From NCBI GenBank assembly GCA_947476675.1, contig CANJRL010000001.1:1-64000 (forward strand): 64,000 nt of DNA. Reading direction: 5' to 3'. The notes under the pieces are model-generated. The model saw nothing but the letters and a program-made list of their open reading frames with translations. It was not told the origin of the DNA and searched no databases. Positions 1 through 64,000 of this stretch are shown here, one piece after another. Made by a program: the position numbers and the translations under genes. Every line of letters starts with the position of its first letter. The stretch's first letter is position 1. The stretch comes from Phycisphaerales bacterium. GTDB taxonomy: Bacteria; Planctomycetota; Phycisphaerae; Phycisphaerales; UBA1924.

Positions 1-2
1 CC

Positions 3-218
3 CCCTTCCCCTCGCTCGAGCCGCCCCCTCCTCCCACCCTCTACCGACTCAAGCCCGACACACTCCTGCAGAAGTGGACGACCGACAACCGGGCCCGCCT
101 GTGGCTGCTCGCCGGCGGCGCCTTCTGCATCTTCATCGGCGTGCTCCCGCCCACAACGCCCCGCCGCCGCCCCGACCGGGCCAACGTCGGGAAAACCCGC
201 GCCGCCCCCTCCACCTGA
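3..218 (+). CDS. C-terminal end of an unidentified membrane protein (5' truncated by window edge)
   Basis: An open frame enters from the left edge and ends at a TGA at 216-218. The visible 71 residues contain one hydrophobic stretch (LWLLAGGAFCIFIGVLPP) preceded by a charged, soluble-looking segment and followed by a short Arg/Pro-rich tail. The other two frames here look like Arg/Pro-rich shadow translation. The flagellin gene starts 68 bases downstream on the same strand. No family is recognisable from this fragment; it is probably the membrane-anchored end of a longer protein. Confidence 0.5.
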   Translation, partial: PFPSLEPPPPPTLYRLKPDTLLQKWTTDNRARLWLLAGGAFCIFIGVLPPTTPRRRPDRANVGKTRAAPST

Positions 219-286
219 GCGCGCTTCACGCCGATGCTGACCCTTACGCCGGGCTCTTCCCCCGGGCGCACACCGGGAGTCAGCCC

Positions 287-1177
287 GTGGCCAGCGGCCC
301 TATCGATCTTGTCTCACTCAAGACTCTCGGGAGCCTCCGCCGCGCGCAGGAGATCGTCAAGACCGCCGCCGAGCGCCTCGCCACCGGCAAGCGCATCAAC
401 CGCGGCAGCGACGACCCGGCCGGGCTCATCGCCGCCGAGAGCCTCGAAGCACGCCGCCGCGAACTCGCCAGCCAGATCCAGGGCGCCGAGCGCGCCGGCT
501 ACGTCCTCGGCGCCGCGGAAGGAGGCCTGTCCGTCATCCAAGACCTGCTCACCTCGCTCAGCGGCCTCGCCGTCAAGGCGGCCAACAAGTCCGGCCTCTC
601 CGCCGCCGAACGCGAGTCGACCCAACTCGAAGCCGACTCGATCCTCCAGGCCATCGACTACGTCGTCGCCACAACCACCTTCAACAACAACAAGATCCTC
701 CAGGACGGCGCGACCTTCTCGATCGGCGAGAGCGGCTTCGCCTTCGCCGGGGTCGACGTCAAGACCCTGGGCGCGGCGCGGGGCGAGGTCCGCGCCCCCG
801 GCGCGAACCCGGGCGATCCCGACATCGTCCAGGAGAAGACATTCACCCTCGCCGACGTCGCCTCGGGCCGCGCCGCCAATCTCGATTCCGGCGACACGGA
901 GATCGCCCAGAGAACGATCAAAGCCGCCCTCGATTCGATCAGCGGCATCCGCGCCCGGATCGGCGCGTACCAGCGCTACGATCTCCAGTCCAGAATCGCC
1001 TCCGGCTCGGTCGAGCTGGAGAACACCACCGCGGCGCAGTCCTCGATCCGCGACGCCGACTTCGCCAAGGAACTGACCGAACTGTTCCGGGGGCGCATCC
1101 TCGAGCAGGCCTCGCTCTATTCGCTCGCCGACGCCCGCGACGCATACCGCGACCGCGTGCTCGGCGCGCTGCGCTGA
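287..1177 (+). CDS. Short flagellin (D0/D1-type)
   Basis: This is a 296-residue flagellin homologue. The N-terminal part has the classic flagellin pattern (AERLATGKRINRGSDDPAGL), and the C-terminal part has the matching helix (SIRDADFAKELTELFRGRIL), ending in VLGALR as flagellins end in VLxLL. The middle is short and holds no large variable domain, so the protein is close to a bare D0/D1 filament core. The open frame extends upstream to position 74, but that part reads as Pro/Arg-rich shadow. I chose the GTG at 287 because a GGGAG ribosome-binding site lies about 8 nt before it. It would be exported by the flagellar type III system and polymerise into filament. A hook-associated role (FlgL-like) is possible, but the length and both end motifs fit flagellin better. 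No other classical flagellar genes are nearby. Confidence 0.85.
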   Translation: MASGPIDLVSLKTLGSLRRAQEIVKTAAERLATGKRINRGSDDPAGLIAAESLEARRRELASQIQGAERAGYVLGAAEGGLSVIQDLLTSLSGLAVKAANKSGLSAAERESTQLEADSILQAIDYVVATTTFNNNKILQDGATFSIGESGFAFAGVDVKTLGAARGEVRAPGANPGDPDIVQEKTFTLADVASGRAANLDSGDTEIAQRTIKAALDSISGIRARIGAYQRYDLQSRIASGSVELENTTAAQSSIRDADFAKELTELFRGRILEQASLYSLADARDAYRDRVLGALR

Positions 1178-1184
1178 CCCGCGC

Positions 1185-1424
1185 TCACTCGTCGCGCGGG
1201 CGGCTGTGCGGGCGCCCGAGGTTCTCCGGGTCCTGCTGGTTCTTGTCCAGGGGCCCGAAGAGAAAATCGTCGACCGCGTTGCTCTCCTGGTAGGGCCTCT
1301 CGACCTTGATCCCGGCGGTCCCGAAGCCCCGCGTCTTCACCGTGCGCTCGTAGCAGCCGCACAGCGCCGACGCCGCGGCCGCCGCGAACACCGCCGCCGA
1401 TATCCGCCGATCGCGCTCACGCAT
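1185..1424 (-). CDS. Small predicted lipoprotein
   Basis: A 79-residue protein with a charged N-terminus (MRERDRR), a hydrophobic stretch and a lipobox ending in LCGC, so it should be lipid-anchored after signal peptidase II cleavage at about residue 24. The mature part is short, polar and of no recognised family. Its start overlaps the ccsA stop by 8 bp, which puts it at the end of the resB-ccsA operon; a role linked to cytochrome maturation is possible but only inferred. Its 3' end faces the flagellin gene with 7 bp between stops. Confidence 0.6.
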   Translation of the reverse strand: MRERDRRISAAVFAAAAASALCGCYERTVKTRGFGTAGIKVERPYQESNAVDDFLFGPLDKNQQDPENLGRPHSRPRDE

Positions 1425-3339
1425 ACGAGTGCAGCCCCGTGATCACGAAGTTGATCACCGTCCAGTTGAAGATCATGACCGCGGCGCCGATCACCGCCAG
1501 CCACGCCGTCCACAGGCCCTTGTCCTTCACCTTCATGCGCACGTGAATCAGCACGGCGAAGATCACGAACGTGTTGAGCGCGAAGACCTCCTTGGGGTCC
1601 CACCCCCAGGGTCTGCCCCACGAATGGTCCGCCCACACGGCGCCCATCACGATCCCCGCCCACAGCAGCACGAAGGACATCTCCATGAGCAGCATCGTCA
1701 CCCCGTCGAGCACCTCGCCCAGGGAGCCCCGCCCGGGCGCCCCCCCGCCGAACGCTGCGCCGCTCCTCGACCCTCTCCCCTCGAGGGAGATGGTGTCGGC
1801 GAAGCCGACGGGTGGGGAGGCGCCGGCCACCCCCGCCAGCGCCGGCGCGGCGACCCGCGCCGCCCGCGCCGCCGCGTCACCCGCGCCGCGCACGCCGCTC
1901 AGGATCAGCGCCCCTGCGCCGCCCGTCTTCGCGTAGGCCTGCCCGCCGCCCCCGAGCCTCCACAGCAGGTAGATGCCCGCCGTCACCGCCGACATCCCGA
2001 TCAGGCAGTAACTGAAGATGATCACGTTGGTGTGGATGTACAGCCACACGTCGTGCAGCACCGGCATCTTGTTGCCGATCTCCGGCGAGAGGTGCAGGGG
2101 AAGGAAGTCGCCGGCCATCAGGGCCGCGGTCGAGCACGCGGCGCTGGTCAGCAGGATCAGGCTCCGCATCGGCGACCTTCGCGCCGCCGCCTCGAGCGCC
2201 AGCGCCGCCGCCCCGCCGAACCACGCCGCCGTCGTCACCGCCTCGAACATGTTCGAGTTCGGCCACCGCCCCGACACGTACCACCGCAGCCCCAGCGCCG
2301 CGGAGTGCAGCCCGAAGCCCGCCAGGAACAGCGCCAGCCCACCCCACCGCGCCCCGCGCCAGCCGTACACCATGGCCATCAGCAGGAGCGCCACGCTGAA
2401 CATGTAGAACACCCAAGTCCAGGTCAGGTTGCCCAACTCGAAGTACCGCGCCTCCCAGCGCAGCCTCTCCCGGTCCGGGTACAGCGGCGGGTTCACCCGG
2501 GGCAGCAACTCCGCCAACGACCGCGCCGCCGCGTTCACCCGCGGCGCATCCTCCGCACGCCAGCCCGCGGCGAACTCCCCCCACGCGGCGATCAGCCCCG
2601 CGCTCAGCGCGACGTCCATTCCCTGCAGCGCGCCCGCCCCGGGCGCCGCGGCGTGGGTCGCGTCATCCGGCGCAACCCCGCCGGTCCCGTCGGCCGTCAG
2701 CGCCGTCACGTTCAGCCATGGCGTCTGCGCGTCGCCCTTCGGTGGGGGCACGATCCGGAGCCGATCCGCCAGGAACGCCGGCGTGCGGATCGCCATCGCC
2801 GCCTCGATCTGGTCGACGAACTTCGCCGATTTGACCGTGTCCCGGGCCAGCCTCGCCAGCAGGTCGCGGACCCCGGGATCGCCCGAGATCACCGCCGGCG
2901 ACAGCCGCCCGGTCTCCCGGAACCGCGCCGCCCGCGCCAGCCGCTCGCCCGCATCCGGGCCCTGCGCGGCCCTGATCCCCTGCTCCACGCGGTCCGCCAT
3001 CAGCGCCCGCACCACCTTGCTCTTGACCCACACGATGTCGGCATCGGCGTAGCGCTCAGGGCGCAGCATCAGGTCGAGATACGTGAACCCGGGCGACTGC
3101 CCCCGGTACCCCTGCGGCCCGGTCACCTGCTTGGTCATCGCGTGCGCGAAAGACTCGAAACTCTTCAGCCGCCCCTGCATGTGCACCGCGACCGAATCCA
3201 GCGGCTGCAGGTCCACCGCCGCGGCGAACCCGCCCGCCTTCTCGGCGCTGATCCGGCCCGCCGTGCCCATCCACACCACCCAGGCGAGCACGCCCGCGAG
3301 GATGGCCGAAGCGGCATAGACCCGTCCCTTGTGCTTCAT
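1417..3339 (-). CDS. ccsA: Cytochrome c biogenesis protein CcsA/ResC
   Basis: This multi-spanning membrane protein of 640 residues is the heme-handling half of System II cytochrome c maturation. One helix lies near the N-terminus (residues 6-25), then a periplasmic domain of about 330 residues, then a bundle of helices. The C-terminal half carries the tryptophan-rich CcsA signature (WGRPWGWDPKEVF) and conserved histidines (HDVWLYIHTNV; LIHVRMK). The open frame runs upstream to 3780, but I place the start at ATG 3339 because it overlaps the resB stop as ATGA, giving translational coupling. An Ala/Gly-rich loop between the last helices contains a palindromic repeat (1771-1820; about residues 507-523) that is translated in frame. 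With the preceding resB it would form the heme export and ligation complex that attaches heme to CxxCH apocytochromes. Confidence 0.88.
   Translation of the reverse strand: MKHKGRVYAASAILAGVLAWVVWMGTAGRISAEKAGGFAAAVDLQPLDSVAVHMQGRLKSFESFAHAMTKQVTGPQGYRGQSPGFTYLDLMLRPERYADADIVWVKSKVVRALMADRVEQGIRAAQGPDAGERLARAARFRETGRLSPAVISGDPGVRDLLARLARDTVKSAKFVDQIEAAMAIRTPAFLADRLRIVPPPKGDAQTPWLNVTALTADGTGGVAPDDATHAAAPGAGALQGMDVALSAGLIAAWGEFAAGWRAEDAPRVNAAARSLAELLPRVNPPLYPDRERLRWEARYFELGNLTWTWVFYMFSVALLLMAMVYGWRGARWGGLALFLAGFGLHSAALGLRWYVSGRWPNSNMFEAVTTAAWFGGAAALALEAAARRSPMRSLILLTSAACSTAALMAGDFLPLHLSPEIGNKMPVLHDVWLYIHTNVIIFSYCLIGMSAVTAGIYLLWRLGGGGQAYAKTGGAGALILSGVRGAGDAAARAARVAAPALAGVAGASPPVGFADTISLEGRGSRSGAAFGGGAPGRGSLGEVLDGVTMLLMEMSFVLLWAGIVMGAVWADHSWGRPWGWDPKEVFALNTFVIFAVLIHVRMKVKDKGLWTAWLAVIGAAVMIFNWTVINFVITGLHSYA
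1771..1820 (-). repeat. Palindromic repeat embedded in the ccsA reading frame (copy A)
   Basis: On the coding strand this is a 47-nt core of two adjacent hairpins: GTCGGC-ttc-GCCGAC, then CTCCC-tcga-GGGGAG. It aligns without gaps to the copies at 36127-36176 and 43246-43294, differing from the first at about 7 of 47 positions. It encodes SPPVGFADTISLEGRG in a loop between transmembrane helices. The two stems differ from the other copies by paired changes (GGCGGC to GTCGGC with GCCGCC to GCCGAC), which suggests that the hairpin is maintained. Confidence 0.7.
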
Positions 3340-5855
3340 GCCGTGGCCTCCACCGTGCCCTCCATCGCCCCGGCGCCCACCGTCACCCGCGACCCGCCCA
3401 ATCTCTCGCGAACAACCCCGGCCGCACGCTCCCCGGACGCCCCCGCCGCGGCCTCGCGCAGGGCCCGCTCGCGCCGCCGCCGCTTCAGGATCGGCTTGGC
3501 GTAGAAGGCGTACAGCATCCCCGTCACCATGATGCAGCACCCCGCCAGTTGCGTCACCACCCCGCGCCGATTGCCCACACCCAGACCGGTGAAGTTGAGC
3601 CCAGCGGTGCTCGCATCGCCCTCGAACCGCGCCGCCTGGGGCGGGTCCCACATCGCCTGGAAGAACCGCATCCCCGCGAACTCCACCGGCTCGTTCACCC
3701 GAACCTGCATCGCATCGGTGAACCGGTACGGTTCGCCCGACGCCCTCGGCGGCTGCACGAAACGCAGCACGCTCTCCCAATCGCGGATGCTCGCCATCTC
3801 CCCGGTGTACCCGCCCACGTGCGCCACCAGCCGGAAATCCTCGAGTTGCACCGGCGCGGGCAGCGGCAGCCGCTCGCGCCCGAAGATCACCTCGGCGCGC
3901 CCGCCCCCGGGCAGATCGAAGAAGGCGCTCTCGCGCTTGAACCGCCCCTGGTACACGAAACTCGAATCATCGAACAGGTACTGGTTGAACGGCAGCCACC
4001 GGCTCTGGGTCTCGCCGCCAATCGTCGCCTCCACCCGGATCATCGAGAACGAGTTCTGCGCGTCCTTGTCGCGCTGAGAAACGGGGACGATCGCCGGCCT
4101 GGTCTCGTGCCGCGAATACGCCGTGGCGTGCAGCACGTCCACGCTCAGGCCCTCGCCGATCTCCACGCTGGCCCCGACCCTGGCCGGCACGCGGTCCGCG
4201 CCGCCGTCCGCGCGCCCGATCAGCGCCTCGAGGGCCACGCCCCCGGGCTCGCCCGGCGCGGGGCGGCCGACGAACGCGATCCGCGGCGCCGCCCGCGCAG
4301 CCCGGTAGATCATCGCCACCGCCGCGTCCGGGGCGCGCAGCGCGTGCCCCTCCGCGCTCTCCTCAAAGTCCTGCGTGATCGCGGGGTTCTCCGCCACCCA
4401 GCGCGTGATCGTCTTCTCCGGCGTGCGCAGGTCGACGACCACCAATGAGATCGTGCGGCCGTCGCTCATCGGGAGGTTGTCGATCACCTCGCGGATGCGG
4501 TAGGCGTGCCCAGGCGCCCCCGGCGCGTCCGTGAAGGCCGGCTCGGCCCCGGGCGCCGGACGCTCCACCTTCACCTCGAACGACGCCTTCGCCGCGGGGA
4601 TCTCGATGCGCAACCGACCCTCCGAGGGCCTCACGTGCTGATCGATCTCGCCCTCCGACGAAACCCAGCGGAACGCCACCTGGCCGTTCTCCGCGGTCGC
4701 ATGCTCGGGATCGAGCGCGGCCAACTGGTAGCCCCGCACCTCGCCCCCGGGCGCCCGGAGCCGAAGGTACAGCGCCGGGTTCACCTCGGCGGCGCCGGCG
4801 CCCGGCCCGGGCAGCGGCGCCAGCCGCGTGTCCTGCACCGCGTACCGCAGATACCCCGTGACGCGGACCGTCGCGCCCGCCAACGGGTCGTCGGGCCCGG
4901 CCGGCTCGAGCCCGATCGACAGCGGGTGCGGCTCCACGGGGGTGTCGTCCAGCGAAGGCGGCGGGGGGAACACATCGTCCACCGACGACACATAGTCGTT
5001 GTATCGCGGCAGGCCCCGGATCGGCCGCTGCGACCACCGCGGCGCGCCCGGCGCATCCGCGTGGCGAACGTACAGCGCCCAGGTATTCACAAGGTAGAAC
5101 CACTCCTGCGGCATCGGCCCGAGCGACATCGACACCGAATCGTCCACCAGCCGCTTGCCGGTCGTCTTGATCGCCCTGCCCTTGCCGGGGATCACGTCCT
5201 CGGTGTACTGCGGGAAGCCGTCGAGCAACTGCCGCACGAACTCGCCGGTCGGCGTCGTGACCTTGACCGAGACGCTGTAGACGCGGGTGTCCTTGTGCTC
5301 GCCGGTGAGGATGGGCCAGTCCGGCCGCGTCTCGACGACCTCGTAGAGCCACCGCTTGTCGCCGGCGCCCACCTCGGCCCGGGCCCCCGGGAGGGCGACG
5401 AGGTCCACCCTGCCGTGCCCCGGCGAGGCGATGATCACCTGGCGGCGGAACACCGGCGTGTCGCCCTCGATCTTGAACTTGAAGTAGACGACGCTGCCCA
5501 GGCACAGGATCACGATGCCCGCGTGGATCATCCACACGCCCAGGTTCACCAGATTCAGCCGGATGCGCCGGATGGTGGTGACGGTGAGGGTGATGCAGAG
5601 CAGCGCGATGGAGAGGTCGAAGGGCCACCAGTGGAACCATTCGAACTCGGTCATCTCGAAGAGGCGCATCTGGCGCACCTGGTACGCCGCGCTCCCGATC
5701 GACATGTACACAAACAGGAACGCGAGGATGGCGATGCCGAACCAGACGCTGCTGAAGAGGTCGAGAACCGGCGTGAGCGGGCCGAGCGGCCGGCTCCGGG
5801 GGCGGGGGCCGGGTCGGGGGCTGGGGGCGTCGTCGGAGGTCGGCGTGTGCGCCAA
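3336..5855 (-). CDS. resB: Cytochrome c biogenesis protein ResB
   Basis: A protein of 839 residues with the ResB layout: three N-terminal transmembrane helices (about residues 31-55, 76-97 and 103-125), a very large periplasmic domain, and a last helix near residue 780 followed by a basic tail (KPILKRRRRER). ResB and CcsA together move heme out and join it to apocytochromes. The periplasmic region is longer than in typical ResB (about 450-550 residues overall), consistent with the enlarged forms seen in planctomycetes. The start is a TTG at 5855, preceded by GGAG about 9 nt upstream; no better ATG lies upstream. The gene overlaps ccsA by 4 bp (ATGA). Confidence 0.85.
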   Translation of the reverse strand: MAHTPTSDDAPSPRPGPRPRSRPLGPLTPVLDLFSSVWFGIAILAFLFVYMSIGSAAYQVRQMRLFEMTEFEWFHWWPFDLSIALLCITLTVTTIRRIRLNLVNLGVWMIHAGIVILCLGSVVYFKFKIEGDTPVFRRQVIIASPGHGRVDLVALPGARAEVGAGDKRWLYEVVETRPDWPILTGEHKDTRVYSVSVKVTTPTGEFVRQLLDGFPQYTEDVIPGKGRAIKTTGKRLVDDSVSMSLGPMPQEWFYLVNTWALYVRHADAPGAPRWSQRPIRGLPRYNDYVSSVDDVFPPPPSLDDTPVEPHPLSIGLEPAGPDDPLAGATVRVTGYLRYAVQDTRLAPLPGPGAGAAEVNPALYLRLRAPGGEVRGYQLAALDPEHATAENGQVAFRWVSSEGEIDQHVRPSEGRLRIEIPAAKASFEVKVERPAPGAEPAFTDAPGAPGHAYRIREVIDNLPMSDGRTISLVVVDLRTPEKTITRWVAENPAITQDFEESAEGHALRAPDAAVAMIYRAARAAPRIAFVGRPAPGEPGGVALEALIGRADGGADRVPARVGASVEIGEGLSVDVLHATAYSRHETRPAIVPVSQRDKDAQNSFSMIRVEATIGGETQSRWLPFNQYLFDDSSFVYQGRFKRESAFFDLPGGGRAEVIFGRERLPLPAPVQLEDFRLVAHVGGYTGEMASIRDWESVLRFVQPPRASGEPYRFTDAMQVRVNEPVEFAGMRFFQAMWDPPQAARFEGDASTAGLNFTGLGVGNRRGVVTQLAGCCIMVTGMLYAFYAKPILKRRRRERALREAAAGASGERAAGVVRERLGGSRVTVGAGAMEGTVEATA

Positions 5856-5998
5856 GGCGTTGTGCTCCGCGCTCTTCCCCCGCGCCGCCGCGACGGACGG
5901 GGCCGGGGGTCCTCACTCTATGGCGTCAACGCGCCGGGCGTGGGCGTCTTCCCCCGGCGTCCCGGAGACGCCCGGGAGATTGCGCAGCGGCGTGGCCC

Positions 5999-6505
5999 TC
6001 ACTCCCGGAACGCGCCGACCGCGAGGATGATCGAGATCAGCAGCGTGGCGCCGGACTTGATCGCGGTCGCGACGACCCGGCCGACCGCGGCGCCCGTCCC
6101 GACGTGCAGCGCCTGCTTCCAGTCGCGCTCGACCTTGGTCTTGTCCATCAGCGCCGCGCCCACGCCGGCCCCCACGATCGCGCCCAGCACCGTGCCCACG
6201 ATCGGGAACACCGGCGTGCCCAGGATCGCCCCCAGCAGCCCCCCGACGAGCGCCCCGGCCGCCGCGCGCTTGGTTCCCCCGGCCTTCGCCGCGCCCACCG
6301 CGCCGGCGAAGAACTCCGCTATCTCCGCGAGAACGCCGATCGCCACCGCGGCGCCGATCGTCCACCAGTTGTACGTCCCAGGCAACTGCCACTGGATCAC
6401 CAGGGCGGCAAGGACCGGAAGCCACGGGCCGGGGAGGCCGGCGAGCGTGAGCAGCATGCCCACGAGCCCGCAGCAGATCACGATGGCGCCCGCGAGGAGG
6501 GTCAT
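5999..6505 (-). CDS. DUF456 family membrane protein
   Basis: A 168-residue, Gly/Ala-rich protein with the DUF456 layout: two hydrophobic segments at the N-terminus (with LPGPWLPVL between them), a glycine-zipper-like middle (GALVGGLLGAILGTPVFPIVG) and a final helix. DUF456 proteins are small integral membrane proteins of unknown function. It lies 45 bp downstream of the 273-residue membrane protein on the same strand, so the two probably share a transcript. The next 143 bp to resB (5856-5998) show no feature I can support. Confidence 0.75.
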   Translation of the reverse strand: MTLLAGAIVICCGLVGMLLTLAGLPGPWLPVLAALVIQWQLPGTYNWWTIGAAVAIGVLAEIAEFFAGAVGAAKAGGTKRAAAGALVGGLLGAILGTPVFPIVGTVLGAIVGAGVGAALMDKTKVERDWKQALHVGTGAAVGRVVATAIKSGATLLISIILAVGAFRE

Positions 6506-6550
6506 CCCGGTGTCATGCTTGGGAATCCGGCGCCGCGCCGTTCGCCCGGG

Positions 6551-7372
6551 TCACACCTGCGACCCGGCCGGCTCCGCCGGGGCCGCCTGGGGCGTCTCGG
6601 CGGGCGGCGGCGGGACATAGGAATCGGTCTTCTTCTCCATCTCGAGGATCCACTCTTCGAGGGGGGAGTGGCGGAGCAGGTCGAGTTTCTCCTGCCTGCC
6701 GTCCTTCAGGACGACGGTGACGAAGAACTTGTCCCACTTGCGCTTGTCGAGTTCCCGGATGTCCTTGGGTTCGAAGGACACGCCGCCGGGAAGCGTGAGC
6801 CGCATCGACGCCGGGTCGTAGCGGAACCGCTTGGTGGAGACCTTCGAGATGAGGAAGAGGATGTAGGCCCCGGCGCCAAGGCCGCCGGCGCAGATGACCC
6901 ACTGCGCCGGGATGTCGTAGGCCGAGAGCGGGACGGGCGCCTTCTTGGCCTGCCACTCCTGCTGGAGTTCCCCCAGGCGCTTGACCGGGTCGGCGAACTG
7001 GGTGTGCTCCTTGTCCAGGCGGTTGATGCGCGAGAGCGCGGTCAGCCACTCCAGCCTCGAGAGATCGGCGGCGGCGTCGAGCGAGGTCTGGCCGGACTTC
7101 TTCTCTGCGTCAGCGCGGAGGGAGCGCTCGGCCTCGGAGAGCCGGCGCCTCTCGGCGGCGGGGTCGGCGACGCTGGCGGTCAGGAGCCGCCCGGCGTTCT
7201 GCGCCTGCTCGAGGTACTCCTTCTCGCGGTACGAGGCCGACTCGCGCCCGCGCTTGGGGTAGATCCACGCGCCGTCCACCAGCCCCCAGATGCCCAGGCC
7301 GGTCATCGCGGCGCAGTAGATGAGCATCTTGATCATCCAGCCCCGGTTGATCTTGGTGACTTGCTGCTCCAT
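6551..7372 (-). CDS. Unidentified two-helix membrane protein with a C-terminal PH-like domain
   Basis: A 273-residue protein. Helix 1 (about residues 13-32, WMIKMLIYCAAMTGLGIWG) is followed by a charged, partly coiled-coil segment of about 110 residues rich in Glu, Arg and Lys, then helix 2 (about 153-172). The C-terminal 95 residues (FRYDPASMRLTLPGG..., LDLLRHSPLEEWILEMEKK) resemble bacterial PH-like membrane-associated domains by pattern only. The end is Pro/Ala-rich. A GGAGCGGAG purine stretch precedes the ATG. I do not recognise a named family. It probably forms an operon with the DUF456 gene. Confidence 0.6.
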   Translation of the reverse strand: MEQQVTKINRGWMIKMLIYCAAMTGLGIWGLVDGAWIYPKRGRESASYREKEYLEQAQNAGRLLTASVADPAAERRRLSEAERSLRADAEKKSGQTSLDAAADLSRLEWLTALSRINRLDKEHTQFADPVKRLGELQQEWQAKKAPVPLSAYDIPAQWVICAGGLGAGAYILFLISKVSTKRFRYDPASMRLTLPGGVSFEPKDIRELDKRKWDKFFVTVVLKDGRQEKLDLLRHSPLEEWILEMEKKTDSYVPPPPAETPQAAPAEPAGSQV

Positions 7373-7480
7373 GCGTCGCTCCGCTCCCGCGCGGCGTGGC
7401 GCTCGGCCAACCGCGACTGCCCGAATCGCCCCACCCGGCTCGGCCCGCGGGAGTGGCCCGCAAGGCCCGCGCCCCTCACC

Positions 7481-7780
7481 CTACCGATCGCGGCCGAAAA
7501 AGCGGCGCCACCGGCGCTCCGCCCGATCGCCCGGCGCCGCCACCGGGACCATGTCCAGCGCCTCATCCCACCATGCCTCGGCGAGCCGCGCGCCGCCGGG
7601 CCTCCGCAACAGGTCCTCGAATCCGCCTTCGTCCACGCGCTTGACCGGGATCCGCGGCAACGTCGGCTGCGATTCGTGACTGCCGCCACGACCCAAGGCC
7701 CACGTCAACCAGTTCGCGAGCATGCGCCTCGCCAACTCGTTCCGTGTAGGGAGACCCCTCCCTCGGTGGGGGTTAGGCAT
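7481..7780 (-). CDS. Small hypothetical protein with a leaderless-type start
   Basis: A 99-residue, Arg- and Trp-rich soluble protein (ELARRMLANWLTWALGRGG near residues 15-33) of no recognised family. The ATG at 7780 lies 8 nt after a TATACT hexamer, supporting this start and transcription beginning at or within a few bases of the ATG. It lies 108 bp upstream of the 273-residue membrane protein gene on the same strand and may head that transcript. Conservation in relatives would be needed to exclude a chance frame. Confidence 0.45.
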   Translation of the reverse strand: MPNPHRGRGLPTRNELARRMLANWLTWALGRGGSHESQPTLPRIPVKRVDEGGFEDLLRRPGGARLAEAWWDEALDMVPVAAPGDRAERRWRRFFGRDR

Positions 7781-7788
7781 CGTCTCCG

Positions 7789-7794
7789 AGTATA
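7789..7794 (-). promoter_or_regulatory. -10 hexamer TATACT, 8 nt before ATG 7780
   Basis: On the minus strand TATACT is followed by CG and then the ATG after 8 nt in all, placing the predicted start of transcription 0-2 nt before the ATG. No convincing -35 element is visible. It belongs to the TAnnnT-CG set found before six other genes here. Confidence 0.45.
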
Positions 7795-7955
7795 CCGCGG
7801 CTTCCGGACCGGTCCCTCCGGGAGCCGCGCCCGAGAAAACCCTTCACCCTCGGCTCTTGCGAAGCGGCGGGAACACCCGCGATTGCTGCGCGTATCACCC
7901 TGTGCCGGGACTACTCTCGGCGAGCGCCCCGCTGCGGGCGAAGGAGTTCTGACTC

Positions 7956-8396
7956 ATGCCGTTCCCCGGGTTGAGGTCGATCGGATTGGAGACCGCTCGA
8001 AAGGGCGTGCTGGGCGTGCTGCTCGCCGGCGCCCTCGTGACCGGCGGGTGCGGGAACGCCCTGGAGGGCGGGCTCGCCGGCGCCGGGCTGGGCGCGGGAG
8101 GAGGAGCCATCATCGGCAGCCTCTTCGGCAGCGCCGGGCTGGGAGCCGCGGCGGGCGCGGTGGGCGGCGCGCTCATCGGCGGCGTGCTCGGGGACCAGAA
8201 CGAGCGCAACGCCCGCAACGCCGCGGCGCGGTCCTACAACGACGGCGGCTATCGCTCCTACACCACCACGCGCACCTACGAGCGCTCCTACGACCGCCCG
8301 TACGACCGATATGAGCGACGCGAGTGCGAGCGCGACTACGACCGCTACGAACGCCGCACGTATGAGCGGCGGACGTATGAGCGGTACGACGATTGA
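7956..8396 (+). CDS. Glycine-zipper lipoprotein with Tyr/Arg-rich tail
   Basis: A 146-residue protein with a signal peptide and lipobox (ALVTGGC, Cys about residue 32). The mature part begins with a glycine zipper (about residues 38-88; GAGLGAGGGAIIGSLFG, then GAVGGALIGGVLG), as in outer-membrane lipoproteins of the SlyB/OmpA-linker type. The C-terminal 55 residues are a low-complexity run of Tyr, Arg, Asp and Glu with repeated YERR and YDRY units, unusual for the family. A strong AAGGAG site lies about 10 nt before ATG 7956, and TACTCTCG near 7911 could be its -10. It is probably an envelope-associated structural or stress protein; the exact role is unknown. Confidence 0.7.
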   Translation: MPFPGLRSIGLETARKGVLGVLLAGALVTGGCGNALEGGLAGAGLGAGGGAIIGSLFGSAGLGAAAGAVGGALIGGVLGDQNERNARNAAARSYNDGGYRSYTTTRTYERSYDRPYDRYERRECERDYDRYERRTYERRTYERYDD

Positions 8397-8406
8397 GCCC
8401 CGACGC

Positions 8407-8532
8407 TCAGCCTCGGCTCGCGGCGAGGTGGTCGAGCACGGACATGAGGATCACCGCGCCCAGGATCGCGGCCGTGATCGCCCCCCAGGCCAGGCGCCGG
8501 CGCCGATCCGGCCTTGCGGGCGCGCGGGTCAC
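8407..8532 (-). CDS. 41-residue single-helix membrane microprotein, translationally coupled
   Basis: A GTG at 8532 overlaps the TGA of the upstream gene as GTGA and opens a frame of 41 residues ending at 8407. The product starts with a strongly basic segment (TRAPARPDRRRR), continues with one hydrophobic helix (AWGAITAAILGAVILMSVL) and ends with DHLAASRG. The positive-inside layout and the exact 4-bp overlap favour a real gene. It ends 10 bp from the convergent lipoprotein gene. Function unknown. Confidence 0.5.
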   Translation of the reverse strand: MTRAPARPDRRRRLAWGAITAAILGAVILMSVLDHLAASRG

Positions 8533-9401
8533 GCCTCGCCTCCCTCGCCCTCGTCATCCGCGAACATGGGCGCGGCGCGGGTCGGCTTGATGTCTTCCTT
8601 CATCGCGTCGCGGCAGGTGTCGGCGAAGGTCTGGTGCAGCAGTTCGTGCTCGGGGACGGTCTCGAGGCACTGCATGAGTTGATCGACCCGGGCCGTCGCG
8701 GTCGGGGCGTCGGCGTAGCGCATGGCCCCGAGGCCCAGCAGATCGAGGGTGCGGAGGAACCATTCCGGAGTCAGCAGATCGGGGCTTGGGGCGGGTCCCG
8801 GCTCGGCGGCGGCGGCCTTGGCCTTGCCTCGGCGCTTCTTTGCGGTCGCGGGAGGCCGGTCGGAGGAGGGCGCGGGGCTGATCGCCGGCTGCACTCGGAC
8901 CCGGACGGTCACCGGCCCGACGGCCACGACGGGCCACTCCCGGGTCATGGTGAGCGGCTCGTGGACGACGACGTTCACCGGGATGCGCTCGCGGTTGGCA
9001 AGGTCGCGCAGCAGCCGCCCGTCCATGCCGACGCAGCCGGGGGCCTTGAGCAGGTAGGAGCCGGGCCGGAGATCGATGAGCGCGTCGGGCTTGAGCACCT
9101 CGGTGACGACCGCGGCGTCGGCGGCGATCAGGCGCTTCTGGCGCCGCGCCTCCTGCAGGGGCATGAGGATGCGGGCCATGCGGTCGAAATCATGGATGGC
9201 ATGGGCCTGCCGCAAGGCGGCGAGGGCGACTTCCTCGCACTCGAAGTAGTGGGTGGCGACCAGCGCCTCGCTGGCGCGGTCCATGAGTTCGTCGATCTTC
9301 CGCACCCTGTGGGTGACGGCGGATTGTGAGGATCGACGCTGCAACAAGCCCTCCTGAGGCTCTCCCGATGCCGGGGCTCTCTCCGGCGCTTGGGAAAACA
9401 C
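8529..9401 (-). CDS. Conserved-looking hypothetical protein
   Basis: Up to 290 residues, with no recognised domain. The N-terminal third is alpha-helical, TPR-like in flavour (ECEEVALAALRQAHAI, FDRMARILMPLQEARRQKR); a Lys/Ala-rich linker (about residues 185-200) joins it to a helical C-terminal part. The frame opens at GTG 9401, but AGGAGGG followed by TTG at 9344 is a better initiation region, and the ordered part (VRKIDELMDRASEAL) begins only after that TTG, so the true protein may be about 271 residues. It lies 9 bp after the 198-residue gene and is coupled to the 41-residue microprotein, so the three form one operon. Confidence 0.55.
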   Translation of the reverse strand: MFSQAPERAPASGEPQEGLLQRRSSQSAVTHRVRKIDELMDRASEALVATHYFECEEVALAALRQAHAIHDFDRMARILMPLQEARRQKRLIAADAAVVTEVLKPDALIDLRPGSYLLKAPGCVGMDGRLLRDLANRERIPVNVVVHEPLTMTREWPVVAVGPVTVRVRVQPAISPAPSSDRPPATAKKRRGKAKAAAAEPGPAPSPDLLTPEWFLRTLDLLGLGAMRYADAPTATARVDQLMQCLETVPEHELLHQTFADTCRDAMKEDIKPTRAAPMFADDEGEGGEA

Positions 9402-9410
9402 TACCCGGCT

Positions 9411-10007
9411 TCAGGCGAGCGTGTCGGCGAGCGTGTTGAGACCGACCCGCCACCCCTCCGCGTGGTCCGACAGGTCGTAGCCGTTTTCGTCGGCCAGCGC
9501 CGGCCAGTCCTTCGCGGTCATCAGGCGCCCGACGCTCGCAAGGCGGGCCTGAAGTTCGGTCAGGAGGCCGGAGACCGCCGGGTCCGCCTCCAGCGGGCGT
9601 CCGATCATCGACCCCCCATCAACAATGACGCGGCGGATCGATTCCCACAGTCCGAGAGCCTCGCGCAGCGCGTCAACGCCCTCGAGCGTGCGTCCCGCGA
9701 GCAGGTGGTCGGCGGCGGCCGTCTGGGTCGAGCGCAGTTCGGCGGCGGCGTCGGCGGCGTCGAGCAGCGCCGAGCGGACGAGGGCGGATGGCGTCTCGGA
9801 GATCAGCCGCAGTTCGGCGGCGTACGGCGCCGGACCGGGGGGCGGCTCGGTCAGGTCGTTGTCGCCGACGCGGATGCCGTCGGCCCAGACCTCGACGATC
9901 ACGCGGCCCATGGCCTGGGCGCGCTCGCGGGCGACGTCGAGCGCCTGGCCCAGAGCGTCCGCCGTGCCGTTGTCCGCCACCAGCGTGTCGTCGAGGAAGG
10001 TGCGCAT
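9411..10007 (-). CDS. Hypothetical cytoplasmic protein, first gene of a three-gene operon
   Basis: A 198-residue acidic protein with no signal peptide or membrane segment. The first 60 residues read as a small alpha/beta domain (MGRVIVEVWADGIRVGDNDL) and the rest is helical, containing GRTLEGVDALREALGLWESI and ending in a helical bundle. I recognise no family. Downstream on the same strand are the 290-residue and 41-residue genes, with gaps of 9 bp and an overlap of 4 bp. Context gives no clear hint of function. Confidence 0.5.
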   Translation of the reverse strand: MRTFLDDTLVADNGTADALGQALDVARERAQAMGRVIVEVWADGIRVGDNDLTEPPPGPAPYAAELRLISETPSALVRSALLDAADAAAELRSTQTAAADHLLAGRTLEGVDALREALGLWESIRRVIVDGGSMIGRPLEADPAVSGLLTELQARLASVGRLMTAKDWPALADENGYDLSDHAEGWRVGLNTLADTLA

Positions 10008-10069
10008 CGATCATGCATCGGCACGGCGGGGGATCCGGGTGCACACGGCGAGGGCGACGGGGGAAGTCT

Positions 10070-10756
10070 TCACCGGAGGGGCGCCGGTGCGGGCCCCGGG
10101 GCGGTCCCAGGGGCGTCGTCCTCAGCGAGGGCGTCCGCGCCTCCGGCCTCGGCCTGCTGGGCCCTGGCGACCGCCCGCTCGGCCCGGCGGCGGTGCTTGG
10201 CGATCAGTTTCAGGTTGCGGGCGTAGATCACGACGCCGGTGGATTGGCCCATGACGCCGACGACATCGCGCCGCCAGACGAAGTACACGAACAGGGCGAC
10301 GCCGCCGAACAGGCTCAGCCACCAGAACGCCGCCGGAATGACCGACTCGCGCTTGCGCTCGCTGGTCACCCACTGGACGAGCATGCGAAGGAAGAAGGCG
10401 CCCTGGCCGGCGAAGCCCAGCGCCACCCACGACACGTTCCACCACGAGGTGACGTTGAGCGCCTTGAGGATCGGGCTCTGCTCGGGCGAGGCGATCAGCG
10501 CCGGGGCCAGGGCTCTGGCGAACTCGGCTTCGGTCAGCGGTGCGGCGGGCAGGTCCGGGGCGCGGGTGAGGAAGCGGTAGGTCTCGGGAGGGCCGGGAGC
10601 GTGCTCGAAGCGGACCTTGCGCGTGCCGATCTGCAGGGTGCGCACGTCGGCGCCGGGGGTGGCGTCGCGGCGGTTCTCCATGAGTTGCGGGCCGATCGCC
10701 AGCCAGAACCCCAGGGCCAGAAGGCCCGCCATCGCGGCAACCGGCCCGGCCTTCAC
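10070..10756 (-). CDS. LAB_N-domain membrane protein (lipid-A-disaccharide synthase N-terminal-like)
   Basis: A 228-residue membrane protein. One N-terminal helix (AMAGLLALGFWLAIGP) precedes a soluble segment of about 80 residues. The C-terminal half has the LAB_N pattern: WNVSWVALGFAGQGAFFLRM, then VQWVTSERKRESVIPAAFWW, then a helix ending YFVWRRDVVGVMGQS, and YARNLKLI. Such proteins commonly accompany DPM1-type glycosyltransferases in polyprenol-linked or lipid glycan modification. The start is the GTG at 10756, overlapping the glycosyltransferase stop as GTGA; the longer open frame upstream is a shadow of the glycosyltransferase. The C-terminal 30 residues are Ala/Pro-rich and disordered. 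Confidence 0.75.
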   Translation of the reverse strand: MKAGPVAAMAGLLALGFWLAIGPQLMENRRDATPGADVRTLQIGTRKVRFEHAPGPPETYRFLTRAPDLPAAPLTEAEFARALAPALIASPEQSPILKALNVTSWWNVSWVALGFAGQGAFFLRMLVQWVTSERKRESVIPAAFWWLSLFGGVALFVYFVWRRDVVGVMGQSTGVVIYARNLKLIAKHRRRAERAVARAQQAEAGGADALAEDDAPGTAPGPAPAPLR

Positions 10757-11601
10757 CGCGAGGCTCCGGCGGGCGCGGCCGAAGCAGGGCGGATCTCGGC
10801 GCGGCCTTGCGTCGGCGTGACCTCGGTATTCGCGGTCCAGCGCCGGCGCCGGGACATCCAGCGCACCGCGAAACAGTCGATGAGCCCGGGCAGGGCGCGC
10901 TGGGTGATGCCCATGCCGTACTTGGTCTCCCCGGCGACACGGGGCCGGTGAGTGACGGGGGTCTCGATGACGCGGAAGCCCATCGCGGACGCGGTGGCGG
11001 GGATGAAGCGGTGCATGCCGCGGAACTCCAGGGGCAGCGCCAGGGCGATCTCGCGCTTCATGACGCGGAGCGAGCAGCCGGTGTCGCGGACGCGGTCGCC
11101 GAGGATCCAGCCTCGGAACCGCCTTCCGACGACGGAGCCGGCGCGGCGCACGAGGTTGTCGCGGCGGTTGCGCGAGCGGTCGCCCTGCACCATGTCGGCG
11201 CGATGGCGCCCGAGCAGGTCGATGAGCCTCGGGATGTCGGCCGGGTCGTTCTGCAGGTCGGCGTCGAGCGTGGCGATGAGCGAGCCGTGGGCGGCGCGGA
11301 AGCCGGCGTGGAACGCGGCGGACTGCCCGGCGCCTCTGCCCGGCGGGGTGCGGGTCATGGCGATGACGCGGAGCCAGGGACGATCGGCGGCGAGCGCAAG
11401 CAGGCGGGCCCGGGTGTCGTCGGTCGAGCCGTCGTCGACGGCGACAAACTCCCACGCTTCGCCCCTCTCGGCGCAGAAGGGTGCGATGGCGGCCTCGACT
11501 TCGCGCACCAGCGCAACGGCGTTGCCCGCCTCGTTGTGGGCGGGGGCCACCACGGAGAGGAACACCGGGGCCGGGGTGGGCGGTTCGCCCGTGATCGGCA
11601 T
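10753..11601 (-). CDS. Family 2 (DPM1-like) glycosyltransferase
   Basis: A 282-residue soluble GT-A enzyme. It has the nucleotide-sugar-binding start (LSVVAPAHNEAGNAVALV), the VDDGSTDDT motif and the metal-binding DAD box (IATLDADLQNDP), followed by a DPM1-like acceptor region (DTGCSLRVMKREIA; GMHRFIPATASAMGF; KYGMGITQRALPGL). It most likely transfers a sugar to a polyprenyl-phosphate carrier. ATG 11601 is chosen over upstream starts because TACACT lies just 7 nt before it. The coupled LAB_N gene suggests a membrane-linked glycolipid or protein-glycosylation function. Confidence 0.85.
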   Translation of the reverse strand: MPITGEPPTPAPVFLSVVAPAHNEAGNAVALVREVEAAIAPFCAERGEAWEFVAVDDGSTDDTRARLLALAADRPWLRVIAMTRTPPGRGAGQSAAFHAGFRAAHGSLIATLDADLQNDPADIPRLIDLLGRHRADMVQGDRSRNRRDNLVRRAGSVVGRRFRGWILGDRVRDTGCSLRVMKREIALALPLEFRGMHRFIPATASAMGFRVIETPVTHRPRVAGETKYGMGITQRALPGLIDCFAVRWMSRRRRWTANTEVTPTQGRAEIRPASAAPAGASR

Positions 11602-11608
11602 CAGGTCG

Positions 11609-11614
11609 AGTGTA
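11609..11614 (-). promoter_or_regulatory. -10 hexamer TACACT, 7 nt before ATG 11601
   Basis: TACACT-CG followed by the glycosyltransferase ATG after 7 nt in all. Transcription would begin at or next to the start codon, giving a leaderless or nearly leaderless mRNA. Confidence 0.5.
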
Positions 11615-11656
11615 GCAGCGAGCGACGGCGCCCCCCTCGATGCCGGCGCCCCGCCG

Positions 11657-11662
11657 TACACT
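11657..11662 (+). promoter_or_regulatory. -10 hexamer TACACT upstream of fdx
   Basis: TACACT lies 28 nt before the fdx ATG and would give a leader of about 20 nt containing the GGAG ribosome-binding site. It is divergent to the glycosyltransferase hexamer 43 bp away, so both promoters share this short region. Confidence 0.4.
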
Positions 11663-11690
11663 TGCGCGTCTTTCTCTGGAGCACCCTCTG

Positions 11691-12095
11691 ATGCACATGC
11701 GCCGCGACGATCACGAGCACGGGCCGAAGGTGGTCCCCGTGCGCCTCATCCTGGAGGATCCGGAGGGCCTCGCGGGGGTCGACAAGCGCGAGTGGGACAT
11801 CATGGCCGGCGTCGGCGAGAGCGTGCTCGAGGCGGCGATGGACGCGGGGATCAACATCGAGCACGCCTGCGGCGGGGTGTGCGCGTGCTCGACGTGCCAC
11901 GTGTACATCGAGTCGGGGATGGGGCGGCTCACCGAGGCGACCGAGGCCGAGGAGGACCGCGTCGAGGAGGCGCCGGGGCTCCAGCGCAACAGCCGGCTCT
12001 CGTGCCAGTGCGAGATCGTGAAGGAATCGGGCGAGGCGATCGTGGTGCGGGTGCCGTCGTGGAACCGCAACGCGGTGAAGGAAGTGCCGCACTGA
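11691..12095 (+). CDS. fdx: Adrenodoxin-type 2Fe-2S ferredoxin (ISC Fdx)
   Basis: A 134-residue ferredoxin. Cluster ligands follow the C-x5-C-x2-C pattern (ACGGVCACSTCHV), with the fourth Cys in LSCQCEI; an extra Cys lies inside the first loop. The adrenodoxin-type segment ESGMGRLTEATEAEEDRVEEA is followed by a typical C-terminus. In the ISC system this protein supplies electrons for Fe-S cluster assembly. The start is ATG 11691, with GGAG 9 nt upstream. The next gene is an IscX homologue, reproducing the fdx-iscX end of the proteobacterial isc operon although no other isc gene is visible in the window. Confidence 0.88.
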   Translation: MHMRRDDHEHGPKVVPVRLILEDPEGLAGVDKREWDIMAGVGESVLEAAMDAGINIEHACGGVCACSTCHVYIESGMGRLTEATEAEEDRVEEAPGLQRNSRLSCQCEIVKESGEAIVVRVPSWNRNAVKEVPH

Positions 12096-12120
12096 GGCGG
12101 CGCGGCGGGAGGGCGGCGTT

Positions 12121-12354
12121 GTGGGTCGGGACTCGTTCCACTGGCTGGACGTCGAGCGCATCGCCGAGGAACTGGCGCTGGCCCACCCCTCGCGCGACCC
12201 GTTCACGCTGGCGTTCCCGGATCTGCGGCGTCTGGTGGAGTCCTTGCCCGGCTTTGAGCCGCGGGCCGAGCACCCGGTCAACGAGCGCATCCTCGAGACC
12301 ATCCAGGCACTCTGGGACCAGGAGCGCGAGGGCGAGGCGGCCGAAGAAGAGTGA
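12121..12354 (+). CDS. iscX: IscX-like Fe-S assembly protein
   Basis: A 77-residue acidic protein matching IscX in length and pattern: FHWLDVERIAEELALAHPS near the start, the central DPFTLAFPDLRRLVESLPGF, and EHPVNERILETIQALWDQE at the end. IscX binds the cysteine desulfurase IscS and iron and modulates cluster assembly. It starts with GTG at 12121, 25 bp after fdx. The C-terminal acidic tail (EREGEAAEEE) is longer than usual. Confidence rests on pattern and on the neighbouring ferredoxin. Confidence 0.82.
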   Translation: MGRDSFHWLDVERIAEELALAHPSRDPFTLAFPDLRRLVESLPGFEPRAEHPVNERILETIQALWDQEREGEAAEEE

Positions 12355-12408
12355 TTCCGAGGGTTCCGCCGCTTGCATCGCGTGCTAGGCTCGTCGCGGA
12401 GGTGGAGC

Positions 12409-14169
12409 ATGCTCTCACGCCGGACGTTCATCAAGGTTGGAGGGGCTTACGTGGCGCTGGGCGGCGCGCTGGGGGAGACTCTCGCCGGGCCGGGCGCCGC
12501 GGCCTTGAAGATGCTCGCGCCGGGCAAGCCGGGCGGCCCTGCCCCCGACACCGGTCCGCTCGCGCCCGTCACCGACGACGGAGATTCCGAGATCATCGGC
12601 GGCGTGCCCTTCGCGCGGCGCTTCACCGGCGACCGGTTCTTCGACAGTCTGCAGCACCCGGCGTTCCCGTCGCTGGGGGAGTGGATCGGCTACGGCAACG
12701 CGCCGCCGTCGCCCGCCGAGAACGCGGACGTCGTGGTGATCGGCGCCGGGCTCTCCGGCCTTGCGAGCGCCTACCTGGCGCGGGCCTACAACCCGGTGGT
12801 TCTCGAGCACAACTCGCGCTCTGGCGGGAACTCGCAGGGCGAGATGTGGCGCGACATCCCCTACTCGCTGGGGGGCGCCTATTGCATCGACGGCGACGGC
12901 CCCATCGGCGCGCTCTATGAGGAACTCGGCATCCGCGAGCAGATCCGCAAGACCTCCGGCCCCCCCAACGGCGACGCCGTCGAGTATCAGGGGCGCCTCG
13001 TCCCCGACTTCTGGTTCGGCGCGGGGTCCTCGCAACGGAGCGAGCGGGCCGTCTACCAGGCCTTCTACGACCTGACGCTCGACATCGCCAAGAACATGTA
13101 CCCGGCCATTCCGCTCCCCTCGAAGAACTTCGAGTGGATCCTCGAACTCGACGGCGTGACGTTCAAGGACGACATCGAGAGGAGGCTCGGGGTCCCGCTG
13201 CCCGAGGGCCTGGTCGCGGCGATCCAGCACTACTGCTTCTCGTCGTTCAACGCCGGGTGGGACGAGATCTCGGCGGCGTCGGGCTGGAACTTCCTGGCCG
13301 CCGAGATCGACCCCGGCGAGAAGGTGTTCCCCGGCGGGAACACGACCATCGTCGGGGCGCTGTGGAAGCGGCTCGCGAGCGACCTGGGCCCGGGATTCGT
13401 GCGCACGAAGGCGGTGGCCCTGGACGTGCGGCCCTACAAGGGCGAGGGCGGCGGCGTGCTGGTGACCTACGGCGAGGATGCGCCCGGGCGGGGGCCCGTG
13501 CGCAGCATCCGCGCCCAGCGGGTCATCGTGTGCGTGCCCAAGTTCGTGTGCCGCTGGATCATGCCGGAGTACCTCAGGCAGGACCCGGCGCGACAGAACT
13601 CGATGGCCCTCCTGGACCATCGCCCCTATTGCGTGGCCAATGTGCTGCTCAACAAGGGCATACCGGGCGACGAGTACGACCTCTTCCTGCTCCGCGACGG
13701 CGCGCTCCCGAAGAACTACGGAACGGAGGCCTGGAACGCCTGGCACCGGCCGACCGACGTGGTCCTCTCCTCGTTCGCGCTCATGGGCACGAAGGACGCG
13801 AGCGTGCTGACGTTCTATTGGCCCCTGCCCTTCACCGGGGGGCGGACGCTGCTCCTGCTCCCGGGCACGCTCGGGCAACTCGCCGAGAGGATGAGGCCGA
13901 CGCTGGAGGTGACGCTCGGGCTGCTGAACATGGGGCTCGCGGACGTGCAGCAGGTGCGCTTCGCGCGGTGGGGGCACGCGCTGCCGGTGGCCGCGCCGGG
14001 GCTCATCAAGAACGGGCACGCGCAGCGCATCCGCGCCCCGATCGGCGACAGCGTCTACTTCGTGCAGCAGGACAACTGGGCGCTGCCCGCGGTGGAGACG
14101 TGCCTCCAGGAAGCGATGGAGTTCGTCCCGTTGGCCCTGGCGGGTCTCCCGTCGCGCGGCGGGCGCTGA
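12409..14169 (+). CDS. Tat-exported FAD-dependent amine-oxidase-like oxidoreductase
   Basis: A 586-residue protein. The N-terminus has a twin-arginine signal (SRRTFIKVGG) followed by an Ala/Gly hydrophobic stretch, so it should be exported folded with its cofactor. The FAD-binding Rossmann motif is at about residues 106-135 (VVVIGAGLSGLASAYLAR ending in an acidic residue, VLEHNSRSGGNSQG). The C-terminal HALPVAAPG and VYFVQQDNWALPAVETC segments fit the flavin-contacting end of the amine oxidase/phytoene desaturase fold. The substrate is unknown. I chose ATG 12409 because of the GGAGGTGGAGC site and the Tat motif; upstream in-frame codons are shadow. It ends 6 bp from the convergent DUF4340 gene. 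Confidence 0.75.
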   Translation: MLSRRTFIKVGGAYVALGGALGETLAGPGAAALKMLAPGKPGGPAPDTGPLAPVTDDGDSEIIGGVPFARRFTGDRFFDSLQHPAFPSLGEWIGYGNAPPSPAENADVVVIGAGLSGLASAYLARAYNPVVLEHNSRSGGNSQGEMWRDIPYSLGGAYCIDGDGPIGALYEELGIREQIRKTSGPPNGDAVEYQGRLVPDFWFGAGSSQRSERAVYQAFYDLTLDIAKNMYPAIPLPSKNFEWILELDGVTFKDDIERRLGVPLPEGLVAAIQHYCFSSFNAGWDEISAASGWNFLAAEIDPGEKVFPGGNTTIVGALWKRLASDLGPGFVRTKAVALDVRPYKGEGGGVLVTYGEDAPGRGPVRSIRAQRVIVCVPKFVCRWIMPEYLRQDPARQNSMALLDHRPYCVANVLLNKGIPGDEYDLFLLRDGALPKNYGTEAWNAWHRPTDVVLSSFALMGTKDASVLTFYWPLPFTGGRTLLLLPGTLGQLAERMRPTLEVTLGLLNMGLADVQQVRFARWGHALPVAAPGLIKNGHAQRIRAPIGDSVYFVQQDNWALPAVETCLQEAMEFVPLALAGLPSRGGR

Positions 14170-14175
14170 GAGCGC

Positions 14176-15723
14176 TCAATGCTGTTGCGGCTGGGCCGGA
14201 ACCGGCTGCTGCGCGGGCGCGGGCTGTGACGGCTGCGGCTGCGGGATCACCGCCGGGGGCGGACCGACCGGGCCGGCGGGCGGCGGGACGGGCTTGGCCA
14301 TGACCACGTCGGCGCGGGCCGGGCGCATCTTGGCGAATGACGCGGCGTCGATGACGTAGTACCAGTCGGCGAAGCGCTTGGCGAGCGAGGCGGCCCGATC
14401 GCGGCCCGACCTCATCTTGGTCTCGCGCTCGTCGGTGAGTCTCTTGAGCGTGTTCCGCACCGAGTCGTCGGAGGCTTCCTTGTTGTCGGCGCGGATCTGT
14501 TCCTCCGTCGGCGCGGAAGGAAGGATCGACTCGTCGAAGGCGGTGGTCACGAAGACGTAGCGCGATTCGCCCGCCGCAGGCTTGGCCTCGGTCTCGGCGG
14601 CGGGGCCCACGCCGGCGGAGAGCGCTTCCCCCGCGCCCAGGGCGACCTCGCCGAACCACAGGGTGTACACGACGCCGTCGGAGCATCGCACCTGCGCCTG
14701 GCCCTCGTTGGCGACGAGGCGGCCGTCCTGGGTGAGGAAGAAGCCGCGCGACTGCAGCGAGAGCACGTCGCCCTGCGAGAGTTGCACGCCCTTGGCCTCC
14801 GGCCCGCCGCCGAGCACCTTGGCCAGGTTCGTCGGCTTGGGCCTGACGCCGACGATGCGGATCCCCTTGAGGGCCGCGAGCATCTCGTCGAGGCGCTGCT
14901 GGTTGATCTGCTCCTCCGGAGAGGGCGGCCCTCCGGGCTCGGCGTTGAGCGTCCACGTGTCGGCGCCCTGGGGGTTCTGGGTGCGCGAGAGCGTGAGCCG
15001 CTCGGTCGGCGACTGCGCGCCGGTCTTCTCGTCGATGCGGGCGCGGAAGATGTCGACGCGGTCGGTCCTGGCGCCGGCGGCCTCGGCCGGGGTCAGGCGG
15101 AGCAGGTCGGTCTCGATCCAGTCGGCAAAGCGGGTCGAGAACCCGGTCTTGAGCGTGGTCGTGTAGACGCGGTTCTTGCCCGCGAGGCGGACGTAGCGCC
15201 TGGCCGGCGGCGCCTCGGCGAAGGGCTCGGAGGGCTTGTCCTGGGGCGCCTCCTTGCCGAGGATGATGTCGGTGAGCACGGCCCCGCCGGCGTCGCGCAG
15301 GGTGACGCGCGTGCCGCGGCCGGTGACGGGGGCCGCGTCGTCGTCGGGCGTGAGCACGCCCAGGGCCTGGTGGTCGGCGGCGGAGTCGGAGGCGATCTGC
15401 TCCTTGGTGAGCCCGACCAGGGCGGAGGCCGCCTCGGCCATCTTCAGTTCCGCGTCGGCGGGGTAGTTGTGGTGGGAGGGGATGACCCATCGCGCGCCGT
15501 CGAACTCGACCTTGAACGCCTTGTAGGCGGCGGTCGGCTCGTCGAAGGAGACCACCTCGAGGCTGCGCGCGGCGATCGGGTCGGTGAAGGCCGGGGCGAG
15601 GGGCTGGCCGACCTCGGCGAACTTCTCCGTGGTGCGGGCGGCGGACGGGCGGACGAGCCACGCCGCGGACGCGAGGGCGGCGGCGACGGCGGCGCACGCG
15701 ATGGTCTTGACGGTGTCGTTCAT
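14176..15723 (-). CDS. DUF4340-containing exported protein, third gene of a gliding-type ABC operon
   Basis: A 515-residue protein with an N-terminal signal or anchor helix (VKTIACAAVAAALASAAWLV), then a long beta-rich region with DUF4340-like pattern (VEFDGARWVIPSHHNYPAD, about residues 72-90; ARRYVRLAGKNRVYTT), and a Pro/Gln-rich disordered tail. DUF4340 proteins typically follow GldG-type genes and are thought to form the extracytoplasmic part of an ABC-linked system. The start is ATG 15723, 21 bp after the permease-GldG fusion, so the gene is last in the operon ATPase, permease-GldG, DUF4340. Confidence 0.72.
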   Translation of the reverse strand: MNDTVKTIACAAVAAALASAAWLVRPSAARTTEKFAEVGQPLAPAFTDPIAARSLEVVSFDEPTAAYKAFKVEFDGARWVIPSHHNYPADAELKMAEAASALVGLTKEQIASDSAADHQALGVLTPDDDAAPVTGRGTRVTLRDAGGAVLTDIILGKEAPQDKPSEPFAEAPPARRYVRLAGKNRVYTTTLKTGFSTRFADWIETDLLRLTPAEAAGARTDRVDIFRARIDEKTGAQSPTERLTLSRTQNPQGADTWTLNAEPGGPPSPEEQINQQRLDEMLAALKGIRIVGVRPKPTNLAKVLGGGPEAKGVQLSQGDVLSLQSRGFFLTQDGRLVANEGQAQVRCSDGVVYTLWFGEVALGAGEALSAGVGPAAETEAKPAAGESRYVFVTTAFDESILPSAPTEEQIRADNKEASDDSVRNTLKRLTDERETKMRSGRDRAASLAKRFADWYYVIDAASFAKMRPARADVVMAKPVPPPAGPVGPPPAVIPQPQPSQPAPAQQPVPAQPQQH

Positions 15724-15744
15724 GGCGGGTGCTCCGTGCTTCGC

Positions 15745-18474
15745 TCAGGCGAGGCGGTCCTCGGACACTCCCTCGCGTTCCATGGCGCGCCGGCGCATGA
15801 ACACCGCGCCGGCGAGGAAGAGGGCGGGGAGCGGGGGCAGGGCGACCGCCGCGGCGCGGATGCCCAGCTCGATGTCGCGCACCTCGCGCGACGCCCTGGC
15901 CTTCGCCTCGGCGACGCGCTGCTGCTTCTGGTCCTCGATCGACGCCGCCTGCACGTCGAGCCGGCGCTGCTCGCTCTGGCGCACCGACTCGACCATGATG
16001 CGCTTGGTCTGCTCGTCCAGGTCGGCGCGGCCCTCGATCTCCTTGACCCTGGCGTTCATGCGCTCGCGCACGCGGGCCAGTTCCTCCTCGGCCTGCCTGC
16101 CCGCCTCGTCGACGGCCTGCTGGGTCGCGCGCTGCTCGCCCATGCGCCGCTCCTCGAGCCGCTCCAGCGTCCGGTGCTGGGGGCGGCGCTTGCGCAACGC
16201 GACCAGCGCATCGTCGCCCGTGAGCGTGTCGACCGCGTTCATGGCGAAGGTGACGTTGTCGAACTCGAGGTCGCGGAAGCCTTCCTCGCGCATGCCGAAG
16301 AACATCTCCGAGATCAGGTCGAGGTCGGCGATGAAGATGACGTTGAGCGGCGCGGGAGGAGGGGGCGCGGCCTCGCCCTCCTTGGCGGGCGCCGCCGGCG
16401 GAGCCCCGGTGATGCGCGCGGCGAGCACGGGGCGGTCGTCGCTGCGCACGAACTTGCGCTGGGGGTTGAACCCGCCCCCGCCGAAGAACGAACGGGAGAG
16501 CACCTCGCGGTAATCGACGTAGCCGCTGACCGGGCTGGCGGTGAGCAGGGGTGTGAGGGTGGTCGTCGCGCCCTTGGCGGCGCGGATCATGCCCCCGGTG
16601 ATGACGACGACCTCCTGCAGGCCGCTGGTCGCCAGGTCCTTGTCGTTGAAGGCGCCGGCGAGTGCCGACGCCTCGCCGGAGGCGGCGCGGTCAGCGCGGC
16701 CGTCGATGGAGCGGCCGAGGAACAGGTACTCGCGGGGCATGTCGGCCAGCGCCGGGCGGGGGTTGTGCGCATCCCACGCGACGCGCAGCCCGATCGGCTC
16801 AATGCCCAGCAGGTTCCACAGGGGGAACAGGTTGGCCTTGGGCTCCTGAGGGGGCTGGTTCTGCATGAAGGGGTTGCGGGTGGCCTCGCGCGGCTCGGTG
16901 GTCGACAGGCCCGGGTTCATCATGGGGAGCGGGTCTTCGAGGATCAGCGCCGGGCGGCCCGAGCGGATGTAGTCGAGCGTGTGCTTGAGCTCGGCGTCGG
17001 AGAGCGACGAAGGCTGGGGGATGATCAGCGCGTCGATGTCCGCCGGGGCGGGCTGGTTCTTCGCGACCTTCACGACGTCGTATTGCTTGCGGAGTTCCTC
17101 GATCGCCGGCCAGTCACGCGTCGGGGTGAAGGTCTGGAAGTTGAACCGGCCGAAGAGCCCGGCCTCGGTGTCGAGCACGCCGACCTTCTTCCGCGCCGTG
17201 GCGCTGACGGCGCGCACGGCGCGGGCCAGTTCGTACTCCGGCGAGAGGCCGCGGCTCATGAAGGGGATGACCCGCTGCTCGGCGCCGCAGGCCAGCGCCA
17301 CGCCGAGGAACACCTCGGTGGGCGCGCCCGCCGGGTCGTCGGGCCCGGGGCCGACGGTCCTGGGGGTGATCTTCCAGGTTTTCTGCGCCTCGCGGGCCGC
17401 GTCGGAGAAGGGCTCGACCTCGACCACGCGGACCTCGATCGCCGAGGACCCCGAGCCTCGCGAGGAGCGCTCGATCTCGCGGAGAGCGCCCAGGAGGTTC
17501 TCCCTGGCCTGCGCCATCTGCGCCGGGACGTCCTTGCTCACGTAGGCCGTGATGAACACGGTGCGGTCCTTCGGGGTCTGCTTGACGATGCGCCGGGTTT
17601 CCTTGGAGAGCGTCCAGAGGCCCTCGGCCGTCACGTCGGCGCGCACGGGTGTGCGGCCCAGGAGCGTCGCGAGGGCGAGCCCGGCGACCGCGACGGACAC
17701 GCCGCGGACCAGCGCCAGCGAGGCCGCAACGCCCGAGCCGGGCGCGCCGGCGGTGCGCCAGCGCCCGATGAGGAAGACGTTGGTCCAGAGCGCCGTGGCG
17801 GCGACGGCGAGGAAGTACGCCACGCTCTCGGGGGTGACGACGCCTCGGGCGAAGTCGTCGAACTTGCCGGGCATGGCGAGCGCGTCGGCGACGGCGCCGA
17901 AGACCGAGCCGTCGGTCCAGCGCGCCAGCGCTCCGGCGCCGACGAAGAGCGCGCAGAGCACCGCGCCGAGGATGAACGACACCGTGAGGTTCCGCGTCAT
18001 GGCGCTGCCGACCATGGCCACCGGGAGCAGGGCCGCCCCCGCGAGCCATTGCCCGAGGTACGCGCCCACGAGCAGCCCGGGGTCGGGCCTGCCGAGGTAG
18101 GAGAGCACGACGACCTGGCCGGCGCCCGCGAAGGCCATGGCGACGGTGAAGATCGCGAGGCACGCGAGGTACTTGCCGAGGGCGAGCGACCAGTCGCCCG
18201 CCGGGAGGGTGAGGAGCAGTTCGTCGGTGCCTTCCTTGCGCTCCTCGGACCACGAGCCCATCGCGATCGCGGGCGCGAGGAAGAGGAGCAGCGACGGGAA
18301 CCACGCCATGAGCTGGTCGAGGTTGGCGAGGTTGCGGGCGAAGAACATGGGCGTCCAGAACGCGGCGAACGAGGAGAGGAAAACGAAGATGGTGATGAAG
18401 ACGTAGCCGGTGGGGCTGGCGAAGTAGGCGGAGAGTTGCCGCCGGAACACCGCGGAGATCACGTTGGTCTGCAT
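15745..18474 (-). CDS. Fused ABC permease and GldG-like substrate-binding protein
   Basis: A 909-residue two-part protein. Residues 1-240 are a six-helix ABC-2 permease of the GldF/NosY type (RQLSAYFASPTGYVFITIFV; GSWSEERKEGTDELLLTLP). After another helix (about 265-290) comes a large GldG-like extracytoplasmic domain (LSKETRRIVKQTPKDRTVFI; ALIIPQPSSLSDAELKHTLDYI; ALILEDPLPMMNP), a long coiled coil (about 780-870) and a C-terminal helix with a basic end. GldF and GldG are separate genes in Bacteroidetes; here they are one polypeptide. It should pair with the ATPase encoded just upstream. The transported substrate is unknown; the system is related to gliding and polysaccharide-type exporters. 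Confidence 0.82.
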   Translation of the reverse strand: MQTNVISAVFRRQLSAYFASPTGYVFITIFVFLSSFAAFWTPMFFARNLANLDQLMAWFPSLLLFLAPAIAMGSWSEERKEGTDELLLTLPAGDWSLALGKYLACLAIFTVAMAFAGAGQVVVLSYLGRPDPGLLVGAYLGQWLAGAALLPVAMVGSAMTRNLTVSFILGAVLCALFVGAGALARWTDGSVFGAVADALAMPGKFDDFARGVVTPESVAYFLAVAATALWTNVFLIGRWRTAGAPGSGVAASLALVRGVSVAVAGLALATLLGRTPVRADVTAEGLWTLSKETRRIVKQTPKDRTVFITAYVSKDVPAQMAQARENLLGALREIERSSRGSGSSAIEVRVVEVEPFSDAAREAQKTWKITPRTVGPGPDDPAGAPTEVFLGVALACGAEQRVIPFMSRGLSPEYELARAVRAVSATARKKVGVLDTEAGLFGRFNFQTFTPTRDWPAIEELRKQYDVVKVAKNQPAPADIDALIIPQPSSLSDAELKHTLDYIRSGRPALILEDPLPMMNPGLSTTEPREATRNPFMQNQPPQEPKANLFPLWNLLGIEPIGLRVAWDAHNPRPALADMPREYLFLGRSIDGRADRAASGEASALAGAFNDKDLATSGLQEVVVITGGMIRAAKGATTTLTPLLTASPVSGYVDYREVLSRSFFGGGGFNPQRKFVRSDDRPVLAARITGAPPAAPAKEGEAAPPPPAPLNVIFIADLDLISEMFFGMREEGFRDLEFDNVTFAMNAVDTLTGDDALVALRKRRPQHRTLERLEERRMGEQRATQQAVDEAGRQAEEELARVRERMNARVKEIEGRADLDEQTKRIMVESVRQSEQRRLDVQAASIEDQKQQRVAEAKARASREVRDIELGIRAAAVALPPLPALFLAGAVFMRRRAMEREGVSEDRLA

Positions 18475-18511
18475 CGTGGCGGCCTCGAGGGGGCGTGTGG
18501 TGGGGGCGGGG

Positions 18512-19294
18512 TCAGCCGGCCTTGCGGGAGGGGCGTGTGAGATCGTGGAAGCGGCGCTCCATCGCCCGCTCGTCGGCGCCGAGGGAGGCGACGTCGCCGT
18601 CGTGCACGATGCGGCCGGCGTGGATGAACACCACGCGCTGCGCCACCGCGCGGACCTCGGACAGGATGTGCGTGCTCAGCAGGATGGTCTTGGTCGCGGC
18701 GAGCGAGCGGAGGAGCGCCCGCACCTGCTCGATCTGGTTGGGGTCGAGGCCGGCGGTGGGCTCGTCCATGATGAGGACCTCGGGGTCGTGGAGCAGGGCC
18801 TGGGCCATACCGAGGCGCTGGCGGTAGCCGCGGCTGAGCTTGCCCGCGGGCTTGCCGATCACCTCCTTCAGGGCGCAGCGCTCGACGACGTAGTCGACCC
18901 GGCGCCGCAGGTCGCCCTCGCCCATCCCCCGGGCTCTGCCGAAGAAGGTGAGCAGGGCCCGCGGGGTCATGTCGTCGTAGAGCGGGCCGTTCTCGGGCAG
19001 GAAGCCCAGGCGCCGGGTCGCCTCGAGGCGCCGCTCGCGCACGTCCATCCCCGCGATGAAGGCGCGGCCCGAGGTTGGGGCCAGAAGGCCGGTGAGCAGG
19101 CGCATGGTGGTCGACTTTCCGGCGCCGTTGGGCCCGAGGAATGCCGCCACCTGCCCGCGCGGGATCTCGAAGGACACGTCGCGCACGGCGTAGAAATCGC
19201 CGTACATTCGGGTCAGCCCGTCGGCGCGGATCATGGCCTCGGTGGAGGCGGCTGTCGCGATCGGCCGGATCGGCTCTCGCGCGGTGGTGCTCAT
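18512..19294 (-). CDS. ABC transporter ATP-binding protein (GldA-type)
   Basis: A 260-residue ATPase with Walker A (GPNGAGKST), the signature LSRGYRQR, Walker B (VLIMDEPTAGLD) and the switch His in LLSTHILSEV. The first residues before IRADGLTRMYGDF are a short disordered lead. I chose ATG 19294 because a GGAGG site lies upstream at good spacing; the longer open frame to 19372 has no support. It is the first gene of the operon with the permease-GldG fusion (37 bp later) and the DUF4340 protein, and would power that complex. Confidence 0.88.
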   Translation of the reverse strand: MSTTAREPIRPIATAASTEAMIRADGLTRMYGDFYAVRDVSFEIPRGQVAAFLGPNGAGKSTTMRLLTGLLAPTSGRAFIAGMDVRERRLEATRRLGFLPENGPLYDDMTPRALLTFFGRARGMGEGDLRRRVDYVVERCALKEVIGKPAGKLSRGYRQRLGMAQALLHDPEVLIMDEPTAGLDPNQIEQVRALLRSLAATKTILLSTHILSEVRAVAQRVVFIHAGRIVHDGDVASLGADERAMERRFHDLTRPSRKAG

Positions 19295-19432
19295 GCTGGC
19301 GATCCTCCGAAAACCCGGGGGCCTGGGGGCCGCCGGGGCGGGTGTTTTGCCGGAGGGGCAGGCGGTCGTCAAGAGGGGGAGCGGGCGCGGCCGGTCCTAC
19401 GGTCACGCGCCGCGCCGGGTTCGGACCGGGCA

Positions 19433-20407
19433 TCAGCGCGCCGGCCCGCCCTCGGGCTTCTTCGCGGGCGCCGGGATCTCGCCGAACGCCGGCGAGGGGA
19501 TTGCCTTCGCCGACTTGATCACCGGGGGCTGCACGGGACGACCCGAGGCCTGGTCGGCAAGCGGGACGGCGGCGATGGCGGTGATCGTCTCGGCGCCGCG
19601 GACCGTCTGGCCGAAGGCGGTGTACTTGCCGTCGAGCGCCGCGGTGCCCTCGCGGCTGAGGCAGAGGAAGAACTGCGAGCCGGCGGAGTTGGGGTCGCCG
19701 GAGCGGGCCATCGAGATCACGCCGAAGTCGTGCTGGAGGGCGCTCTTCTCGAGATCGATGTTGTAGCCGGGGCCTCCCGAGCCCTTGCCCGCGGGGTCGC
19801 CGGCCTGGATCACGAACGCCGCCCCGGTGGGCAGCGATGGCACGACGCGGTGGAAGATGATGTCGGTGTAGAAGCCGCCCTCGACCAGCGAGAGGAAATT
19901 CCACACCGAGTTGGGCGCGACATCGGGGCGCATCGCGATCTCGACCTCGCCCAGGGATGTCTCGAGCACCACGTGCTTGTTCACCCAGGCGCGGAGGCCG
20001 GACGAGCCCTCGCCCGACCGCGGCGACCACATGATCTGCCCCTGCTGGCCCGCGCCCGTCGCATAGTCCGGGCTGAGCAGCGGCTGGAGGACCACCGGCG
20101 CGCCGACCTGCTTGCCGCCGACGATCAGTTGGGCGTAGAGAACCCGCGGCTTGGCCGCAGTCCACAGCACGGGGAACAGGCCGGCGAGGTCAACCCGCCC
20201 CTGCGCGGCGCTGGCCTTCTCCACCGGGTCGGCCTTGCCTTGCTCGAAGAGCCCGATCTCGACAGCGCCGGAGGCGCCCGAGGGCATCGCGACGGTCATC
20301 GGGATCGCCCGATTCACGCCGTAGTAGGTTCGCTCGGGGGTGATCTGGGCGTTGGCGGCGGAGATCATGGCGAATGCGAGAGACGCGGAGAGAACAGCGC
20401 GTGTCAT
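19433..20407 (-). CDS. Exported cyclophilin-type peptidyl-prolyl isomerase
   Basis: A 324-residue protein. A signal peptide (MTRAVLSASLAFAMISAANA) is followed by about 125 residues of unassigned beta-rich sequence, then a cyclophilin domain (about residues 145-300) with FHRVVPSLPTGAAFVIQAGDP, the GSQFF strand and FGQTVRGAETI. The catalytic Arg of FHRV and the Phe and Gln of VIQAGD are present. It would catalyse proline isomerisation outside the cytoplasm. ATG 20407 is selected by the signal peptide. The gene begins about 150 bp downstream of the prepilin-like gene. Confidence 0.85.
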   Translation of the reverse strand: MTRAVLSASLAFAMISAANAQITPERTYYGVNRAIPMTVAMPSGASGAVEIGLFEQGKADPVEKASAAQGRVDLAGLFPVLWTAAKPRVLYAQLIVGGKQVGAPVVLQPLLSPDYATGAGQQGQIMWSPRSGEGSSGLRAWVNKHVVLETSLGEVEIAMRPDVAPNSVWNFLSLVEGGFYTDIIFHRVVPSLPTGAAFVIQAGDPAGKGSGGPGYNIDLEKSALQHDFGVISMARSGDPNSAGSQFFLCLSREGTAALDGKYTAFGQTVRGAETITAIAAVPLADQASGRPVQPPVIKSAKAIPSPAFGEIPAPAKKPEGGPAR

Positions 20408-20560
20408 CGGCGGGGCTCCGTTGGAGTGGCGCGTGGCGGGACGAGACGCTCCGGGATCGAGGGTCAGGGTTGTATCTGCGCGCGACATCCGCCGCCAGCG
20501 CCCCGTGGGGGCCGCGGATCCAGAGGGCTGGGATGAGAAGGGGCGTCCGCCGCCCGTTGA

Positions 20561-21367
20561 TCAGTGAATCCGCGGCTGCAGCAGGTTCGCCGGGCCGAAC
20601 CCGTTGTTGCCGTTGATGCCCGGGAAGCCGCGGCGTTCGCCCGTGTCGAGCACCCACCAGGCTTGGGCGACGCCGTACGCCGCATTCGGGTCGGTGAGCG
20701 CGGCGGGGACGGACGACATCCACTCCTGCTGGCGATCCTCGAACCAGAGGACCGAGAGGTCGGCGCGGAAGATGTTGAGCCCGCCCTTGTGGTTGATGTC
20801 GGAGAGCGATTGCATGCCGTCGGCGATCAGGGTGACACCGGGGTCGAGATCCTGGAGGAACTGCTTGCTGGTCGGCAGTCCCGCCGGGAGGCCGCGGTAG
20901 TGGTAGTTGGTGTTGATGACGCCGGCGCGTGCCCCCCAGGCGCTCGCGTAGACCTCAAACCGATTCTCGCCGCGATGACTCGGGCAATAGAACACCTCGG
21001 GGGTGTTGATGAAATCGCCGGAAAAGAGGTGCCCGAGGCCGTCCCACGCGGTCTCGGTGTGGACGACCGTCATCGCCTGCGGCTGGTAAGGCTGCTGATT
21101 CGACTGGAACACGCTTCGGGGCAGCCGGTCCTTGTTGGCCTCGGCGTAGAGGGTGATGCCCATGCCCAGTTGGCGGACGTTGGAGCGGCAGATCACCCTC
21201 TTGGTGGCCTCACTCACGTGCGAAAGCACCGGGAGCATGACCGCCATCAGCACGCTGATGATCAGGATGCAGACCAGCAGGTCGAGGAGGGAGAATCCGC
21301 GTTGATCCCCAAGTCCGGGGACACGCTGAACCCTGCCGCCACTGGCGTTCACCGCGGGGTGAGGCAA
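20561..21367 (-). CDS. Prepilin-type N-methylation domain protein (pseudopilin-like)
   Basis: A 268-residue protein. The prepilin cleavage and methylation motif (QRGFSLLDLLVCILIISVLM) is followed by a helix and a globular domain of the planctomycete pseudopilin type (HVSEATKRVICRSNVRQLGM; YCPSHRGENRFEV). At +5 the usual Glu is replaced by Asp (GFSLLD). I chose TTG at 21367 because GGAGGAGG lies just upstream and it gives a leader of about 25 residues; the longer frame to 21478 overlaps its own promoter. These proteins are numerous in planctomycetes and their roles are unclear. Confidence 0.72.
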   Translation of the reverse strand: MPHPAVNASGGRVQRVPGLGDQRGFSLLDLLVCILIISVLMAVMLPVLSHVSEATKRVICRSNVRQLGMGITLYAEANKDRLPRSVFQSNQQPYQPQAMTVVHTETAWDGLGHLFSGDFINTPEVFYCPSHRGENRFEVYASAWGARAGVINTNYHYRGLPAGLPTSKQFLQDLDPGVTLIADGMQSLSDINHKGGLNIFRADLSVLWFEDRQQEWMSSVPAALTDPNAAYGVAQAWWVLDTGERRGFPGINGNNGFGPANLLQPRIH

Positions 21368-21449
21368 TCCACGTCCTCCTCCAGGCGATGTCCCGATCCG
21401 TGGGACCACTGTCCATCCTCCTGAGGAACGCACCGGTCTGTCCGCAACG

Positions 21450-21478
21450 ACTATATCGCTCGTTTCGACAGGGCACAA
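21450..21478 (-). promoter_or_regulatory. Sigma-70-type promoter for the prepilin-like gene
   Basis: On the minus strand TTGTGC (21478-21473) and TATAGT (21455-21450) are separated by exactly 17 bp. Transcription should start near 21443, giving a leader of about 75 nt with the GGAGGAGG ribosome-binding site at its end. Confidence 0.7.
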
Positions 21479-21626
21479 CCCGAGATTCGTGGAGTCTTCG
21501 CGGAAAGCACGGAACCGAAGGGAACTGTAAGGGTAGCGAGATCGGTAGCAAGCCCGAGAACGCTTCTATTTTTGGTTTTTGTTCGGATTTTCAAGATTTC
21601 TTGCATCAGCATTGCGGAGGTCGGCG

Positions 21627-21632
21627 TATAGT
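21627..21632 (+). promoter_or_regulatory. Possible -10 element TATAGT for the ECF sigma operon
   Basis: TATAGT preceded by GCG lies about 42 nt before the sigma-factor ATG. The nearest -35-like hexamer, TTGCAT at 21601, has a 20-bp spacer, longer than ideal, so this is a candidate only. Confidence 0.35.
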
Positions 21633-21674
21633 TGTCGACAGGTGGGACCCTTGCAGAGCGGATCGAGCGAGGCC

Positions 21675-22256
21675 ATGAACCCGAGCGACCGGTCTCAACA
21701 CGATGCGGACTTCGCGCTGATGCAGCGCGTGAGCGTCGATGATCCGGCGGCGGTGTCGGAGTTGTATGACAGGTTCGGGCCCCTGGTGTACCGGATGGCG
21801 TACCAGGTGCTCCCGAGCCGGGCGGATGCGGAAGATGCGGTGCAAGAGGTGTTCGTTCGCCTCTGGAGGACCTCGAGCCGGTATGACCCGAAACGATCGG
21901 CGCTGGTGACATGGGTCATGCTGCTTGCGCGTCGGATTCTGGTGGACAGGATGCGCCGGACGCAGGCGAGGGTGAAGGCCTCGAGCATCTCGGAGTCGAT
22001 GGATACTCCCGCCCCCGGCCAGGCGCCGCCGGCGGACAGGATGGAGAAGGACGAGCGGTACGCGGCACTCATGAAGAAGATCGATCAACTCCCCGAACTG
22101 CAGCGCGCGGTGGTCCTGAGGTCGTACCTCGGCGGCCAGACCCTGCGGCAGATCGGCAGCGAACTGAACAAGCCTTTGGGGACAATCAAGTCGGCGCTCA
22201 GCCGAGCGCTCGTGCGGCTCCGGGAGCGGGGCATCGGCGAGGAGGCAGCAGCATGA
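21675..22256 (+). CDS. ECF-family RNA polymerase sigma factor
   Basis: A 193-residue ECF sigma factor. Region 2 reads AVSELYDRFGPLVYRMAYQV with RADAEDAVQEVFVRLW (the core-binding and -10-recognising helices). Region 4 reads LPELQRAVVLRSYLGGQTLR with SELNKPLGTIKSALSRAL (the -35-binding helix-turn-helix). There is no region 3 and no extra C-terminal domain. ATG 21675 is used; the longer frame from 21579 is upstream DNA. It overlaps the next gene as ATGA, so sigma factor and anti-sigma factor are translationally coupled. Its target promoters cannot be read from the sequence. Confidence 0.9.
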   Translation: MNPSDRSQHDADFALMQRVSVDDPAAVSELYDRFGPLVYRMAYQVLPSRADAEDAVQEVFVRLWRTSSRYDPKRSALVTWVMLLARRILVDRMRRTQARVKASSISESMDTPAPGQAPPADRMEKDERYAALMKKIDQLPELQRAVVLRSYLGGQTLRQIGSELNKPLGTIKSALSRALVRLRERGIGEEAAA

Positions 22257-23047
22257 TGACCACGCGAGATCTGTTCGAACTGGCGTCGCTCGACACGCTC
22301 GGGCTCCTCGACGAGGACGAGCGCAGGGAATTCGAGCGCGCCTTCCGCGAGGCGCCCCCGGCGGTGCAGGCGCAGATCCGGCGCGAGCAGCTGCGCACCA
22401 CCGACATCGAGTCGTGGCTGCCGCAGGTCTCGCCGCCGCCGGGCCTGAAGTCCTCCGTCATGAGCGCCGTGCAGGAGGCGGTGGTGGCGGTCCGCCAGGG
22501 TCGGGCTCGCGACCACGTCAGGCACAAGGTCGGCCCGCTGGCCATGGCGCTGCAGCGCAACGTCTCGCCGCTGTGGAGGGCCGCGTCGATCGGCCTGATC
22601 GGCGGCGTGGTGTCGCTCAGTTACGTGCTCTACAAGATCAACGACCAGTATCGCACCTCGGCGGTTGCGCAGCGCAGCGATCAGTCGATGGATGAGGCCC
22701 AGCGCCTGGGCAAGACCCAGTTCCTCGAGACCCTCGACAGCCCCCGCTCCATGGTCGCGTTCCGCGACGGCGAGGCCAAGGGCCCGCGCCGCGTCTCGGC
22801 CACCCTGTACGTCGGCTCCAACGACCGGGCGTTCCTGCAGGTCAACAACCTCCCGATCATCGCGGGCGGGTACCGCCTGGTTGCCGTCGGCGATGACGGC
22901 GCGATGAAGGCGCTCAAGACCTTCGACGTGCCCGGCGGCCGCCAGGTCATCGAACTCGCCGCGACTCTGATCCCGATGGGCGCGCGGCTGGCCATCCTGC
23001 CGGCGTCCGCCCCGGACAGCCTTTCGGCGGCGATCCTGGTTTCCTGA
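22253..23047 (+). CDS. RskA-like membrane anti-sigma factor
   Basis: A 264-residue protein coupled to the sigma gene. The N-terminal cytoplasmic part (ELASLDTLGLLDEDERREFE) matches the sigma-binding helices of RskA-type anti-sigma factors and lacks the HxxxCxxC zinc motif. One transmembrane helix (about residues 105-124, ASIGLIGGVVSLSYVLYKI) leads to an extracytoplasmic beta domain (RRVSATLYVGSNDRAFLQV) like the RskA C-terminal domain. It should hold the sigma factor inactive until an envelope signal triggers release. A rho-independent terminator follows at 23071-23105. Confidence 0.82.
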   Translation: MMTTRDLFELASLDTLGLLDEDERREFERAFREAPPAVQAQIRREQLRTTDIESWLPQVSPPPGLKSSVMSAVQEAVVAVRQGRARDHVRHKVGPLAMALQRNVSPLWRAASIGLIGGVVSLSYVLYKINDQYRTSAVAQRSDQSMDEAQRLGKTQFLETLDSPRSMVAFRDGEAKGPRRVSATLYVGSNDRAFLQVNNLPIIAGGYRLVAVGDDGAMKALKTFDVPGGRQVIELAATLIPMGARLAILPASAPDSLSAAILVS

Positions 23048-23070
23048 GCCATCCGTTCGGCGTGGTCACC

Positions 23071-23105
23071 CCGCCGCCGGCGATCCCGGCGGCGGATTCG
23101 TTTTT
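23071..23105 (+). terminator. Rho-independent terminator after the sigma/anti-sigma operon
   Basis: A perfect 10-bp stem (CCGCCGCCGG at 23071-23080 with CCGGCGGCGG at 23086-23095), a 5-nt loop, then ATTCGTTTTT. It lies 24 nt after the anti-sigma stop and separates the operon from mqnE. Confidence 0.75.
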
Positions 23106-23167
23106 GCCGCGTCAGGGCGCCCGCCCGGGCGCGCAATCCGGCGTCTATCCTCGGACGAAGCCTCCGC

Positions 23168-24541
23168 ATGACCACCGCCGCCGCCACGCTCGAACAGCAC
23201 GCCCGCTCGGGGCCCGGCCGAGGGCGCGGGCGCGACCCGCGGATCGCCGACATCGCCGCCCGAGCGCTGGCCGGTGAGCGCCTGGGCCTGGACGACGGGG
23301 AGGCGTTATTCGCCACGCCGGACATCTGGTCGGTGTGCGAGGCGGCCGATGCGGTGCGCACCCGGCTGCACGGCGACGCCGGGTACTTCAACGTCAACCG
23401 GCACATGAACTACTCGAACGTGTGCGCGCTGTCGTGCAGGTTCTGCGAGTTCTACCGCAAGCAGGGCGAGGAGGGGGCGTACACCCGCGACACCGCGTAC
23501 GTGGTCGGCCAGGCTCGCGGGGCGGTCGAGGCGGGCGCGACCGAGATGCACATCGTCGGAGGCCTGCACCCCTACCTGCCCTTCGAGTACTACACCGGTC
23601 TGCTGTCGGCGATCCGGGCCGCGGCGCCCGCGCTGCACATCAAGGCCTTCACCGCGGTGGAGATCGTCCACCTCGCCAGGATCGCCAAGGTCTACAAGGC
23701 CGACGACCGCGAGGCCGGCATCCGCTGGGTGCTCGGGCGGCTCAAGGAGGCGGGGCTCGGCTCGCTCCCGGGAGGCGGCGCCGAGGTCTTCGACGACCGC
23801 GTCCACGACGAGGCATTCAAGGGCAAGATCCGCTCCGACGTGTGGCTCGACGTCCACCGGGTGGCCCACGAACTCGGGCTCAACAGCAACGCGACGATCC
23901 TCTACGGCCACGTCGAGCACCGGCGCGACAGGCTCGTGCACATGGACATGCTTCGGCGGGCGCAGGACCGGGCTCTGGCGCGGCTCGGGTACGGCGGCGT
24001 CGGGGCCGTCCCGGAGGCGGGGAAGGGAGGCCTGGGCGCGGCGCCGGGCCATCTCGGCTATCGCGCCGAGGCCTTCGACGACGCGACCCCGGTGATCACG
24101 CTGACGCGGCCTGGGGTCTCGCTCCCCACCCCGGCGATGAACAGCCGCGGCGGGTACTTCCAGACCATCATCCCCCTCCCGTTCTTCCCCGACGGGAGCG
24201 ACCTCGAGGGCCTGCCGGGCCCCGGGGGGCTGGAGAACCTCCGCACCCTCGCGGTGGCCCGCCTGATGCTCGACAACTTTCCGCACGTCAAGGCCTTCTG
24301 GATCATGCAGACGCTGGCGATGGCCACGCTGATGATGCAGTGCGGGGCCGACGACATCGACGGCACCGTGGTGTGGTACGACATCACCAAGGTGGGCGGG
24401 TCGAGCACCCACCAGGAAACCACCGTCGCGGATCTCCAGCGGGCGATCCGCGAGGCGGGGAAGGTGCCGGTCGAGCGTGACACGCTGTACCGGCGCGTTG
24501 CCCGCGATGGAGCGGCGTGGACAACGGCGGAGCATCGCTGA
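23168..24541 (+). CDS. mqnE: Aminofutalosine synthase MqnE (radical SAM)
   Basis: A 457-residue radical SAM enzyme. The iron-sulfur motif C-x3-C-x2-C is at Cys86, Cys90 and Cys93 (CALSCRFCEF), after NYSNV. MqnE hallmarks are the TEMHIVGGLHP segment, the PGGGAEVFDDRV motif and TILYGHVEHRRDRL. It adds SAM to 3-[(1-carboxyvinyl)oxy]benzoate to make aminofutalosine, an early step of futalosine-pathway menaquinone synthesis. A TATCCT hexamer at 23146-23151, followed by CG, could be its -10. A segment of about 30 residues near 285-315 (EAGKGGLGAAPGHLGYRAEA) looks like an extra loop. No other mqn gene is in the window. Confidence 0.88.
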   Translation: MTTAAATLEQHARSGPGRGRGRDPRIADIAARALAGERLGLDDGEALFATPDIWSVCEAADAVRTRLHGDAGYFNVNRHMNYSNVCALSCRFCEFYRKQGEEGAYTRDTAYVVGQARGAVEAGATEMHIVGGLHPYLPFEYYTGLLSAIRAAAPALHIKAFTAVEIVHLARIAKVYKADDREAGIRWVLGRLKEAGLGSLPGGGAEVFDDRVHDEAFKGKIRSDVWLDVHRVAHELGLNSNATILYGHVEHRRDRLVHMDMLRRAQDRALARLGYGGVGAVPEAGKGGLGAAPGHLGYRAEAFDDATPVITLTRPGVSLPTPAMNSRGGYFQTIIPLPFFPDGSDLEGLPGPGGLENLRTLAVARLMLDNFPHVKAFWIMQTLAMATLMMQCGADDIDGTVVWYDITKVGGSSTHQETTVADLQRAIREAGKVPVERDTLYRRVARDGAAWTTAEHR

Positions 24542-24692
24542 GTTCCCGCCGCGGGCCCGGAGGGCTGGGGCGATAAACTGCGGAGCCCGGCGCGCCGATG
24601 AACTGTCGGCCCCACGGAGCGCTGGCGGGCGCGGTGCGCGCTCGCGGCGGCGAACGGCGGCTTGACCGGCGCGGCCAGCGCCTGGAGGTTCG

Positions 24693-27395
24693 ATGCTCCC
24701 CTTCGGCAAAGCCCGCGTCCGGTCCTTCCGCGTCGTGCCGGCCCTGCCCGCGCCGCTCAAGCCGCTGATGGAGGTCGCGCACAACCTCTGGTGGACCTGG
24801 CGCCCGGACGCGATCGACCTGTTCGTCCGGCTCGACCGCGAACTGTGGGAGGAGACCGGGCACAACCCGGTGAAGATGCTCGGCCAGATCTCGCAGGAGG
24901 CGCTCGACCGCGCCGCCAACGACACCTCGTACCTGCACGCCCTGTCGCTCGCGCACGCGACGATGATGGGCGACATCGAGAGGCCGGGCTGGTTCCGCCA
25001 GCGCCGCGCCGACCTCGCCGACGGGCGAAGGGGCCACTCCGACGGCGTCGACTACTTCGCCGCCGAGCACCAGGGCCACGACCCCTTCCTCGTCGCGTAC
25101 TTCTCCGCCGAGTTCGGGCTGACCGAGTGCCTTCAGATCTATTCCGGCGGCCTCGGGGTGCTGGCCGGCGACCACCTCAAGAGCGCGTCCGAACTGTGCG
25201 TCCCCCTGGTCGGTGTGGGCCTGCTGTACCGGTGCGGGTACTTCCACCAGTACCTCAACTCCGACGGGTTCCAGCAGGAGACGTACCCCGACCTCGATTT
25301 CCCGAACCAGCCGATCCACCGCGTGATCGACCCGTCGACCGGGCAGCAGTACCGCGTGAGCGTGAACCTGCCGGGGCGCGACGTGACGGTGGGCGTGTGG
25401 CGCTGCAACGTCGGGCGCACGCCGCTCTACCTGCTCGACACCAATTTTCCCGAGAACCAGCGCGACGACCGCGACATCACCAAGAACCTGTACGGCGGGG
25501 ATGTCGAGACGCGGATCAAGCAGGAGATCATCCTGGGGGTCGGTGGGGCGCGGGCGCTGGAGAAGATGGGCATCGGCCCCACCGTCTTCCACATGAACGA
25601 GGGGCACTCGGCCTTCCTCGCCCTGGAGCGCATCCGGCAGATCCGCGCCCGCCATAACTGCTCCTTCGAGGTCGCGCTGCAGGCGGCCAGCGCCGGGCAG
25701 GTCTTCACCACGCACACCCCGGTCCCCGCGGGGATCGACCGCTTCGCGCCCGAGGTGATGGAGCGCTACTTCCGCGGCATGCTGCACGACCTGGGCATCG
25801 ACTTCGGGGGGCTGCTCGCCCTGGGCCGCGAGAACCCGGGGGACAACGCCGAGTTCTTCTCGATGGCGGTGCTGGCGATCCGGACGGCGCGGCACGTGAA
25901 CGGCGTGTCGAAGCTGCACGGCGAGGTCAGCCGCTCGATGTGGCGCGGGCTGTGGCCCGACGTCCCCGAGCACGAGGTGCCCATCGCCCACGTGACCAAC
26001 GGCGTGCACGCCCGCTCGTGGATCAAGAGCGACCTGGTCGACCTGTTCGACCGCTACCTGCCGAGTTCGTGGCAGCGCGACCCGGCGGACCACACGGTGT
26101 GGCGGAGCGTGCGCGACATCCCCGACGAGGAGCTCTGGGACGCCCACAGCCGGGCGCGCGAGCGGATGATCGTCTGGTGCCGCAAGAAGGTGCGCGACCA
26201 GCTGCGGTTCCGCGGGGCGGGGCAGGACATGATCGACGCCGCCGCGGCCGCGCTGGATCCGAAGATCCTGACCATCGGGTTCGCGCGGCGCTTTGCGACG
26301 TACAAGCGGGCCAGCCTGCTGCTCCGCAACCTCGACCGGGTGCAGGCGATGCTCGACGCGGAGGACAAGCCCTTCCAGATCCTGATCGCGGGCAAGGCGC
26401 ACCCCGCCGATGGGCCGGGCAAGGACCTGATCCGGCAACTGGTCGCGTTCGCCAAGGGGGGCAGGCACAGCAGCCGCGTGGTCTTCCTCGAGGACTACGA
26501 CATGGACGTCGCGAGGCGGCTGATCCAGGGCTGCGACATCTGGCTCAACACGCCGAGGCGCGGGATGGAGGCCTCGGGCACCTCGGGCATGAAGGCCGCG
26601 ATGAACGGCGTGATCCACGTCTCGGTGCTCGACGGCTGGTGGGACGAGGCCTACGACCCCTCGCTCGGGTTCGCGGTGGGCCACGGCGAGTCGTACGCCG
26701 ACGCCGAGGTGCAGGACGAGGTCGAGAGCCGCGCCCTCTACGACCTGTTCGAGCGGCAGATCCTGCCCGAGTTCTACGACCGCGATCAGGCCGGCCTGCC
26801 GCGCAAGTGGATCAAGCGCATGAAGCGCTGCATCGCCGGCCTCGCCTCCAAGTACAACAGCAACCGCATGGTGATCGACTACGTCGAGAACCACTACGCC
26901 GACTGCCACCAGGCCGCCGAGAAACTGGCGGCCAACAACCTCGCGGACGCCTCGGGCCTCGCCGACCACCTGCGGACGCTCCGCGAGCGCTGGCACGAGG
27001 TGGCGGTCGAGGACGTGCGCACCGAGATCGGCTCGTCGGTGCCCATCCGGGCCCATGTGAAGGTGTCCGCGGTCGTCCGCCTCGGTGGTCTCTCGCACGA
27101 CGACGTCCGCGTGCAGGTGTTCCACGGCGTGGTGACCAGCACCGGCGATCTCGTGGACGGAATCGGCGAGGACATGCGCTTCGACCGCGACCTGGGCGAC
27201 GGGAAGCGGCTGTTCACCGGCGAGTTCGCGGTGGGCAAGTCCGGGCGCAACGGCTTCTCGGTGCGCGTCCTGCCGCGCGAGCCGCGGCTGGCGACGCCCT
27301 TCGTCCCCGGCCTGATCGCCTGGGACGTCGAGCACGATCCGAACATCCCGGCGACCCGCCAGGTCACCGATTTCCAGCACGCCGTCGCGGTGTAG
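24693..27395 (+). CDS. glgP: Alpha-glucan phosphorylase (DUF3417-containing GlgP)
   Basis: A 900-residue enzyme of the bacterial/archaeal glucan phosphorylase type. The N-terminal DUF3417 domain (LKPLMEVAHNLWWTWRPDAI) is followed by the phosphorylase core: YFSAEFGLTECLQIYSGGLG, the catalytic-region FHMNEGHSAFL, and the PLP-lysine segment GTSGMKAAMNG with Lys about residue 634. It releases glucose-1-phosphate from glycogen or maltodextrin. The length is normal for this subfamily. The next gene is 103 bp downstream. Nothing suggests damage. Confidence 0.9.
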   Translation: MLPFGKARVRSFRVVPALPAPLKPLMEVAHNLWWTWRPDAIDLFVRLDRELWEETGHNPVKMLGQISQEALDRAANDTSYLHALSLAHATMMGDIERPGWFRQRRADLADGRRGHSDGVDYFAAEHQGHDPFLVAYFSAEFGLTECLQIYSGGLGVLAGDHLKSASELCVPLVGVGLLYRCGYFHQYLNSDGFQQETYPDLDFPNQPIHRVIDPSTGQQYRVSVNLPGRDVTVGVWRCNVGRTPLYLLDTNFPENQRDDRDITKNLYGGDVETRIKQEIILGVGGARALEKMGIGPTVFHMNEGHSAFLALERIRQIRARHNCSFEVALQAASAGQVFTTHTPVPAGIDRFAPEVMERYFRGMLHDLGIDFGGLLALGRENPGDNAEFFSMAVLAIRTARHVNGVSKLHGEVSRSMWRGLWPDVPEHEVPIAHVTNGVHARSWIKSDLVDLFDRYLPSSWQRDPADHTVWRSVRDIPDEELWDAHSRARERMIVWCRKKVRDQLRFRGAGQDMIDAAAAALDPKILTIGFARRFATYKRASLLLRNLDRVQAMLDAEDKPFQILIAGKAHPADGPGKDLIRQLVAFAKGGRHSSRVVFLEDYDMDVARRLIQGCDIWLNTPRRGMEASGTSGMKAAMNGVIHVSVLDGWWDEAYDPSLGFAVGHGESYADAEVQDEVESRALYDLFERQILPEFYDRDQAGLPRKWIKRMKRCIAGLASKYNSNRMVIDYVENHYADCHQAAEKLAANNLADASGLADHLRTLRERWHEVAVEDVRTEIGSSVPIRAHVKVSAVVRLGGLSHDDVRVQVFHGVVTSTGDLVDGIGEDMRFDRDLGDGKRLFTGEFAVGKSGRNGFSVRVLPREPRLATPFVPGLIAWDVEHDPNIPATRQVTDFQHAVAV

Positions 27396-27498
27396 CCCAC
27401 CGGAGATTCCCCCCGGGGCCTCCCCGACCCGCCGCCCTAGACTCTGCCCGATCCTCGCCGCCCGCCCGCCCTTTCTCGGCGGCGGCCCGCCCGGCCCC

Positions 27499-28887
27499 AT
27501 GACGATGACGCCCGCCTCGGAACCGGCGTTCGCCGCGCGGCCCCAGCCCGCGAACGGGGGCGGTCTGCGCGTCGAATCGCTGCGGCGCGTCCTCCACGTG
27601 GCCCGCCTGCTGGGCGCCCTCGACGACCTCAAGACCATCCTCTCGGTGATCATCGACGCCATGCGCGACGCGCTGGACGCCGAGCGGGCCACCGTGTTCG
27701 AGTTCGACCACGGGACCGAGACGCTGTTCTCGACGGTGGCGCACGGCCTGTCGCCGATGCCGCAGATGCCCGCCTCGGGGGAGATCCGCATCCCCGTGAG
27801 CACGGGCCTGGCCGGCGAGTGCGCGCGGACGCGGCGGATCATCAACATCCCGGACGCCTACGCCGACGCCCGCTTCAACCGCAGCGTCGACAAGATGACC
27901 GGGTTCCGCACGCGGTCGATCCTGGCGATCCCGCTGGAGGGGGTCGACGGCGAGCTGATCGGCGTGGCCCAGGTGCTCAACAAGGCCGAGGCGTTGGGCG
28001 GAGTCTTCACCGAGGACGACAAGGAGATCGCCATCGCGCTGGCCGCCCAGGCCGCGGTGGCCCTCAAGCGCGCCCGCCTGCTCGAGGACCGGCTGGTGCG
28101 GCAGAAGCTCGAGAACGACATCGACTTGGCGCGGCGGATGCAGCAGGAATCCTGGCCCTCGTGCATGCCCTCCCTGCCCGGGTACGACATCGCCGGCTTC
28201 AGCAAGCCCGCCGATCAGACCGGGGGCGACGCGTACGACGCGGTGGGGCTGATCCACGCCGATGGGCGGGTCGTCGTCGCCGCCGAGGGCGAGCCGGCGG
28301 AGTCGTCGCTGCTCTTCATCGCCGACGCGACGGGCCACGGCCTGGGCCCGGCGCTCTCGGTGACCCAGGCCCGGTCGATGCTCCGCATGGGCATCCGCTC
28401 GGGGGAGGACCTGTTCGCCATCGCGTCGAACATGAACACGCAGCTGTGCGAGGACCTGCCCCCGGGCCGCTTCGTCACCGCGTGGCTGGCACTGCTCGAC
28501 GCCCGGCGGCACACGCTCACCACGTTCAGCGCCGGCCAGGCGCCTCTCCTGCACTACCGGGTCGCGGACGGGAGCATCGAGGTCCACTGCGCCGACGCGG
28601 CGCCGTTCGGCGTGCTCCCCGATCTCGGCGACGACCGGCCCAAGACCGTCCACCTCGCGCCGGGGGACATGTTCGTGGTGCTGTCCGACGGCTTCTACGA
28701 GGCGGCGACCGAGGCCGGGGACCAGTTCGGCGACGAGCGCGTGGCCAACCTCCTGCGCCTGCACCGCGGGCGCAGCGCCGAGGAGATCATCGCCGCCGTG
28801 CGCGACGCGGTCGACGCCTTCACCGGCGGGCTGCCGGCGGCGGACGACCAGACGGCGGTGATCGTGCGGCGGCTCGGCCAGCGCTGA
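27499..28887 (+). CDS. GAF-domain PP2C/SpoIIE-type phosphatase
   Basis: A 462-residue cytoplasmic regulator. A GAF domain (about residues 45-200; ATVFEFDHGTETLF, IPVSTGLAGECART) is joined by a short helix (DIDLARRMQQ) to a SpoIIE/RsbU-type phosphatase domain. Metal-binding motifs are present: DQTGGDAYD, LFIADATGHGLGPA, VLSDGFYEA and ADDQTAVIV. Such proteins sense a ligand through GAF and dephosphorylate an anti-sigma-factor antagonist. No such partner is visible in this window, so the target is unknown. It lies 19 bp before rsmD, but rsmD has its own -10 in that gap. Confidence 0.87.
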   Translation: MTMTPASEPAFAARPQPANGGGLRVESLRRVLHVARLLGALDDLKTILSVIIDAMRDALDAERATVFEFDHGTETLFSTVAHGLSPMPQMPASGEIRIPVSTGLAGECARTRRIINIPDAYADARFNRSVDKMTGFRTRSILAIPLEGVDGELIGVAQVLNKAEALGGVFTEDDKEIAIALAAQAAVALKRARLLEDRLVRQKLENDIDLARRMQQESWPSCMPSLPGYDIAGFSKPADQTGGDAYDAVGLIHADGRVVVAAEGEPAESSLLFIADATGHGLGPALSVTQARSMLRMGIRSGEDLFAIASNMNTQLCEDLPPGRFVTAWLALLDARRHTLTTFSAGQAPLLHYRVADGSIEVHCADAAPFGVLPDLGDDRPKTVHLAPGDMFVVLSDGFYEAATEAGDQFGDERVANLLRLHRGRSAEEIIAAVRDAVDAFTGGLPAADDQTAVIVRRLGQR

Positions 28888-28894
28888 CCGGCCG

Positions 28895-28900
28895 TATCAT
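28895..28900 (+). promoter_or_regulatory. -10 hexamer TATCAT, 6 nt before rsmD ATG
   Basis: TATCAT-CG lies in the 19-bp gap before rsmD and ends 6 nt before ATG 28907, so transcription should start at the A of the ATG. No ribosome-binding site is visible in the gap. Confidence 0.55.
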
Positions 28901-28906
28901 CGCGCC

Positions 28907-29551
28907 ATGCGCATCATCGCGGGCGAGTTCCGCTCCCGGGTCCTCGCCTCACCCCCCGACGACCTGACCAGGCCCATGCCCGACCGGGTGAAGGAATCGG
29001 TCTTCCAGCTGCTGCGCGGGCATTGCGAGGGCGCCCCGGTGCTCGACCTGTTCGCCGGGACCGGCAACATCGGGCTCGAGGCGCTCTCGAGGGGTGCCTC
29101 GGAGGTGGTGTTCGTCGAGAAGCGCCGCGAGGTGGCGGAGACACTGCGCGAGAACATCGACGCGCTCCGCGCGCGCGACCGATGCCGGGTGGTGGTCGGA
29201 GACGCGCTGGGCCCCTCGGCGCTCGCGGCGTGCCCGAGACCGGCGCACCTGGTCTTCGCCGACCCCCCCTACCCGATGATGGAAGACGTGCGTCAGAGAG
29301 CGCGGGTGATGTCGCAGTTCGCGCGCCTTGTCGCGTGCCTCGACGACGCCGGCTTCGCCGTGCTCCGCTCGCCCTGGCCGTTCCGCGATCCGGAAACGGG
29401 CGGGGCGATCTCGCTGGCGGTGCCCGGGGCGCGGGGGCCCGAGACCCACGTCTACCGCCACACCGCGGTGCACCTGTACATGAAGGCCGAAGGACCGGCG
29501 CCGAGCGAGGCGACGGCGCGGTTCGAGCCCGATCCCGACGGCGGGGCCTGA
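28907..29551 (+). CDS. rsmD: 16S rRNA (guanine966-N2)-methyltransferase RsmD
   Basis: A 214-residue methyltransferase. It begins MRIIAGEFRSR, as RsmD proteins do, with the substrate-loop segment TRPMPDRVKESVF, the SAM-binding VLDLFAGTGNIGLEAL (about residues 45-60), the acidic VFVEKRRE, and the catalytic DPPYPM at residues 119-124 (NPPY/DPPY class of N-methyltransferases). It modifies G966 of 16S rRNA. The C-terminal 50 residues are longer than in E. coli. The start is fixed by the family pattern and by TATCAT ending 6 nt upstream. The next gene starts 2 bp after its stop. Confidence 0.92.
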   Translation: MRIIAGEFRSRVLASPPDDLTRPMPDRVKESVFQLLRGHCEGAPVLDLFAGTGNIGLEALSRGASEVVFVEKRREVAETLRENIDALRARDRCRVVVGDALGPSALAACPRPAHLVFADPPYPMMEDVRQRARVMSQFARLVACLDDAGFAVLRSPWPFRDPETGGAISLAVPGARGPETHVYRHTAVHLYMKAEGPAPSEATARFEPDPDGGA

Positions 29552-29553
29552 CC

Positions 29554-30807
29554 GTGCCAGAGCCGCGCGACATCGCGACGCGCATCGTGCGCACACTCCG
29601 CGACGGAGGCGAGACGGCGTACTTCGCCGGAGGGTGCGTCCGCGACGAGCTGCTCGGGCTCCGGCCCAAGGATTACGACGTCGCGACCAGCGCCGTCCCG
29701 GCCGCGGTGCGCGGGCTCTTCCGGAGCGTGAGCGAGGTCGGCGCATCGTTCGGCGTCATGCTGGTGCGGATCGAGGGCGTCGTTGTGGAGGTCGCCACGT
29801 TCCGCGAGGAGGGCGCGTATTCCGACAGCCGGCGCCCGGACGCGGTGCGCTTCTCCACTCCTGAGGCCGACGCGCGGCGGCGCGATTTCACCATCAACGC
29901 CCTGTTCCTCGACCCCCTTCGCGGAGGCGACGGCGTGATCGACTACGTCGGAGGGCGGGCCGACCTCGCCGCAAGGCTCATCCGGGCGGTCGGCAGCCCG
30001 GATGATCGGCTGCGCGAGGATCACCTCCGTGCGCTCCGAGGCGTGCGGCTGGCGGCGAGGCTCGGCTTCGCCATCGAGGCGGGCACAAGGGCGGCCATCG
30101 CGGCGCACGCGTCGGAACTGCGGGGGGTGAGCCGCGAGCGCGTCGGAGAGGAACTGCGGAAGATGCTCGCCCACCCCGCCCGGGCCGCGGCGGCGCGCGA
30201 CCTCGAGGCGCTCGGCCTGGACGCGAGCGCCCTTGATGAGCCTCACGTCGAGAGCGGCGTCCCCGCGCTCGGGGCGCTGCCCGAGGACGCCGGCTTCGCC
30301 GCGGCGCTGGCGGCATGGGCGGTGGACCGGAGGATCGGCGCCCTCGCGCCCTCCGCGTTCGCCGCGGCAGCGGGCGCGCTCGGACCTGAGATTGCGCGCC
30401 GGTGGCGCAGGTCGCTGTGCCTCAGCAACGAGGAGACCGACGCCCTGGCCGACGCGCTCGGCGGGCTGTCGACGCTCGCGGGGAGGTGGGAATCGCTGAC
30501 CCGGGCGGAGAAGAAGCGGACGGCCTCCTCGCCATGGTTCCCGGCGGCCTCTTGGATCCTCGGCGCCCGCCTGCCGGCGATCGCGGCCCGCGTCGCAGCC
30601 GACACGGAGGACCTTGCCCGCGAGCCGGGCGGGCTGCACCCTCCGCCCCTGATCACCGGGGATGACCTGGAGGAGGCGGGGCTGGCGCCGGGGCCGGTGT
30701 TCCGGCGGCTGCTGGACGCGGCCTATGACGCCCAACTGGAGCACCGGGTGCGGAATCGCGCGGAGGCGCTGGCTCTCGCGGTGCAGATGGCGTCGGGCGG
30801 CGCCTGA
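29554..30807 (+). CDS. CCA-adding/poly(A) polymerase-family tRNA nucleotidyltransferase
   Basis: A 417-residue class II nucleotidyltransferase. The head domain has YFAGGCVRDELLGLRPKDYD (GG and DxD metal motifs), followed by VVEVATFREEGAYSDSRRPD and the RRRDFTINAL motif; the body has the basic DRLREDHLRALRGVRLAARL segment. It adds CCA, or CC or A alone, to tRNA 3' ends, or poly(A) to RNA; the subtype cannot be told from sequence alone. GTG 29554 is chosen over the longer frame because it starts 2 bp after rsmD and gives the proper N-terminus. There is no HD domain. Confidence 0.85.
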   Translation: MPEPRDIATRIVRTLRDGGETAYFAGGCVRDELLGLRPKDYDVATSAVPAAVRGLFRSVSEVGASFGVMLVRIEGVVVEVATFREEGAYSDSRRPDAVRFSTPEADARRRDFTINALFLDPLRGGDGVIDYVGGRADLAARLIRAVGSPDDRLREDHLRALRGVRLAARLGFAIEAGTRAAIAAHASELRGVSRERVGEELRKMLAHPARAAAARDLEALGLDASALDEPHVESGVPALGALPEDAGFAAALAAWAVDRRIGALAPSAFAAAAGALGPEIARRWRRSLCLSNEETDALADALGGLSTLAGRWESLTRAEKKRTASSPWFPAASWILGARLPAIAARVAADTEDLAREPGGLHPPPLITGDDLEEAGLAPGPVFRRLLDAAYDAQLEHRVRNRAEALALAVQMASGGA

Positions 30808-30858
30808 GTTTGCGCGCCGCGGCGGGCGGGGACGCTGAACCCGTCCATCGCCCACCCG

Positions 30859-30864
30859 TATACT
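30859..30864 (+). promoter_or_regulatory. -10 hexamer TATACT upstream of the SppA/NfeD-like pair
   Basis: TATACT follows CTGAAC (30835-30840) by 18 bp. It would give a leader of about 100 nt before the first of the two tandem protease-fold genes. Confidence 0.45.
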
Positions 30865-30972
30865 TCTGCGACGTCAGGCGAGGGTATCGGTCTGTTTGGG
30901 CTGTGCTCGGGAGAACGTGCCCCGGGGCCGCCAACACGGGCTGCGCGGTGGCGCTCGGAAAGGATGAACGGC

Positions 30973-32379
30973 ATGCAACGGTTCATGCGGGTGCTGGCAT
31001 CGGCGGCGGCGGTTCTGATTCTGGCGGTTGCGGCGCCGGCGCCTTCGATCGCGCAGGCTCCGGCGCCGGCCGGGGCGGCCGAGACTGCCGCCACCAAGGA
31101 TGTCCTCACGTTCAAGAACGGGCGTGTGGTGGAGGGCAAGATCCTCGAGATGACCGCGTCCGAGGTGAAGATCGAGGTGATCAGCGGCACGCTTCGAGCG
31201 GTCACGACGTACCCGAGGGCGGAGATCCTCACGATCGAGCGCGATGTGCCGGTGGCCAAGCCCGAGGCCGGCGCCGCCTCGGCTGCGAAGGCCGGCTCCG
31301 CGAAGGCCGCGCAGGGCAAGGAGCCGGCGAAGAAGGCGAGCGAGGGGGCGGCGAAGGTGGCGTTGATCACGCTGAAGGGCGAGTTCGGGCGGGACGTGTC
31401 GCTGACGCCGATCAAGCGGGCGCTGGAGGACGCGGTGGCGTCCGATCCGGACGTGATCGTGATCAAGATGGACGCGACGCAGGACGAGCGCTACGGGTTC
31501 GACGGGCTGTTCGTGGCGGAGCGGATGCTGGCGCCGTTCGAGGAGACGATCCGGAGCGGGAAGCGGGTGGTGTTCTGGATCAAGCGGGCGATGGTGGGCG
31601 CCGCCTTCCTGCCGTTCGTGAGCAAGGAGATCTACTTCCTGCCTGAGGGCCGGATGGGCGGGATCGGCACGCTGCAGGATTTCGACCTCGGCGACAAGCG
31701 GGTGAACGAGAAGCAGATCTCGCTGCGTCTGGGGCACGCCGAGGGGATCGCGATCCAGGGCGGGTACGACCCGGCGCTGATCAAGCCGATGGCCCGCAAG
31801 GGCGGTTGGCTGGCGGTGAACTTCCGGGGCGGCAAGCCGGAGTACATGGCGGCGAAGCCGACGGACGAGCAGGTCAAGGAGGGCTGGATCGTCCTGGTTG
31901 ACGACGGGGAGGGGCCGAACAAGGACACGGACGAGCAGATCGTGCGCGGCAAGGCGAACGACGTCCTGAACTTCGACGCGGACATGGCGCTGCGGCTCAA
32001 CGTGTCGAAGGGGACGGCGGAGGACCTGGACAAGCTGGTCTTCCTGCTGGGCCTGGGGTCCGAGCACACGCTCCTGGAGACCAAGGGCCAGAAGGCGCTG
32101 GACGACTGGTCGAAGAACACGCGGGATGCGCTGGACGAGATCCGGCGGCTGCGCGACCGCATCCAGGGCTTCCAGCAGAAGCAGGGCGAGGACCCCAAGA
32201 CCGCGCTGGGGCGGCGGGCGTCGATCCTCCGCGAGATGCGCTCGATCCTCACCGCGTACGAGGAGGTCTTCGATCCGGAGGGCCAGCAGCGGGCCCAGAT
32301 CGACGAGAGCCTTGAACAGATCAAGCAGCAGATCGCGGAGATCTCGAAGCGCGAGCGTGGGCAGAAGAAGCAGCGATGA
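30973..32379 (+). CDS. Secreted SppA/NfeD-fold protein lacking catalytic residues (probable pseudoprotease)
   Basis: A 468-residue exported protein (signal peptide about residues 1-28). After a short N-terminal beta domain (VLTFKNGRVVEGKILEM) and a Lys/Ala-rich linker comes a ClpP/crotonase-like domain (about residues 120-330) parallel to that of the next gene. Shared landmarks are KEIYFLPEGRMGG, GGYDPALI and the DLDKLVFLLG end. Where the next protein has INSGGG, this one has MDATQDERYGFDG, and the apparent catalytic Ser is Val (RAMVGAAF). The tail is a coiled coil. ATG 30973 is chosen because AAAGG sits at proper spacing; ATG 30964 is nearly on top of it. It probably acts as a partner or regulator of the downstream protein. 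Confidence 0.7.
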   Translation: MQRFMRVLASAAAVLILAVAAPAPSIAQAPAPAGAAETAATKDVLTFKNGRVVEGKILEMTASEVKIEVISGTLRAVTTYPRAEILTIERDVPVAKPEAGAASAAKAGSAKAAQGKEPAKKASEGAAKVALITLKGEFGRDVSLTPIKRALEDAVASDPDVIVIKMDATQDERYGFDGLFVAERMLAPFEETIRSGKRVVFWIKRAMVGAAFLPFVSKEIYFLPEGRMGGIGTLQDFDLGDKRVNEKQISLRLGHAEGIAIQGGYDPALIKPMARKGGWLAVNFRGGKPEYMAAKPTDEQVKEGWIVLVDDGEGPNKDTDEQIVRGKANDVLNFDADMALRLNVSKGTAEDLDKLVFLLGLGSEHTLLETKGQKALDDWSKNTRDALDEIRRLRDRIQGFQQKQGEDPKTALGRRASILREMRSILTAYEEVFDPEGQQRAQIDESLEQIKQQIAEISKRERGQKKQR

Positions 32380-32432
32380 GGCCCTGAGTGGCATCGGTGA
32401 TACAGGGCCGACCCGGCCCGGGAGCAGGATCG

Positions 32433-33785
32433 ATGGCGCGTGCCGAGCAAGGCGTGTGGAAGCGGGCGGCGGCGGTGGTGGTCGCGGCGATGGCCCTGCT
32501 GGGAGGCTGGGCGTCGTCCTTCGCGGCGGACCGGCTGACGCTCAAGGACGGGCGGGTGCTCGAGGGGCGCATCCAGCGCGAGGAGAAGGACTTTGTCTAC
32601 CTCGTGGTGAAGATCGGCTCTCTGGAGAAGGTGGAGCTGGTGCTCCGCGAGCAGATCGAGAAGATCGAGCGGGAGGCGGAGAAGGCCGCGCCGGCGGGGA
32701 AGCCGGACGCGAAGCCCTCGGACAAGGGCGCGCCGGCGGCGTCCGGCCGCGAGGGGGAGAAGGCGAAGCCGGCGGACGCCGCCAAGCCTTCGGGGAGCGC
32801 GACGCGGATCGCGTTCATCCCGCTGGGCGATCCGCCGCTGGACATGGTGGGGATCTACATGAGCGCCGGGGCGCTGCGCGAGTCGCTCAAGCGGCTGGAG
32901 CCGGAGAGCCCGGACATCGTGGTGCTGCAGATCAACTCGGGCGGCGGCATCGCGGACGAGGTGCAGAAGCTCTCGGACGTGATCGAGAAGGAGATGAAGC
33001 CCAAGTTCCGGACGGTGGCGTGGATCCAGTCGGCGATCTCCGCGGCGGCGATGACGGCGATCACGGCGAACGAGATCTACTTCATGCCCAAGGGGAACCT
33101 GGGCGCCGCGACGATGTTCAGCATGACGGGCGCGCGGCAGGCCAAGGCCGCCGAGGGCCGCTCCCTGGAGGAGATCCTGTTCGTCATGGAGAAGATCAGC
33201 AAGCGCGGCGGCTACGACCCGCTGCTGATGCGGGCGATGCAGGTGGAGACGGAGCTCTCGGCCGACATCGACGCGGACGGCGCGGTGCGGTGGCGGAACG
33301 ACCTGGGCGGGCGGTACAAGGTGTCGGACGGGAAGGGCATCCTCACGCTGAACTCGCAGGACGCGATGCGGTACAAGTTCGCCAAGGGCGTCGCGGACAC
33401 CAAGGCGGACCTGGCGAAGTTGCTGGTGGGCGACGCCGAGTGGGTGGAGGTCGGGAAGTCGGCGGCGGACTACCAGGCGGAGTACCGGGAGGCGACGCAC
33501 CAGTCCGAGCTGACGCTCAACCGGTTGTTCCGCGACCTGCAGCAGGCGATCAACAAGGCGGTGCAGAACCTGCAGAACGTCGAGGAGCGCAGCAAGGCGG
33601 TCGGCCAGGCGCGGCGGGTGCTCGGAGAACTCAGGTCGATCGCGCAGCGCTCGCCCGGGCTCCGCGAGTACCGTCTGCCCGACCGGCTCTTCAAGGGTCT
33701 CGAAGAGGCGCTGCGCCGCATCCAGGCGGGCGAGCAGGTGGATGTGAACAAGATCCTTGCCGAAGCGATGAGCGAGGAGCCCTGA
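32433..33785 (+). CDS. Secreted SppA/NfeD-fold protein with intact active-site pattern
   Basis: A 450-residue paralogue of the preceding gene, 53 bp downstream. A signal peptide (about 1-32) is followed by the same beta domain (RLTLKDGRVLEGRIQREEKD), a Lys/Ala/Pro linker and a serine-protease-like domain. It keeps the oxyanion-type motif (LQINSGGGIADEV) and the Ser-Ala segment (IQSAISAAAMTAITANEIY) seen in NfeD/SppA peptidases, with lysines downstream that could be the general base. The tail is helical (about 330-450). ATG 32433 is favoured by GGAGCAGGATCG. The likely role is membrane- or envelope-associated proteolysis; substrates are unknown. A terminator follows at 33819-33840. Confidence 0.72.
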   Translation: MARAEQGVWKRAAAVVVAAMALLGGWASSFAADRLTLKDGRVLEGRIQREEKDFVYLVVKIGSLEKVELVLREQIEKIEREAEKAAPAGKPDAKPSDKGAPAASGREGEKAKPADAAKPSGSATRIAFIPLGDPPLDMVGIYMSAGALRESLKRLEPESPDIVVLQINSGGGIADEVQKLSDVIEKEMKPKFRTVAWIQSAISAAAMTAITANEIYFMPKGNLGAATMFSMTGARQAKAAEGRSLEEILFVMEKISKRGGYDPLLMRAMQVETELSADIDADGAVRWRNDLGGRYKVSDGKGILTLNSQDAMRYKFAKGVADTKADLAKLLVGDAEWVEVGKSAADYQAEYREATHQSELTLNRLFRDLQQAINKAVQNLQNVEERSKAVGQARRVLGELRSIAQRSPGLREYRLPDRLFKGLEEALRRIQAGEQVDVNKILAEAMSEEP

Positions 33786-33818
33786 GCGCTCGCCCCGCGG
33801 ACCGCCCTTGATCGCTCG

Positions 33819-33840
33819 GCCCGCGTGCCGGGCGTTTTTT
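33819..33840 (+). terminator. Rho-independent terminator after the tandem SppA/NfeD-like genes
   Basis: GCCCG (33819-33823), loop CGTGC, CGGGC (33829-33833), then G and six T. It lies 34 nt after the stop and just before the -10 of the M3 peptidase gene. Confidence 0.7.
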
Positions 33841-33850
33841 CTGCGCCCCG

Positions 33851-33856
33851 TATGAT
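33851..33856 (+). promoter_or_regulatory. -10 hexamer TATGAT, 6 nt before the M3 peptidase ATG
   Basis: TATGAT-CG ends 6 nt before ATG 33863, predicting a leaderless transcript. It follows immediately after the upstream terminator. No ribosome-binding site lies between it and the ATG. Confidence 0.55.
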
Positions 33857-33862
33857 CGGTCG

Positions 33863-35578
33863 ATGAGCATCGAGGGCAAGGGCGGGTACGTTCCGGCGGG
33901 GCTGGACGCGACGGACTGGGAGGCGGTTGCGCCGCTGGCCCGGGGGCTGGCCGAGCGGGAGGTCGCGGATGCCTCGGCGTTGCGGTCGTGGCTGGAGGAC
34001 CGCTCGGAGTTCGAGGCGGCGTGCTCGGAGGCCGAGGCGGACCTGTACATCGCGATGACCTGCCGCACGGACGACGAGGCGACGGTCGGGGCGTACACGA
34101 GGTTCGTGGAGACGATCCCGCCTCGGCTGCGGCCGATCGACCAGGCGCTGGATGTGAAGCAGTGCGGGCTGATCGACCGGCTGGGCGGGGCGGGCGCGGG
34201 CGAGCGGCTGCACGTTCTGGACCGGGATGCGCGGGCCGGGGTGGAGATCTACCGGGACGCGAACGTGCCGCTGTTCACGGAATTGACTCTGCTCGGCCAG
34301 AGGTACGACCGGATCAGCGGCGAGCAGACGGTGGTGTTCGACGGGGCGGAGCGGACGCTGGCGCAGATGTCGCGGTACCTCGAATCGCCGGACCGGGCGG
34401 TGCGGGAGAGCGCGTGGCGGGCGTCGGCGGAGCGGCGGCTGCGGGACCGCGAGGCGCTGGACGGGCTCTACGACGAGATCCTGGGCGTGCGCGACAGGGT
34501 GGCGAAGCACGCGGGGTTCGCGTCGTTCCGCGACTACGCCTTCCGGGAGAAGCGGAGGTTCGATTACGGGGTGCGCGAGTGCGAGGCGTTCCACGACGCG
34601 TGCGAGCGGGTGGCGGCGCCGGCGGCGCGGCGGCTGGATGAGCGGCGGGCGCGGGCGCTGGGCGTCGGGGGGCTGAGGCCCTGGGATCTGTCGGTGGACG
34701 TGAAGGGCCGCGAGCCGCTGCGGCCGTTCGCGAGCGCGGAGGATCTGGTCGAGAAGTGCGGTCGGGTATTCCGTCGTCTGGACGGGGAGTTGGCGGCGCG
34801 GTTCGAGTCGCTGCGCGAGGGGGGGTGCCTGGACCTGGACAGCCGCAAGGGCAAGGCGCCGGGCGGGTACCAATACATGCGCGACCGCTCGCGGAGGCCG
34901 TTCATCTTCATGAACGCGGCCGGGCTGCACCGGGACGTTCGGACGATGGTGCACGAGGCGGGGCACGCGTTCCATTCGCTGCTGTGCGCCGGGGAGCCCC
35001 TGGTGCGGTACCGGCACTCGCCGATCGAGTTCGCGGAGGTGGCGTCGATGGCGATGGAGATGCTGACGATGCCGTACTGGGGCGAGTTCTACGCGGACGA
35101 GGCGGAGGCGGCGCGGGCGCGGCGGGAGCAGATGGAGAGCGTGCTGGGGCTCTTGCCCTGGGTGGCGACGGTCGACGCGTTCCAGCACTGGGCGCACCGG
35201 ATGGTGGGGCACACGCGCGAGGAGAGGCGGACGTTCTGGCTGGGGCTGGATGAGCGGTTCGGGAGGCGGATCGATTGGGAGGGGCTGGGCGAGGCGCGGG
35301 GGAGCGCGTGGCAGCGCCAGCCCCACTTGTTCACCTCGCCGTTCTACTACATCGAGTACGGCATCGCGCAGCTGGGGGCGCTGCAGCTGTGGCTGGTGTC
35401 GAAGGAGCGGGGCGAGGCGGAGGCGGTGGAGCGGTACAAGGCTGGGCTGCGGCTGGGCGGGAGCCGGCCCCTGCCAGAGTTGTTCGCGGCGGCGGGGCTG
35501 CGATTCGAATTTGGCGCTGACGTGGTGTCGCGGCTGGTGGAGCGTGTGGAGCGCGAGGTCGAGGCGTTGCCGGATTGA
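33863..35578 (+). CDS. M3-family oligoendopeptidase (PepF-like)
   Basis: A 571-residue zinc metallopeptidase. The HEAGH motif (His364, Glu365, His368; MVHEAGHAFHSLL) gives two zinc ligands and the catalytic Glu; the third ligand lies in the following IEFAEVASMAMEML segment (Glu of FAEV). The C-terminal segment ITSPFYY-like (LFTSPFYYIEYGIAQLGAL) is typical of PepF. There is no signal peptide, so it should degrade oligopeptides in the cytoplasm. The length is normal. The start is supported by TATGAT ending 6 nt upstream. The PLP decarboxylase follows 13 bp later, probably in the same transcript. Confidence 0.88.
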   Translation: MSIEGKGGYVPAGLDATDWEAVAPLARGLAEREVADASALRSWLEDRSEFEAACSEAEADLYIAMTCRTDDEATVGAYTRFVETIPPRLRPIDQALDVKQCGLIDRLGGAGAGERLHVLDRDARAGVEIYRDANVPLFTELTLLGQRYDRISGEQTVVFDGAERTLAQMSRYLESPDRAVRESAWRASAERRLRDREALDGLYDEILGVRDRVAKHAGFASFRDYAFREKRRFDYGVRECEAFHDACERVAAPAARRLDERRARALGVGGLRPWDLSVDVKGREPLRPFASAEDLVEKCGRVFRRLDGELAARFESLREGGCLDLDSRKGKAPGGYQYMRDRSRRPFIFMNAAGLHRDVRTMVHEAGHAFHSLLCAGEPLVRYRHSPIEFAEVASMAMEMLTMPYWGEFYADEAEAARARREQMESVLGLLPWVATVDAFQHWAHRMVGHTREERRTFWLGLDERFGRRIDWEGLGEARGSAWQRQPHLFTSPFYYIEYGIAQLGALQLWLVSKERGEAEAVERYKAGLRLGGSRPLPELFAAAGLRFEFGADVVSRLVERVEREVEALPD

Positions 35579-35591
35579 GAGGGAGGGCGTG

Positions 35592-37169
35592 ATGGAGCGG
35601 GGCGTCGGGCACATGTCGGCCGAGGAGTTCCGCGAGGTTGGTCGGCGGGTGATCGACTGGGTTGCGGACTGGATGGAGCGGAGCCGCGAAGGCCGGGCGG
35701 GGCCGGTGCTGTCGCGGGTGAAGCCGGGGGAGATCGCGGCGATGCTTCCGGAGCGGGGGCCGGAGCGGGGCGAGGGGTGGGATGCGCTGCTGGCGGACCT
35801 GGAGCGCGTGGTTGCGCCGGGGGTGACGAACTGGCAGAGCCCGCAGTTCTACGGCTACTTCCCCTGCAACGCGACGGGCCCGGCGATCCTGGCGGAGATC
35901 GTGAGCGCGGGGCTCAACGGGCAGGGGATGCTGTGGTCGACCTCGCCGGCGTACACGGAGATCGAGACGAGGGCGATGGACTGGCTGGGGGAGTTGATCG
36001 GGCTGCCGGGGAAGTTCGCGTCGTCGACGGGCGTGGGCGCGGGGGTGATCCAGGGGACGGCGAGCGAGGCGGCGCTGGTGTGCATCGTGGCGGCGCGGGA
36101 GCGGGCGATGCGTGTGGGGGTTGCGTCCCCTCACCCGGCGGCTGCGCCGCCACCCTCTCCCGAGAGGGGAGAGGGGGCAGGAGCCCCTCACCCTTCCCTC
36201 TCCCGTGGGGAGAGGGGTGGGAGAGAGCAAGGCGAAGGAGGAGGCCGGCTCCGGCTGGAAGAGATGACGGCGTACTGCTCCTCGCAGGCGCATTCGTCGA
36301 TCGCGAAGGATTGCCGCATCGCGGGGCTCCCCCGGGAGAACCTGCGGCTCGTGGAGGTGGATGATCGGCTGCGGATGCGGGCCGATGCGCTGTCGCGTCG
36401 GGTGGCGGAGGATCGGGCGGCGGGGCTGATGCCGTTCTTCGTGTGCGCGACGGTGGGGACGACGTCGTCGGGGGCGGTGGACCCGGTGGCGGAGGTCGGC
36501 GCGGTGGCGCGGCGGGAGGGGATGTGGCTGCACGTGGACGCGGCGTGGGCGGGTGCGGCGTGCGTGTGCCCGGAGCATCGGGGTTTGCTCTCGGGGGTGG
36601 ACTTGGCGGACTCGTTCAACTTCAACCCCCACAAGTGGCTGCTGACGAACTTTGACTGTTCGGCGCTGTGGGTGGCGGACAGGCGGGACCTGATCGATGC
36701 GCTGTCGATCACGCCGGAGTATCTGCGGAACGCGGCGAGCGAGAGCGGCGCGGTGATCGACTACCGGGACTGGCAGGCGCCCCTGGGCCGGAGGTTCCGG
36801 GCGCTCAAGTTGTGGTGGGTGATGCGGCGCTACGGCGCGGACGGGCTGCGGGCGCACATCCGGGCGCACGTGCGGTGCGGGGAGGTGTTCGAGTCGCTGG
36901 TCCGCGGGGATGAGCGGTTCGAGATGGGGGCTGAGCGGAGCCTGAGCCTGGTGTGCTTTCGGCTGCGCGCGGGGGACGAGGCGACCAGGCGGCTGCACGA
37001 GCGGCTGAACGCGTCGGGCCGGATGTTCCTCTCGCACACGGTGCTTCCCTCGGCGGGGGGCGGCCCGGGGCGGTACACGCTGCGGATGGCGATCGGCGGG
37101 GTGTGGACGGCGGAGGAGCACGTGCGTGCGGCGTGGGGATGGATCGCGGAGGAGGCCGGGCGCGCATGA
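35592..37169 (+). CDS. Group II PLP-dependent (aromatic amino acid type) decarboxylase with an in-frame repeat insertion
   Basis: A 525-residue fold-type I PLP enzyme of the DDC/TDC family. Family landmarks include NWQSPQFYGYFPCNATGPAI near the start, GVIQGTASEAALV, the pre-lysine LHVDAAWAGAA with its PLP-binding Asp, and the PLP lysine K348 in FNFNPHKWLLTNFD. The SSQAHSSIAKDC substrate loop is present. Between residues about 175 and 225, a surface region that is short in homologues, the sequence becomes SPHPAAAPPPSPERGEG and similar: the translation of a palindromic repeat (36127-36225). The rest is intact, so the enzyme may still work. The substrate (Tyr, Trp, Phe, DOPA or Asp-like) is undetermined. 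The start is ATG 35592, after GGGAGGG. Confidence 0.85.
   Translation: MERGVGHMSAEEFREVGRRVIDWVADWMERSREGRAGPVLSRVKPGEIAAMLPERGPERGEGWDALLADLERVVAPGVTNWQSPQFYGYFPCNATGPAILAEIVSAGLNGQGMLWSTSPAYTEIETRAMDWLGELIGLPGKFASSTGVGAGVIQGTASEAALVCIVAARERAMRVGVASPHPAAAPPPSPERGEGAGAPHPSLSRGERGGREQGEGGGRLRLEEMTAYCSSQAHSSIAKDCRIAGLPRENLRLVEVDDRLRMRADALSRRVAEDRAAGLMPFFVCATVGTTSSGAVDPVAEVGAVARREGMWLHVDAAWAGAACVCPEHRGLLSGVDLADSFNFNPHKWLLTNFDCSALWVADRRDLIDALSITPEYLRNAASESGAVIDYRDWQAPLGRRFRALKLWWVMRRYGADGLRAHIRAHVRCGEVFESLVRGDERFEMGAERSLSLVCFRLRAGDEATRRLHERLNASGRMFLSHTVLPSAGGGPGRYTLRMAIGGVWTAEEHVRAAWGWIAEEAGRA
36127..36225 (+). repeat. Palindromic repeats embedded in the decarboxylase reading frame (copy B and a partial second unit)
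   Basis: 36127-36176 is a full unit: GGCGGC-tgc-GCCGCC, then CCCTCTCCC-gaga-GGGGAGAGGG. 36184-36225 is a second unit that keeps only the CCCTCTCCC-GGGAGAGGGG hairpin. The first aligns over 47 nt with the copies at 1771-1820 and 43246-43294. Together they add about 35 residues (179-212) of Pro/Ala/Glu/Arg/Gly sequence without breaking the frame. Confidence 0.8.
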
Positions 37170-37238
37170 CGCAAGACCCCCGCGCGGGTGAGCGCGCGGA
37201 GGTCGAGCGGGGTCGCGAGATATTCGGAGCCGCGGGCC

Positions 37239-38030
37239 TTAGTCGATGCTGTGGATGTTCAGGGCGTAGAACTTGAGGCCGGGGTCGTAGAGCAGTTGCC
37301 AGGAGAACTTGCCGGGCAGTTGCGCGAGGAGGGCCTTGAGGGTCTCGCGGGCGTTGGCGTTCTCGGCGCGGAGGTCGACGGCGGCCTTGGCGAACAGGTT
37401 GACGGGGAAGGTGCCGGGGACGACGGTGACGCCGGTGGCCTTGGTGACGGAGTCGCAGAGGGCTTCGAGGCCGGAGACGGCGGGGCCGCTGACGCGGGCG
37501 AGGGTGATGTTGGCGTCGAGGACGGGGGCGACCGGGGCGCTGATTCCGGCCTCGTTGGTGATGCTGGAGGGGATGAGGTGGATCATGGGGCCGCTGCGGA
37601 CGGCGCGGAATCCTCCGGCGTTGCCCGCGGCGAGGTGGGCGTCGAGCATCGCCTGGAGGGTGTCGGCGTCGGAGATCGGCTTGCCGGTGGCGCGGCTGGC
37701 CTGGTAGGCGAAGTTGAGGGCGCCGCCCTTGGGGATCCAGAGGGCGGGGACATGCTCGGCGGGGACGTTCTCGAAGCCGCGGCGGACTTCGGCGCCGACG
37801 TTCTTGAGATCGGCGGGGTTGGCGTAGGCGGGGTCTTCGTAGGAGATGAGCGTGCCGTGGCGCTGCTCGAGTTCCATCGCGGCGGCGGCGAGGGGGCGGG
37901 GGTCGTTGATGCGGATGTTCAGGGTGCGGACGTCGTCGTTGTTGGGCTCGGCCTGGGGGTTGGCCTGCTGCGCCGCGGCGGAAGCGGCGGCGAGGGCGAT
38001 GGCGGCAAGGGAAAGGATGGAGCGGTTCAT
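37239..38030 (-). CDS. Secreted hypothetical protein
   Basis: A 263-residue protein with a clear signal peptide (MNRSILSLAAIALAAASAAA) and a mostly alpha/beta mature part of no recognised family (INDPRPLAAAAMELEQRHGT; NARETLKALLAQLPGKFSW). The last part resembles the short repeated domains of secretin-type N-domains by pattern only. AGGAG lies 12 nt before ATG 38030. It is on the same strand as, and 67 bp downstream of, the dockerin-like gene, and may be co-transcribed. Confidence 0.55.
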   Translation of the reverse strand: MNRSILSLAAIALAAASAAAQQANPQAEPNNDDVRTLNIRINDPRPLAAAAMELEQRHGTLISYEDPAYANPADLKNVGAEVRRGFENVPAEHVPALWIPKGGALNFAYQASRATGKPISDADTLQAMLDAHLAAGNAGGFRAVRSGPMIHLIPSSITNEAGISAPVAPVLDANITLARVSGPAVSGLEALCDSVTKATGVTVVPGTFPVNLFAKAAVDLRAENANARETLKALLAQLPGKFSWQLLYDPGLKFYALNIHSID

Positions 38031-38097
38031 CGGGGTGCTCTCCTGAGCGTTGGATGCGTGGGGTGTGGGCGGGGGTTGCGGGTATTGGGGGGTAGGG

Positions 38098-39096
38098 TCA
38101 GGGCCAGACGCGGTTCTGGGTGGTTCCGGAGCGGGTGCTGGAGACCTGGGTGGCGGTCATGCCGCAGCCCAGGGTGTTGGTCTGGTAGCGCTCCTCGCCG
38201 GCGGGGCAATCGATGACCATGCGCTGGGGGAAGGAGGTGGAGCAGGGGACGCGCATCTGGGCGCGGTAGTAGGTGACGGCGGTGCCGAACCATCCGACGT
38301 TGTCTTCGCCCCAGAGGTTGGCGGCGCCGACGGCCCAGGTGCCGCCGGTGATGGCGGTGAAGGCGGCGAAGTTGGAGCCGTTGAACCAGCAGGAGTCGGG
38401 CCCGCCGCCGCCGGGGTCGCGCTCGGTGACGGAGCGGCCGGTGAAGTTGACGTTGGCGGGGGTGAGGGTGCCGTTCCACCGTCCGACGGAGGTGGTGTTG
38501 CCGGCGGCGCCCCATCCGACCCAGGCGTTGGTTTCGCCGGTGGGGATGACGCAGACGCGTGCGGCGGCGGCGGCGACGGCGCCGCCCTGGCCGGTGGCGT
38601 TCAGCGTGACGGTGCTGGGCGCGGTGGCGTCGCTGGGGATCTGGGCGAAGACCTGCGCTCCGATGACCAGGGATTGGCCGCCGTTGAGGGTCCAGCCGCC
38701 GTTGGCCGGGGTGATGAAGAGGGCGGAGGGGCCGGCGGACTTGGCGATGGTGTAGTTGCCGGTCTGGGCGAGGGAGGGCATCTGGTTGATGACGGTCGCC
38801 TGGAAGGCAACGGCCTGGCCGGCGACGACGACCACGTCGGCGCTCGAGAGTTGGGCGCCGACGGCCCAGCAGGTGCGGCCGAAGTTCGAGAGCACGGTGT
38901 TGAGGTCGGCGAAGTTGTAGAGCGTGCCGAAGTTGCTGAGGACGCGGTTGAGGTCGGTGAAGTTGACGACGCGGTCGCTCGAGAAATCGCCCGGGCACGG
39001 GGGCGGCGGGGTCGGGGTGGTCGGGGCGGCGTGGGCGGCGAGCGAGGCGCAGAGCCCTGCGGCGAGCGCTGCGAGCGTGCGGGGGCGGGAACTCAT
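38098..39096 (-). CDS. Secreted protein with N-terminal dockerin-like repeats
   Basis: A 332-residue protein. A signal peptide (about 1-23) is followed directly by two dockerin-like units (VNFTDLNRVLSNFGT and YNFADLNTVLSNFG), unusual because these modules lie at the C-terminus in the other two such proteins of this window. The rest is a beta-rich, Cys-containing domain with no recognised family. The start is ATG 39096, with GGAG 10 nt upstream. The frame extends far upstream (to 40182) but that part is a shadow of rpoN. Intergenic 39097-39326 holds its promoter region; I see no definite promoter. Confidence 0.65.
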   Translation of the reverse strand: MSSRPRTLAALAAGLCASLAAHAAPTTPTPPPPCPGDFSSDRVVNFTDLNRVLSNFGTLYNFADLNTVLSNFGRTCWAVGAQLSSADVVVVAGQAVAFQATVINQMPSLAQTGNYTIAKSAGPSALFITPANGGWTLNGGQSLVIGAQVFAQIPSDATAPSTVTLNATGQGGAVAAAAARVCVIPTGETNAWVGWGAAGNTTSVGRWNGTLTPANVNFTGRSVTERDPGGGGPDSCWFNGSNFAAFTAITGGTWAVGAANLWGEDNVGWFGTAVTYYRAQMRVPCSTSFPQRMVIDCPAGEERYQTNTLGCGMTATQVSSTRSGTTQNRVWP

Positions 39097-39326
39097 GGCC
39101 GTTCTCCGAATTGGGGCGGGATGGCTGGGCGGCGCCTCTCTGCGCCCTTTTCTGCCCGTCTTCGCCCACAGCGGCGCCGACGGCCCAGCCCCCATGACCG
39201 AGAACAATCGTCCGATTGTTCGGGGGCAAATGCACGCGGGAAGATGGAAAAAACTGTGAAACTGGCGCTCAACCCGTGGTCGCCCCGGGGGTTGGCCGGG
39301 GCGAATTGGGAAGGACGGCCCCTCGG

Positions 39327-40892
39327 TCAGAACTGCTTGCGCATGCGGGCGGAGGGGATGTCGAGTTGGGCGCGGTACTTGGCGACGGTGCGGCGCGCGA
39401 TCTCGATGCCGCGCTTCTTGAGTTCGTCGACGATGGCGTCGTCGCTGAGGGGTTTGCGCTTGTCTTCGGCGTCGACGACGTCCTTCATGGCGGCGCGGAT
39501 GGCTTCCCAGGAGACATCCTCGCCGGAGTCGGTCTGGGTGCCGCCGGTGAAGAAGCGGCGGAGGGGGAAGACGCCGCGGGGCGTGAGGAGGTGCTTGTCG
39601 GCGACGGCACGGGAGACGGTGGCGACGTGGACGCCCATCTGCTCGGCGACCTGGGTCATGGGGAGGGGCTTGAGGGCCTGGGGGCCCTGGTCGAAGAACT
39701 CGCGCTGGGCGTCGACGACGATGTTGAGGACGCGCTGGAGGGTTCGTCGGCGCTGCTGGAGGGCCTCGATGAGCCACTGGGCGTTGGCGAGGTTGGTCTT
39801 GATGAACTCGCGGGTGGGCTTGGGGGTCTCGCGCTGGCGGACCATCTCGGCGTACTCGCGGCTGATGCGGAGGTTGGGGAGTCGGCCGTCGGTGATGTAG
39901 GCGGTGTAGCGGTCGTGCTCGTCGTCGTACTCGACCACGGCGTCGGGCACGATGGGGGCGGGGGACTCGGTGGAGAGTTGCTTCCCGGGGGCGACGCTGA
40001 GGCGGGCCATCTCCTTGACGGCGGCGTTGATCTCGTCGATCGAGAGGCCGGAGTCGGCGGCGACCCTGGGCAGGCGGTTGTTGATGAGGTCGTCGAGGTG
40101 GTTGTCGATGAGGGTGCGGACGGCGGGCTCGTGCTCGAGCGCGCCCTCGTCGGCGAGTGCGTCGAGTTGGAGGAGCAGGCACTCGCGCACGTCGCGGGCG
40201 CCGATGCCGACGGGCTCGAGGAAGAGGTGGATGGCCTTGAGGGCGCGCTCGAACTCGTCGGGGGTCGGGCGGCCCGAGGGGGCGCCGTGGGGGCCGTCGG
40301 GGATGTTCTGGGGTGCGCGGTCGGCGATGACGGCGAGGGGGGTGCGGAGGAGGCCGTCGTCCTCGATGTGCTCGATGATGAGGCGGCCGAGGGCGCGGGT
40401 GCGCTCATCAAGGTCGGCGAGGGACCATTGTTCGAGGAGTTGCTCGGTGAGCGAGGCGGCGCGGCCCGGGGCGTTGGCCATCGCGTCCTGCTTGGGGTCG
40501 CGATCGCCGGCGGCACGGGAGGAGGGGGCGGAGTCGGCGAAGTCGTCGGCGCGGCTGGGGCGGGCCTCGTATTGGTTGTCGAAGGCCTCGCTGTAGGACT
40601 CCTCCATGGAGTCGAGGCGGGCGAAATCTTCGGAGGCGTTCTTCTCGTCGACGCTCATCGGCTTGCGGTCGGTGGAGTCGTCGAGGCGGCTCTCGGCGAT
40701 CTCCTCGCGGGCCTCTTCCGGGGAGGCGTCGGGCTCGAAGGTCTCGAGGGTGACGTTGTTCTCGAGTTCCTGCTCGATGCGCTCTTCCAGGGCCGGCATG
40801 GCCATCTGGAGGATTTCCATGGACTGGATCATCCGCGGCGCCAGTTTCATCTGCTGGCTGAGGCGCATCTGCTGGGAGGTGTCGAAGCGCAT
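39327..40892 (-). CDS. rpoN: RNA polymerase sigma-54 factor RpoN
   Basis: A 521-residue sigma-54. Region I is Gln/Leu-rich (SQQMKLAPRMIQSMEILQMAMPALEERIEQEL), the site where activator AAA+ proteins act. An acidic region II (about residues 55-125) is followed by the core-binding domain (GIGARDVRECLLLQ), the helix-turn-helix and the RpoN box (ARRTVAKYR), which reads the -24 element. The length is slightly above the usual 450-480 because of region II. ATG 40892 gives the standard MRFDTSQQMRLSQQMKL start; the longer frame is shadow. An exact sigma-54 promoter consensus lies 71-86 bp upstream, directed away from the gene. No enhancer-binding activator gene is in the window. Confidence 0.92.
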   Translation of the reverse strand: MRFDTSQQMRLSQQMKLAPRMIQSMEILQMAMPALEERIEQELENNVTLETFEPDASPEEAREEIAESRLDDSTDRKPMSVDEKNASEDFARLDSMEESYSEAFDNQYEARPSRADDFADSAPSSRAAGDRDPKQDAMANAPGRAASLTEQLLEQWSLADLDERTRALGRLIIEHIEDDGLLRTPLAVIADRAPQNIPDGPHGAPSGRPTPDEFERALKAIHLFLEPVGIGARDVRECLLLQLDALADEGALEHEPAVRTLIDNHLDDLINNRLPRVAADSGLSIDEINAAVKEMARLSVAPGKQLSTESPAPIVPDAVVEYDDEHDRYTAYITDGRLPNLRISREYAEMVRQRETPKPTREFIKTNLANAQWLIEALQQRRRTLQRVLNIVVDAQREFFDQGPQALKPLPMTQVAEQMGVHVATVSRAVADKHLLTPRGVFPLRRFFTGGTQTDSGEDVSWEAIRAAMKDVVDAEDKRKPLSDDAIVDELKKRGIEIARRTVAKYRAQLDIPSARMRKQF

Positions 40893-40962
40893 GGCGGGTT
40901 CGATCACTCCATCGGCGCGGGTCTGGTCGAGGATCGCACGGCCGTGATGCGGCCGGATCGAT

Positions 40963-40978
40963 TGGCACGGCTGTTGCA
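40963..40978 (+). promoter_or_regulatory. Sigma-54 (-24/-12) promoter consensus next to rpoN
   Basis: TGGCACG-GCTG-TTGCA matches the sigma-54 consensus TGGCACG-N4-TTGCW at every specified base. The invariant GG is at 40964-40965 and the GC at 40976-40977. Reading on the plus strand, transcription would begin near 40989, away from rpoN and antisense to the next gene; alternatively the bound holoenzyme could act as a roadblock on rpoN. Confidence 0.65.
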
Positions 40979-41019
40979 GGCGCCTTCGGGCATCGCGGAA
41001 TGGTAGGGAAGGAGGGATG

Positions 41020-41043
41020 AAAAAGCCCCGCGTCGGGCGGGGC
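41020..41043 (-). terminator. Rho-independent terminator for the FGE-like gene
   Basis: On the minus strand a 7-bp stem (GCCCCGC/GCGGGGC, 41043-41025) with a 5-nt loop is followed by TTTTT. It lies about 150 nt after the stop of the FGE-like gene. Confidence 0.7.
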
Positions 41044-41192
41044 GAGGGGATCGGTCGGCGTGACGGCTTGGCGCTGTCGCGGGGATGGAGGATTGGCTTC
41101 AGGGAAGCGGGTGCTCCGCCACGGCCCAGTTGTCGCTCAGCGGCACAGAGAGGTTGCGGTTGGCGACCTTCGTCTCGCACGGAGCGGACGCG

Positions 41193-42236
41193 TCACGAAC
41201 GCCTCCTCTGAGAGATGAGACTTCCTCCGTATACCGCGACGAGCAGCACGACCGGTGGTGACGGCACGGCGCTTGCGAGCCGAAAACTCATTCCTGCAAA
41301 TCCAAGATCTCCTCGATTGATCTCGTCGATCTGATCGAACGAGGGCAGCCAGAATCCTCCAGGCGGCGTTCCCTTCACAAAGACCCCATTGCCCAGCGAG
41401 CCTGGGAGGAGTTCCACCCCGCCTCCAGACGCGTCCAGCATCCCCCACGGCGCCGAGACATTGGGGTACGAGCCGACGTTGGGGTAGCGACCGAGGAGGT
41501 TGATGTTCGCCCCGTAGGCGGTCTGCGCCCCCGGCTGCCCGGGAAGTCCGGGCGTCAGCGGCGTGTCCTGCCCTCCGGGGTGGAACCAGTACCCCTCCCG
41601 CCCGGGACCGTACTTGTTCGGGTCGTAGTACGCGGCCTTGATGAACTGATCGAGGTTGGGGATCCAGAACTTCGCGCCCGCGGCGGGCCGGGTGATGTCG
41701 GTAAAGTTGCCGTTCGCATCGACGCCGAAGGTCGAGGTGTCGTAGACGCCGCGCTCGAAGTCGGCGGCGGTGGCGCGGGTGTGGTCGGGCTTGCCGTTGT
41801 TCAGCCAGTTGACGAAGCGGGCCATGTAGCGCCAGCCGGCCGAGTTGGCAACATTGAGCGAAGCGGGCGCCGGCGCGTAGTACTGCGGCACGCCGTTGGC
41901 GTCGAAGCCCGCGGGGAACAGCGTGCCTCGGAACCCACCGTCCCACGCGTTCTCCGGGGCGATGAAATACTTGTATTCCTGCATGAACTCCCACCAATGG
42001 CTGGTGGTGACCGGCGTGGTGGCCATGCGGAAGGTCTGGGCGACCGCACCGACACCAGCCAGTTCGGGAAGGTTGCCCATCTCGGAAGGCAGCGTCCCCC
42101 GGTTGCCTGGGGCGCCGATGGTCACCCAGTTCCACGAGTAGTTCGGCGGCACGCCCTGGGCGCTCGACGCGGCCGACATCATCGCGATCGCGGACGCGGC
42201 GACGAGACTCCCGGGGATTCCTCTGTTCCACGCCAT
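41193..42236 (-). CDS. Secreted FGE-fold (SUMF1-like) protein with a degenerate PEP-CTERM-like tail
   Basis: A 347-residue protein with a signal peptide (about 1-27, ending SSAQG). The mature part resembles formylglycine-generating enzyme (sulfatase-modifying factor) domains: RMATTPVTTSHWWEFMQEYK, FVNWLNNG and FWIPNLDQFIKAAYY. There is no cysteine anywhere, so it cannot use the known Cys- and copper-based FGE chemistry. The C-terminus, VPSPPVVLLVAVYGGSL then QRRRS, has the layout of a PEP-CTERM sorting signal (VPxP, hydrophobic helix, Arg cluster). AAGGAGGTG before ATG 42236 is one of the strongest ribosome-binding sites here. Codon use is less GC-biased than in the neighbours. Confidence 0.62.
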   Translation of the reverse strand: MAWNRGIPGSLVAASAIAMMSAASSAQGVPPNYSWNWVTIGAPGNRGTLPSEMGNLPELAGVGAVAQTFRMATTPVTTSHWWEFMQEYKYFIAPENAWDGGFRGTLFPAGFDANGVPQYYAPAPASLNVANSAGWRYMARFVNWLNNGKPDHTRATAADFERGVYDTSTFGVDANGNFTDITRPAAGAKFWIPNLDQFIKAAYYDPNKYGPGREGYWFHPGGQDTPLTPGLPGQPGAQTAYGANINLLGRYPNVGSYPNVSAPWGMLDASGGGVELLPGSLGNGVFVKGTPPGGFWLPSFDQIDEINRGDLGFAGMSFRLASAVPSPPVVLLVAVYGGSLISQRRRS

Positions 42237-42434
42237 CCGACACCTCCTTGCCACGCCTGCCGCGGAGGGTGCACGCGACCTGATCGAAGCAGGCTTACGG
42301 CCTTCGGATGTATCGGTCTCCGCTCGCGAGCACGCACGCGATTTCGGGGCGGATGCGAGTTGCGATCGTGAGGGAGCGGAAGGCGCATGCCCGGCGGAGA
42401 CCGGGCATGCCACCCGGTGGTGTTGCGCTGATGG

Positions 42435-43118
42435 CTAGTCCATCGGTTGTCGGCCGGCGATGGCGTCGGCGAGGACGGCCTTGGAGGCGTATTCGAGTTG
42501 GCCACCGGTGGGGAGGCCTCGGGCGAGGCGGGTGACGCGGAGGTTGCGGGCGTGGAGGAGTTCGGCGAGGTGGAGGGCGGTGCCGTCGCCTTCGAGATTG
42601 GGGTTGAGGCCGAGGATGACTTCCTTCACCGGTTGCGCGCCGGAGTTGCGTGATGGGTTGTCGGCGCGGGCGAGGAGCGGGGCGATGGTGAGGTCGTCCT
42701 CGTCGATGCCTTCGAGAGGGCTGAGGCGGCCGAGGAGGACGTGGTAGACGCCGCGGTGCATGGCGGTCTGCTCGAGGGCGAGGAGGTCTTTGGGTTGTTC
42801 GACGACGAGGACGAGGGAGCGGTCGCGGCGGGGGTCGGCGCAGATGGAGCAGGGGTCGGCTTCGGTGAGGTTGAAGCAGATGGAGCAGTGACGGATGGAG
42901 CGCTTGACGCCGGCGATGGCGTCGGCGAGGGCGGCGGCGTCATCGCTTGGGGACTTGAGGACCCAGAAGGCGAGGCGCTCGGCGGAGCGGCGGCCGATGC
43001 CGGGGAGGCGGGCGAACTGGGTGATGAGGCGCTCGACGGAGTCGGGGTACGGCGAGCGCGCGGGGCGGTCGGCGGGCGCCCTGCCTGCTGCGCGGCCGTT
43101 GCTGGGGCCGGCGGTCAT
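42435..43118 (-). CDS. recR: Recombination protein RecR
   Basis: A 227-residue RecR. It has the helix-hairpin-helix start (LITQFARLPGIGRRSAERLAF), the C4 zinc finger (CSICFNLTEADPCSIC) and the Toprim domain (LVVEQPKDLLALEQ; LGLNPNLEGDGTAL), ending with the GGQLEYASKAVLADAI segment. RecR works with RecO/RecF in loading RecA at gaps. A 35-residue Ala/Arg/Pro N-terminal extension precedes the usual start; ATG 43118 is supported by TACGAT 6 nt upstream. It is the last gene of the ffs-dnaX-ybaB-recR cluster but appears to have its own promoter. Confidence 0.92.
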   Translation of the reverse strand: MTAGPSNGRAAGRAPADRPARSPYPDSVERLITQFARLPGIGRRSAERLAFWVLKSPSDDAAALADAIAGVKRSIRHCSICFNLTEADPCSICADPRRDRSLVLVVEQPKDLLALEQTAMHRGVYHVLLGRLSPLEGIDEDDLTIAPLLARADNPSRNSGAQPVKEVILGLNPNLEGDGTALHLAELLHARNLRVTRLARGLPTGGQLEYASKAVLADAIAGRQPMD

Positions 43119-43124
43119 GGGGAG

Positions 43125-43130
43125 ATCGTA
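43125..43130 (-). promoter_or_regulatory. -10 hexamer TACGAT, 6 nt before recR ATG
   Basis: TACGAT followed by CTCCCC and the recR ATG 43118 predicts leaderless transcription of recR. There is no purine-rich ribosome-binding site in the gap. Confidence 0.5.
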
Positions 43131-43245
43131 GGGGAGAAGCGATGCGGGGATGAGAGAGATGCGGCGCGGGCGAGCGAGGCCAGAGCGGTCGTGGAGACGT
43201 TCGGGCCCGTGGCTCGTATCACGGCGCCCACGTCCGTGTGACCTC

Positions 43246-43294
43246 CCCCTCACCCGGCGGCGGCGCCGCCACCCTCTCCCGCGAGGGGAGAGGG
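43246..43294 (+). repeat. Palindromic repeat between ybaB and recR (copy C)
   Basis: A full unit of the same double hairpin found inside ccsA and the decarboxylase: GGCGGC-ggc-GCCGCC, then CCCTCTCCC-gcga-GGGGAGAGGG. It ends 7 bp before the ybaB stop codon, in the 183-bp gap before recR, where its RNA hairpins could influence read-through. Confidence 0.8.
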
Positions 43295-43301
43295 AGAAAT
43301 C

Positions 43302-43673
43302 TCAGCGGCCGAGGAAGCCGGAGAGTGCGCTGAGGGCGGGGAGGTCGGGCAGGCCGTTGGCTTTGGCCTCTTCGAGGGCGGCGTCCTTGGCGAGGAGTTC
43401 GGCCTTGGCGAGGGCGTCGTTGATTGCGTCGGCGATCATCTTCTGGGTGAGGGCGCGGTCGGCGGGAGAGGCGAGGGCGGCGCGGGCCCCGAGGTCGATG
43501 GAGACCACGCGCATGCGGCCGGTGACGACGGCGGTGACGGCGCCTCCCTGGGCCGAGCCGGCGGCGCGGACCTGCTCGAGGCGGGCCTGGATGCGCTCGC
43601 CCATCTTCTGGAGTTTGTCGCGGTCTTTGAGGAGGCCGGCGAGAGCGCCGACGGCCGTGAGTTGATCGAGCAT
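43302..43673 (-). CDS. YbaB/EbfC nucleoid-associated protein
   Basis: A 123-residue protein of the YbaB/EbfC family: a helix (LAGLLKDRDKLQKMGERIQARLEQV), a beta strand pair (GGAVTAVVTGRMRVVSIDL) and a C-terminal helical tail (DAINDALAKAELLAKDAALEEA). It forms DNA-binding dimers and is encoded between dnaX and recR in many bacteria, as here. The gap to dnaX is 7 bp. The C-terminal end (LPDLPALSALSGFLGR) follows the family pattern of a flexible tail. Confidence 0.87.
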   Translation of the reverse strand: MLDQLTAVGALAGLLKDRDKLQKMGERIQARLEQVRAAGSAQGGAVTAVVTGRMRVVSIDLGARAALASPADRALTQKMIADAINDALAKAELLAKDAALEEAKANGLPDLPALSALSGFLGR

Positions 43674-43680
43674 GGCGTGG

Positions 43681-45267
43681 TTATTCCTGGGTGTCGGGCT
43701 CGAAGCGCACGATGCGGGCGCCGAGCAGTTCCTCGGCGCGGCGGACGGCCGGGGAGGCGCGCGCGGCCTGCATGGGATCGGGCCCGGCCCCGGGGATCGG
43801 CGCGGGGGCGGCGTCGTCGGGGATGATCTCGACGCGGACGGGGCGTCCGGTGATGTCCTTGAAGAGGCCGGCGAGCCACTCGCGCTTGGATTGGAGGTAG
43901 GCGACGCGGGCGGGGGCGGCGAGCAGGCGGACATCGCCGGCGTCGGAGATGGAGCCCAGGCGGAGGTCGGCGACGAGGGCGCGGCCGGAGGCGGTGGCGC
44001 CGGCGGCGTCGGTGATGAAGCGCCAGACTTCGGGGGCTTGCGGCGGTGCTTGCGCCGCGGGGCGCGTTGGGGAGTGCTGCGCGGGCGCCGGGTGGGAAGC
44101 CGGGGCTACGCGGTCGTCACTTTTTTTTTGCGGCGTGGCGGGAGCGCTCGGGAGGGCGTCGGTGCGGCCCGAGGCGATGGCGGCGACCTCGGCGAGGCGG
44201 GCGGTCATGGCGAGGCGGACGAGCATGGCGTCGAGCAGGGCGCGGGGGGAGGAGGCGCTCTTGCACTTCTGCTGGATCGACTCGCACAGGGCGATCATGT
44301 GCACGGCGGCGGGGGCGTCGAAGAGGGAGGCGAGGGAGGCGGCGTCGGCGCGCTCCTCGGGCTCGAGTTCGACGAGGGCGGTCTCGGCGCCGCAGGCCAG
44401 GATGACCATGAGGTCGCGCAGGCGCTCGACGAGTGCGGCGAGGAGTTGATCGATGGAGACGCCTCGTGCGAGGAGGTCGTCGGCGCGGGCGAGGGCGGAG
44501 GCGGGGTCCTGCTCGCCGGCGGCACGGAGGATGGCGTCGACGAGGTCGCGGTCGGCGACGCCGAGGAGGTCGGCGAGGAGGGAGGCGGAGATGGTGGTGT
44601 CGCCGGCGGCGAGGAGGCGGTCGAGGAGGGAGAGGGCGTCGCGCATCGAGCCGTGGCCGAGGCGGGCGATGGTGGTGAGGACGCCGGGCTCGGCCTTGAC
44701 GTTCTCCTGCTCGCAGACGCTACGGAGGTGGTCGGCGATCTGCCTGGTCGGGATGTTGCGGAAGTCGAAGCGCTGGCAGCGGGACTGGATGGTGGCGGGG
44801 ACCTTGTGGGTCTCGGTGGTGCAGAGGATGAATTTGACGTGCGCCGGGGGCTCCTCCATGGTCTTGAGGAGGGCGTTGAACGCGGCGGTGGAGAGCATGT
44901 GGACCTCGTCGATGATGTAGATCTTGTAGGGGCCCCTCATGGGGGCGTAGATGGAGTTGGCGATGAGGTCTCGCGCGTCGTTGACGGAGTTGTTGGAGGC
45001 GGCGTCGATCTCGATCACGTCGACATCGCGGCCCTGCATGATGGCCTGGGCGACCTCGGTGGGCTGGTCGCCGGGACAGTTCAGGGCCTTGGCGAAGAGG
45101 CGGGCGGTGGTGGTCTTGCCGACGCCGCGGGTGCCGGTGAAGAGGTAGGCGTGGGCGACGCGGTTGCGTTCGATGGCGTTGCGGAGGGTGCGCGCGATGG
45201 CCTCCTGTCCGACGACGTCGTCGAAGCGTTGGCTGCGGTAGCGTCGGGCGAGGGCGGTGTAGGCCAT
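43681..45267 (-). CDS. dnaX: DNA polymerase III subunit tau/gamma (DnaX) with a slippage site
   Basis: A 528-residue clamp-loader ATPase. Walker A is GTRGVGKTTTAR, Walker B is YIIDEVHML, the sensor-1 segment is FILCTTETHKVPATI, and the SRC arginine-finger motif is QSRCQRFDF. Cys64 is kept, but the three further zinc cysteines of the usual CxxC...C module are missing: the sequence runs LNCPGDQPTEVAQAIMQGRD. After domain III comes an Ala/Pro-rich linker (about 370-405) containing an A9 run at codons 380-383, then the tau-specific C-terminal part. Slippage in A9 would give a gamma form of 383 or 386 residues. The gene starts 27 bp after the SRP RNA, and ybaB follows. Confidence 0.93.
   Translation of the reverse strand: MAYTALARRYRSQRFDDVVGQEAIARTLRNAIERNRVAHAYLFTGTRGVGKTTTARLFAKALNCPGDQPTEVAQAIMQGRDVDVIEIDAASNNSVNDARDLIANSIYAPMRGPYKIYIIDEVHMLSTAAFNALLKTMEEPPAHVKFILCTTETHKVPATIQSRCQRFDFRNIPTRQIADHLRSVCEQENVKAEPGVLTTIARLGHGSMRDALSLLDRLLAAGDTTISASLLADLLGVADRDLVDAILRAAGEQDPASALARADDLLARGVSIDQLLAALVERLRDLMVILACGAETALVELEPEERADAASLASLFDAPAAVHMIALCESIQQKCKSASSPRALLDAMLVRLAMTARLAEVAAIASGRTDALPSAPATPQKKSDDRVAPASHPAPAQHSPTRPAAQAPPQAPEVWRFITDAAGATASGRALVADLRLGSISDAGDVRLLAAPARVAYLQSKREWLAGLFKDITGRPVRVEIIPDDAAPAPIPGAGPDPMQAARASPAVRRAEELLGARIVRFEPDTQE
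44121..44129 (-). other. A9 slippage/frameshift site in dnaX
   Basis: On the coding strand CAA AAA AAA AGT has nine A in a row. Adding one A, or shifting the ribosome by -1, gives ...AAG TGA, a stop after 383 residues. Losing one A, or shifting by +1, gives GTG ACG ACC GCG TAG, a stop after 386 residues. It falls at the gamma/tau border. Confidence 0.75.
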
Positions 45268-45293
45268 GGGGGAGACGGGGTGCGGAGGAACCA

Positions 45294-45419
45294 GCCCCGG
45301 CGGTCGGCGACCAGGACACCGGCGGCACCGGATGACGGCCGCTTATGGCTGCTGCGGTCAGGCCCTGACCAGGTTCACGGGCCACCCGTGCACCGGGCCC
45401 GGCCGCCGACCGCCGGGGG
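45294..45419 (-). ncRNA. ffs: Bacterial small SRP RNA (4.5S type)
   Basis: The minus strand has the conserved SRP RNA core: GGTCAGGGCCTGACCGCAGC, followed by AGCCATAAG, the tetraloop/asymmetric-loop region bound by Ffh. The two ends pair perfectly over 15 bp (CCCCGGCGGTCGGCG at 45418-45404 with CGCCGACCGCCGGGG at 45309-45295), giving a rod-like hairpin of about 125 nt. It lies directly upstream of dnaX, as the scr RNA does in Bacillus. End positions are estimated from the pairing and could be off by a few bases. Confidence 0.88.
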
Positions 45420-45429
45420 TGGAGGGTTC

Positions 45430-45435
45430 ATCGTA
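45430..45435 (-). promoter_or_regulatory. Candidate -10 TACGAT of the SRP RNA gene
   Basis: On the minus strand TACGAT lies 11 nt before the 5' end predicted from the RNA stem, which is the right distance. No clear -35 is seen. The same transcript may continue into dnaX. Confidence 0.4.
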
Positions 45436-45498
45436 TTCCAAGACGGGCGGGCTTGGCGTGGCGTTGGGCCGGGGTGATCCGCCCGGGTTCGGTGTCCG

Positions 45499-45504
45499 TA
45501 CACT
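45499..45504 (+). promoter_or_regulatory. -10 hexamer TACACT, 6 nt before the PIN/TRAM gene ATG
   Basis: TACACT-CGGGAG-ATG: the hexamer ends 6 nt before ATG 45511. A GGGAG sequence lies between, but if transcription starts at the ATG it would not be in the mRNA. Confidence 0.5.
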
Positions 45505-45510
45505 CGGGAG

Positions 45511-46869
45511 ATGGTGGACGATCGCCGGCGCATCTCGCCGCTGGAGGCCGAGGCCGCGGGCCGGCGGGCGCTGCTGCGCATCCTGAGGGTGGGGCTGGTC
45601 GCGCTGATGATCGGGGTGACGACGCTGTGGGGCCTGCAGGTGGGGCAGGATCCGTGGTGGCTGGCGATCCCGTTTGCGATCGCGTTGTCGGTGGCGGTGA
45701 TCGCGATCGACGCGCTGACGCCCCGGAAGAAGATCTCGACGTTGTCGGGCGTTTTTCTGGGGCTTCTGGCGGGGCTGCTGGTGACGATCGCGCTGTCGCG
45801 GCTGATCGATCTGCTGGCGGACTCGTTCTCGCTGGCGGGGCGGAACGTGGTGACGACGCTGACCGACGCGCAGGGGCGGCGGGTGTCGACGGTGGTGAAC
45901 CAGTCTCCGGAGAACCCCCTGGTCACGACGATCAAGATCATCGTGGGCATCGCGGTGTGCTACCTGACGGTGTCGATCGTGCTGCAGACGCAGGACGATT
46001 TCCGGCTGGTGATCCCCTATGTGGAGTTTGCGCGGCAGCACCGGGGGGTGAGGCCGATGCTGGTGGACACGTCGGCGCTGATCGACGGTCGGCTGCTGGA
46101 CATGGCCAAGGCGGGCTTTGTGCAGTCGCCCCTGATCGTCCCGCGGTGCGTGATCGAGGAGCTGCAGGCGCTGGCCGACTCGCAGGACAAGGCGAAGCGG
46201 ACGCGGGGGAGGCGCGGGCTGGACCTGCTCGCGCGGCTGCAGCGCGCGCCGGCGGACGTGTCGATCGATGATGCGCAGGCTGTGGTCGAAGGGTCGGTGG
46301 ATCAGTCGCTTGTGGAGATGGCGAAGCGAGAGGGGTCGATGATCGTGACGACGGACGGGGGGCTCGCCCGGGTCGCGGCGGTGAACGGGGTCGCGGCGCT
46401 GAACCTGCACGAGTTGGCGGCGGCGCTGCGTCCCTCGGTGATCAGCGGGGAGACGATCGTGGTGCGGGTGGTGAAGCCGGGCGAGCAGCCGGGGCAGGGT
46501 GTGGGTTACCTCGATGACGGGGCGCTGGTGGTGGTGGAGAACGGGGGCGGGCTGATCGGGACCGAGGCGAGCCTCGTGGTCACGGGCACCCTGCAGACCA
46601 GCGCGGGGCGGATGGTGTTCGCGCGGGCGGCGGAGGGGGGCGCCCAGGAGCCGCCGGCGCTGGCTGGTTCGGGGGGAAGCGGAGCGGGAGCGAGCGCGGC
46701 AGAGCGGGCCGAGGAAGCGGGAGAGGAGCCGGAGGGTGCGGGTGATCCGGGGTCGGCGGATCCGGGGGCGGCGGATCCGGGGTCGGCGCGGCCGGAGATC
46801 GGCGGGCCGTTCCCGCCCCGCAAGCCTTCGCACCGGCGGGCGCCGGCGCGGAATCCTCGGCGCTCGTGA
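45511..46869 (+). CDS. PIN/TRAM-domain membrane protein (YacL-like)
   Basis: A 452-residue protein. Four N-terminal transmembrane helices (about residues 23-42, 49-65, 77-97 and 147-165) are followed by a PIN ribonuclease domain with its acidic residues in LVDTSALIDGR and VTTDGGLA, and a TRAM RNA-binding domain (GETIVVRVVKPGEQPGQGVG). The same arrangement as Bacillus YacL suggests a membrane-bound RNase or RNA-binding factor. The C-terminal 95 residues are low-complexity and include a three-fold ADPGS/ADPGA repeat. Its stop overlaps the next gene start as GTGA. Confidence 0.85.
   Translation: MVDDRRRISPLEAEAAGRRALLRILRVGLVALMIGVTTLWGLQVGQDPWWLAIPFAIALSVAVIAIDALTPRKKISTLSGVFLGLLAGLLVTIALSRLIDLLADSFSLAGRNVVTTLTDAQGRRVSTVVNQSPENPLVTTIKIIVGIAVCYLTVSIVLQTQDDFRLVIPYVEFARQHRGVRPMLVDTSALIDGRLLDMAKAGFVQSPLIVPRCVIEELQALADSQDKAKRTRGRRGLDLLARLQRAPADVSIDDAQAVVEGSVDQSLVEMAKREGSMIVTTDGGLARVAAVNGVAALNLHELAAALRPSVISGETIVVRVVKPGEQPGQGVGYLDDGALVVVENGGGLIGTEASLVVTGTLQTSAGRMVFARAAEGGAQEPPALAGSGGSGAGASAAERAEEAGEEPEGAGDPGSADPGAADPGSARPEIGGPFPPRKPSHRRAPARNPRRS
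46744..46788 (+). repeat. 15-bp tandem repeat in the PIN/TRAM gene (3 copies)
   Basis: GATCCGGGGTCGGCG, GATCCGGGGGCGGCG, GATCCGGGGTCGGCG in direct succession, encoding DPGSA/DPGAA units. The copies differ by one base, so the number of units may vary between strains. Confidence 0.75.
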
Positions 46870-47927
46870 GGGCGCCGCGGTATGGTGCGTGGGTGAAGCG
46901 TTGCGCGATCGTGCTGGCGTGGCTCTGCGTGTGCAATGCGGCGTGGGCGCAGCCGGAGCAGTATTCGCTCACACCCGGGGGGGAGTGGAAGCAGACGGCG
47001 GCGCCGGAGCCGGGCTCGGACGCGGCGGTGATCGCGTCGGCGCGGAGGGCGATCGCCGAGGAGAGGTTCGAGGAGGCGGAGGAGATCCTCGGCGCTTGGC
47101 TTGAGTCGAACGAGCGTTCGAAGAAGCCCGAGGTCCCGGAGGCGTACCGGCTGCGCGGGGACGCGCTATACGCGCAGGAGTACGAGACGGCGGCGCTGTT
47201 CGACTACGAGGTGGTGATCAAGAAGTTCGCGGGCACGCCGGACTACGTCACGGCCCTGGAGCGGGAGCTGGACATCGCGGTTCGGTACGCCAACGGCTGG
47301 CCGAAGCGGTTTCTGGGGTTGCGCATCGACGATGCGGGGGATCTCGCGGTCGAGATGCTGATCCGGATCCAGGAGCGGCTGCCGGGGTCGACGCTCGCCG
47401 AGCGGGCGGCGATCGAGCTGGCGGATTACTACTTCCGCGAGCGGGACATGCAGTTGGCGGCGGAGGCGTACGAGTTGTACGTGATCAACTTCCCGAACGG
47501 CCCGAACCGGCTGCGGGCGATGGAGCGGCGCATCTACGCGACGATCGCGCGGTTCAAGGGGCCGCGGAACGACGCCGCGGGCCTGATCGACGCGAAGGAG
47601 CAGATCAAGACCTTTGAGATGCAGTACCCGGCGGAGGCGGAGAAGCAGGGTCTGGACACGGCGATGATCGCGCGGCTGGATGAGTCGGCGGCGGCGCAGA
47701 TGCTGGACGCCGCGGAGTGGTACAGCCGGGTGGGCGACCAGGCCGGGGCCCGGTACACGCTTCGGCGGCTGATCGGGAAGCACCCCCAGTCGACGGCGGC
47801 GCGGAAGGCGGCCCAGATCCTCGGGCTCTCGACGGTGGCGCCCGCGGGGGAGGGGGCCCCGCCGCCCGAGTCGACGCCGCCGGGGCCGGAGGCGGGCCCT
47901 GGGCCGTCCGAGGGAGCGTCGCGGTGA
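46866..47927 (+). CDS. BamD-like TPR outer-membrane assembly lipoprotein or periplasmic protein
   Basis: A 353-residue exported protein built of TPR-like helices as in BamD: ARRAIAEERFEEAEEILGAW, EAYRLRGDALYAQEYETAAL, DYEVVIKKFAGTPDYVTALE, and the BamD-like FPNGPNRLRAMERRIY and RRLIGKHPQSTAARKA. The hydrophobic signal ends CVCNAAWAQ; whether it is lipidated (the Cys in LCVC) or cleaved after AWA is not clear. GTG 46866 overlaps the upstream stop; GTG 46893 is an alternative. It is coupled to an LptE-like gene. BamD is the essential lipoprotein of the BAM complex, so this supports an outer membrane. Confidence 0.7.
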   Translation: MRAPRYGAWVKRCAIVLAWLCVCNAAWAQPEQYSLTPGGEWKQTAAPEPGSDAAVIASARRAIAEERFEEAEEILGAWLESNERSKKPEVPEAYRLRGDALYAQEYETAALFDYEVVIKKFAGTPDYVTALERELDIAVRYANGWPKRFLGLRIDDAGDLAVEMLIRIQERLPGSTLAERAAIELADYYFRERDMQLAAEAYELYVINFPNGPNRLRAMERRIYATIARFKGPRNDAAGLIDAKEQIKTFEMQYPAEAEKQGLDTAMIARLDESAAAQMLDAAEWYSRVGDQAGARYTLRRLIGKHPQSTAARKAAQILGLSTVAPAGEGAPPPESTPPGPEAGPGPSEGASR

Positions 47928-48448
47928 GGCGGGTGGCGGCGGCGATGGTGTTCGGCGTGGCGATCGGCGCGGTGTCGGGTTGCTCGTCTGACCCTCGCTC
48001 CGGGTACGCGTTCACCGGCGGGGGGTACGACAAGAGCATCCAGACGGTGGCGGCGCCGGTGTGGGACAACGTGACCTTCTACCACGGGCTCGAGGCGGAG
48101 CTGACGGACGCGATCGCGAAGGAGATCCATCGCACGACGCCCTGGCGGACCCTTCGCTCGGGTGAGGCCCAGACGATTCTCACCGGGACGATCACCGACG
48201 TGAGCCTGCGGCGGCTGAGCAGCACCCGCCCGACCGGGCTGGTTGAGGAGGTTGCTGTCGAGATGACGGTGGACTACGAGTGGAAGGACAACCGGACGGG
48301 GAAGACCCTGCTGGTTCGGCGCGGCTTCAAGGGGGTGCGGTCGTTCGTTCCGTCGCTGGGGGTGGGCGAGCGGATCGACGTGGCCGAATCCGGGGCGGTG
48401 CAGGAGGTGGCGCGCGGGGTTGTGGCGTCGCTGCGGTCGGGGTTCTGA
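47924..48448 (+). CDS. LptE-like lipoprotein (LPS assembly)
   Basis: A 174-residue lipoprotein with a short signal and lipobox (GAVSGC, Cys about residue 20). The mature part has the LptE/RlpB-like pattern: a YAFTGGGYDKSIQTVAAPVW opening, NVTFYHGLEAELTDAIAKEI, then TILTGTITDVSLRRLSSTRP and VEMTVDYEWKDNRTGKTLL. LptE plugs the LptD barrel that inserts lipopolysaccharide. GTG 47924 overlaps the BamD-like stop as GTGA, linking two outer-membrane assembly factors in one operon. Confidence 0.75.
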   Translation: MRRVAAAMVFGVAIGAVSGCSSDPRSGYAFTGGGYDKSIQTVAAPVWDNVTFYHGLEAELTDAIAKEIHRTTPWRTLRSGEAQTILTGTITDVSLRRLSSTRPTGLVEEVAVEMTVDYEWKDNRTGKTLLVRRGFKGVRSFVPSLGVGERIDVAESGAVQEVARGVVASLRSGF

Positions 48449-48573
48449 GAGCGGCGGGCGGGTGGTTTGTTGGTGCGTCCGGCGGGCGGGGGTGAACCTA
48501 GGATTGATTTCGGACGAACAGTTGCGGGTGGGGCCCGCCCCCCGGGGCCCTGCCTGAGCGTGAAGGACGACCC

Positions 48574-50655
48574 ATGCCGATGCCGAGCCGCGGATCGCGG
48601 CAACAGGAAGAGAATAATCAGACGCTGGGCCGCAGGTTGCGCGGCGAGGCCGAGCCGGGCCGCGAGGGTCCGGGGAAGGGTGGGCCTCCTCCCGGCGGGC
48701 CGCGATTCGGGCGCGGCGTGTTCGGATGGGCGATGGTGCTGCTGACGGTGGCGCTGCTGGCGCTGTGGTTCTCGACGGTGAACGCGAACACGACGCAGCT
48801 GCAGTCGTGGAACGAGTTTGTGGCGCGGTACAAGAACGGGGAGCTGAAGCGCAGTTCGATCCAGGTGCAGGAGAACGCGGTGGTCGCGGAGGTCGAGGGG
48901 GCGTCCGGGGAGGCTACCCGCGTGGTGCGGTGGCCGATCTCGCCGGACACGCGGCAGTTCTGGCTGCAGAAGACGATCGAGTTGACGAACGGCGATGCGG
49001 GGCGCGACGTCGGGGCAGGGCCGATGTGGCTGCGGGTTCTGCTGTCCCCGCTGGTGCTGCTGGTGCTGATGGTGGGGGTTCTGTGGTTCATCCTGTCGCG
49101 CGGCCTGCGGAGCATGTCCGGCGGCGGGGGGATGCTGGGGACCTTCGGCAAGTCGCGGCACAAGGTGTTCATGAAGGAATCGACGGGGGTCACGCTGAAC
49201 GACGTGGCGGGCATCGACGAGGCGAAGGAGGAGGTGCGGGAGATCATCGAGTTCCTGCGCAACCCGAAGAAGTTCACGAGGCTGGGGGGGCGCGTGCCGC
49301 GGGGCGTGCTGCTGATCGGCGAGCCGGGGTGCGGGAAGACGCTGCTGGCCAAGGCGATCGCGGGGGAGGCGGAGGTGCCCTTCTTCTCGATCTCCGGGTC
49401 GGACTTCGTGGAGATGTTCGTGGGCGTGGGGGCGAGCCGGGTGCGCGACCTGTTCAAGCAGGCGAAGGAGTCGTCGCCCTGCATCATCTTCCTGGACGAG
49501 GTGGACGCGGTGGGCCGGCGTCGGGGGAGCGGGTTCACGACGGGCGGTCACGACGAGCGTGAGCAGACGCTGAACGCGATCCTGGTGGAGATGGACGGCT
49601 TTGAGTCGTCGGACCAGATCATCGTGGTGGCGGCGACGAACCGGGCGGACGTGCTGGACCCGGCGCTGCTGCGTCCCGGGCGGTTCGACCGCCAGGTGGT
49701 GGTCCCGATGCCGGACGTGAAGGGGCGGCTGGAGATCCTGCGGGTGCATTCGAAGAAGGTGAAGCTGGGGCCGGACGTGAACCTGGAGCGGATCGCGAAG
49801 GCGACGCCGATGTTCAGCGGGGCGGACCTGGCGGCGATCATCAACGAGGCGGCGATCGCGGCGACGATGCAGGACAAGGATTTCATCGAGCACGCCGACC
49901 TCGAGGAGGCGCGCGACAAGGTCAAGTACGGCCGCAGCCGCAAGAGCCGCAACGCCGAAGAGGAGGAGCGGACGGCGACGGCGTACCACGAGGCTGGCCA
50001 TGCGGTGCTGCAGGCGCTGGTCCCCGGCGCGGACCCGCTGCACAAGGTGACGATCCTGCCTCGGGGCCAGTCGCTGGGGGCGACGTTCTCGCTGCCGGAG
50101 AAGGACCGTTTCGGGTACGGGCTGAAGTGGATGAAGGCGACGATGCGGGTGGTGTGCGGGGGGCGCATCGCGGAGCTGCGGAAGACCGGGGACGTGTCGA
50201 GCGGCGCGGCGATGGACATCCAGCAGTTGACGACGCTGGCCCGCGCCGCGGTGCTGGAGTGGGGCATGAGCGATCGGCTGGGCTTCGTTCGCTACGCGGG
50301 GATGGACACGCGCGAGACGTTCGTCGGGGAGAAGGAGTATTCCGACGAGACGGCGGGGATCATCGATCAGGAGATCAAGCGTTTCGCCGACGAGGCGTAC
50401 CACGACGCGGAGCGCATGCTCGCGGAGCACTGGGAGGCGGTGGCGCGGATCGCCGAGGCGCTCCTCAAGCACGAGACGCTGTCGGCGGACGACGTGCACA
50501 GGCTGATCCGGGGCGAGGAACTGAGCAGGCCAACCGTGAGCGACCTGCTGGCCGCCGAGGCGCGGCGGAGGCGTTCGCTCGAGAAGCCGGCGCCGTCGCG
50601 CGGCGAGGGTCCGGAGGCGCCCCCGGCGTCGGGGCTGATGCCCAAGCCCGCGTGA
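48574..50655 (+). CDS. ftsH: ATP-dependent zinc metalloprotease FtsH
   Basis: A 693-residue membrane AAA+ protease. An N-terminal disordered, Gly/Arg-rich stretch of about 48 residues precedes the first helix ([17 protein letters not shown]); after the periplasmic part comes a second helix (about 150-170). Walker A is GEPGCGKT (249-256), a variant of the usual GPPGTGKT; Walker B is [10 protein letters not shown], and the pore motif FVEMFVGVG and SRH ([19 protein letters not shown]) are present. Zinc ligands are His472 and His476 of HEAGH and Asp548 (SGAAMDIQQ). It degrades misfolded membrane proteins and selected regulators. It ends directly against the convergent DUF167 gene (stops adjacent). 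Confidence 0.95.
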
Positions 50656-50961
50656 TCAGAGCGGCAGGCCGAGTCTGCTCGCGGCATCGGCGGCGCTGAT
50701 GCCGGCGATGCGCGCGGTTTTTTCGGGGTGGGAGAGTCCTTGCGCGATCTTGACACTGCGCTCGGGAACGCCGAGCGCGGCGGCGAGGAGGGCGCAGACG
50801 GCGGCGTTGGCCCTGCCGTCTTCCGCGGGCTCGGAGACGCGGATCTTGAGCCGATCGCCGAGCAATCCCGCGATCGCGTTGCCGCTCGCCCCGGGAACCG
50901 CCTTGACGCGGAGGAGGATGCCGCCGGAATGCTCCGGGGTGATCACGTTGTTATGGGCCAT
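50656..50961 (-). CDS. DUF167 (YggU family) protein
   Basis: A 101-residue protein with the DUF167/YggU pattern: ILLRVKAVPGASGNAI, then LKIRVSEPAEDGRANAAV and LLAAALGVPERSVKIAQG with the SHPEKTARI end. Members are small, of solved fold but unknown function. It is convergent with ftsH and divergent from the dockerin-bearing gene at 51030 (68-bp gap). The ATG at 50961 is standard for the family. Confidence 0.85.
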   Translation of the reverse strand: MAHNNVITPEHSGGILLRVKAVPGASGNAIAGLLGDRLKIRVSEPAEDGRANAAVCALLAAALGVPERSVKIAQGLSHPEKTARIAGISAADAASRLGLPL

Positions 50962-51029
50962 CGGGGATGAGAGAAAGGGTTGTGCCTTGGTCTATGCTGC
51001 GGGTCGGTTCCTCTTGGCCCGGAGAATAG

Positions 51030-52520
51030 ATGCGCAGCAACGCCACGACGGCTTGTCTTATCACCGCGGCGACGGTTGCCGGTTCCGGGACGTCGACGGC
51101 GGCGCTTCTTCCGAGCCAGGTTCTGCTGGTGTGGAACTCGCGGAGCGCGCAGAGCCAGGAGATCCGAAACGCGTACGTGGCGGCGAGGCCCGGGGTGCGC
51201 GAGCTGGACCTGAACGACGCGGCGGTGGCGTTCGACGCGACGACCGCCTCTCCCGCGGTGGTGAGCCGCGCGGCGTATCTCAGCAGGATTCGCGGCCCGA
51301 TCAAGTCGTACCTCGACGGGGCGGCGCCCGGGGGCGGCGTGCTCGCGGAGCGGATCGTCGCGATCGTCACGACGCGGGGTCTTCCCGCCCAGATCCAGGG
51401 CGTGTCGGAGTTCGACCTCTCCTCGACGTGGTCGTCGGTGGAGAGTGAGCTGACGCTGCTGCAGCAGGACTTGGAGGCGGCTGTGGCCGGCGGGACGTTC
51501 ACGAACCGGTACAGCGGGGTGGTCGCGAACCCGTACTCGGCGACGACGGGGATCGGCATCGACCAGTTCTCCCGTGCGAACGTCCGCACGCCGCGGTCGT
51601 TCGTGCTGACCAGCCCGGGCGGGTACATCGTGACGGGGCTGACTCCCGGGGACATCTACCTGGTGACGAGGCTGGACGCCGCGCCGACGGCGGGCGCGAC
51701 GGCGGCGGAGAACGTCGCGGCGCTGATCCGGCGGGGGATCATCAACGGCTTCGATCCGTGCGGCGTGCGGGCGGTGTTCGATCGGTGGTCGTGCGCGCCG
51801 CTCGATGATGACGGGCTGGGGGTGATCGTGCCGCCGCGGGACGATTTCCCGAACGCGCACGCGGCGCTGCTCGGGGTCGGTGTGCGGTCGACCTTCGATC
51901 AGACGGGGGCGTTTCTCACCAACGCGAACCTGCCGCCGGGCGGGCCGTTCATCGCGGTGGGGTCGTACGGGACGAATCACGCGCTGGGCGGCTGCGGCGG
52001 GTCGCCCCCGGGGCTCGGCGCGTACGTCTCGACCGGGTACCCGTGGCACCCGGCGGCGTTCTTCGTGTCGTACGAGTCGTGGAACGGCACGAGCATGATC
52101 GACGGGGTGGCGCGGGGCGGGCAGGGCCAGGTGCTCGATTTCATCTCGTCGGGGGGGTCGTTCACCATCGGGAGCGTGACGGAGCCGTTCACGTTCTCCG
52201 TGCCGCGAACGGAGTTGCTGGCGAAGAACCTGCTGATCGGGGGCATGACGTTCGCGGAGGCCGCGTACACGGCGCTGCCCGTGCTGAGTTGGCAGTGGAC
52301 GCCGGTGGGCGACCCTCTGGCGACAGTTCGGCTTGGCGCGTTCCCGTGCCGAGGCGACGCGAACGGCGACGGGGTGGTGGACTTTGCCGACCTCGCGCTG
52401 GTGCTCGGCCGGTTCGGTCTGAGCCAGCCCTGCGGCGCCGGGGACCTGAACCGCGACGGGGTGGTGAACCTGAGCGATCTGAACCTTGTGCTGTCGTTTT
52501 ATGGCGGCGGTTGCCGCTAG
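51030..52520 (+). CDS. Secreted TIGR03790-like protein with C-terminal dockerin-like module
   Basis: A 496-residue exported protein. A signal (about 1-25) is followed by a domain of the TIGR03790 type, judged by LLPSQVLLVWNSRSAQSQEI near the start, the YLSRIRGPIKSYL segment and the C-terminal SYGTNHALGGCGG and ATGYPWHPAAFFVSYESWNG-like YVSTGYPWHPAAFFVSYESW stretch. The last 55 residues hold two dockerin-like units (GDANGDGVVDFADLALVLGR and DLNRDGVVNLSDLNLVLSFY) ending GGGCR, with calcium-loop DxNxD patterns. It probably sits on the cell surface or in a complex through these units. GGAGAATAG precedes the ATG. Function unknown. Confidence 0.72.
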   Translation: MRSNATTACLITAATVAGSGTSTAALLPSQVLLVWNSRSAQSQEIRNAYVAARPGVRELDLNDAAVAFDATTASPAVVSRAAYLSRIRGPIKSYLDGAAPGGGVLAERIVAIVTTRGLPAQIQGVSEFDLSSTWSSVESELTLLQQDLEAAVAGGTFTNRYSGVVANPYSATTGIGIDQFSRANVRTPRSFVLTSPGGYIVTGLTPGDIYLVTRLDAAPTAGATAAENVAALIRRGIINGFDPCGVRAVFDRWSCAPLDDDGLGVIVPPRDDFPNAHAALLGVGVRSTFDQTGAFLTNANLPPGGPFIAVGSYGTNHALGGCGGSPPGLGAYVSTGYPWHPAAFFVSYESWNGTSMIDGVARGGQGQVLDFISSGGSFTIGSVTEPFTFSVPRTELLAKNLLIGGMTFAEAAYTALPVLSWQWTPVGDPLATVRLGAFPCRGDANGDGVVDFADLALVLGRFGLSQPCGAGDLNRDGVVNLSDLNLVLSFYGGGCR

Positions 52521-52526
52521 CGATGC

Positions 52527-53948
52527 TCAGGCGTTCGCGAGGATTTCGGCGGCGTCATCGAGGATGTGGCGGGCGCGGGCGGCGGTGGGCGCCTCGGCGA
52601 TGAGGCGCATGATGGGCTCGGTGTTGCTGGCGCGGACGTGGAGCCATGCCGCGCCTTCGGAGGCGGTGGCGGCGAAGTCGACGCGGACGCCGTCCTGCGT
52701 GTCGACGGCGTGCCGCTGGTGTGCGGCGGCGATGGCCCTGGAAGCCTTGTCGGCGAGGCCGGGCTTGATGGGGGCCTTGCGCTTCTCGATCACGTACGCG
52801 GGCGTGGACGCGGCCAGCGCGGAGACCGTGGCGCGCTCGCGGGCCATGAGGGCGAGGGTGAGGGCCATGGCGGAGAGGCTGTCGCGGATGAGGGTGACCT
52901 TGGGCCAGATGACGCCGCCGTTGCCCTCGCCTCCGATCGAGCAGCGCCGCGCGAGCATGCCGGCGACGACGTTGGCCTCGCCGACAGGGGTGCGTGCGAC
53001 GGAGCCTCGGAGTCGGGCGGCGACGTCGTCGAGCATGCGGCTGGTGGAGAGGTTGGCCGCGAACGCGTCGCCTTCGGCGCCGGCGGCCATGGCGGCGAAG
53101 ACGAGGGTGTATTCCTCGCCGATGTAGGCGCCGCGCTCGTCGAGGATCGCGAGCCGGTCCGCGTCGGGGTCCTGGGCGAAGCCGACGTCGCAGTGCTCGC
53201 GGGTGACGATCTCGGACATGGCGGCGAGGTTCTCGCGGGTCGGCTCCGGCGGGTGCGGGAAGATGCCGCCGGGATCGGCGCCGAGGTGGGTGAGGTCGCA
53301 GTGGAGGGCTTCGAGGAGCGCGCGTGCCCCTTCGGCGCCGGAGCAGTTGACGGAGTCGACGACGACGCGGAAGCGCCGCGCGCGGACGGCCTCGACGGCG
53401 TGGGGTCCGATGGCCGCGATGGCCCTCTCGGCGTGCAGCCTTGCGGCGCCCTTGAACGATTCGGGGCCCGCGCGCTCGCGGTAGGCGGGGGCGTCGGGCG
53501 TTGCTCGGAATCGGGCGATGATCTGCGCGGCTTCGGCGGCGTCCGGGGCGTGGGCCATGTCCCCGCGGGGTGTGGGCGAGGTGACGAGGCACTTGAGCCC
53601 GTTCCACTCGGCGGGGTTGTGGCTGGCGGTGAGGATCAGGCCGGCGGTTGCCCGGAGGTGGTCGGCAACGACGCCGACGGTGGGCGTCATGGCGACGCCG
53701 AGGTCGATGACGCGGCAGCCGCTCGCGAGCAACGACTCGATCGCGGCGCGGGCGTACGGAATGCCGCCGGCGCGGCCGTCGCGCCCGAAGACGATGGCGG
53801 GAACGGGCGCGCCCCGGCGCTCGCGGAGGTGGGCGGCGAAGGCGGCGGCGAAGCGTCCGGCGACGGCCTCGGTGAGGCTCTTGCCGGTGATCCCGCGCAG
53901 GCCGCTGACCGACAGCATCAGGGGCGCTTCGTCGGCGTGTGTGTTCAC
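52527..53948 (-). CDS. Alpha-D-phosphohexomutase (phosphoglucosamine/phosphomannomutase type)
   Basis: A 473-residue four-domain mutase. It has SVSGLRGITGKSLTEAVAGR at the N-terminus, the phosphoserine loop (ILTASHNPAEWNGLK), the magnesium loop DPDADRLAI, the sugar-specificity loop GGEGNGGVIWPKV and the phosphate-binding RASNTEPIMRL. The GEGNGG loop fits phosphoglucosamine or phosphomannomutase activity, so it may feed UDP-GlcNAc or mannose-containing glycans; the exact substrate is not decidable here. It starts with GTG 53948 after GGGAAG; TATCCT at 53998-53993 could be its -10. It is convergent with the dockerin gene. Confidence 0.87.
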   Translation of the reverse strand: MNTHADEAPLMLSVSGLRGITGKSLTEAVAGRFAAAFAAHLRERRGAPVPAIVFGRDGRAGGIPYARAAIESLLASGCRVIDLGVAMTPTVGVVADHLRATAGLILTASHNPAEWNGLKCLVTSPTPRGDMAHAPDAAEAAQIIARFRATPDAPAYRERAGPESFKGAARLHAERAIAAIGPHAVEAVRARRFRVVVDSVNCSGAEGARALLEALHCDLTHLGADPGGIFPHPPEPTRENLAAMSEIVTREHCDVGFAQDPDADRLAILDERGAYIGEEYTLVFAAMAAGAEGDAFAANLSTSRMLDDVAARLRGSVARTPVGEANVVAGMLARRCSIGGEGNGGVIWPKVTLIRDSLSAMALTLALMARERATVSALAASTPAYVIEKRKAPIKPGLADKASRAIAAAHQRHAVDTQDGVRVDFAATASEGAAWLHVRASNTEPIMRLIAEAPTAARARHILDDAAEILANA

Positions 53949-54014
53949 TGATCTTCCCTCGAACCTCGGTCGTGACGCGGATCGCGAGGCGAAGGATAGC
54001 GGGTTGGCGGGGCC

Positions 54015-55361
54015 TCACGCGGCGGCGCGAGGCGCCGGGGCGGGCGCGTCGAGCGGCTGCACGATGCTCGCCTCCCAAGGCTCGCATTCGGCGAGGTCGA
54101 CGGTCATGCCGGGGCCGAGTTCGGCCACCGGCGACCATTCGGGCCTGGCGGGGACGAACACGATCGGGCGGCTCGGCTGCGCCGGGTTGGCGGCGAGCAC
54201 GAGGCCCTTGTCGTTGGTGCTCAGGCGCACCCACGAGCCGACCGGAAAGAGGCCCGCGGCGCCGACGAGGGCGCGGACCGTCGATCGGTCGAGTTTGCCC
54301 GAGGACGCGAGCCGGATCATCTCGGTCATGGCCTCGTAGGGGCGCTTGACGAAGAGCCGGTAGGGCCTGGGGGCAACGGCGGCGGAGAACGAGTCGGCGA
54401 CGGCGACAACTCGGGCGAGGTCGCCGATGCGCGCTCCCCGGGCGCCGGTCGGGTAGCCCGAGCCGTCCTCTCGCTCGTGGTGCTGGTAGCAGGCGTGGAG
54501 GACGAGTTCGTCGGCGTCGGCGCAGGCGGAGAGCATGGCGACGGTGAGCGCGGTGTGCCGGCGGACGCGGTTGATCTCGAACTCGCCGAGCGGCGCGTCG
54601 CCGGCGCGGACGGCCTCTGGAACGCGGAGCATGCCCAAGTCGCAGAGGAGGCCGGCGAGGCCGGCGCGCCGGACGTCGGCCTCGGGCCATCCGAGGTGCG
54701 CGGCGATCGCGATCGAGAGCGCCGCGGTGGAGACCGCCTGGTCGGGGAGGTAATCGGGGTCGCGTGCGGCGCCCAGGGCGATCCCGGCGAAGCGTCCGGG
54801 GCACGCGAGCATGACGTCCATCTGCGCGGCGACGATGGTTTGGGCGGCGGCGACGGTGCGGTCGCGGCCGGTTGCGAGGCGGACCAGCGCATGCCGTGCC
54901 TGCGCGACGTGTTCGGCGCGCAGGCGCGCCAGCGCGTCCGGGGACGCCGAGGGATCGAGCGCGCCTCGGGAACGCGCCGCGTCGGAGCGGTCGAGCCAGG
55001 GGTCGGTCTCCCGGGGGATGCGCAGGGGCATCTCGGCCCAGCGAACGGCGCGGTCGCCGGCGATCTCCTCGGCGTGCTTGAGGCGGATGAGCCAGTCGCG
55101 GGAGTTGCCGGCCTCGGGGACGGGCGCCGGGGCTTCCGCGGCGGGGGGAACGGGCGAGGGCCCGGGCTGAGCCGCGATCGCCGGGGCGCGGGCCGCGGTG
55201 GGGAAGCCGAAGAAGAGATCGCCGGTGAAGGCGCGGAGGGCGGCGATGGATTCGCGGGTGAGGACCGCGCCCCGGGGCATGATCTTCGCGCCGGGGGCGG
55301 AGTACACCGCGCGGGACAGTTGCTGACCCGGGAAGAGCGAGGATGTATCGAGTCGGGTCAT
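54015..55361 (-). CDS. HD-GYP-like protein with a degenerate HD motif
   Basis: A 448-residue cytoplasmic protein. An N-terminal region (about 1-200) of unassigned fold and Ala/Pro-rich linker precedes an HD-GYP domain. The HHEREDGSGYP motif (His294, His295) is intact, and the RRHTALTV histidine is present. The metal-binding HDIGK motif is instead CDLGM (Cys240, Asp241), so both its first histidine and the conserved lysine are lost. Canonical HD-GYP enzymes hydrolyse cyclic di-GMP; this one may be inactive or altered. The C-terminal 110 residues look like a PilZ-distant beta domain (GSWVRLSTNDKGLVLAANPA), pattern only. ATG 55361 is used; upstream frame is shadow. Confidence 0.78.
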   Translation of the reverse strand: MTRLDTSSLFPGQQLSRAVYSAPGAKIMPRGAVLTRESIAALRAFTGDLFFGFPTAARAPAIAAQPGPSPVPPAAEAPAPVPEAGNSRDWLIRLKHAEEIAGDRAVRWAEMPLRIPRETDPWLDRSDAARSRGALDPSASPDALARLRAEHVAQARHALVRLATGRDRTVAAAQTIVAAQMDVMLACPGRFAGIALGAARDPDYLPDQAVSTAALSIAIAAHLGWPEADVRRAGLAGLLCDLGMLRVPEAVRAGDAPLGEFEINRVRRHTALTVAMLSACADADELVLHACYQHHEREDGSGYPTGARGARIGDLARVVAVADSFSAAVAPRPYRLFVKRPYEAMTEMIRLASSGKLDRSTVRALVGAAGLFPVGSWVRLSTNDKGLVLAANPAQPSRPIVFVPARPEWSPVAELGPGMTVDLAECEPWEASIVQPLDAPAPAPRAAA

Positions 55362-55522
55362 GGGGCCCCGGGAGGGAGCATCGGCGCACGGCGAGCGCGG
55401 GTTCAGTTCTCGGGCCGGAAGGCCGAGAAAGTCACCCTCGGAATCCTTCGAGGGCGGCCCGAACACAGCCCGTCCCGCGGGGGCATCTACACTTGCGGCT
55501 CGGCTGGAAGGGATGGGCGCGA

Positions 55523-55930
55523 ATGCACGAGATCAGCATCGAGGCCGAGTTCTGCGCGGCGCACGCGCTGGTGATCGCGGGCCGGCGCGAGGCGGTGCAC
55601 GGCCACAACTTCCGTGTCACGGTGACGGCGGGCGCGGACCGGCTGGATGGCGACGGCCTGGTGTGCGATTTTCACGCGCTCGAGGCGCTGCTGGGGCGCG
55701 TGCTGGCGCCGATGCGTGACGCGGACCTGAACGCCGTCGCGCCGTTTGATCGGGTCAACCCCTCGGCGGAGCGGATCGCCGAGCGGATCGGGGAGGGCGT
55801 GCGGGACGGGCTGAGCGCGGCCGGCGGCGCGGAGCGCGGGCTGCGCGTGGTCTCGGTCCGGGTGACCGAGGCGCCCGGGTGCGCGGCGACATTCCGGCCG
55901 AGAGCGGGGACCAACGGAGGCGAGCGATGA
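55523..55930 (+). CDS. 6-pyruvoyl-tetrahydropterin synthase/QueD-family protein
   Basis: A 135-residue protein of the PTPS/QueD family. It shows the zinc histidines in EFCAAHALVIA and EAVHGHNFRVTV, the catalytic region LVCDFHALEALLG and the ERIAERIGEGV helix. The Cys in EFCAAH is the usual catalytic position. Such enzymes make tetrahydropterin or the queuosine precursor 6-carboxytetrahydropterin; no other que gene is visible. GGAAGG precedes ATG 55523, and TACACT about 28 nt upstream is a probable -10. Its stop overlaps ppk1 as ATGA. Confidence 0.85.
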   Translation: MHEISIEAEFCAAHALVIAGRREAVHGHNFRVTVTAGADRLDGDGLVCDFHALEALLGRVLAPMRDADLNAVAPFDRVNPSAERIAERIGEGVRDGLSAAGGAERGLRVVSVRVTEAPGCAATFRPRAGTNGGER

Positions 55931-58173
55931 CTCAGGTGAACGGCGATGCGGCGGTCACGGCTGGCGGCGGGAGGAGCGCGGGCGAGGACCTGCCGCCGGG
56001 CGCGGAGGCCCGACGGAGCGGCGCCGGAGCGTCGGCGGCGGATGGCCCGAGGCTGCTCAACCGCGATCTGTCGTGGCTGGAGTTCAACCGGCGCGTGCTG
56101 CGCCTGGCGACGGACGCGCGGACGCCCCTGCTGGTGAGGGTGAAGTTCCTGGCGATCTTCGCGTCGAATCTGGACGAGTTCTTCATGAAGCGCATCGCGC
56201 TGCTGCGGCGCGACGCCGCCACGGGGTTGCGGCGGCGCGAGTTGTGGGGGATGACCGCGGCGGAGCACCTGGCGGCGGTGCGGCGTTTCATCCGTGAGTT
56301 GCAGGCCGAGCAGGCCGAGTGCTTCGACAGCGACATCAGGGGTGCGCTGGCCGACAAGGGCATCCGTCTGCTCCGCTGGGCGGAACTGAAGCCCGACGAG
56401 CAGGCGCGGGTGGAGCGCTGGTACCGGCACAGCGTGTTCCCGATCCTGACGCCCCTGGCGGTTGATCCCGGGCACCGCTTCCCCTTCATCTCGAATCTCT
56501 CGGAATCGCTGGGCGTGATGCTGTCGCCCCCGGAGCAGCCGGAGGAGCGGCTGTTCGCGCGGGTGAAGGTGCCGGAGATGCACCCGAGGTGGGTGCGGGC
56601 GGACGAGCCGGGCGCGGCGCTGAAGCCCCCGATGCCGGGGCAGGCGCTGCGGCTGGTGAACATCGAGGAGGTGATCCGGCACAACCTGGACGACCTGTTC
56701 CCCGGGATGCGGATCGAGAGCGTGATGCCGTTCCGGGTGACGCGGAACAGCGAGATCGAGCCCGACGAGGACAGCGACGACCTGCTAGAGACGGTGGAGG
56801 AGGCGCTCAAGGCGCGGCGGTTCGCGCAGGTGGTGCGTCTGGAGGTCTCGCCGGATGCGCCCAAGCGGCTGCTGGACTTCGTGTGCGACGAGCTTGAGCT
56901 CGATGCCGAGGACGTGTACCACCGGGGAGGCCCTCTGGAGTACGGCGACCTGTTCGCGATCGGCTCGCTCAAGATGCCGGACCTGGCGTACTCCGCGTGG
57001 ACGCCGGTGGCGCCGGCGCGGCTGGCGGACGAGGACGCGGACATCTTCCAGGTGATCCGCCGCGGCGACCTGCTGGTGCACCACCCCTACGAGAGCTTCG
57101 CGGCGTCGGTGGAGCGGTTCATCCGCTCGGCGGCGCGGGACCCCAAGGTGGTAGCGATCAAGCAGACGATCTACCGGACCAGCGCGGACTCGCCGTTCAT
57201 CCCCGAACTGGCCCGTGCCGCGGAGTCGGGGAAGCAGGTGGCGTGCCTGGTGGAGTTGCGGGCGCGGTTCGAGGAGATGGCGAACGTGCAGCGGGCCCAG
57301 CAGCTGGAGAAGGCCGGCGTGCACGTGGCGTACGGCGTGGTGGGGCTCAAGACGCACACGAAGATCGCGCTGGTGGTGCGCCGCGAGGCCGACGCGCCGG
57401 GCGGGCTGCGCACCTACGCCCACATCGGAACCGGCAATTACAACTCGATCACGGCGCAGCTGTATACCGATCTCGGGCTGATGACGTGCGACCCGAAGAT
57501 CACCGGGGACGTGGTCGAGCTCTTCAACTACCTGACCGGCCGGTCGCGCAAGCGCGACTACGAGCGGCTGCTGGTCGCGCCGGTGGCGATGAAGCAGCAG
57601 TTCCTCGGGCTGATCGACGCGGAGATGGCGAGCGCCCGCAAGGGCCTCCCGGCGCGGATCGTCGCGAAGATGAACGCGCTGGAGGACGACGCGATGATCG
57701 AGAAACTCTACGAGGCCTCGCGCGCCGGCGTGAGGATTGACCTGATCGTGCGGGGGTTCTGCTGCCTGCGCCCGGGCGTGCCTGGGATGTCGGAGAACAT
57801 CCGCGTGATCTCGGTGATCGGGCGGTTCCTCGAGCACTCGCGGCTGTTCTATTTCGCGGCGGGGCGCGACGAGCCGGCCGAGGGCGAGTGGTACATCGGC
57901 TCGGCCGACTGGATGCACAGGAACCTCGACTACCGCGTCGAGGCGGCGACGCCCATCGGCGACCGGGCGCTCCGCCGGCGGCTCTGGGACGTGCTCAGCG
58001 CGATGCTCGCGGACCAGCGCGATGCGTGGGACATGAACCCGGACGGGTCGTACACCCAGCGCGTGCCTCCGGGGGATGCTGACACGACGTCGCCCGCCTC
58101 CATGGGCGCATTCGCGTACTTCATGCGCCAGACGCTGCTCGAGCGGGCCTCCGGGGGTTCGGTCGAGGGCTGA
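55927..58173 (+). CDS. ppk1: Polyphosphate kinase 1
   Basis: A 748-residue Ppk1. An N-terminal extension of about 40 Gly/Ala-rich residues precedes LLNRDLSWLEFNRRVLRLA, then FASNLDEFFMKRIALLRRD, the phospholipase-D-like core with the first catalytic His in VGLKTHTKIALVVRRE, AHIGTGNYNS, and the second in DWMHRNLDYRVEA. It makes or uses polyphosphate at the inner membrane. ATG 55927 overlaps the QueD-like stop and has GGAGG upstream. The length is at the upper end of the family because of the N-terminal extension. Confidence 0.94.
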   Translation: MTQVNGDAAVTAGGGRSAGEDLPPGAEARRSGAGASAADGPRLLNRDLSWLEFNRRVLRLATDARTPLLVRVKFLAIFASNLDEFFMKRIALLRRDAATGLRRRELWGMTAAEHLAAVRRFIRELQAEQAECFDSDIRGALADKGIRLLRWAELKPDEQARVERWYRHSVFPILTPLAVDPGHRFPFISNLSESLGVMLSPPEQPEERLFARVKVPEMHPRWVRADEPGAALKPPMPGQALRLVNIEEVIRHNLDDLFPGMRIESVMPFRVTRNSEIEPDEDSDDLLETVEEALKARRFAQVVRLEVSPDAPKRLLDFVCDELELDAEDVYHRGGPLEYGDLFAIGSLKMPDLAYSAWTPVAPARLADEDADIFQVIRRGDLLVHHPYESFAASVERFIRSAARDPKVVAIKQTIYRTSADSPFIPELARAAESGKQVACLVELRARFEEMANVQRAQQLEKAGVHVAYGVVGLKTHTKIALVVRREADAPGGLRTYAHIGTGNYNSITAQLYTDLGLMTCDPKITGDVVELFNYLTGRSRKRDYERLLVAPVAMKQQFLGLIDAEMASARKGLPARIVAKMNALEDDAMIEKLYEASRAGVRIDLIVRGFCCLRPGVPGMSENIRVISVIGRFLEHSRLFYFAAGRDEPAEGEWYIGSADWMHRNLDYRVEAATPIGDRALRRRLWDVLSAMLADQRDAWDMNPDGSYTQRVPPGDADTTSPASMGAFAYFMRQTLLERASGGSVEG

Positions 58174-58275
58174 CCCGGCTTTGCGCGGATAGCGGCGGGA
58201 TTTCTCTTGGTTCCGGCGGAGCCGCGCGGTACAGGGAGTGGTTCTCGACCGACTCCAACGCGCCAGGAGAAACGC

Positions 58276-59877
58276 ATGCGCCCCAGCCTTGCCGCCCTCG
58301 TTCCGGCCCTGCTCGCCTGCCCCGCCGCCCTCGCCTCGTGGCCGTTCCTGCCCGGGGTGAACCTGGCCATCGCCGATCGGCCTGGCGATCAGGCGGTGCT
58401 GAAGATGGCGGCGGCGTCGGACGGGGGGTGCTGGTTCGGGTGGTTCGACAACTCCGGCGGCTCGTACGCCGTCAGGGTGCAGAAGGTCGACTTCTTCGGC
58501 GACGAGACCTTCGCGCACAACGGGCTGCTGGTCAGCACCAACCCGCAGAACACCTCGCTGATCGACTGGGACCTGAACTCCGACGGGGCCGGGGGGTGCG
58601 TTGCGGCGTTCACCGACATCCGCGCCGGGGGGGACCTCGATGTGTACGCATACCGGATCGGCGCGAACGGCGCGCTGCTCTGGGGCGCGAACGGGGTCAC
58701 CATCTCGGACAACACCAACTTCGACGCCGACCCCCGCATCGCGCGGCTGTCGACGGGCGACTTCGCGGTGGTGTACTCGCGGCTGGTGCAGAGCGGCGGG
58801 GCGGCTCCCGGGCTGGTGCTGCAGCGGCTCGACGCCGCCGGCAACAAGCAGCTCGGCGCCGACGGCGTGGTGATCGCGGGGGATGGGACAGAGGCCCCCG
58901 GGTTTGTCGAGATCACGCCGGCCGAGAGCGGCTCGTTCATCGCGGTGTGGGTGCGCGACACGCGGACGTTCAGCAGCCCGCGCCAGGTGTTCTGCCAGAA
59001 GTTCAGCGCCGGCGGCGCGGGCCTGTGGAACGGCGGGTCGCCGATCGTGCTCTCGACGAACCTGGTCCCCATCGCGCACCGTCCGCGGCTTGTTCCTGAC
59101 GGCTCGGGGGGCGCGGTGTTCGCGTGGCACACCACGGCGCTGCTCGCGTTCGCGCAGCGCGTGAGCGCCGCGGGGACCGTGCAGTGGCCGGCGAATGGGC
59201 TGCAGGTGATCACCACCGCGGGCAACCTGACGCTCGATCCGGCGCTGACGTACGAGCCGATCACGGGGGAGACGACGATCTTCGTTCGTGAGACCAACTC
59301 GACGCAGTCGCAGACCGGGCTGTTCTTCCAGCGCGTCAACGCATCGGGATCGCGGTTCGACGCGGACGGCGTGGCGATCGTGCCGCTCGGCGCCGCGGCG
59401 GTCTCGGCGCCGCTGGCCTCGCGGACGCTCTCCCAGCACGCGATGCTGGTGTACTCGACCACCGCGTTCGGCACGAACGACACGACGGTCTGGGGCTCGC
59501 GGATCCAAGCGAACGGAACGCCGCTGTGGCCCGGCCAGAGGCGGCAGTTGAGCCCCTCGGCGGGCTCGCGATTCCGCCTGCGGCTCGCGCCGACGGCCAA
59601 CGGCGAAGTCCGCGTCGGCTGGGAGGGTGACACCCGCATCGACGCGGCCGGCGATGTCTACGCCCAGAATCTCACGCCCGGCGGCACGCTCGGCGCCTGC
59701 CCGGGCGACTCCAACAACGACCTGTTCATCGACTTCAACGATCTGAACATCGTGCTGGGCTCATTCGGGCAGACCGGCTCGCTCCTGCCCGGGGATGTCA
59801 ACGGAGACGGCGAAGTGACCTTCGCCGATCTCAACATCGTGCTGGGCGGGTTCGGCACGTCGTGCTTCTTCCCGTGA
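58276..59877 (+). CDS. Secreted repeat protein with C-terminal dockerin-like module
   Basis: A 533-residue exported protein (signal about 1-20). The mature part is a chain of beta-rich units of about 45-60 residues ending in patterns such as WGANGVTISDN, LGADGVVIAGDG, WPANGLQVIT and FDADGVAIVPLG, likely a beta-propeller-like array. The C-terminus has two dockerin-like units (GDSNNDLFIDFNDLNIVLGS and GDVNGDGEVTFADLNIVLGG) ending TSCFFP. CAGGAG precedes ATG 58276. No enzyme motif is seen; a surface or matrix role is the best guess. Confidence 0.7.
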   Translation: MRPSLAALVPALLACPAALASWPFLPGVNLAIADRPGDQAVLKMAAASDGGCWFGWFDNSGGSYAVRVQKVDFFGDETFAHNGLLVSTNPQNTSLIDWDLNSDGAGGCVAAFTDIRAGGDLDVYAYRIGANGALLWGANGVTISDNTNFDADPRIARLSTGDFAVVYSRLVQSGGAAPGLVLQRLDAAGNKQLGADGVVIAGDGTEAPGFVEITPAESGSFIAVWVRDTRTFSSPRQVFCQKFSAGGAGLWNGGSPIVLSTNLVPIAHRPRLVPDGSGGAVFAWHTTALLAFAQRVSAAGTVQWPANGLQVITTAGNLTLDPALTYEPITGETTIFVRETNSTQSQTGLFFQRVNASGSRFDADGVAIVPLGAAAVSAPLASRTLSQHAMLVYSTTAFGTNDTTVWGSRIQANGTPLWPGQRRQLSPSAGSRFRLRLAPTANGEVRVGWEGDTRIDAAGDVYAQNLTPGGTLGACPGDSNNDLFIDFNDLNIVLGSFGQTGSLLPGDVNGDGEVTFADLNIVLGGFGTSCFFP

Positions 59878-59897
59878 TGCGTCGGTGAGTCGGAGGC

Positions 59898-61619
59898 TCA
59901 GCCGTTGGCGGCAAGGCACGCGTCGATGCGGGCCAGCGTCCGCTCGCGCCCGAGCAGCGCAGCGGTCGCGTCGATCGGGGGGCTGACCGTCGTCCCGGTC
60001 AGCGCCACGCGCAGCGGCTGGGCGACCTTGCCCAGGCCCACGCCCATCGCCGAAGCGGTCTGCTCGATCAGCGCGTGGATGGCCGCGGGCTCGAACGAGG
60101 GCAGTGACGCGAGGCCCTCGCGGATCGATCGCAGCGCCCGCAGGCCCTCGCCGGCGTCGGCCTTGAGGTTCTTCTCGACCGCCTTGGGGTCGTAGGCGAT
60201 GGCGGCGTCATCGAGGAACAGGAAGCCGCCGCTCTGGGCCGCCTCGCGCAGGGTCTTGCTGCGCGGGCGCACCGCGGCGGCGAGGGCGTCGAACTGCTCC
60301 GGAGGGAGCGCCGCGAGGCGCGGGGCGTCGGTCTGGCACCAGGGGCGCCAGCGGCGCGCGAACTCCGCGTCGCTCATCCCCCCCATCGCGTCGGTGTTGA
60401 AGGCGAGGAGTTTCTTGCGGTCGAACCGGGCGTTGGTCTTGCCGATGCGCTCCAGTTCGAACCACTTCGCGAGGAACGGCAGGTCGAACTTCTCGACGTT
60501 CTCGCCGGCCTCGGCCGGGGGCGACCAGCCGAGCAGGGCGATGAAGTTGGTGATGACCTCGGGCAGGAAGCCGGCGCGGCGGAAGTCGTCGACGCTGACC
60601 TCGGGGAGAGAGAGGCCGACCTCGGAGGCGAGGCGCTCCAGGGCGTGCGTCTCCAGTTGCTTGGCCTTGTCCTTGAGCCAGGCGGAGAAGGCGGCGTCGT
60701 CGAGCCCGGGCGTGCCGCGGACCGGGTCGGGGGCGTGGGCGAGGCCCTTCTCGGCGCACCACCTGCGCGCCGTCTGGTCGCGCTCGCGCTTGCTCATCTT
60801 TGTGCCCTGCTCGTTGAAGATCAGGGGCATGTGGGCGTAGACGGGCGTGCGGAAGCCCAGGGCGCGCTGCAGGGACACGTGCTTGGGCGTGTTGTAGAGA
60901 TGCTCCTGCCCGCGCAGCACGTGGGTCACGCCCATGGTCTGGTCGTCGGCGACGACGCCGAAGTGGTACGTCGGGAAGCCGTCGGCCTTGCGGAGGACGA
61001 AATCGTCGAGTTCCTCCGGGCCGACCCTCACCTCGCCGAGCACGATGTCGTGCACGACGACCGGCTCATCGGGCGTGCGGAAGCGGACGACGTGCGGCTC
61101 GCCGGCCCTGGCGCGGGCGTCGCGCTCGGGCTTGGGGATGTCGAGCGCGGCGCGATCGTAGCGGTACTGCTTCCCCGCGGCGGCCGCGGCCTTGCGCTTG
61201 GCCTCGAGGTCGGCGGTGGTCTCGAAGGCGGCGTAGGCGTGCCCGCTCTCGATGAGCCGGTCGAGCAGACCGTTGTAGATGGGCAGGCGCTGGGACTGGA
61301 AGAAGGGCGCGACGCCGCGGGGGTCGCCCCCGATGACGCCGGGCTTGAGGGGTGCGCCTCCGGGCGCGCGGTCGTGCTCGGCGAGCGTCGGGCCTTCGTC
61401 CCAGTCGATGCCGAGCCAGGCGAGGTCGGCGAGGATTCCTCGGGCCGAGGCCTCGCTGCTCCGCGCCTGGTCGGTGTCCTCGATGCGGATCATGAAGGCG
61501 CCGCCGTGCCGGCGCGCGAAGGCCCAGCAGAAGAGCGCGGTGCGGGCGCCTCCGATGTGCAGGTGCCCGGTGGGGCTGGGCGCGAAGCGCGTGACGATGG
61601 GCCGATCGTTCGGGGGCAT
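59898..61619 (-). CDS. gltX: Glutamyl-tRNA synthetase
   Basis: A 573-residue class I synthetase. The HIGH-type motif is HIGG (residues 21-24, TRFAPSPTGHLHIGGARTA), with RIEDTDQAR following, the GVTHVLRGQEHLYNT helix and the KMSKRERD loop. The anticodon-binding part is helical to the end. The length is slightly above the usual 470-500 because of insertions around residues 130-200 and 285-310. I prefer ATG 61619 to the in-frame GTG 61625: TACCCT lies 7 nt before the ATG. Which tRNAs it charges (Glu only, or Gln too) is not decidable here. Confidence 0.92.
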   Translation of the reverse strand: MPPNDRPIVTRFAPSPTGHLHIGGARTALFCWAFARRHGGAFMIRIEDTDQARSSEASARGILADLAWLGIDWDEGPTLAEHDRAPGGAPLKPGVIGGDPRGVAPFFQSQRLPIYNGLLDRLIESGHAYAAFETTADLEAKRKAAAAAGKQYRYDRAALDIPKPERDARARAGEPHVVRFRTPDEPVVVHDIVLGEVRVGPEELDDFVLRKADGFPTYHFGVVADDQTMGVTHVLRGQEHLYNTPKHVSLQRALGFRTPVYAHMPLIFNEQGTKMSKRERDQTARRWCAEKGLAHAPDPVRGTPGLDDAAFSAWLKDKAKQLETHALERLASEVGLSLPEVSVDDFRRAGFLPEVITNFIALLGWSPPAEAGENVEKFDLPFLAKWFELERIGKTNARFDRKKLLAFNTDAMGGMSDAEFARRWRPWCQTDAPRLAALPPEQFDALAAAVRPRSKTLREAAQSGGFLFLDDAAIAYDPKAVEKNLKADAGEGLRALRSIREGLASLPSFEPAAIHALIEQTASAMGVGLGKVAQPLRVALTGTTVSPPIDATAALLGRERTLARIDACLAANG

Positions 61620-61626
61620 CGGCACG

Positions 61627-61632
61627 AGGGTA
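61627..61632 (-). promoter_or_regulatory. -10 hexamer TACCCT, 7 nt before gltX ATG
   Basis: TACCCT-CG followed by the gltX ATG 61619 after 7 nt in all. It overlaps the alternative GTG start at 61625, which argues for the ATG. Confidence 0.45.
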
Positions 61633-61697
61633 GCGGGAGGGCGCGACGCCGGGTTGGGTTCCCGCTTCGGTCACGGGCGGGTCGGCCTGCAATGCTG

Positions 61698-62735
61698 TCA
61701 GGAGATGCGGAGGAGGTGGAACGCCCGGAACGACGCGAGCCGCTGGGCCCCGGCGGCGGTGAAGGTGAAGTCGACGTCGATCGAGTCCTTCGGGATGCTC
61801 AGGGTGAGCCCCCGCCCGACGCCGGTGATGCCGTCGATAGTCCCGGCGATGTCCTGCCCGTGGTCGGTGACGCCGTTGATCGCGGCGCTGTAGGAAGTGC
61901 CGTTCTTGGGATTCACCGCGTTGGCGTTGTCGGCCTGGTACTGGTAGATGCCGCCGCCCTTGATGCTCGACGGGTTGACGACGCGCACGCGGACGAACTC
62001 GTCGGAGCCGTAGCCGACGGAGTCGAGACGGACGCCGCCGCCCGACAGGGTGGCGTGGACGCCCGTGCTCTGGGTGAAGAAGTTCACCGTCACGGCGATG
62101 TTGGCGATCGAGGTTCCGGAGGAGAAGGAGAGTTGGACGCTGCCGCGGGCGCCCTGGACTTCGAAGACGAACGTGCCGTTGGTCCCGCCGAGTTGGAGGT
62201 TCGGAGCGGCGAAGGAGAGCCGCAGCGCCGCGGTCTGGGCCGACTGCGTAACGGTCGCGTTCACGTCGCGTCCTTCGGCGACGCTGAGTTTGTACGAGCG
62301 CACCCGGGCGGACGCGATCTGCGGCGCCAGGTAGGTCAGGCTGAAGTTGAAGGCGTCGGTCGCCGGGTCGGCGAGGCGCTTGACCGCGTCGGCGTCGGGG
62401 GCGTCGGCGATCTTGGCGATGGAGCCGAGGATGCCGTCGAGCCGCGAGCGCGTGCCGGCGAGAGCGGAGGCGCCGGCGCTCAGGCCTGTGAGGTCGGCGC
62501 GGATGCCCTTGACCAGGGCCTCGACCTCGGCGAGCGACGATGGAGTTGAGGCGGCGCGGGCGCTTAGGGCCCCTGCGCCCGAGAGCGACACGCTGTCGTC
62601 GGGCGGTGCCTTCGCGGTGGGCAGTGGCGAGGCGGGGGTGGTGGGCAGCCTCGTCGGACCGAGAGCGCCGGGTCGCTGCGCGGGAGCGGCGGTCGGCTGA
62701 ACGAGCGCGGCAAGATCGGCGGAGATGCGCGGCAT
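61698..62735 (-). CDS. Flagellin central-domain (hook IN motif) protein without D0 ends
   Basis: A 345-residue protein. A Pro/Ala-rich N-terminal segment (about 1-75) and a helix (LAEVEALVKGIRADLTGLSA) precede a beta domain closely like the central domain of long flagellins: GSVQLSFSSGTSIANIAVTV, TGVHATLSGGGVRLDSVGYG, ending in VTDHGQDIAGTIDG. The helical D0/D1 segments needed for filament assembly are missing at both ends. Start ATG 62735 follows GGGAGG at 8 nt; the longer frame to 62957 is unsupported. It could be a filament-associated or secreted relative of flagellin. Not clearly a pseudogene, since the frame is intact and ends cleanly. Confidence 0.65.
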   Translation of the reverse strand: MPRISADLAALVQPTAAPAQRPGALGPTRLPTTPASPLPTAKAPPDDSVSLSGAGALSARAASTPSSLAEVEALVKGIRADLTGLSAGASALAGTRSRLDGILGSIAKIADAPDADAVKRLADPATDAFNFSLTYLAPQIASARVRSYKLSVAEGRDVNATVTQSAQTAALRLSFAAPNLQLGGTNGTFVFEVQGARGSVQLSFSSGTSIANIAVTVNFFTQSTGVHATLSGGGVRLDSVGYGSDEFVRVRVVNPSSIKGGGIYQYQADNANAVNPKNGTSYSAAINGVTDHGQDIAGTIDGITGVGRGLTLSIPKDSIDVDFTFTAAGAQRLASFRAFHLLRIS

Positions 62736-62978
62736 GCGAGGGCCTCCCTGGCGCCGCAACGCCTCCCAGGCGCGGCGGACGCGGTTCGGATCAACCGAGG
62801 TGGCAGGCTCTCCGAGCCCGGAAACGATCCGCGACCGGGGTGGATTTCGGCGCTGGGGGCTGAGAAACGAGAGATTTTGGGGCGTTTTGGTTCTGGGACT
62901 GGATGAAGGAACTGGGGCTATCATCGGGGTAGACGATCCGGGGAAATGCGATGACATGTAGTCGGGTAGGAGGTCGGC

Positions 62979-63908
62979 GTGGCGGAAGAGAAATCAGTGC
63001 GACTGCCGACGGTCGAGGAGTTGCGAGCATTGCCGCGTTGGGCGCGGGCTGCGTTTGCAATCAGATGCGCCAGGCGGCTGCAACCCCTCCTCGACGATCG
63101 CTACTTTGTGGGTGTGGAAGGCAGCGCTAAGCGTGTTGCCGAACAGATTTTGAGCGATCTGGAGTCTGGAACTGCACGGCATGATTGGAAGCCGTCAAGT
63201 TTCAGTCCTGACTGGGGCTCCACGACCGCGGCTCAGAGCCCCGAAGGGCAGATCCAGCGCAGCATTATTCACTCGATTAACTGTGCAAAGGACGCAACGC
63301 TTGCGGCCTACGTTGAGCCTAGTCGTCTGGCGGTGATCGAAAGGTATCGCGCTGCTGAGGCCGCGCACATACTCGATCCCACCGTCCCTTTCATTCATGA
63401 TCCCGATGTGCCAACCAACGAGGAAAGAGAGATCCGATACGGGGCGCAGCAGGCAGTCGAGGCCGCGAAACCGTCGCTGAGCGTCGCCTCTCTACTCGAT
63501 CGCTCCCGAGCAGAGCCGGACAACAACTCTCCGAGTCTGATTGAGCCTTTATTTAGCGCCATCGAACGCGATTACGAACTCCTCAAGGCCGCTTCCGCGG
63601 CCGAGAGATGGACTAACGAAACCCCCGTGCCGCCGGAGTTTTTCGGCCCGCTGTGGCCTTGGGGAGAGCCGGAGGGGTGGCCGGACGTTACCGATTACAA
63701 CCGGCCTGAACACCACGCTGCGGACCGGATGTCGCTCCGCGTCATGGTTCCGGATTTCATGTCTGATGATGAGGCGGCGGAGCACATCGCGGGCCTGTAT
63801 CGCGTGCTCAATGAATACCACATCGCGTGCGGCGGGCAGGGATTAAGCCTAGATCTTGACGACTGGCACATCCTTGTCAATGCGGTGGCCCCCGTGGGGG
63901 TGGCGTGA
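62979..63908 (+). CDS. Hypothetical protein of atypical composition
   Basis: A 309-residue soluble protein of no recognised family. It is acidic, with a helical N-terminal third (PTVEELRALPRWARAAFAIR), a polar middle and a compact C-terminal end (MVPDFMSDDEAAEHIAGLYR; SLDLDDWHILVNAVAPVGVA). The codon usage is visibly less GC-rich than in every gene to the left. GTG 62979 is preceded by TAGGAGG. The following gene starts within its stop (TGATG), so they are coupled. Composition and context suggest recent acquisition. Confidence 0.6.
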   Translation: MAEEKSVRLPTVEELRALPRWARAAFAIRCARRLQPLLDDRYFVGVEGSAKRVAEQILSDLESGTARHDWKPSSFSPDWGSTTAAQSPEGQIQRSIIHSINCAKDATLAAYVEPSRLAVIERYRAAEAAHILDPTVPFIHDPDVPTNEEREIRYGAQQAVEAAKPSLSVASLLDRSRAEPDNNSPSLIEPLFSAIERDYELLKAASAAERWTNETPVPPEFFGPLWPWGEPEGWPDVTDYNRPEHHAADRMSLRVMVPDFMSDDEAAEHIAGLYRVLNEYHIACGGQGLSLDLDDWHILVNAVAPVGVA

Positions 63909-64000
63909 TGAGCGAGCGTCATGACATCGTGCTGAGCCAGGACGGCGGCTCGCCACAGCGCAATCGCATGGTGCGCCTCGTGCGAGCCTTCCGCGACGCA
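63908..64000 (+). CDS. N-terminus of an unidentified protein (3' truncated by window edge)
   Basis: ATG 63908 overlaps the TGA of the preceding gene by one base (TGATG). Only 31 residues are visible (MSERHDIVLSQDGGSPQRNR then MVRLVRAFRDA). No family is recognisable. Tight coupling suggests a shared function with the 309-residue protein. Confidence 0.55.
   Translation, partial: MSERHDIVLSQDGGSPQRNRMVRLVRAFRDA

Follow-up and report, generated by a model that had tools for sequence, protein, structure and literature searches.

The window analysed here is a stretch of 64,000 nucleotides from a Phycisphaerales bacterium (contig CANJRL010000001.1, positions 1 to 64,000). It contains a gene for a PLP-dependent aromatic amino acid decarboxylase in which, as the original prediction had it, a palindromic repeat is inserted with the reading frame kept open (Table 1). 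That prediction had described a repeat unit followed by a partial second unit: the first stands, but the second proved to be a complete 32-nt unit representing a second, shorter subfamily. The A unit is composed of a third arm CCCTCACCC, a hairpin GGCGGC-TGC-GCCGCC (hairpin 2) and a hairpin CCCTCTCCC-n5-GGGAGAGGG (hairpin 1). The B unit, CCCTCACCC-TT-CCCTCTCCC-GTG-GGGAGAGGG, is without the middle hairpin. Folded as DNA, the A unit reaches -18.3 kcal/mol (z -3.8 versus shuffled sequences) and the B unit -9.6 kcal/mol (z -2.2).

Table 1 Features in the window, other genes carrying in-frame copies, and further loci discussed in the text
Feature	Position	Strand	Remarks
PLP-dependent aromatic amino acid decarboxylase, 525 aa	35592-37169	+	Frame open across both units
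A-type unit, 48 nt	36128-36175	+	Sequence, copy family, fold
A unit, third arm	36128-36136	+	
A unit, hairpin 2	36137-36151	+	
A unit, hairpin 1	36153-36175	+	
B-type unit, 32 nt	36185-36216	+	Complete
B unit, third arm	36185-36193	+	
B unit, hairpin	36196-36216	+	
Predicted gene	42438-43118	-	
Second A-type unit of the window	43247-43294	+	Intergenic; 96% identical to the first
Predicted gene	43305-43673	-	
Small bacterial SRP RNA	45306-45404	-	Rfam RF00169, 56.8 bits
In-gene copy, isoleucyl-tRNA synthetase (IleRS)			
In-gene copy, OMP decarboxylase (PyrF)			
In-gene copy, acyl-CoA carboxyltransferase			Methylcrotonyl-CoA carboxylase-like
In-gene copy, dihydrouridine synthase (Dus)			
In-gene copy, E2 acyltransferase			In linker
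In-gene copy, radical SAM protein			N-terminal part
In-gene copy, alpha/beta hydrolase			C-terminal end
In-gene copy, HMG-CoA lyase			
HMG-CoA lyase and methylcrotonyl-CoA carboxylase-like subunit, neighbouring genes	L023:3408-4895 and L023:4918-6540 (contig C25)	-	Both with in-frame palindromes
DUF559 in one frame with Eco57I-type N6 DNA methylase, 942 aa	L142:1-2826	-	Palindromes on both sides

The decarboxylase is a Pyridoxal_deC protein (Pfam PF00282, E = 2e-115) that matches tyrosine decarboxylase 6eei at E = 6.5e-140. Its PLP lysine K348 (motif NPHKW) and H234 are invariant in 28 aligned sequences, in agreement with the prediction that the lysine is intact. The linker that houses the repeats is 52 residues long, against 6-26 residues in 27 repeat-free orthologues from the same family and order, and alignment with tyrosine decarboxylase places the extra residues between residues 174 and 177 of the 6eei chain. 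In a structural model computed with the segment in place the fold is intact (mean pLDDT 87), and residues 180-211 and 213-216, between helix 157-178 and strand 225-230, are predicted to be disordered (pLDDT below 50). Around the insert, the search for a target-site duplication returned only 4-5 nt matches, none convincing. The insert would accordingly be a passenger that the enzyme tolerates, with catalysis hardly affected.

Copies were then counted in the whole genome (2.72 Mb in 174 contigs), inside and outside genes, as the original prediction had proposed. The perfect stem pattern occurs 34 times against once for a reversed-pattern control; the repeat is therefore not a product of chance. 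A looser pattern, searched in the loci around copies, yields at least 57 units, mostly intergenic, among them the second A-type unit of the window, which sits between two predicted genes (Table 1). Pairing in hairpin 2 of the A units is kept through compensatory changes, and Rfam holds no family for the unit. Genes around the copies were called with a codon model seeded on homology-supported genes. By that model 85% of the sequence is coding and most copies are intergenic, which means that copies are strongly depleted in genes. Nonetheless, by Pfam identities, the decarboxylase and about eight other genes contain one (Table 1), so that the repeat occurs, as anticipated, in coding as well as intergenic DNA. 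In IleRS, PyrF and the carboxyltransferase the segment is absent from the aligned solved homologues. We also considered whether the repeat is built to be open in all frames. This was rejected: its overall open-frame fraction is no better than that of shuffled sequences (0.82 versus 0.82), with 168/171 sense and 112/171 antisense frames open. At loci L033, L098 and L103 (contigs C138, C16 and C63) units are grouped into composite clusters that contain another variant, CCCTCACCTGTCATCGCTCCGCGATGACATCCTCTCCCGGAGGGAGAGG, and have the tail GGCATCGATCGCG or GGCATCGACCGCG in common; these are possibly a larger non-autonomous element.

Since one in-gene copy adjoined a DUF559 domain, DUF559 loci were examined. 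This link, absent from the original prediction, is in our judgement the more important result. The genome of the window has three DUF559 matches, and both of the full domains are bracketed by the repeat, one (contig C25) with B-type and the other (contig C57) with A-type ends, i.e. the same two subfamilies as the bare copies. The full element spans about 0.45 kb and reads hairpin-third arm-DUF559-third arm-hairpin, its ends being inverted. Across the order, a CCCTCTCCC-type copy lies near 24 of 30 DUF559 loci, on both sides in 23, and near none of 29 decarboxylase loci (112 kb) used as control. Most loci of the order have inverted ends with the third arm toward the gene (exceptions: L141, L158, L162, L163 and L171), and at L153 the ends form a near-perfect inverted repeat of about 38 nt.

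A sequence-blind test was also applied, in which the left flank is compared with the reverse complement of the right flank and displaced flanks serve as controls. In the order, 46 of 47 loci exceed all 162 displaced controls; these 47 exclude L182 and loci whose flanks are masked by runs of N. L182 (genome G064, contig C3) has a long, near-perfect inverted duplication around its DUF559 gene; this could be a genuine large palindrome or have arisen in assembly. A further 78 named loci come from Planctomycetota, Sphingomonadales, Caulobacterales, Chloroflexota, Cyanobacteria and others; of these, 55 score above all controls and 23 do not rise above the highest one (Mann-Whitney p = 3e-31). In alphaproteobacteria the ends are written in other letters and follow the same plan of hairpin, second hairpin and purine third arm. 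Palindromes and DUF559 genes are thus associated.

The DUF559 proteins are relatives of the endonuclease-like protein 3hrl. In 41 sequences E26, E66, H72 and D79 are invariant and D55 and D68 nearly so; these match the conserved acidic and histidine residues of the fold, and from sequence the proteins are predicted to be Vsr-like PD-(D/E)XK nucleases. Phage records contain almost no DUF559 of this type. In one 942-aa frame (L142, Table 1), DUF559 with palindromes on both sides is joined to an Eco57I-type N6 DNA methylase; the element may have been inserted here into a restriction-modification enzyme with the frame preserved.

A site in the HMG-CoA lyase gene was found in four states among related genomes. 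In nine genomes the whole palindrome-DUF559-palindrome series shares a single open frame with the lyase and always sits between ...WVPQLGD... and ...SALVPN...; in further genomes the site holds a solo palindrome (two genomes), a vestige or likely vestige (three genomes) or reads empty (the rest). A single clade of filled genes is rejected (p-AU 1e-14), and most solo or vestige genes stand beside filled ones. DUF559 domains from this site mostly cluster together, those of the window's genome and of G064 being placed elsewhere with weak support (p-AU 0.05). In a model of the lyase-DUF559 protein both domains are folded, the lyase part matching solved HMG-CoA lyases, and the stretches encoded by the palindromes are predicted to be disordered. 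A Pfam search of five lyase fusions returned no Hint splicing domain, only HMGL-like, DUF559 and DUF559-related nuclease families. This series of empty, full, solo and vestigial sites illustrates how a mobile palindrome can add segments to conserved enzymes. On contig C25 the lyase gene, with its DUF559 domain, neighbours the gene for a methylcrotonyl-CoA carboxylase-like subunit; both have in-frame palindromes, and the pair looks like leucine breakdown.

We next compared bare copies with DUF559 elements across genomes. In seven genomes bare copies are closer to the DUF559 ends of their own genome than to those of others (permutation p = 4e-4). Over 36 genomes the repeat and DUF559 co-occur (both in 9, repeat only in 3, DUF559 only in 4, neither in 20; Fisher p = 0.001); the repeat stands without DUF559 in G014, G043 and G047, and DUF559 without the repeat in G002, G007, G039 and G045, G002 having another end dialect. 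Twelve DUF559-bearing genomes, most from other groups, contain 3-195 stems each against at most 1 in the control, a range that is not an unbiased rate because the genomes were picked for their known DUF559 loci. In the Sphingomonas genomes searched, the dialect proper to them reaches about 88 copies (control zero). These copies form at least 25 inverted pairs; among the matches listed their median spacing is 108 bp and every pair turns the third arm inward. Other pairs measure about 430 bp, the size of a DUF559 element, and one of these encloses a DUF559 gene by coordinates (L261). DUF559 copies inside one genome are diverged, which indicates that the gene itself rarely multiplies.

The association extends to E. 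coli K-12, whose ycjD is a DUF559 gene (PF04480, E = 1e-49). The distance between the ycjD 3' end and no. 9 of the triplex-motif (TM) repeats listed by Holder et al. is about 170 bp; by simple arithmetic (about 18 TM sites in 4.6 Mb) the chance expectation of such proximity is about 0.003. A degenerate unit abuts ycjD and is oriented like the ends of the planctomycete elements; no such unit was seen beyond the opposite end of the gene. Most of the ycjD locus is present in 3334 of 5426 genomes, and in three others that were opened the eef operon is in its place (PMC12817139). With this efflux operon in place, the opened strains without ycjD are not clean empty sites. In the fabI-ycjD-sapF region of different strains (L309, L314 and L315) the number of TM-like units beside ycjD varies, and the ycjD 3' end is duplicated or recombined with them. 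The E. coli control of our profile search gave no DUF559 match, although YcjD of K-12 matches PF04480; perhaps the control strain is without ycjD, or the match was overlooked at first look.

We consider it likely that the repeats derive from a minimal element driven by DUF559, whether as its ends, as its solo remains or as its non-autonomous copies, and that this element is comparable to RAYT/REP with an unrelated enzyme. It would be a small mobile element with the DUF559 nuclease as its sole gene, the A and B units representing two subfamilies of ends. The DUF559 protein may recognise the folded end (hairpin, perhaps triplex) and nick or cut DNA, after which the break would be filled by host repair with a copy of the unit. 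We do not propose transposase chemistry, and Vsr-type PD-(D/E)XK nucleases are not known to be transposases. Copies landing in genes would survive only where they preserve the frame and encode a disordered linker rich in Pro, Gly, Arg and Glu in a surface loop. Our sequence comparisons caught no live movement of the element, and mobilisation of the repeats by DUF559 is what the bracketing, the matching dialects and the co-occurrence suggest. Points that weigh against it are the target-site search without a convincing duplication, the genomes that have the repeat or DUF559 alone, the 23 named loci that stay within the control range, the divergence of DUF559 copies within a genome and the role in mismatch repair proposed for Caulobacter VsrA.

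Several other explanations were weighed. The segment in the decarboxylase could be an old, naturally long protein loop, GC-rich and palindromic by accident, and loop length at the site does vary from one orthologue to another (6-26 residues). The segment is, however, in no orthologue found, distant orthologues that all carry it, the outcome named beforehand as contrary, did not appear, and the same DNA unit recurs at dozens of unrelated places; repeat-free orthologues and genomic copies together rule this reading out, and we give it next to no probability. That a RAYT-type Y1 transposase moves the palindromes, as it does for GTAG REPs, with DUF559 a bystander, is suggested by the single Y1_Tnp gene of the genome. 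No repeat copy lies within 1.5 kb of that gene, the units are without an unpaired GTAG tag, and the bracketed gene is DUF559, not Y1, in order after order. RAYT was rejected as mobiliser on the ground that units do not flank the Y1_Tnp gene, and this scenario is very improbable. DUF559 might instead be a repair or regulatory nuclease whose adjoining palindromes are control sites (terminators, LexA-like sites, autoregulation) copied by slippage and recombination. Hairpins can serve as terminators, and a study of Caulobacter VsrA links that protein to mismatch repair and SOS (PMC12907096). Neither the inverted units that bracket the gene on either side, their third arms pointing inward, nor in-frame blocks in HMG-CoA lyase, nor dozens to hundreds of dispersed copies fit such a role, which we regard as quite improbable. 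A VsrA-type role in mismatch repair and a mobilising role may coexist.

Among the alternatives, homing is the least improbable. DUF559 would here be a homing-type nuclease targeting pre-existing inverted pairs of palindromes, which spread by another route. Vsr-fold homing endonucleases exist, the element entered the HMG-CoA lyase site several times or was lost from it again and again, as happens with homing, and gene-less inverted pairs are common in Sphingomonas. Against this, bare copies share the dialect of the DUF559 ends in their own genome, and in the genome of the window two subfamilies go with two genes; a gene that invaded late would have no need to display such a match. No gene other than DUF559 turned up at the repeats, and the Y1 transposase gene of this genome has no copy nearby. 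We hold homing to be unlikely.

The repeat-bracketed DUF559 gene, as a DUF559-driven element, is probably the sign of a minimal type of mobile DNA that has so far gone unrecognised. In its widest form we lean towards the view that DUF559/Vsr-like nucleases define a new class of mobile element of about 0.45 kb with palindromic third-arm ends, present in Planctomycetota, Pseudomonadota, Chloroflexota and Cyanobacteria, that they are the missing mobiliser of TM-type repeats including TM-ECO of E. coli, and that the element can live in frame, unspliced, in enzymes of which HMG-CoA lyase is an example. Proof that DUF559 moves the repeats would make the element a class of its own; with a candidate enzyme in E. 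coli K-12 (ycjD), what moves such repeats becomes directly testable.

The nearest known repeats are the TM repeats, which are wide over bacteria and were described without a mobility gene (Holder et al. 2015, PMC4666352). The planctomycete repeat belongs to them. It shares with TM-ECO the three 9-nt segments CCCTCACCC / CCCTCTCCC / GGGAGAGGG, the B-unit spacing, the wide spread and, in one E. coli copy, the position next to ycjD. B units have the two pyrimidine arms and one purine arm, mirror-related and about 9 nt long, of the TM motif (Table 1 of PMC4666352), whose triplex form is putative. The A unit differs in having the extra hairpin 2 between its arms. In E. coli, moreover, TM repeats are described as always intergenic (PMC4666352), whereas the planctomycete repeat also enters genes and brackets DUF559.

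RAYT/REP/REPIN systems (REPtrons) are built alike: a single gene stands within inverted palindromes, bare copies are numerous, inverted pairs have a spacing of about 100 bp and some copies lie in frame in genes (PMC3733652 and the accessible part of PMC3116915). Their enzyme is a Y1 HUH transposase, where here we find a predicted PD-(D/E)XK Vsr-like nuclease. Because it is REP-like in every feature seen, we group the DUF559 element with the REP-plus-enzyme kind, although it fails the tests that define RAYT/REP: no Y1 (HUH) transposase gene of the genome is flanked by units, the only Y1_Tnp gene being more than 1.5 kb from any copy, and an unpaired GTAG (or CGTC) end tag is absent from the 57 units inspected. 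For CGTC-type REPs, too, a known transposase is lacking (PMC3733652).

Inteins and homing endonuclease genes, including those of Vsr type, likewise place a nuclease in frame at one site of a conserved enzyme with a patchy distribution. The lyase-DUF559 protein shares these traits but has no splicing domain, its nuclease is predicted to stay in the chain between disordered linkers, and the palindromic ends of DUF559 are also scattered over the genome. The DUF559 protein VsrA of Caulobacter (CCNA_02930) is Vsr-like and a putative mismatch-repair nuclease; the word "palindrome" is absent from its description (PMC12907096). Other Caulobacter DUF559 loci have inverted ends. Among titles and abstracts of papers naming DUF559, none was found to tie it to palindromes, and the openly accessible literature yielded nothing relevant that joins Vsr with REP or MITE.

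Protein-embedded palindromes, finally, are established beyond Rickettsia, the one group named for them in the original prediction: Opitutus terrae, Thauera and others have them as well (Di Nocera et al. 2013, PMC3733652). Like RPE and the in-frame REPs of Opitutus and Thauera, the present repeat lies in frame in conserved proteins that have insert-free orthologues, and also between genes. No DUF559 link is described for those families, which probably also differ from it in sequence. In-frame palindromes are thus a known kind, and what appears to be new is their link to DUF559.
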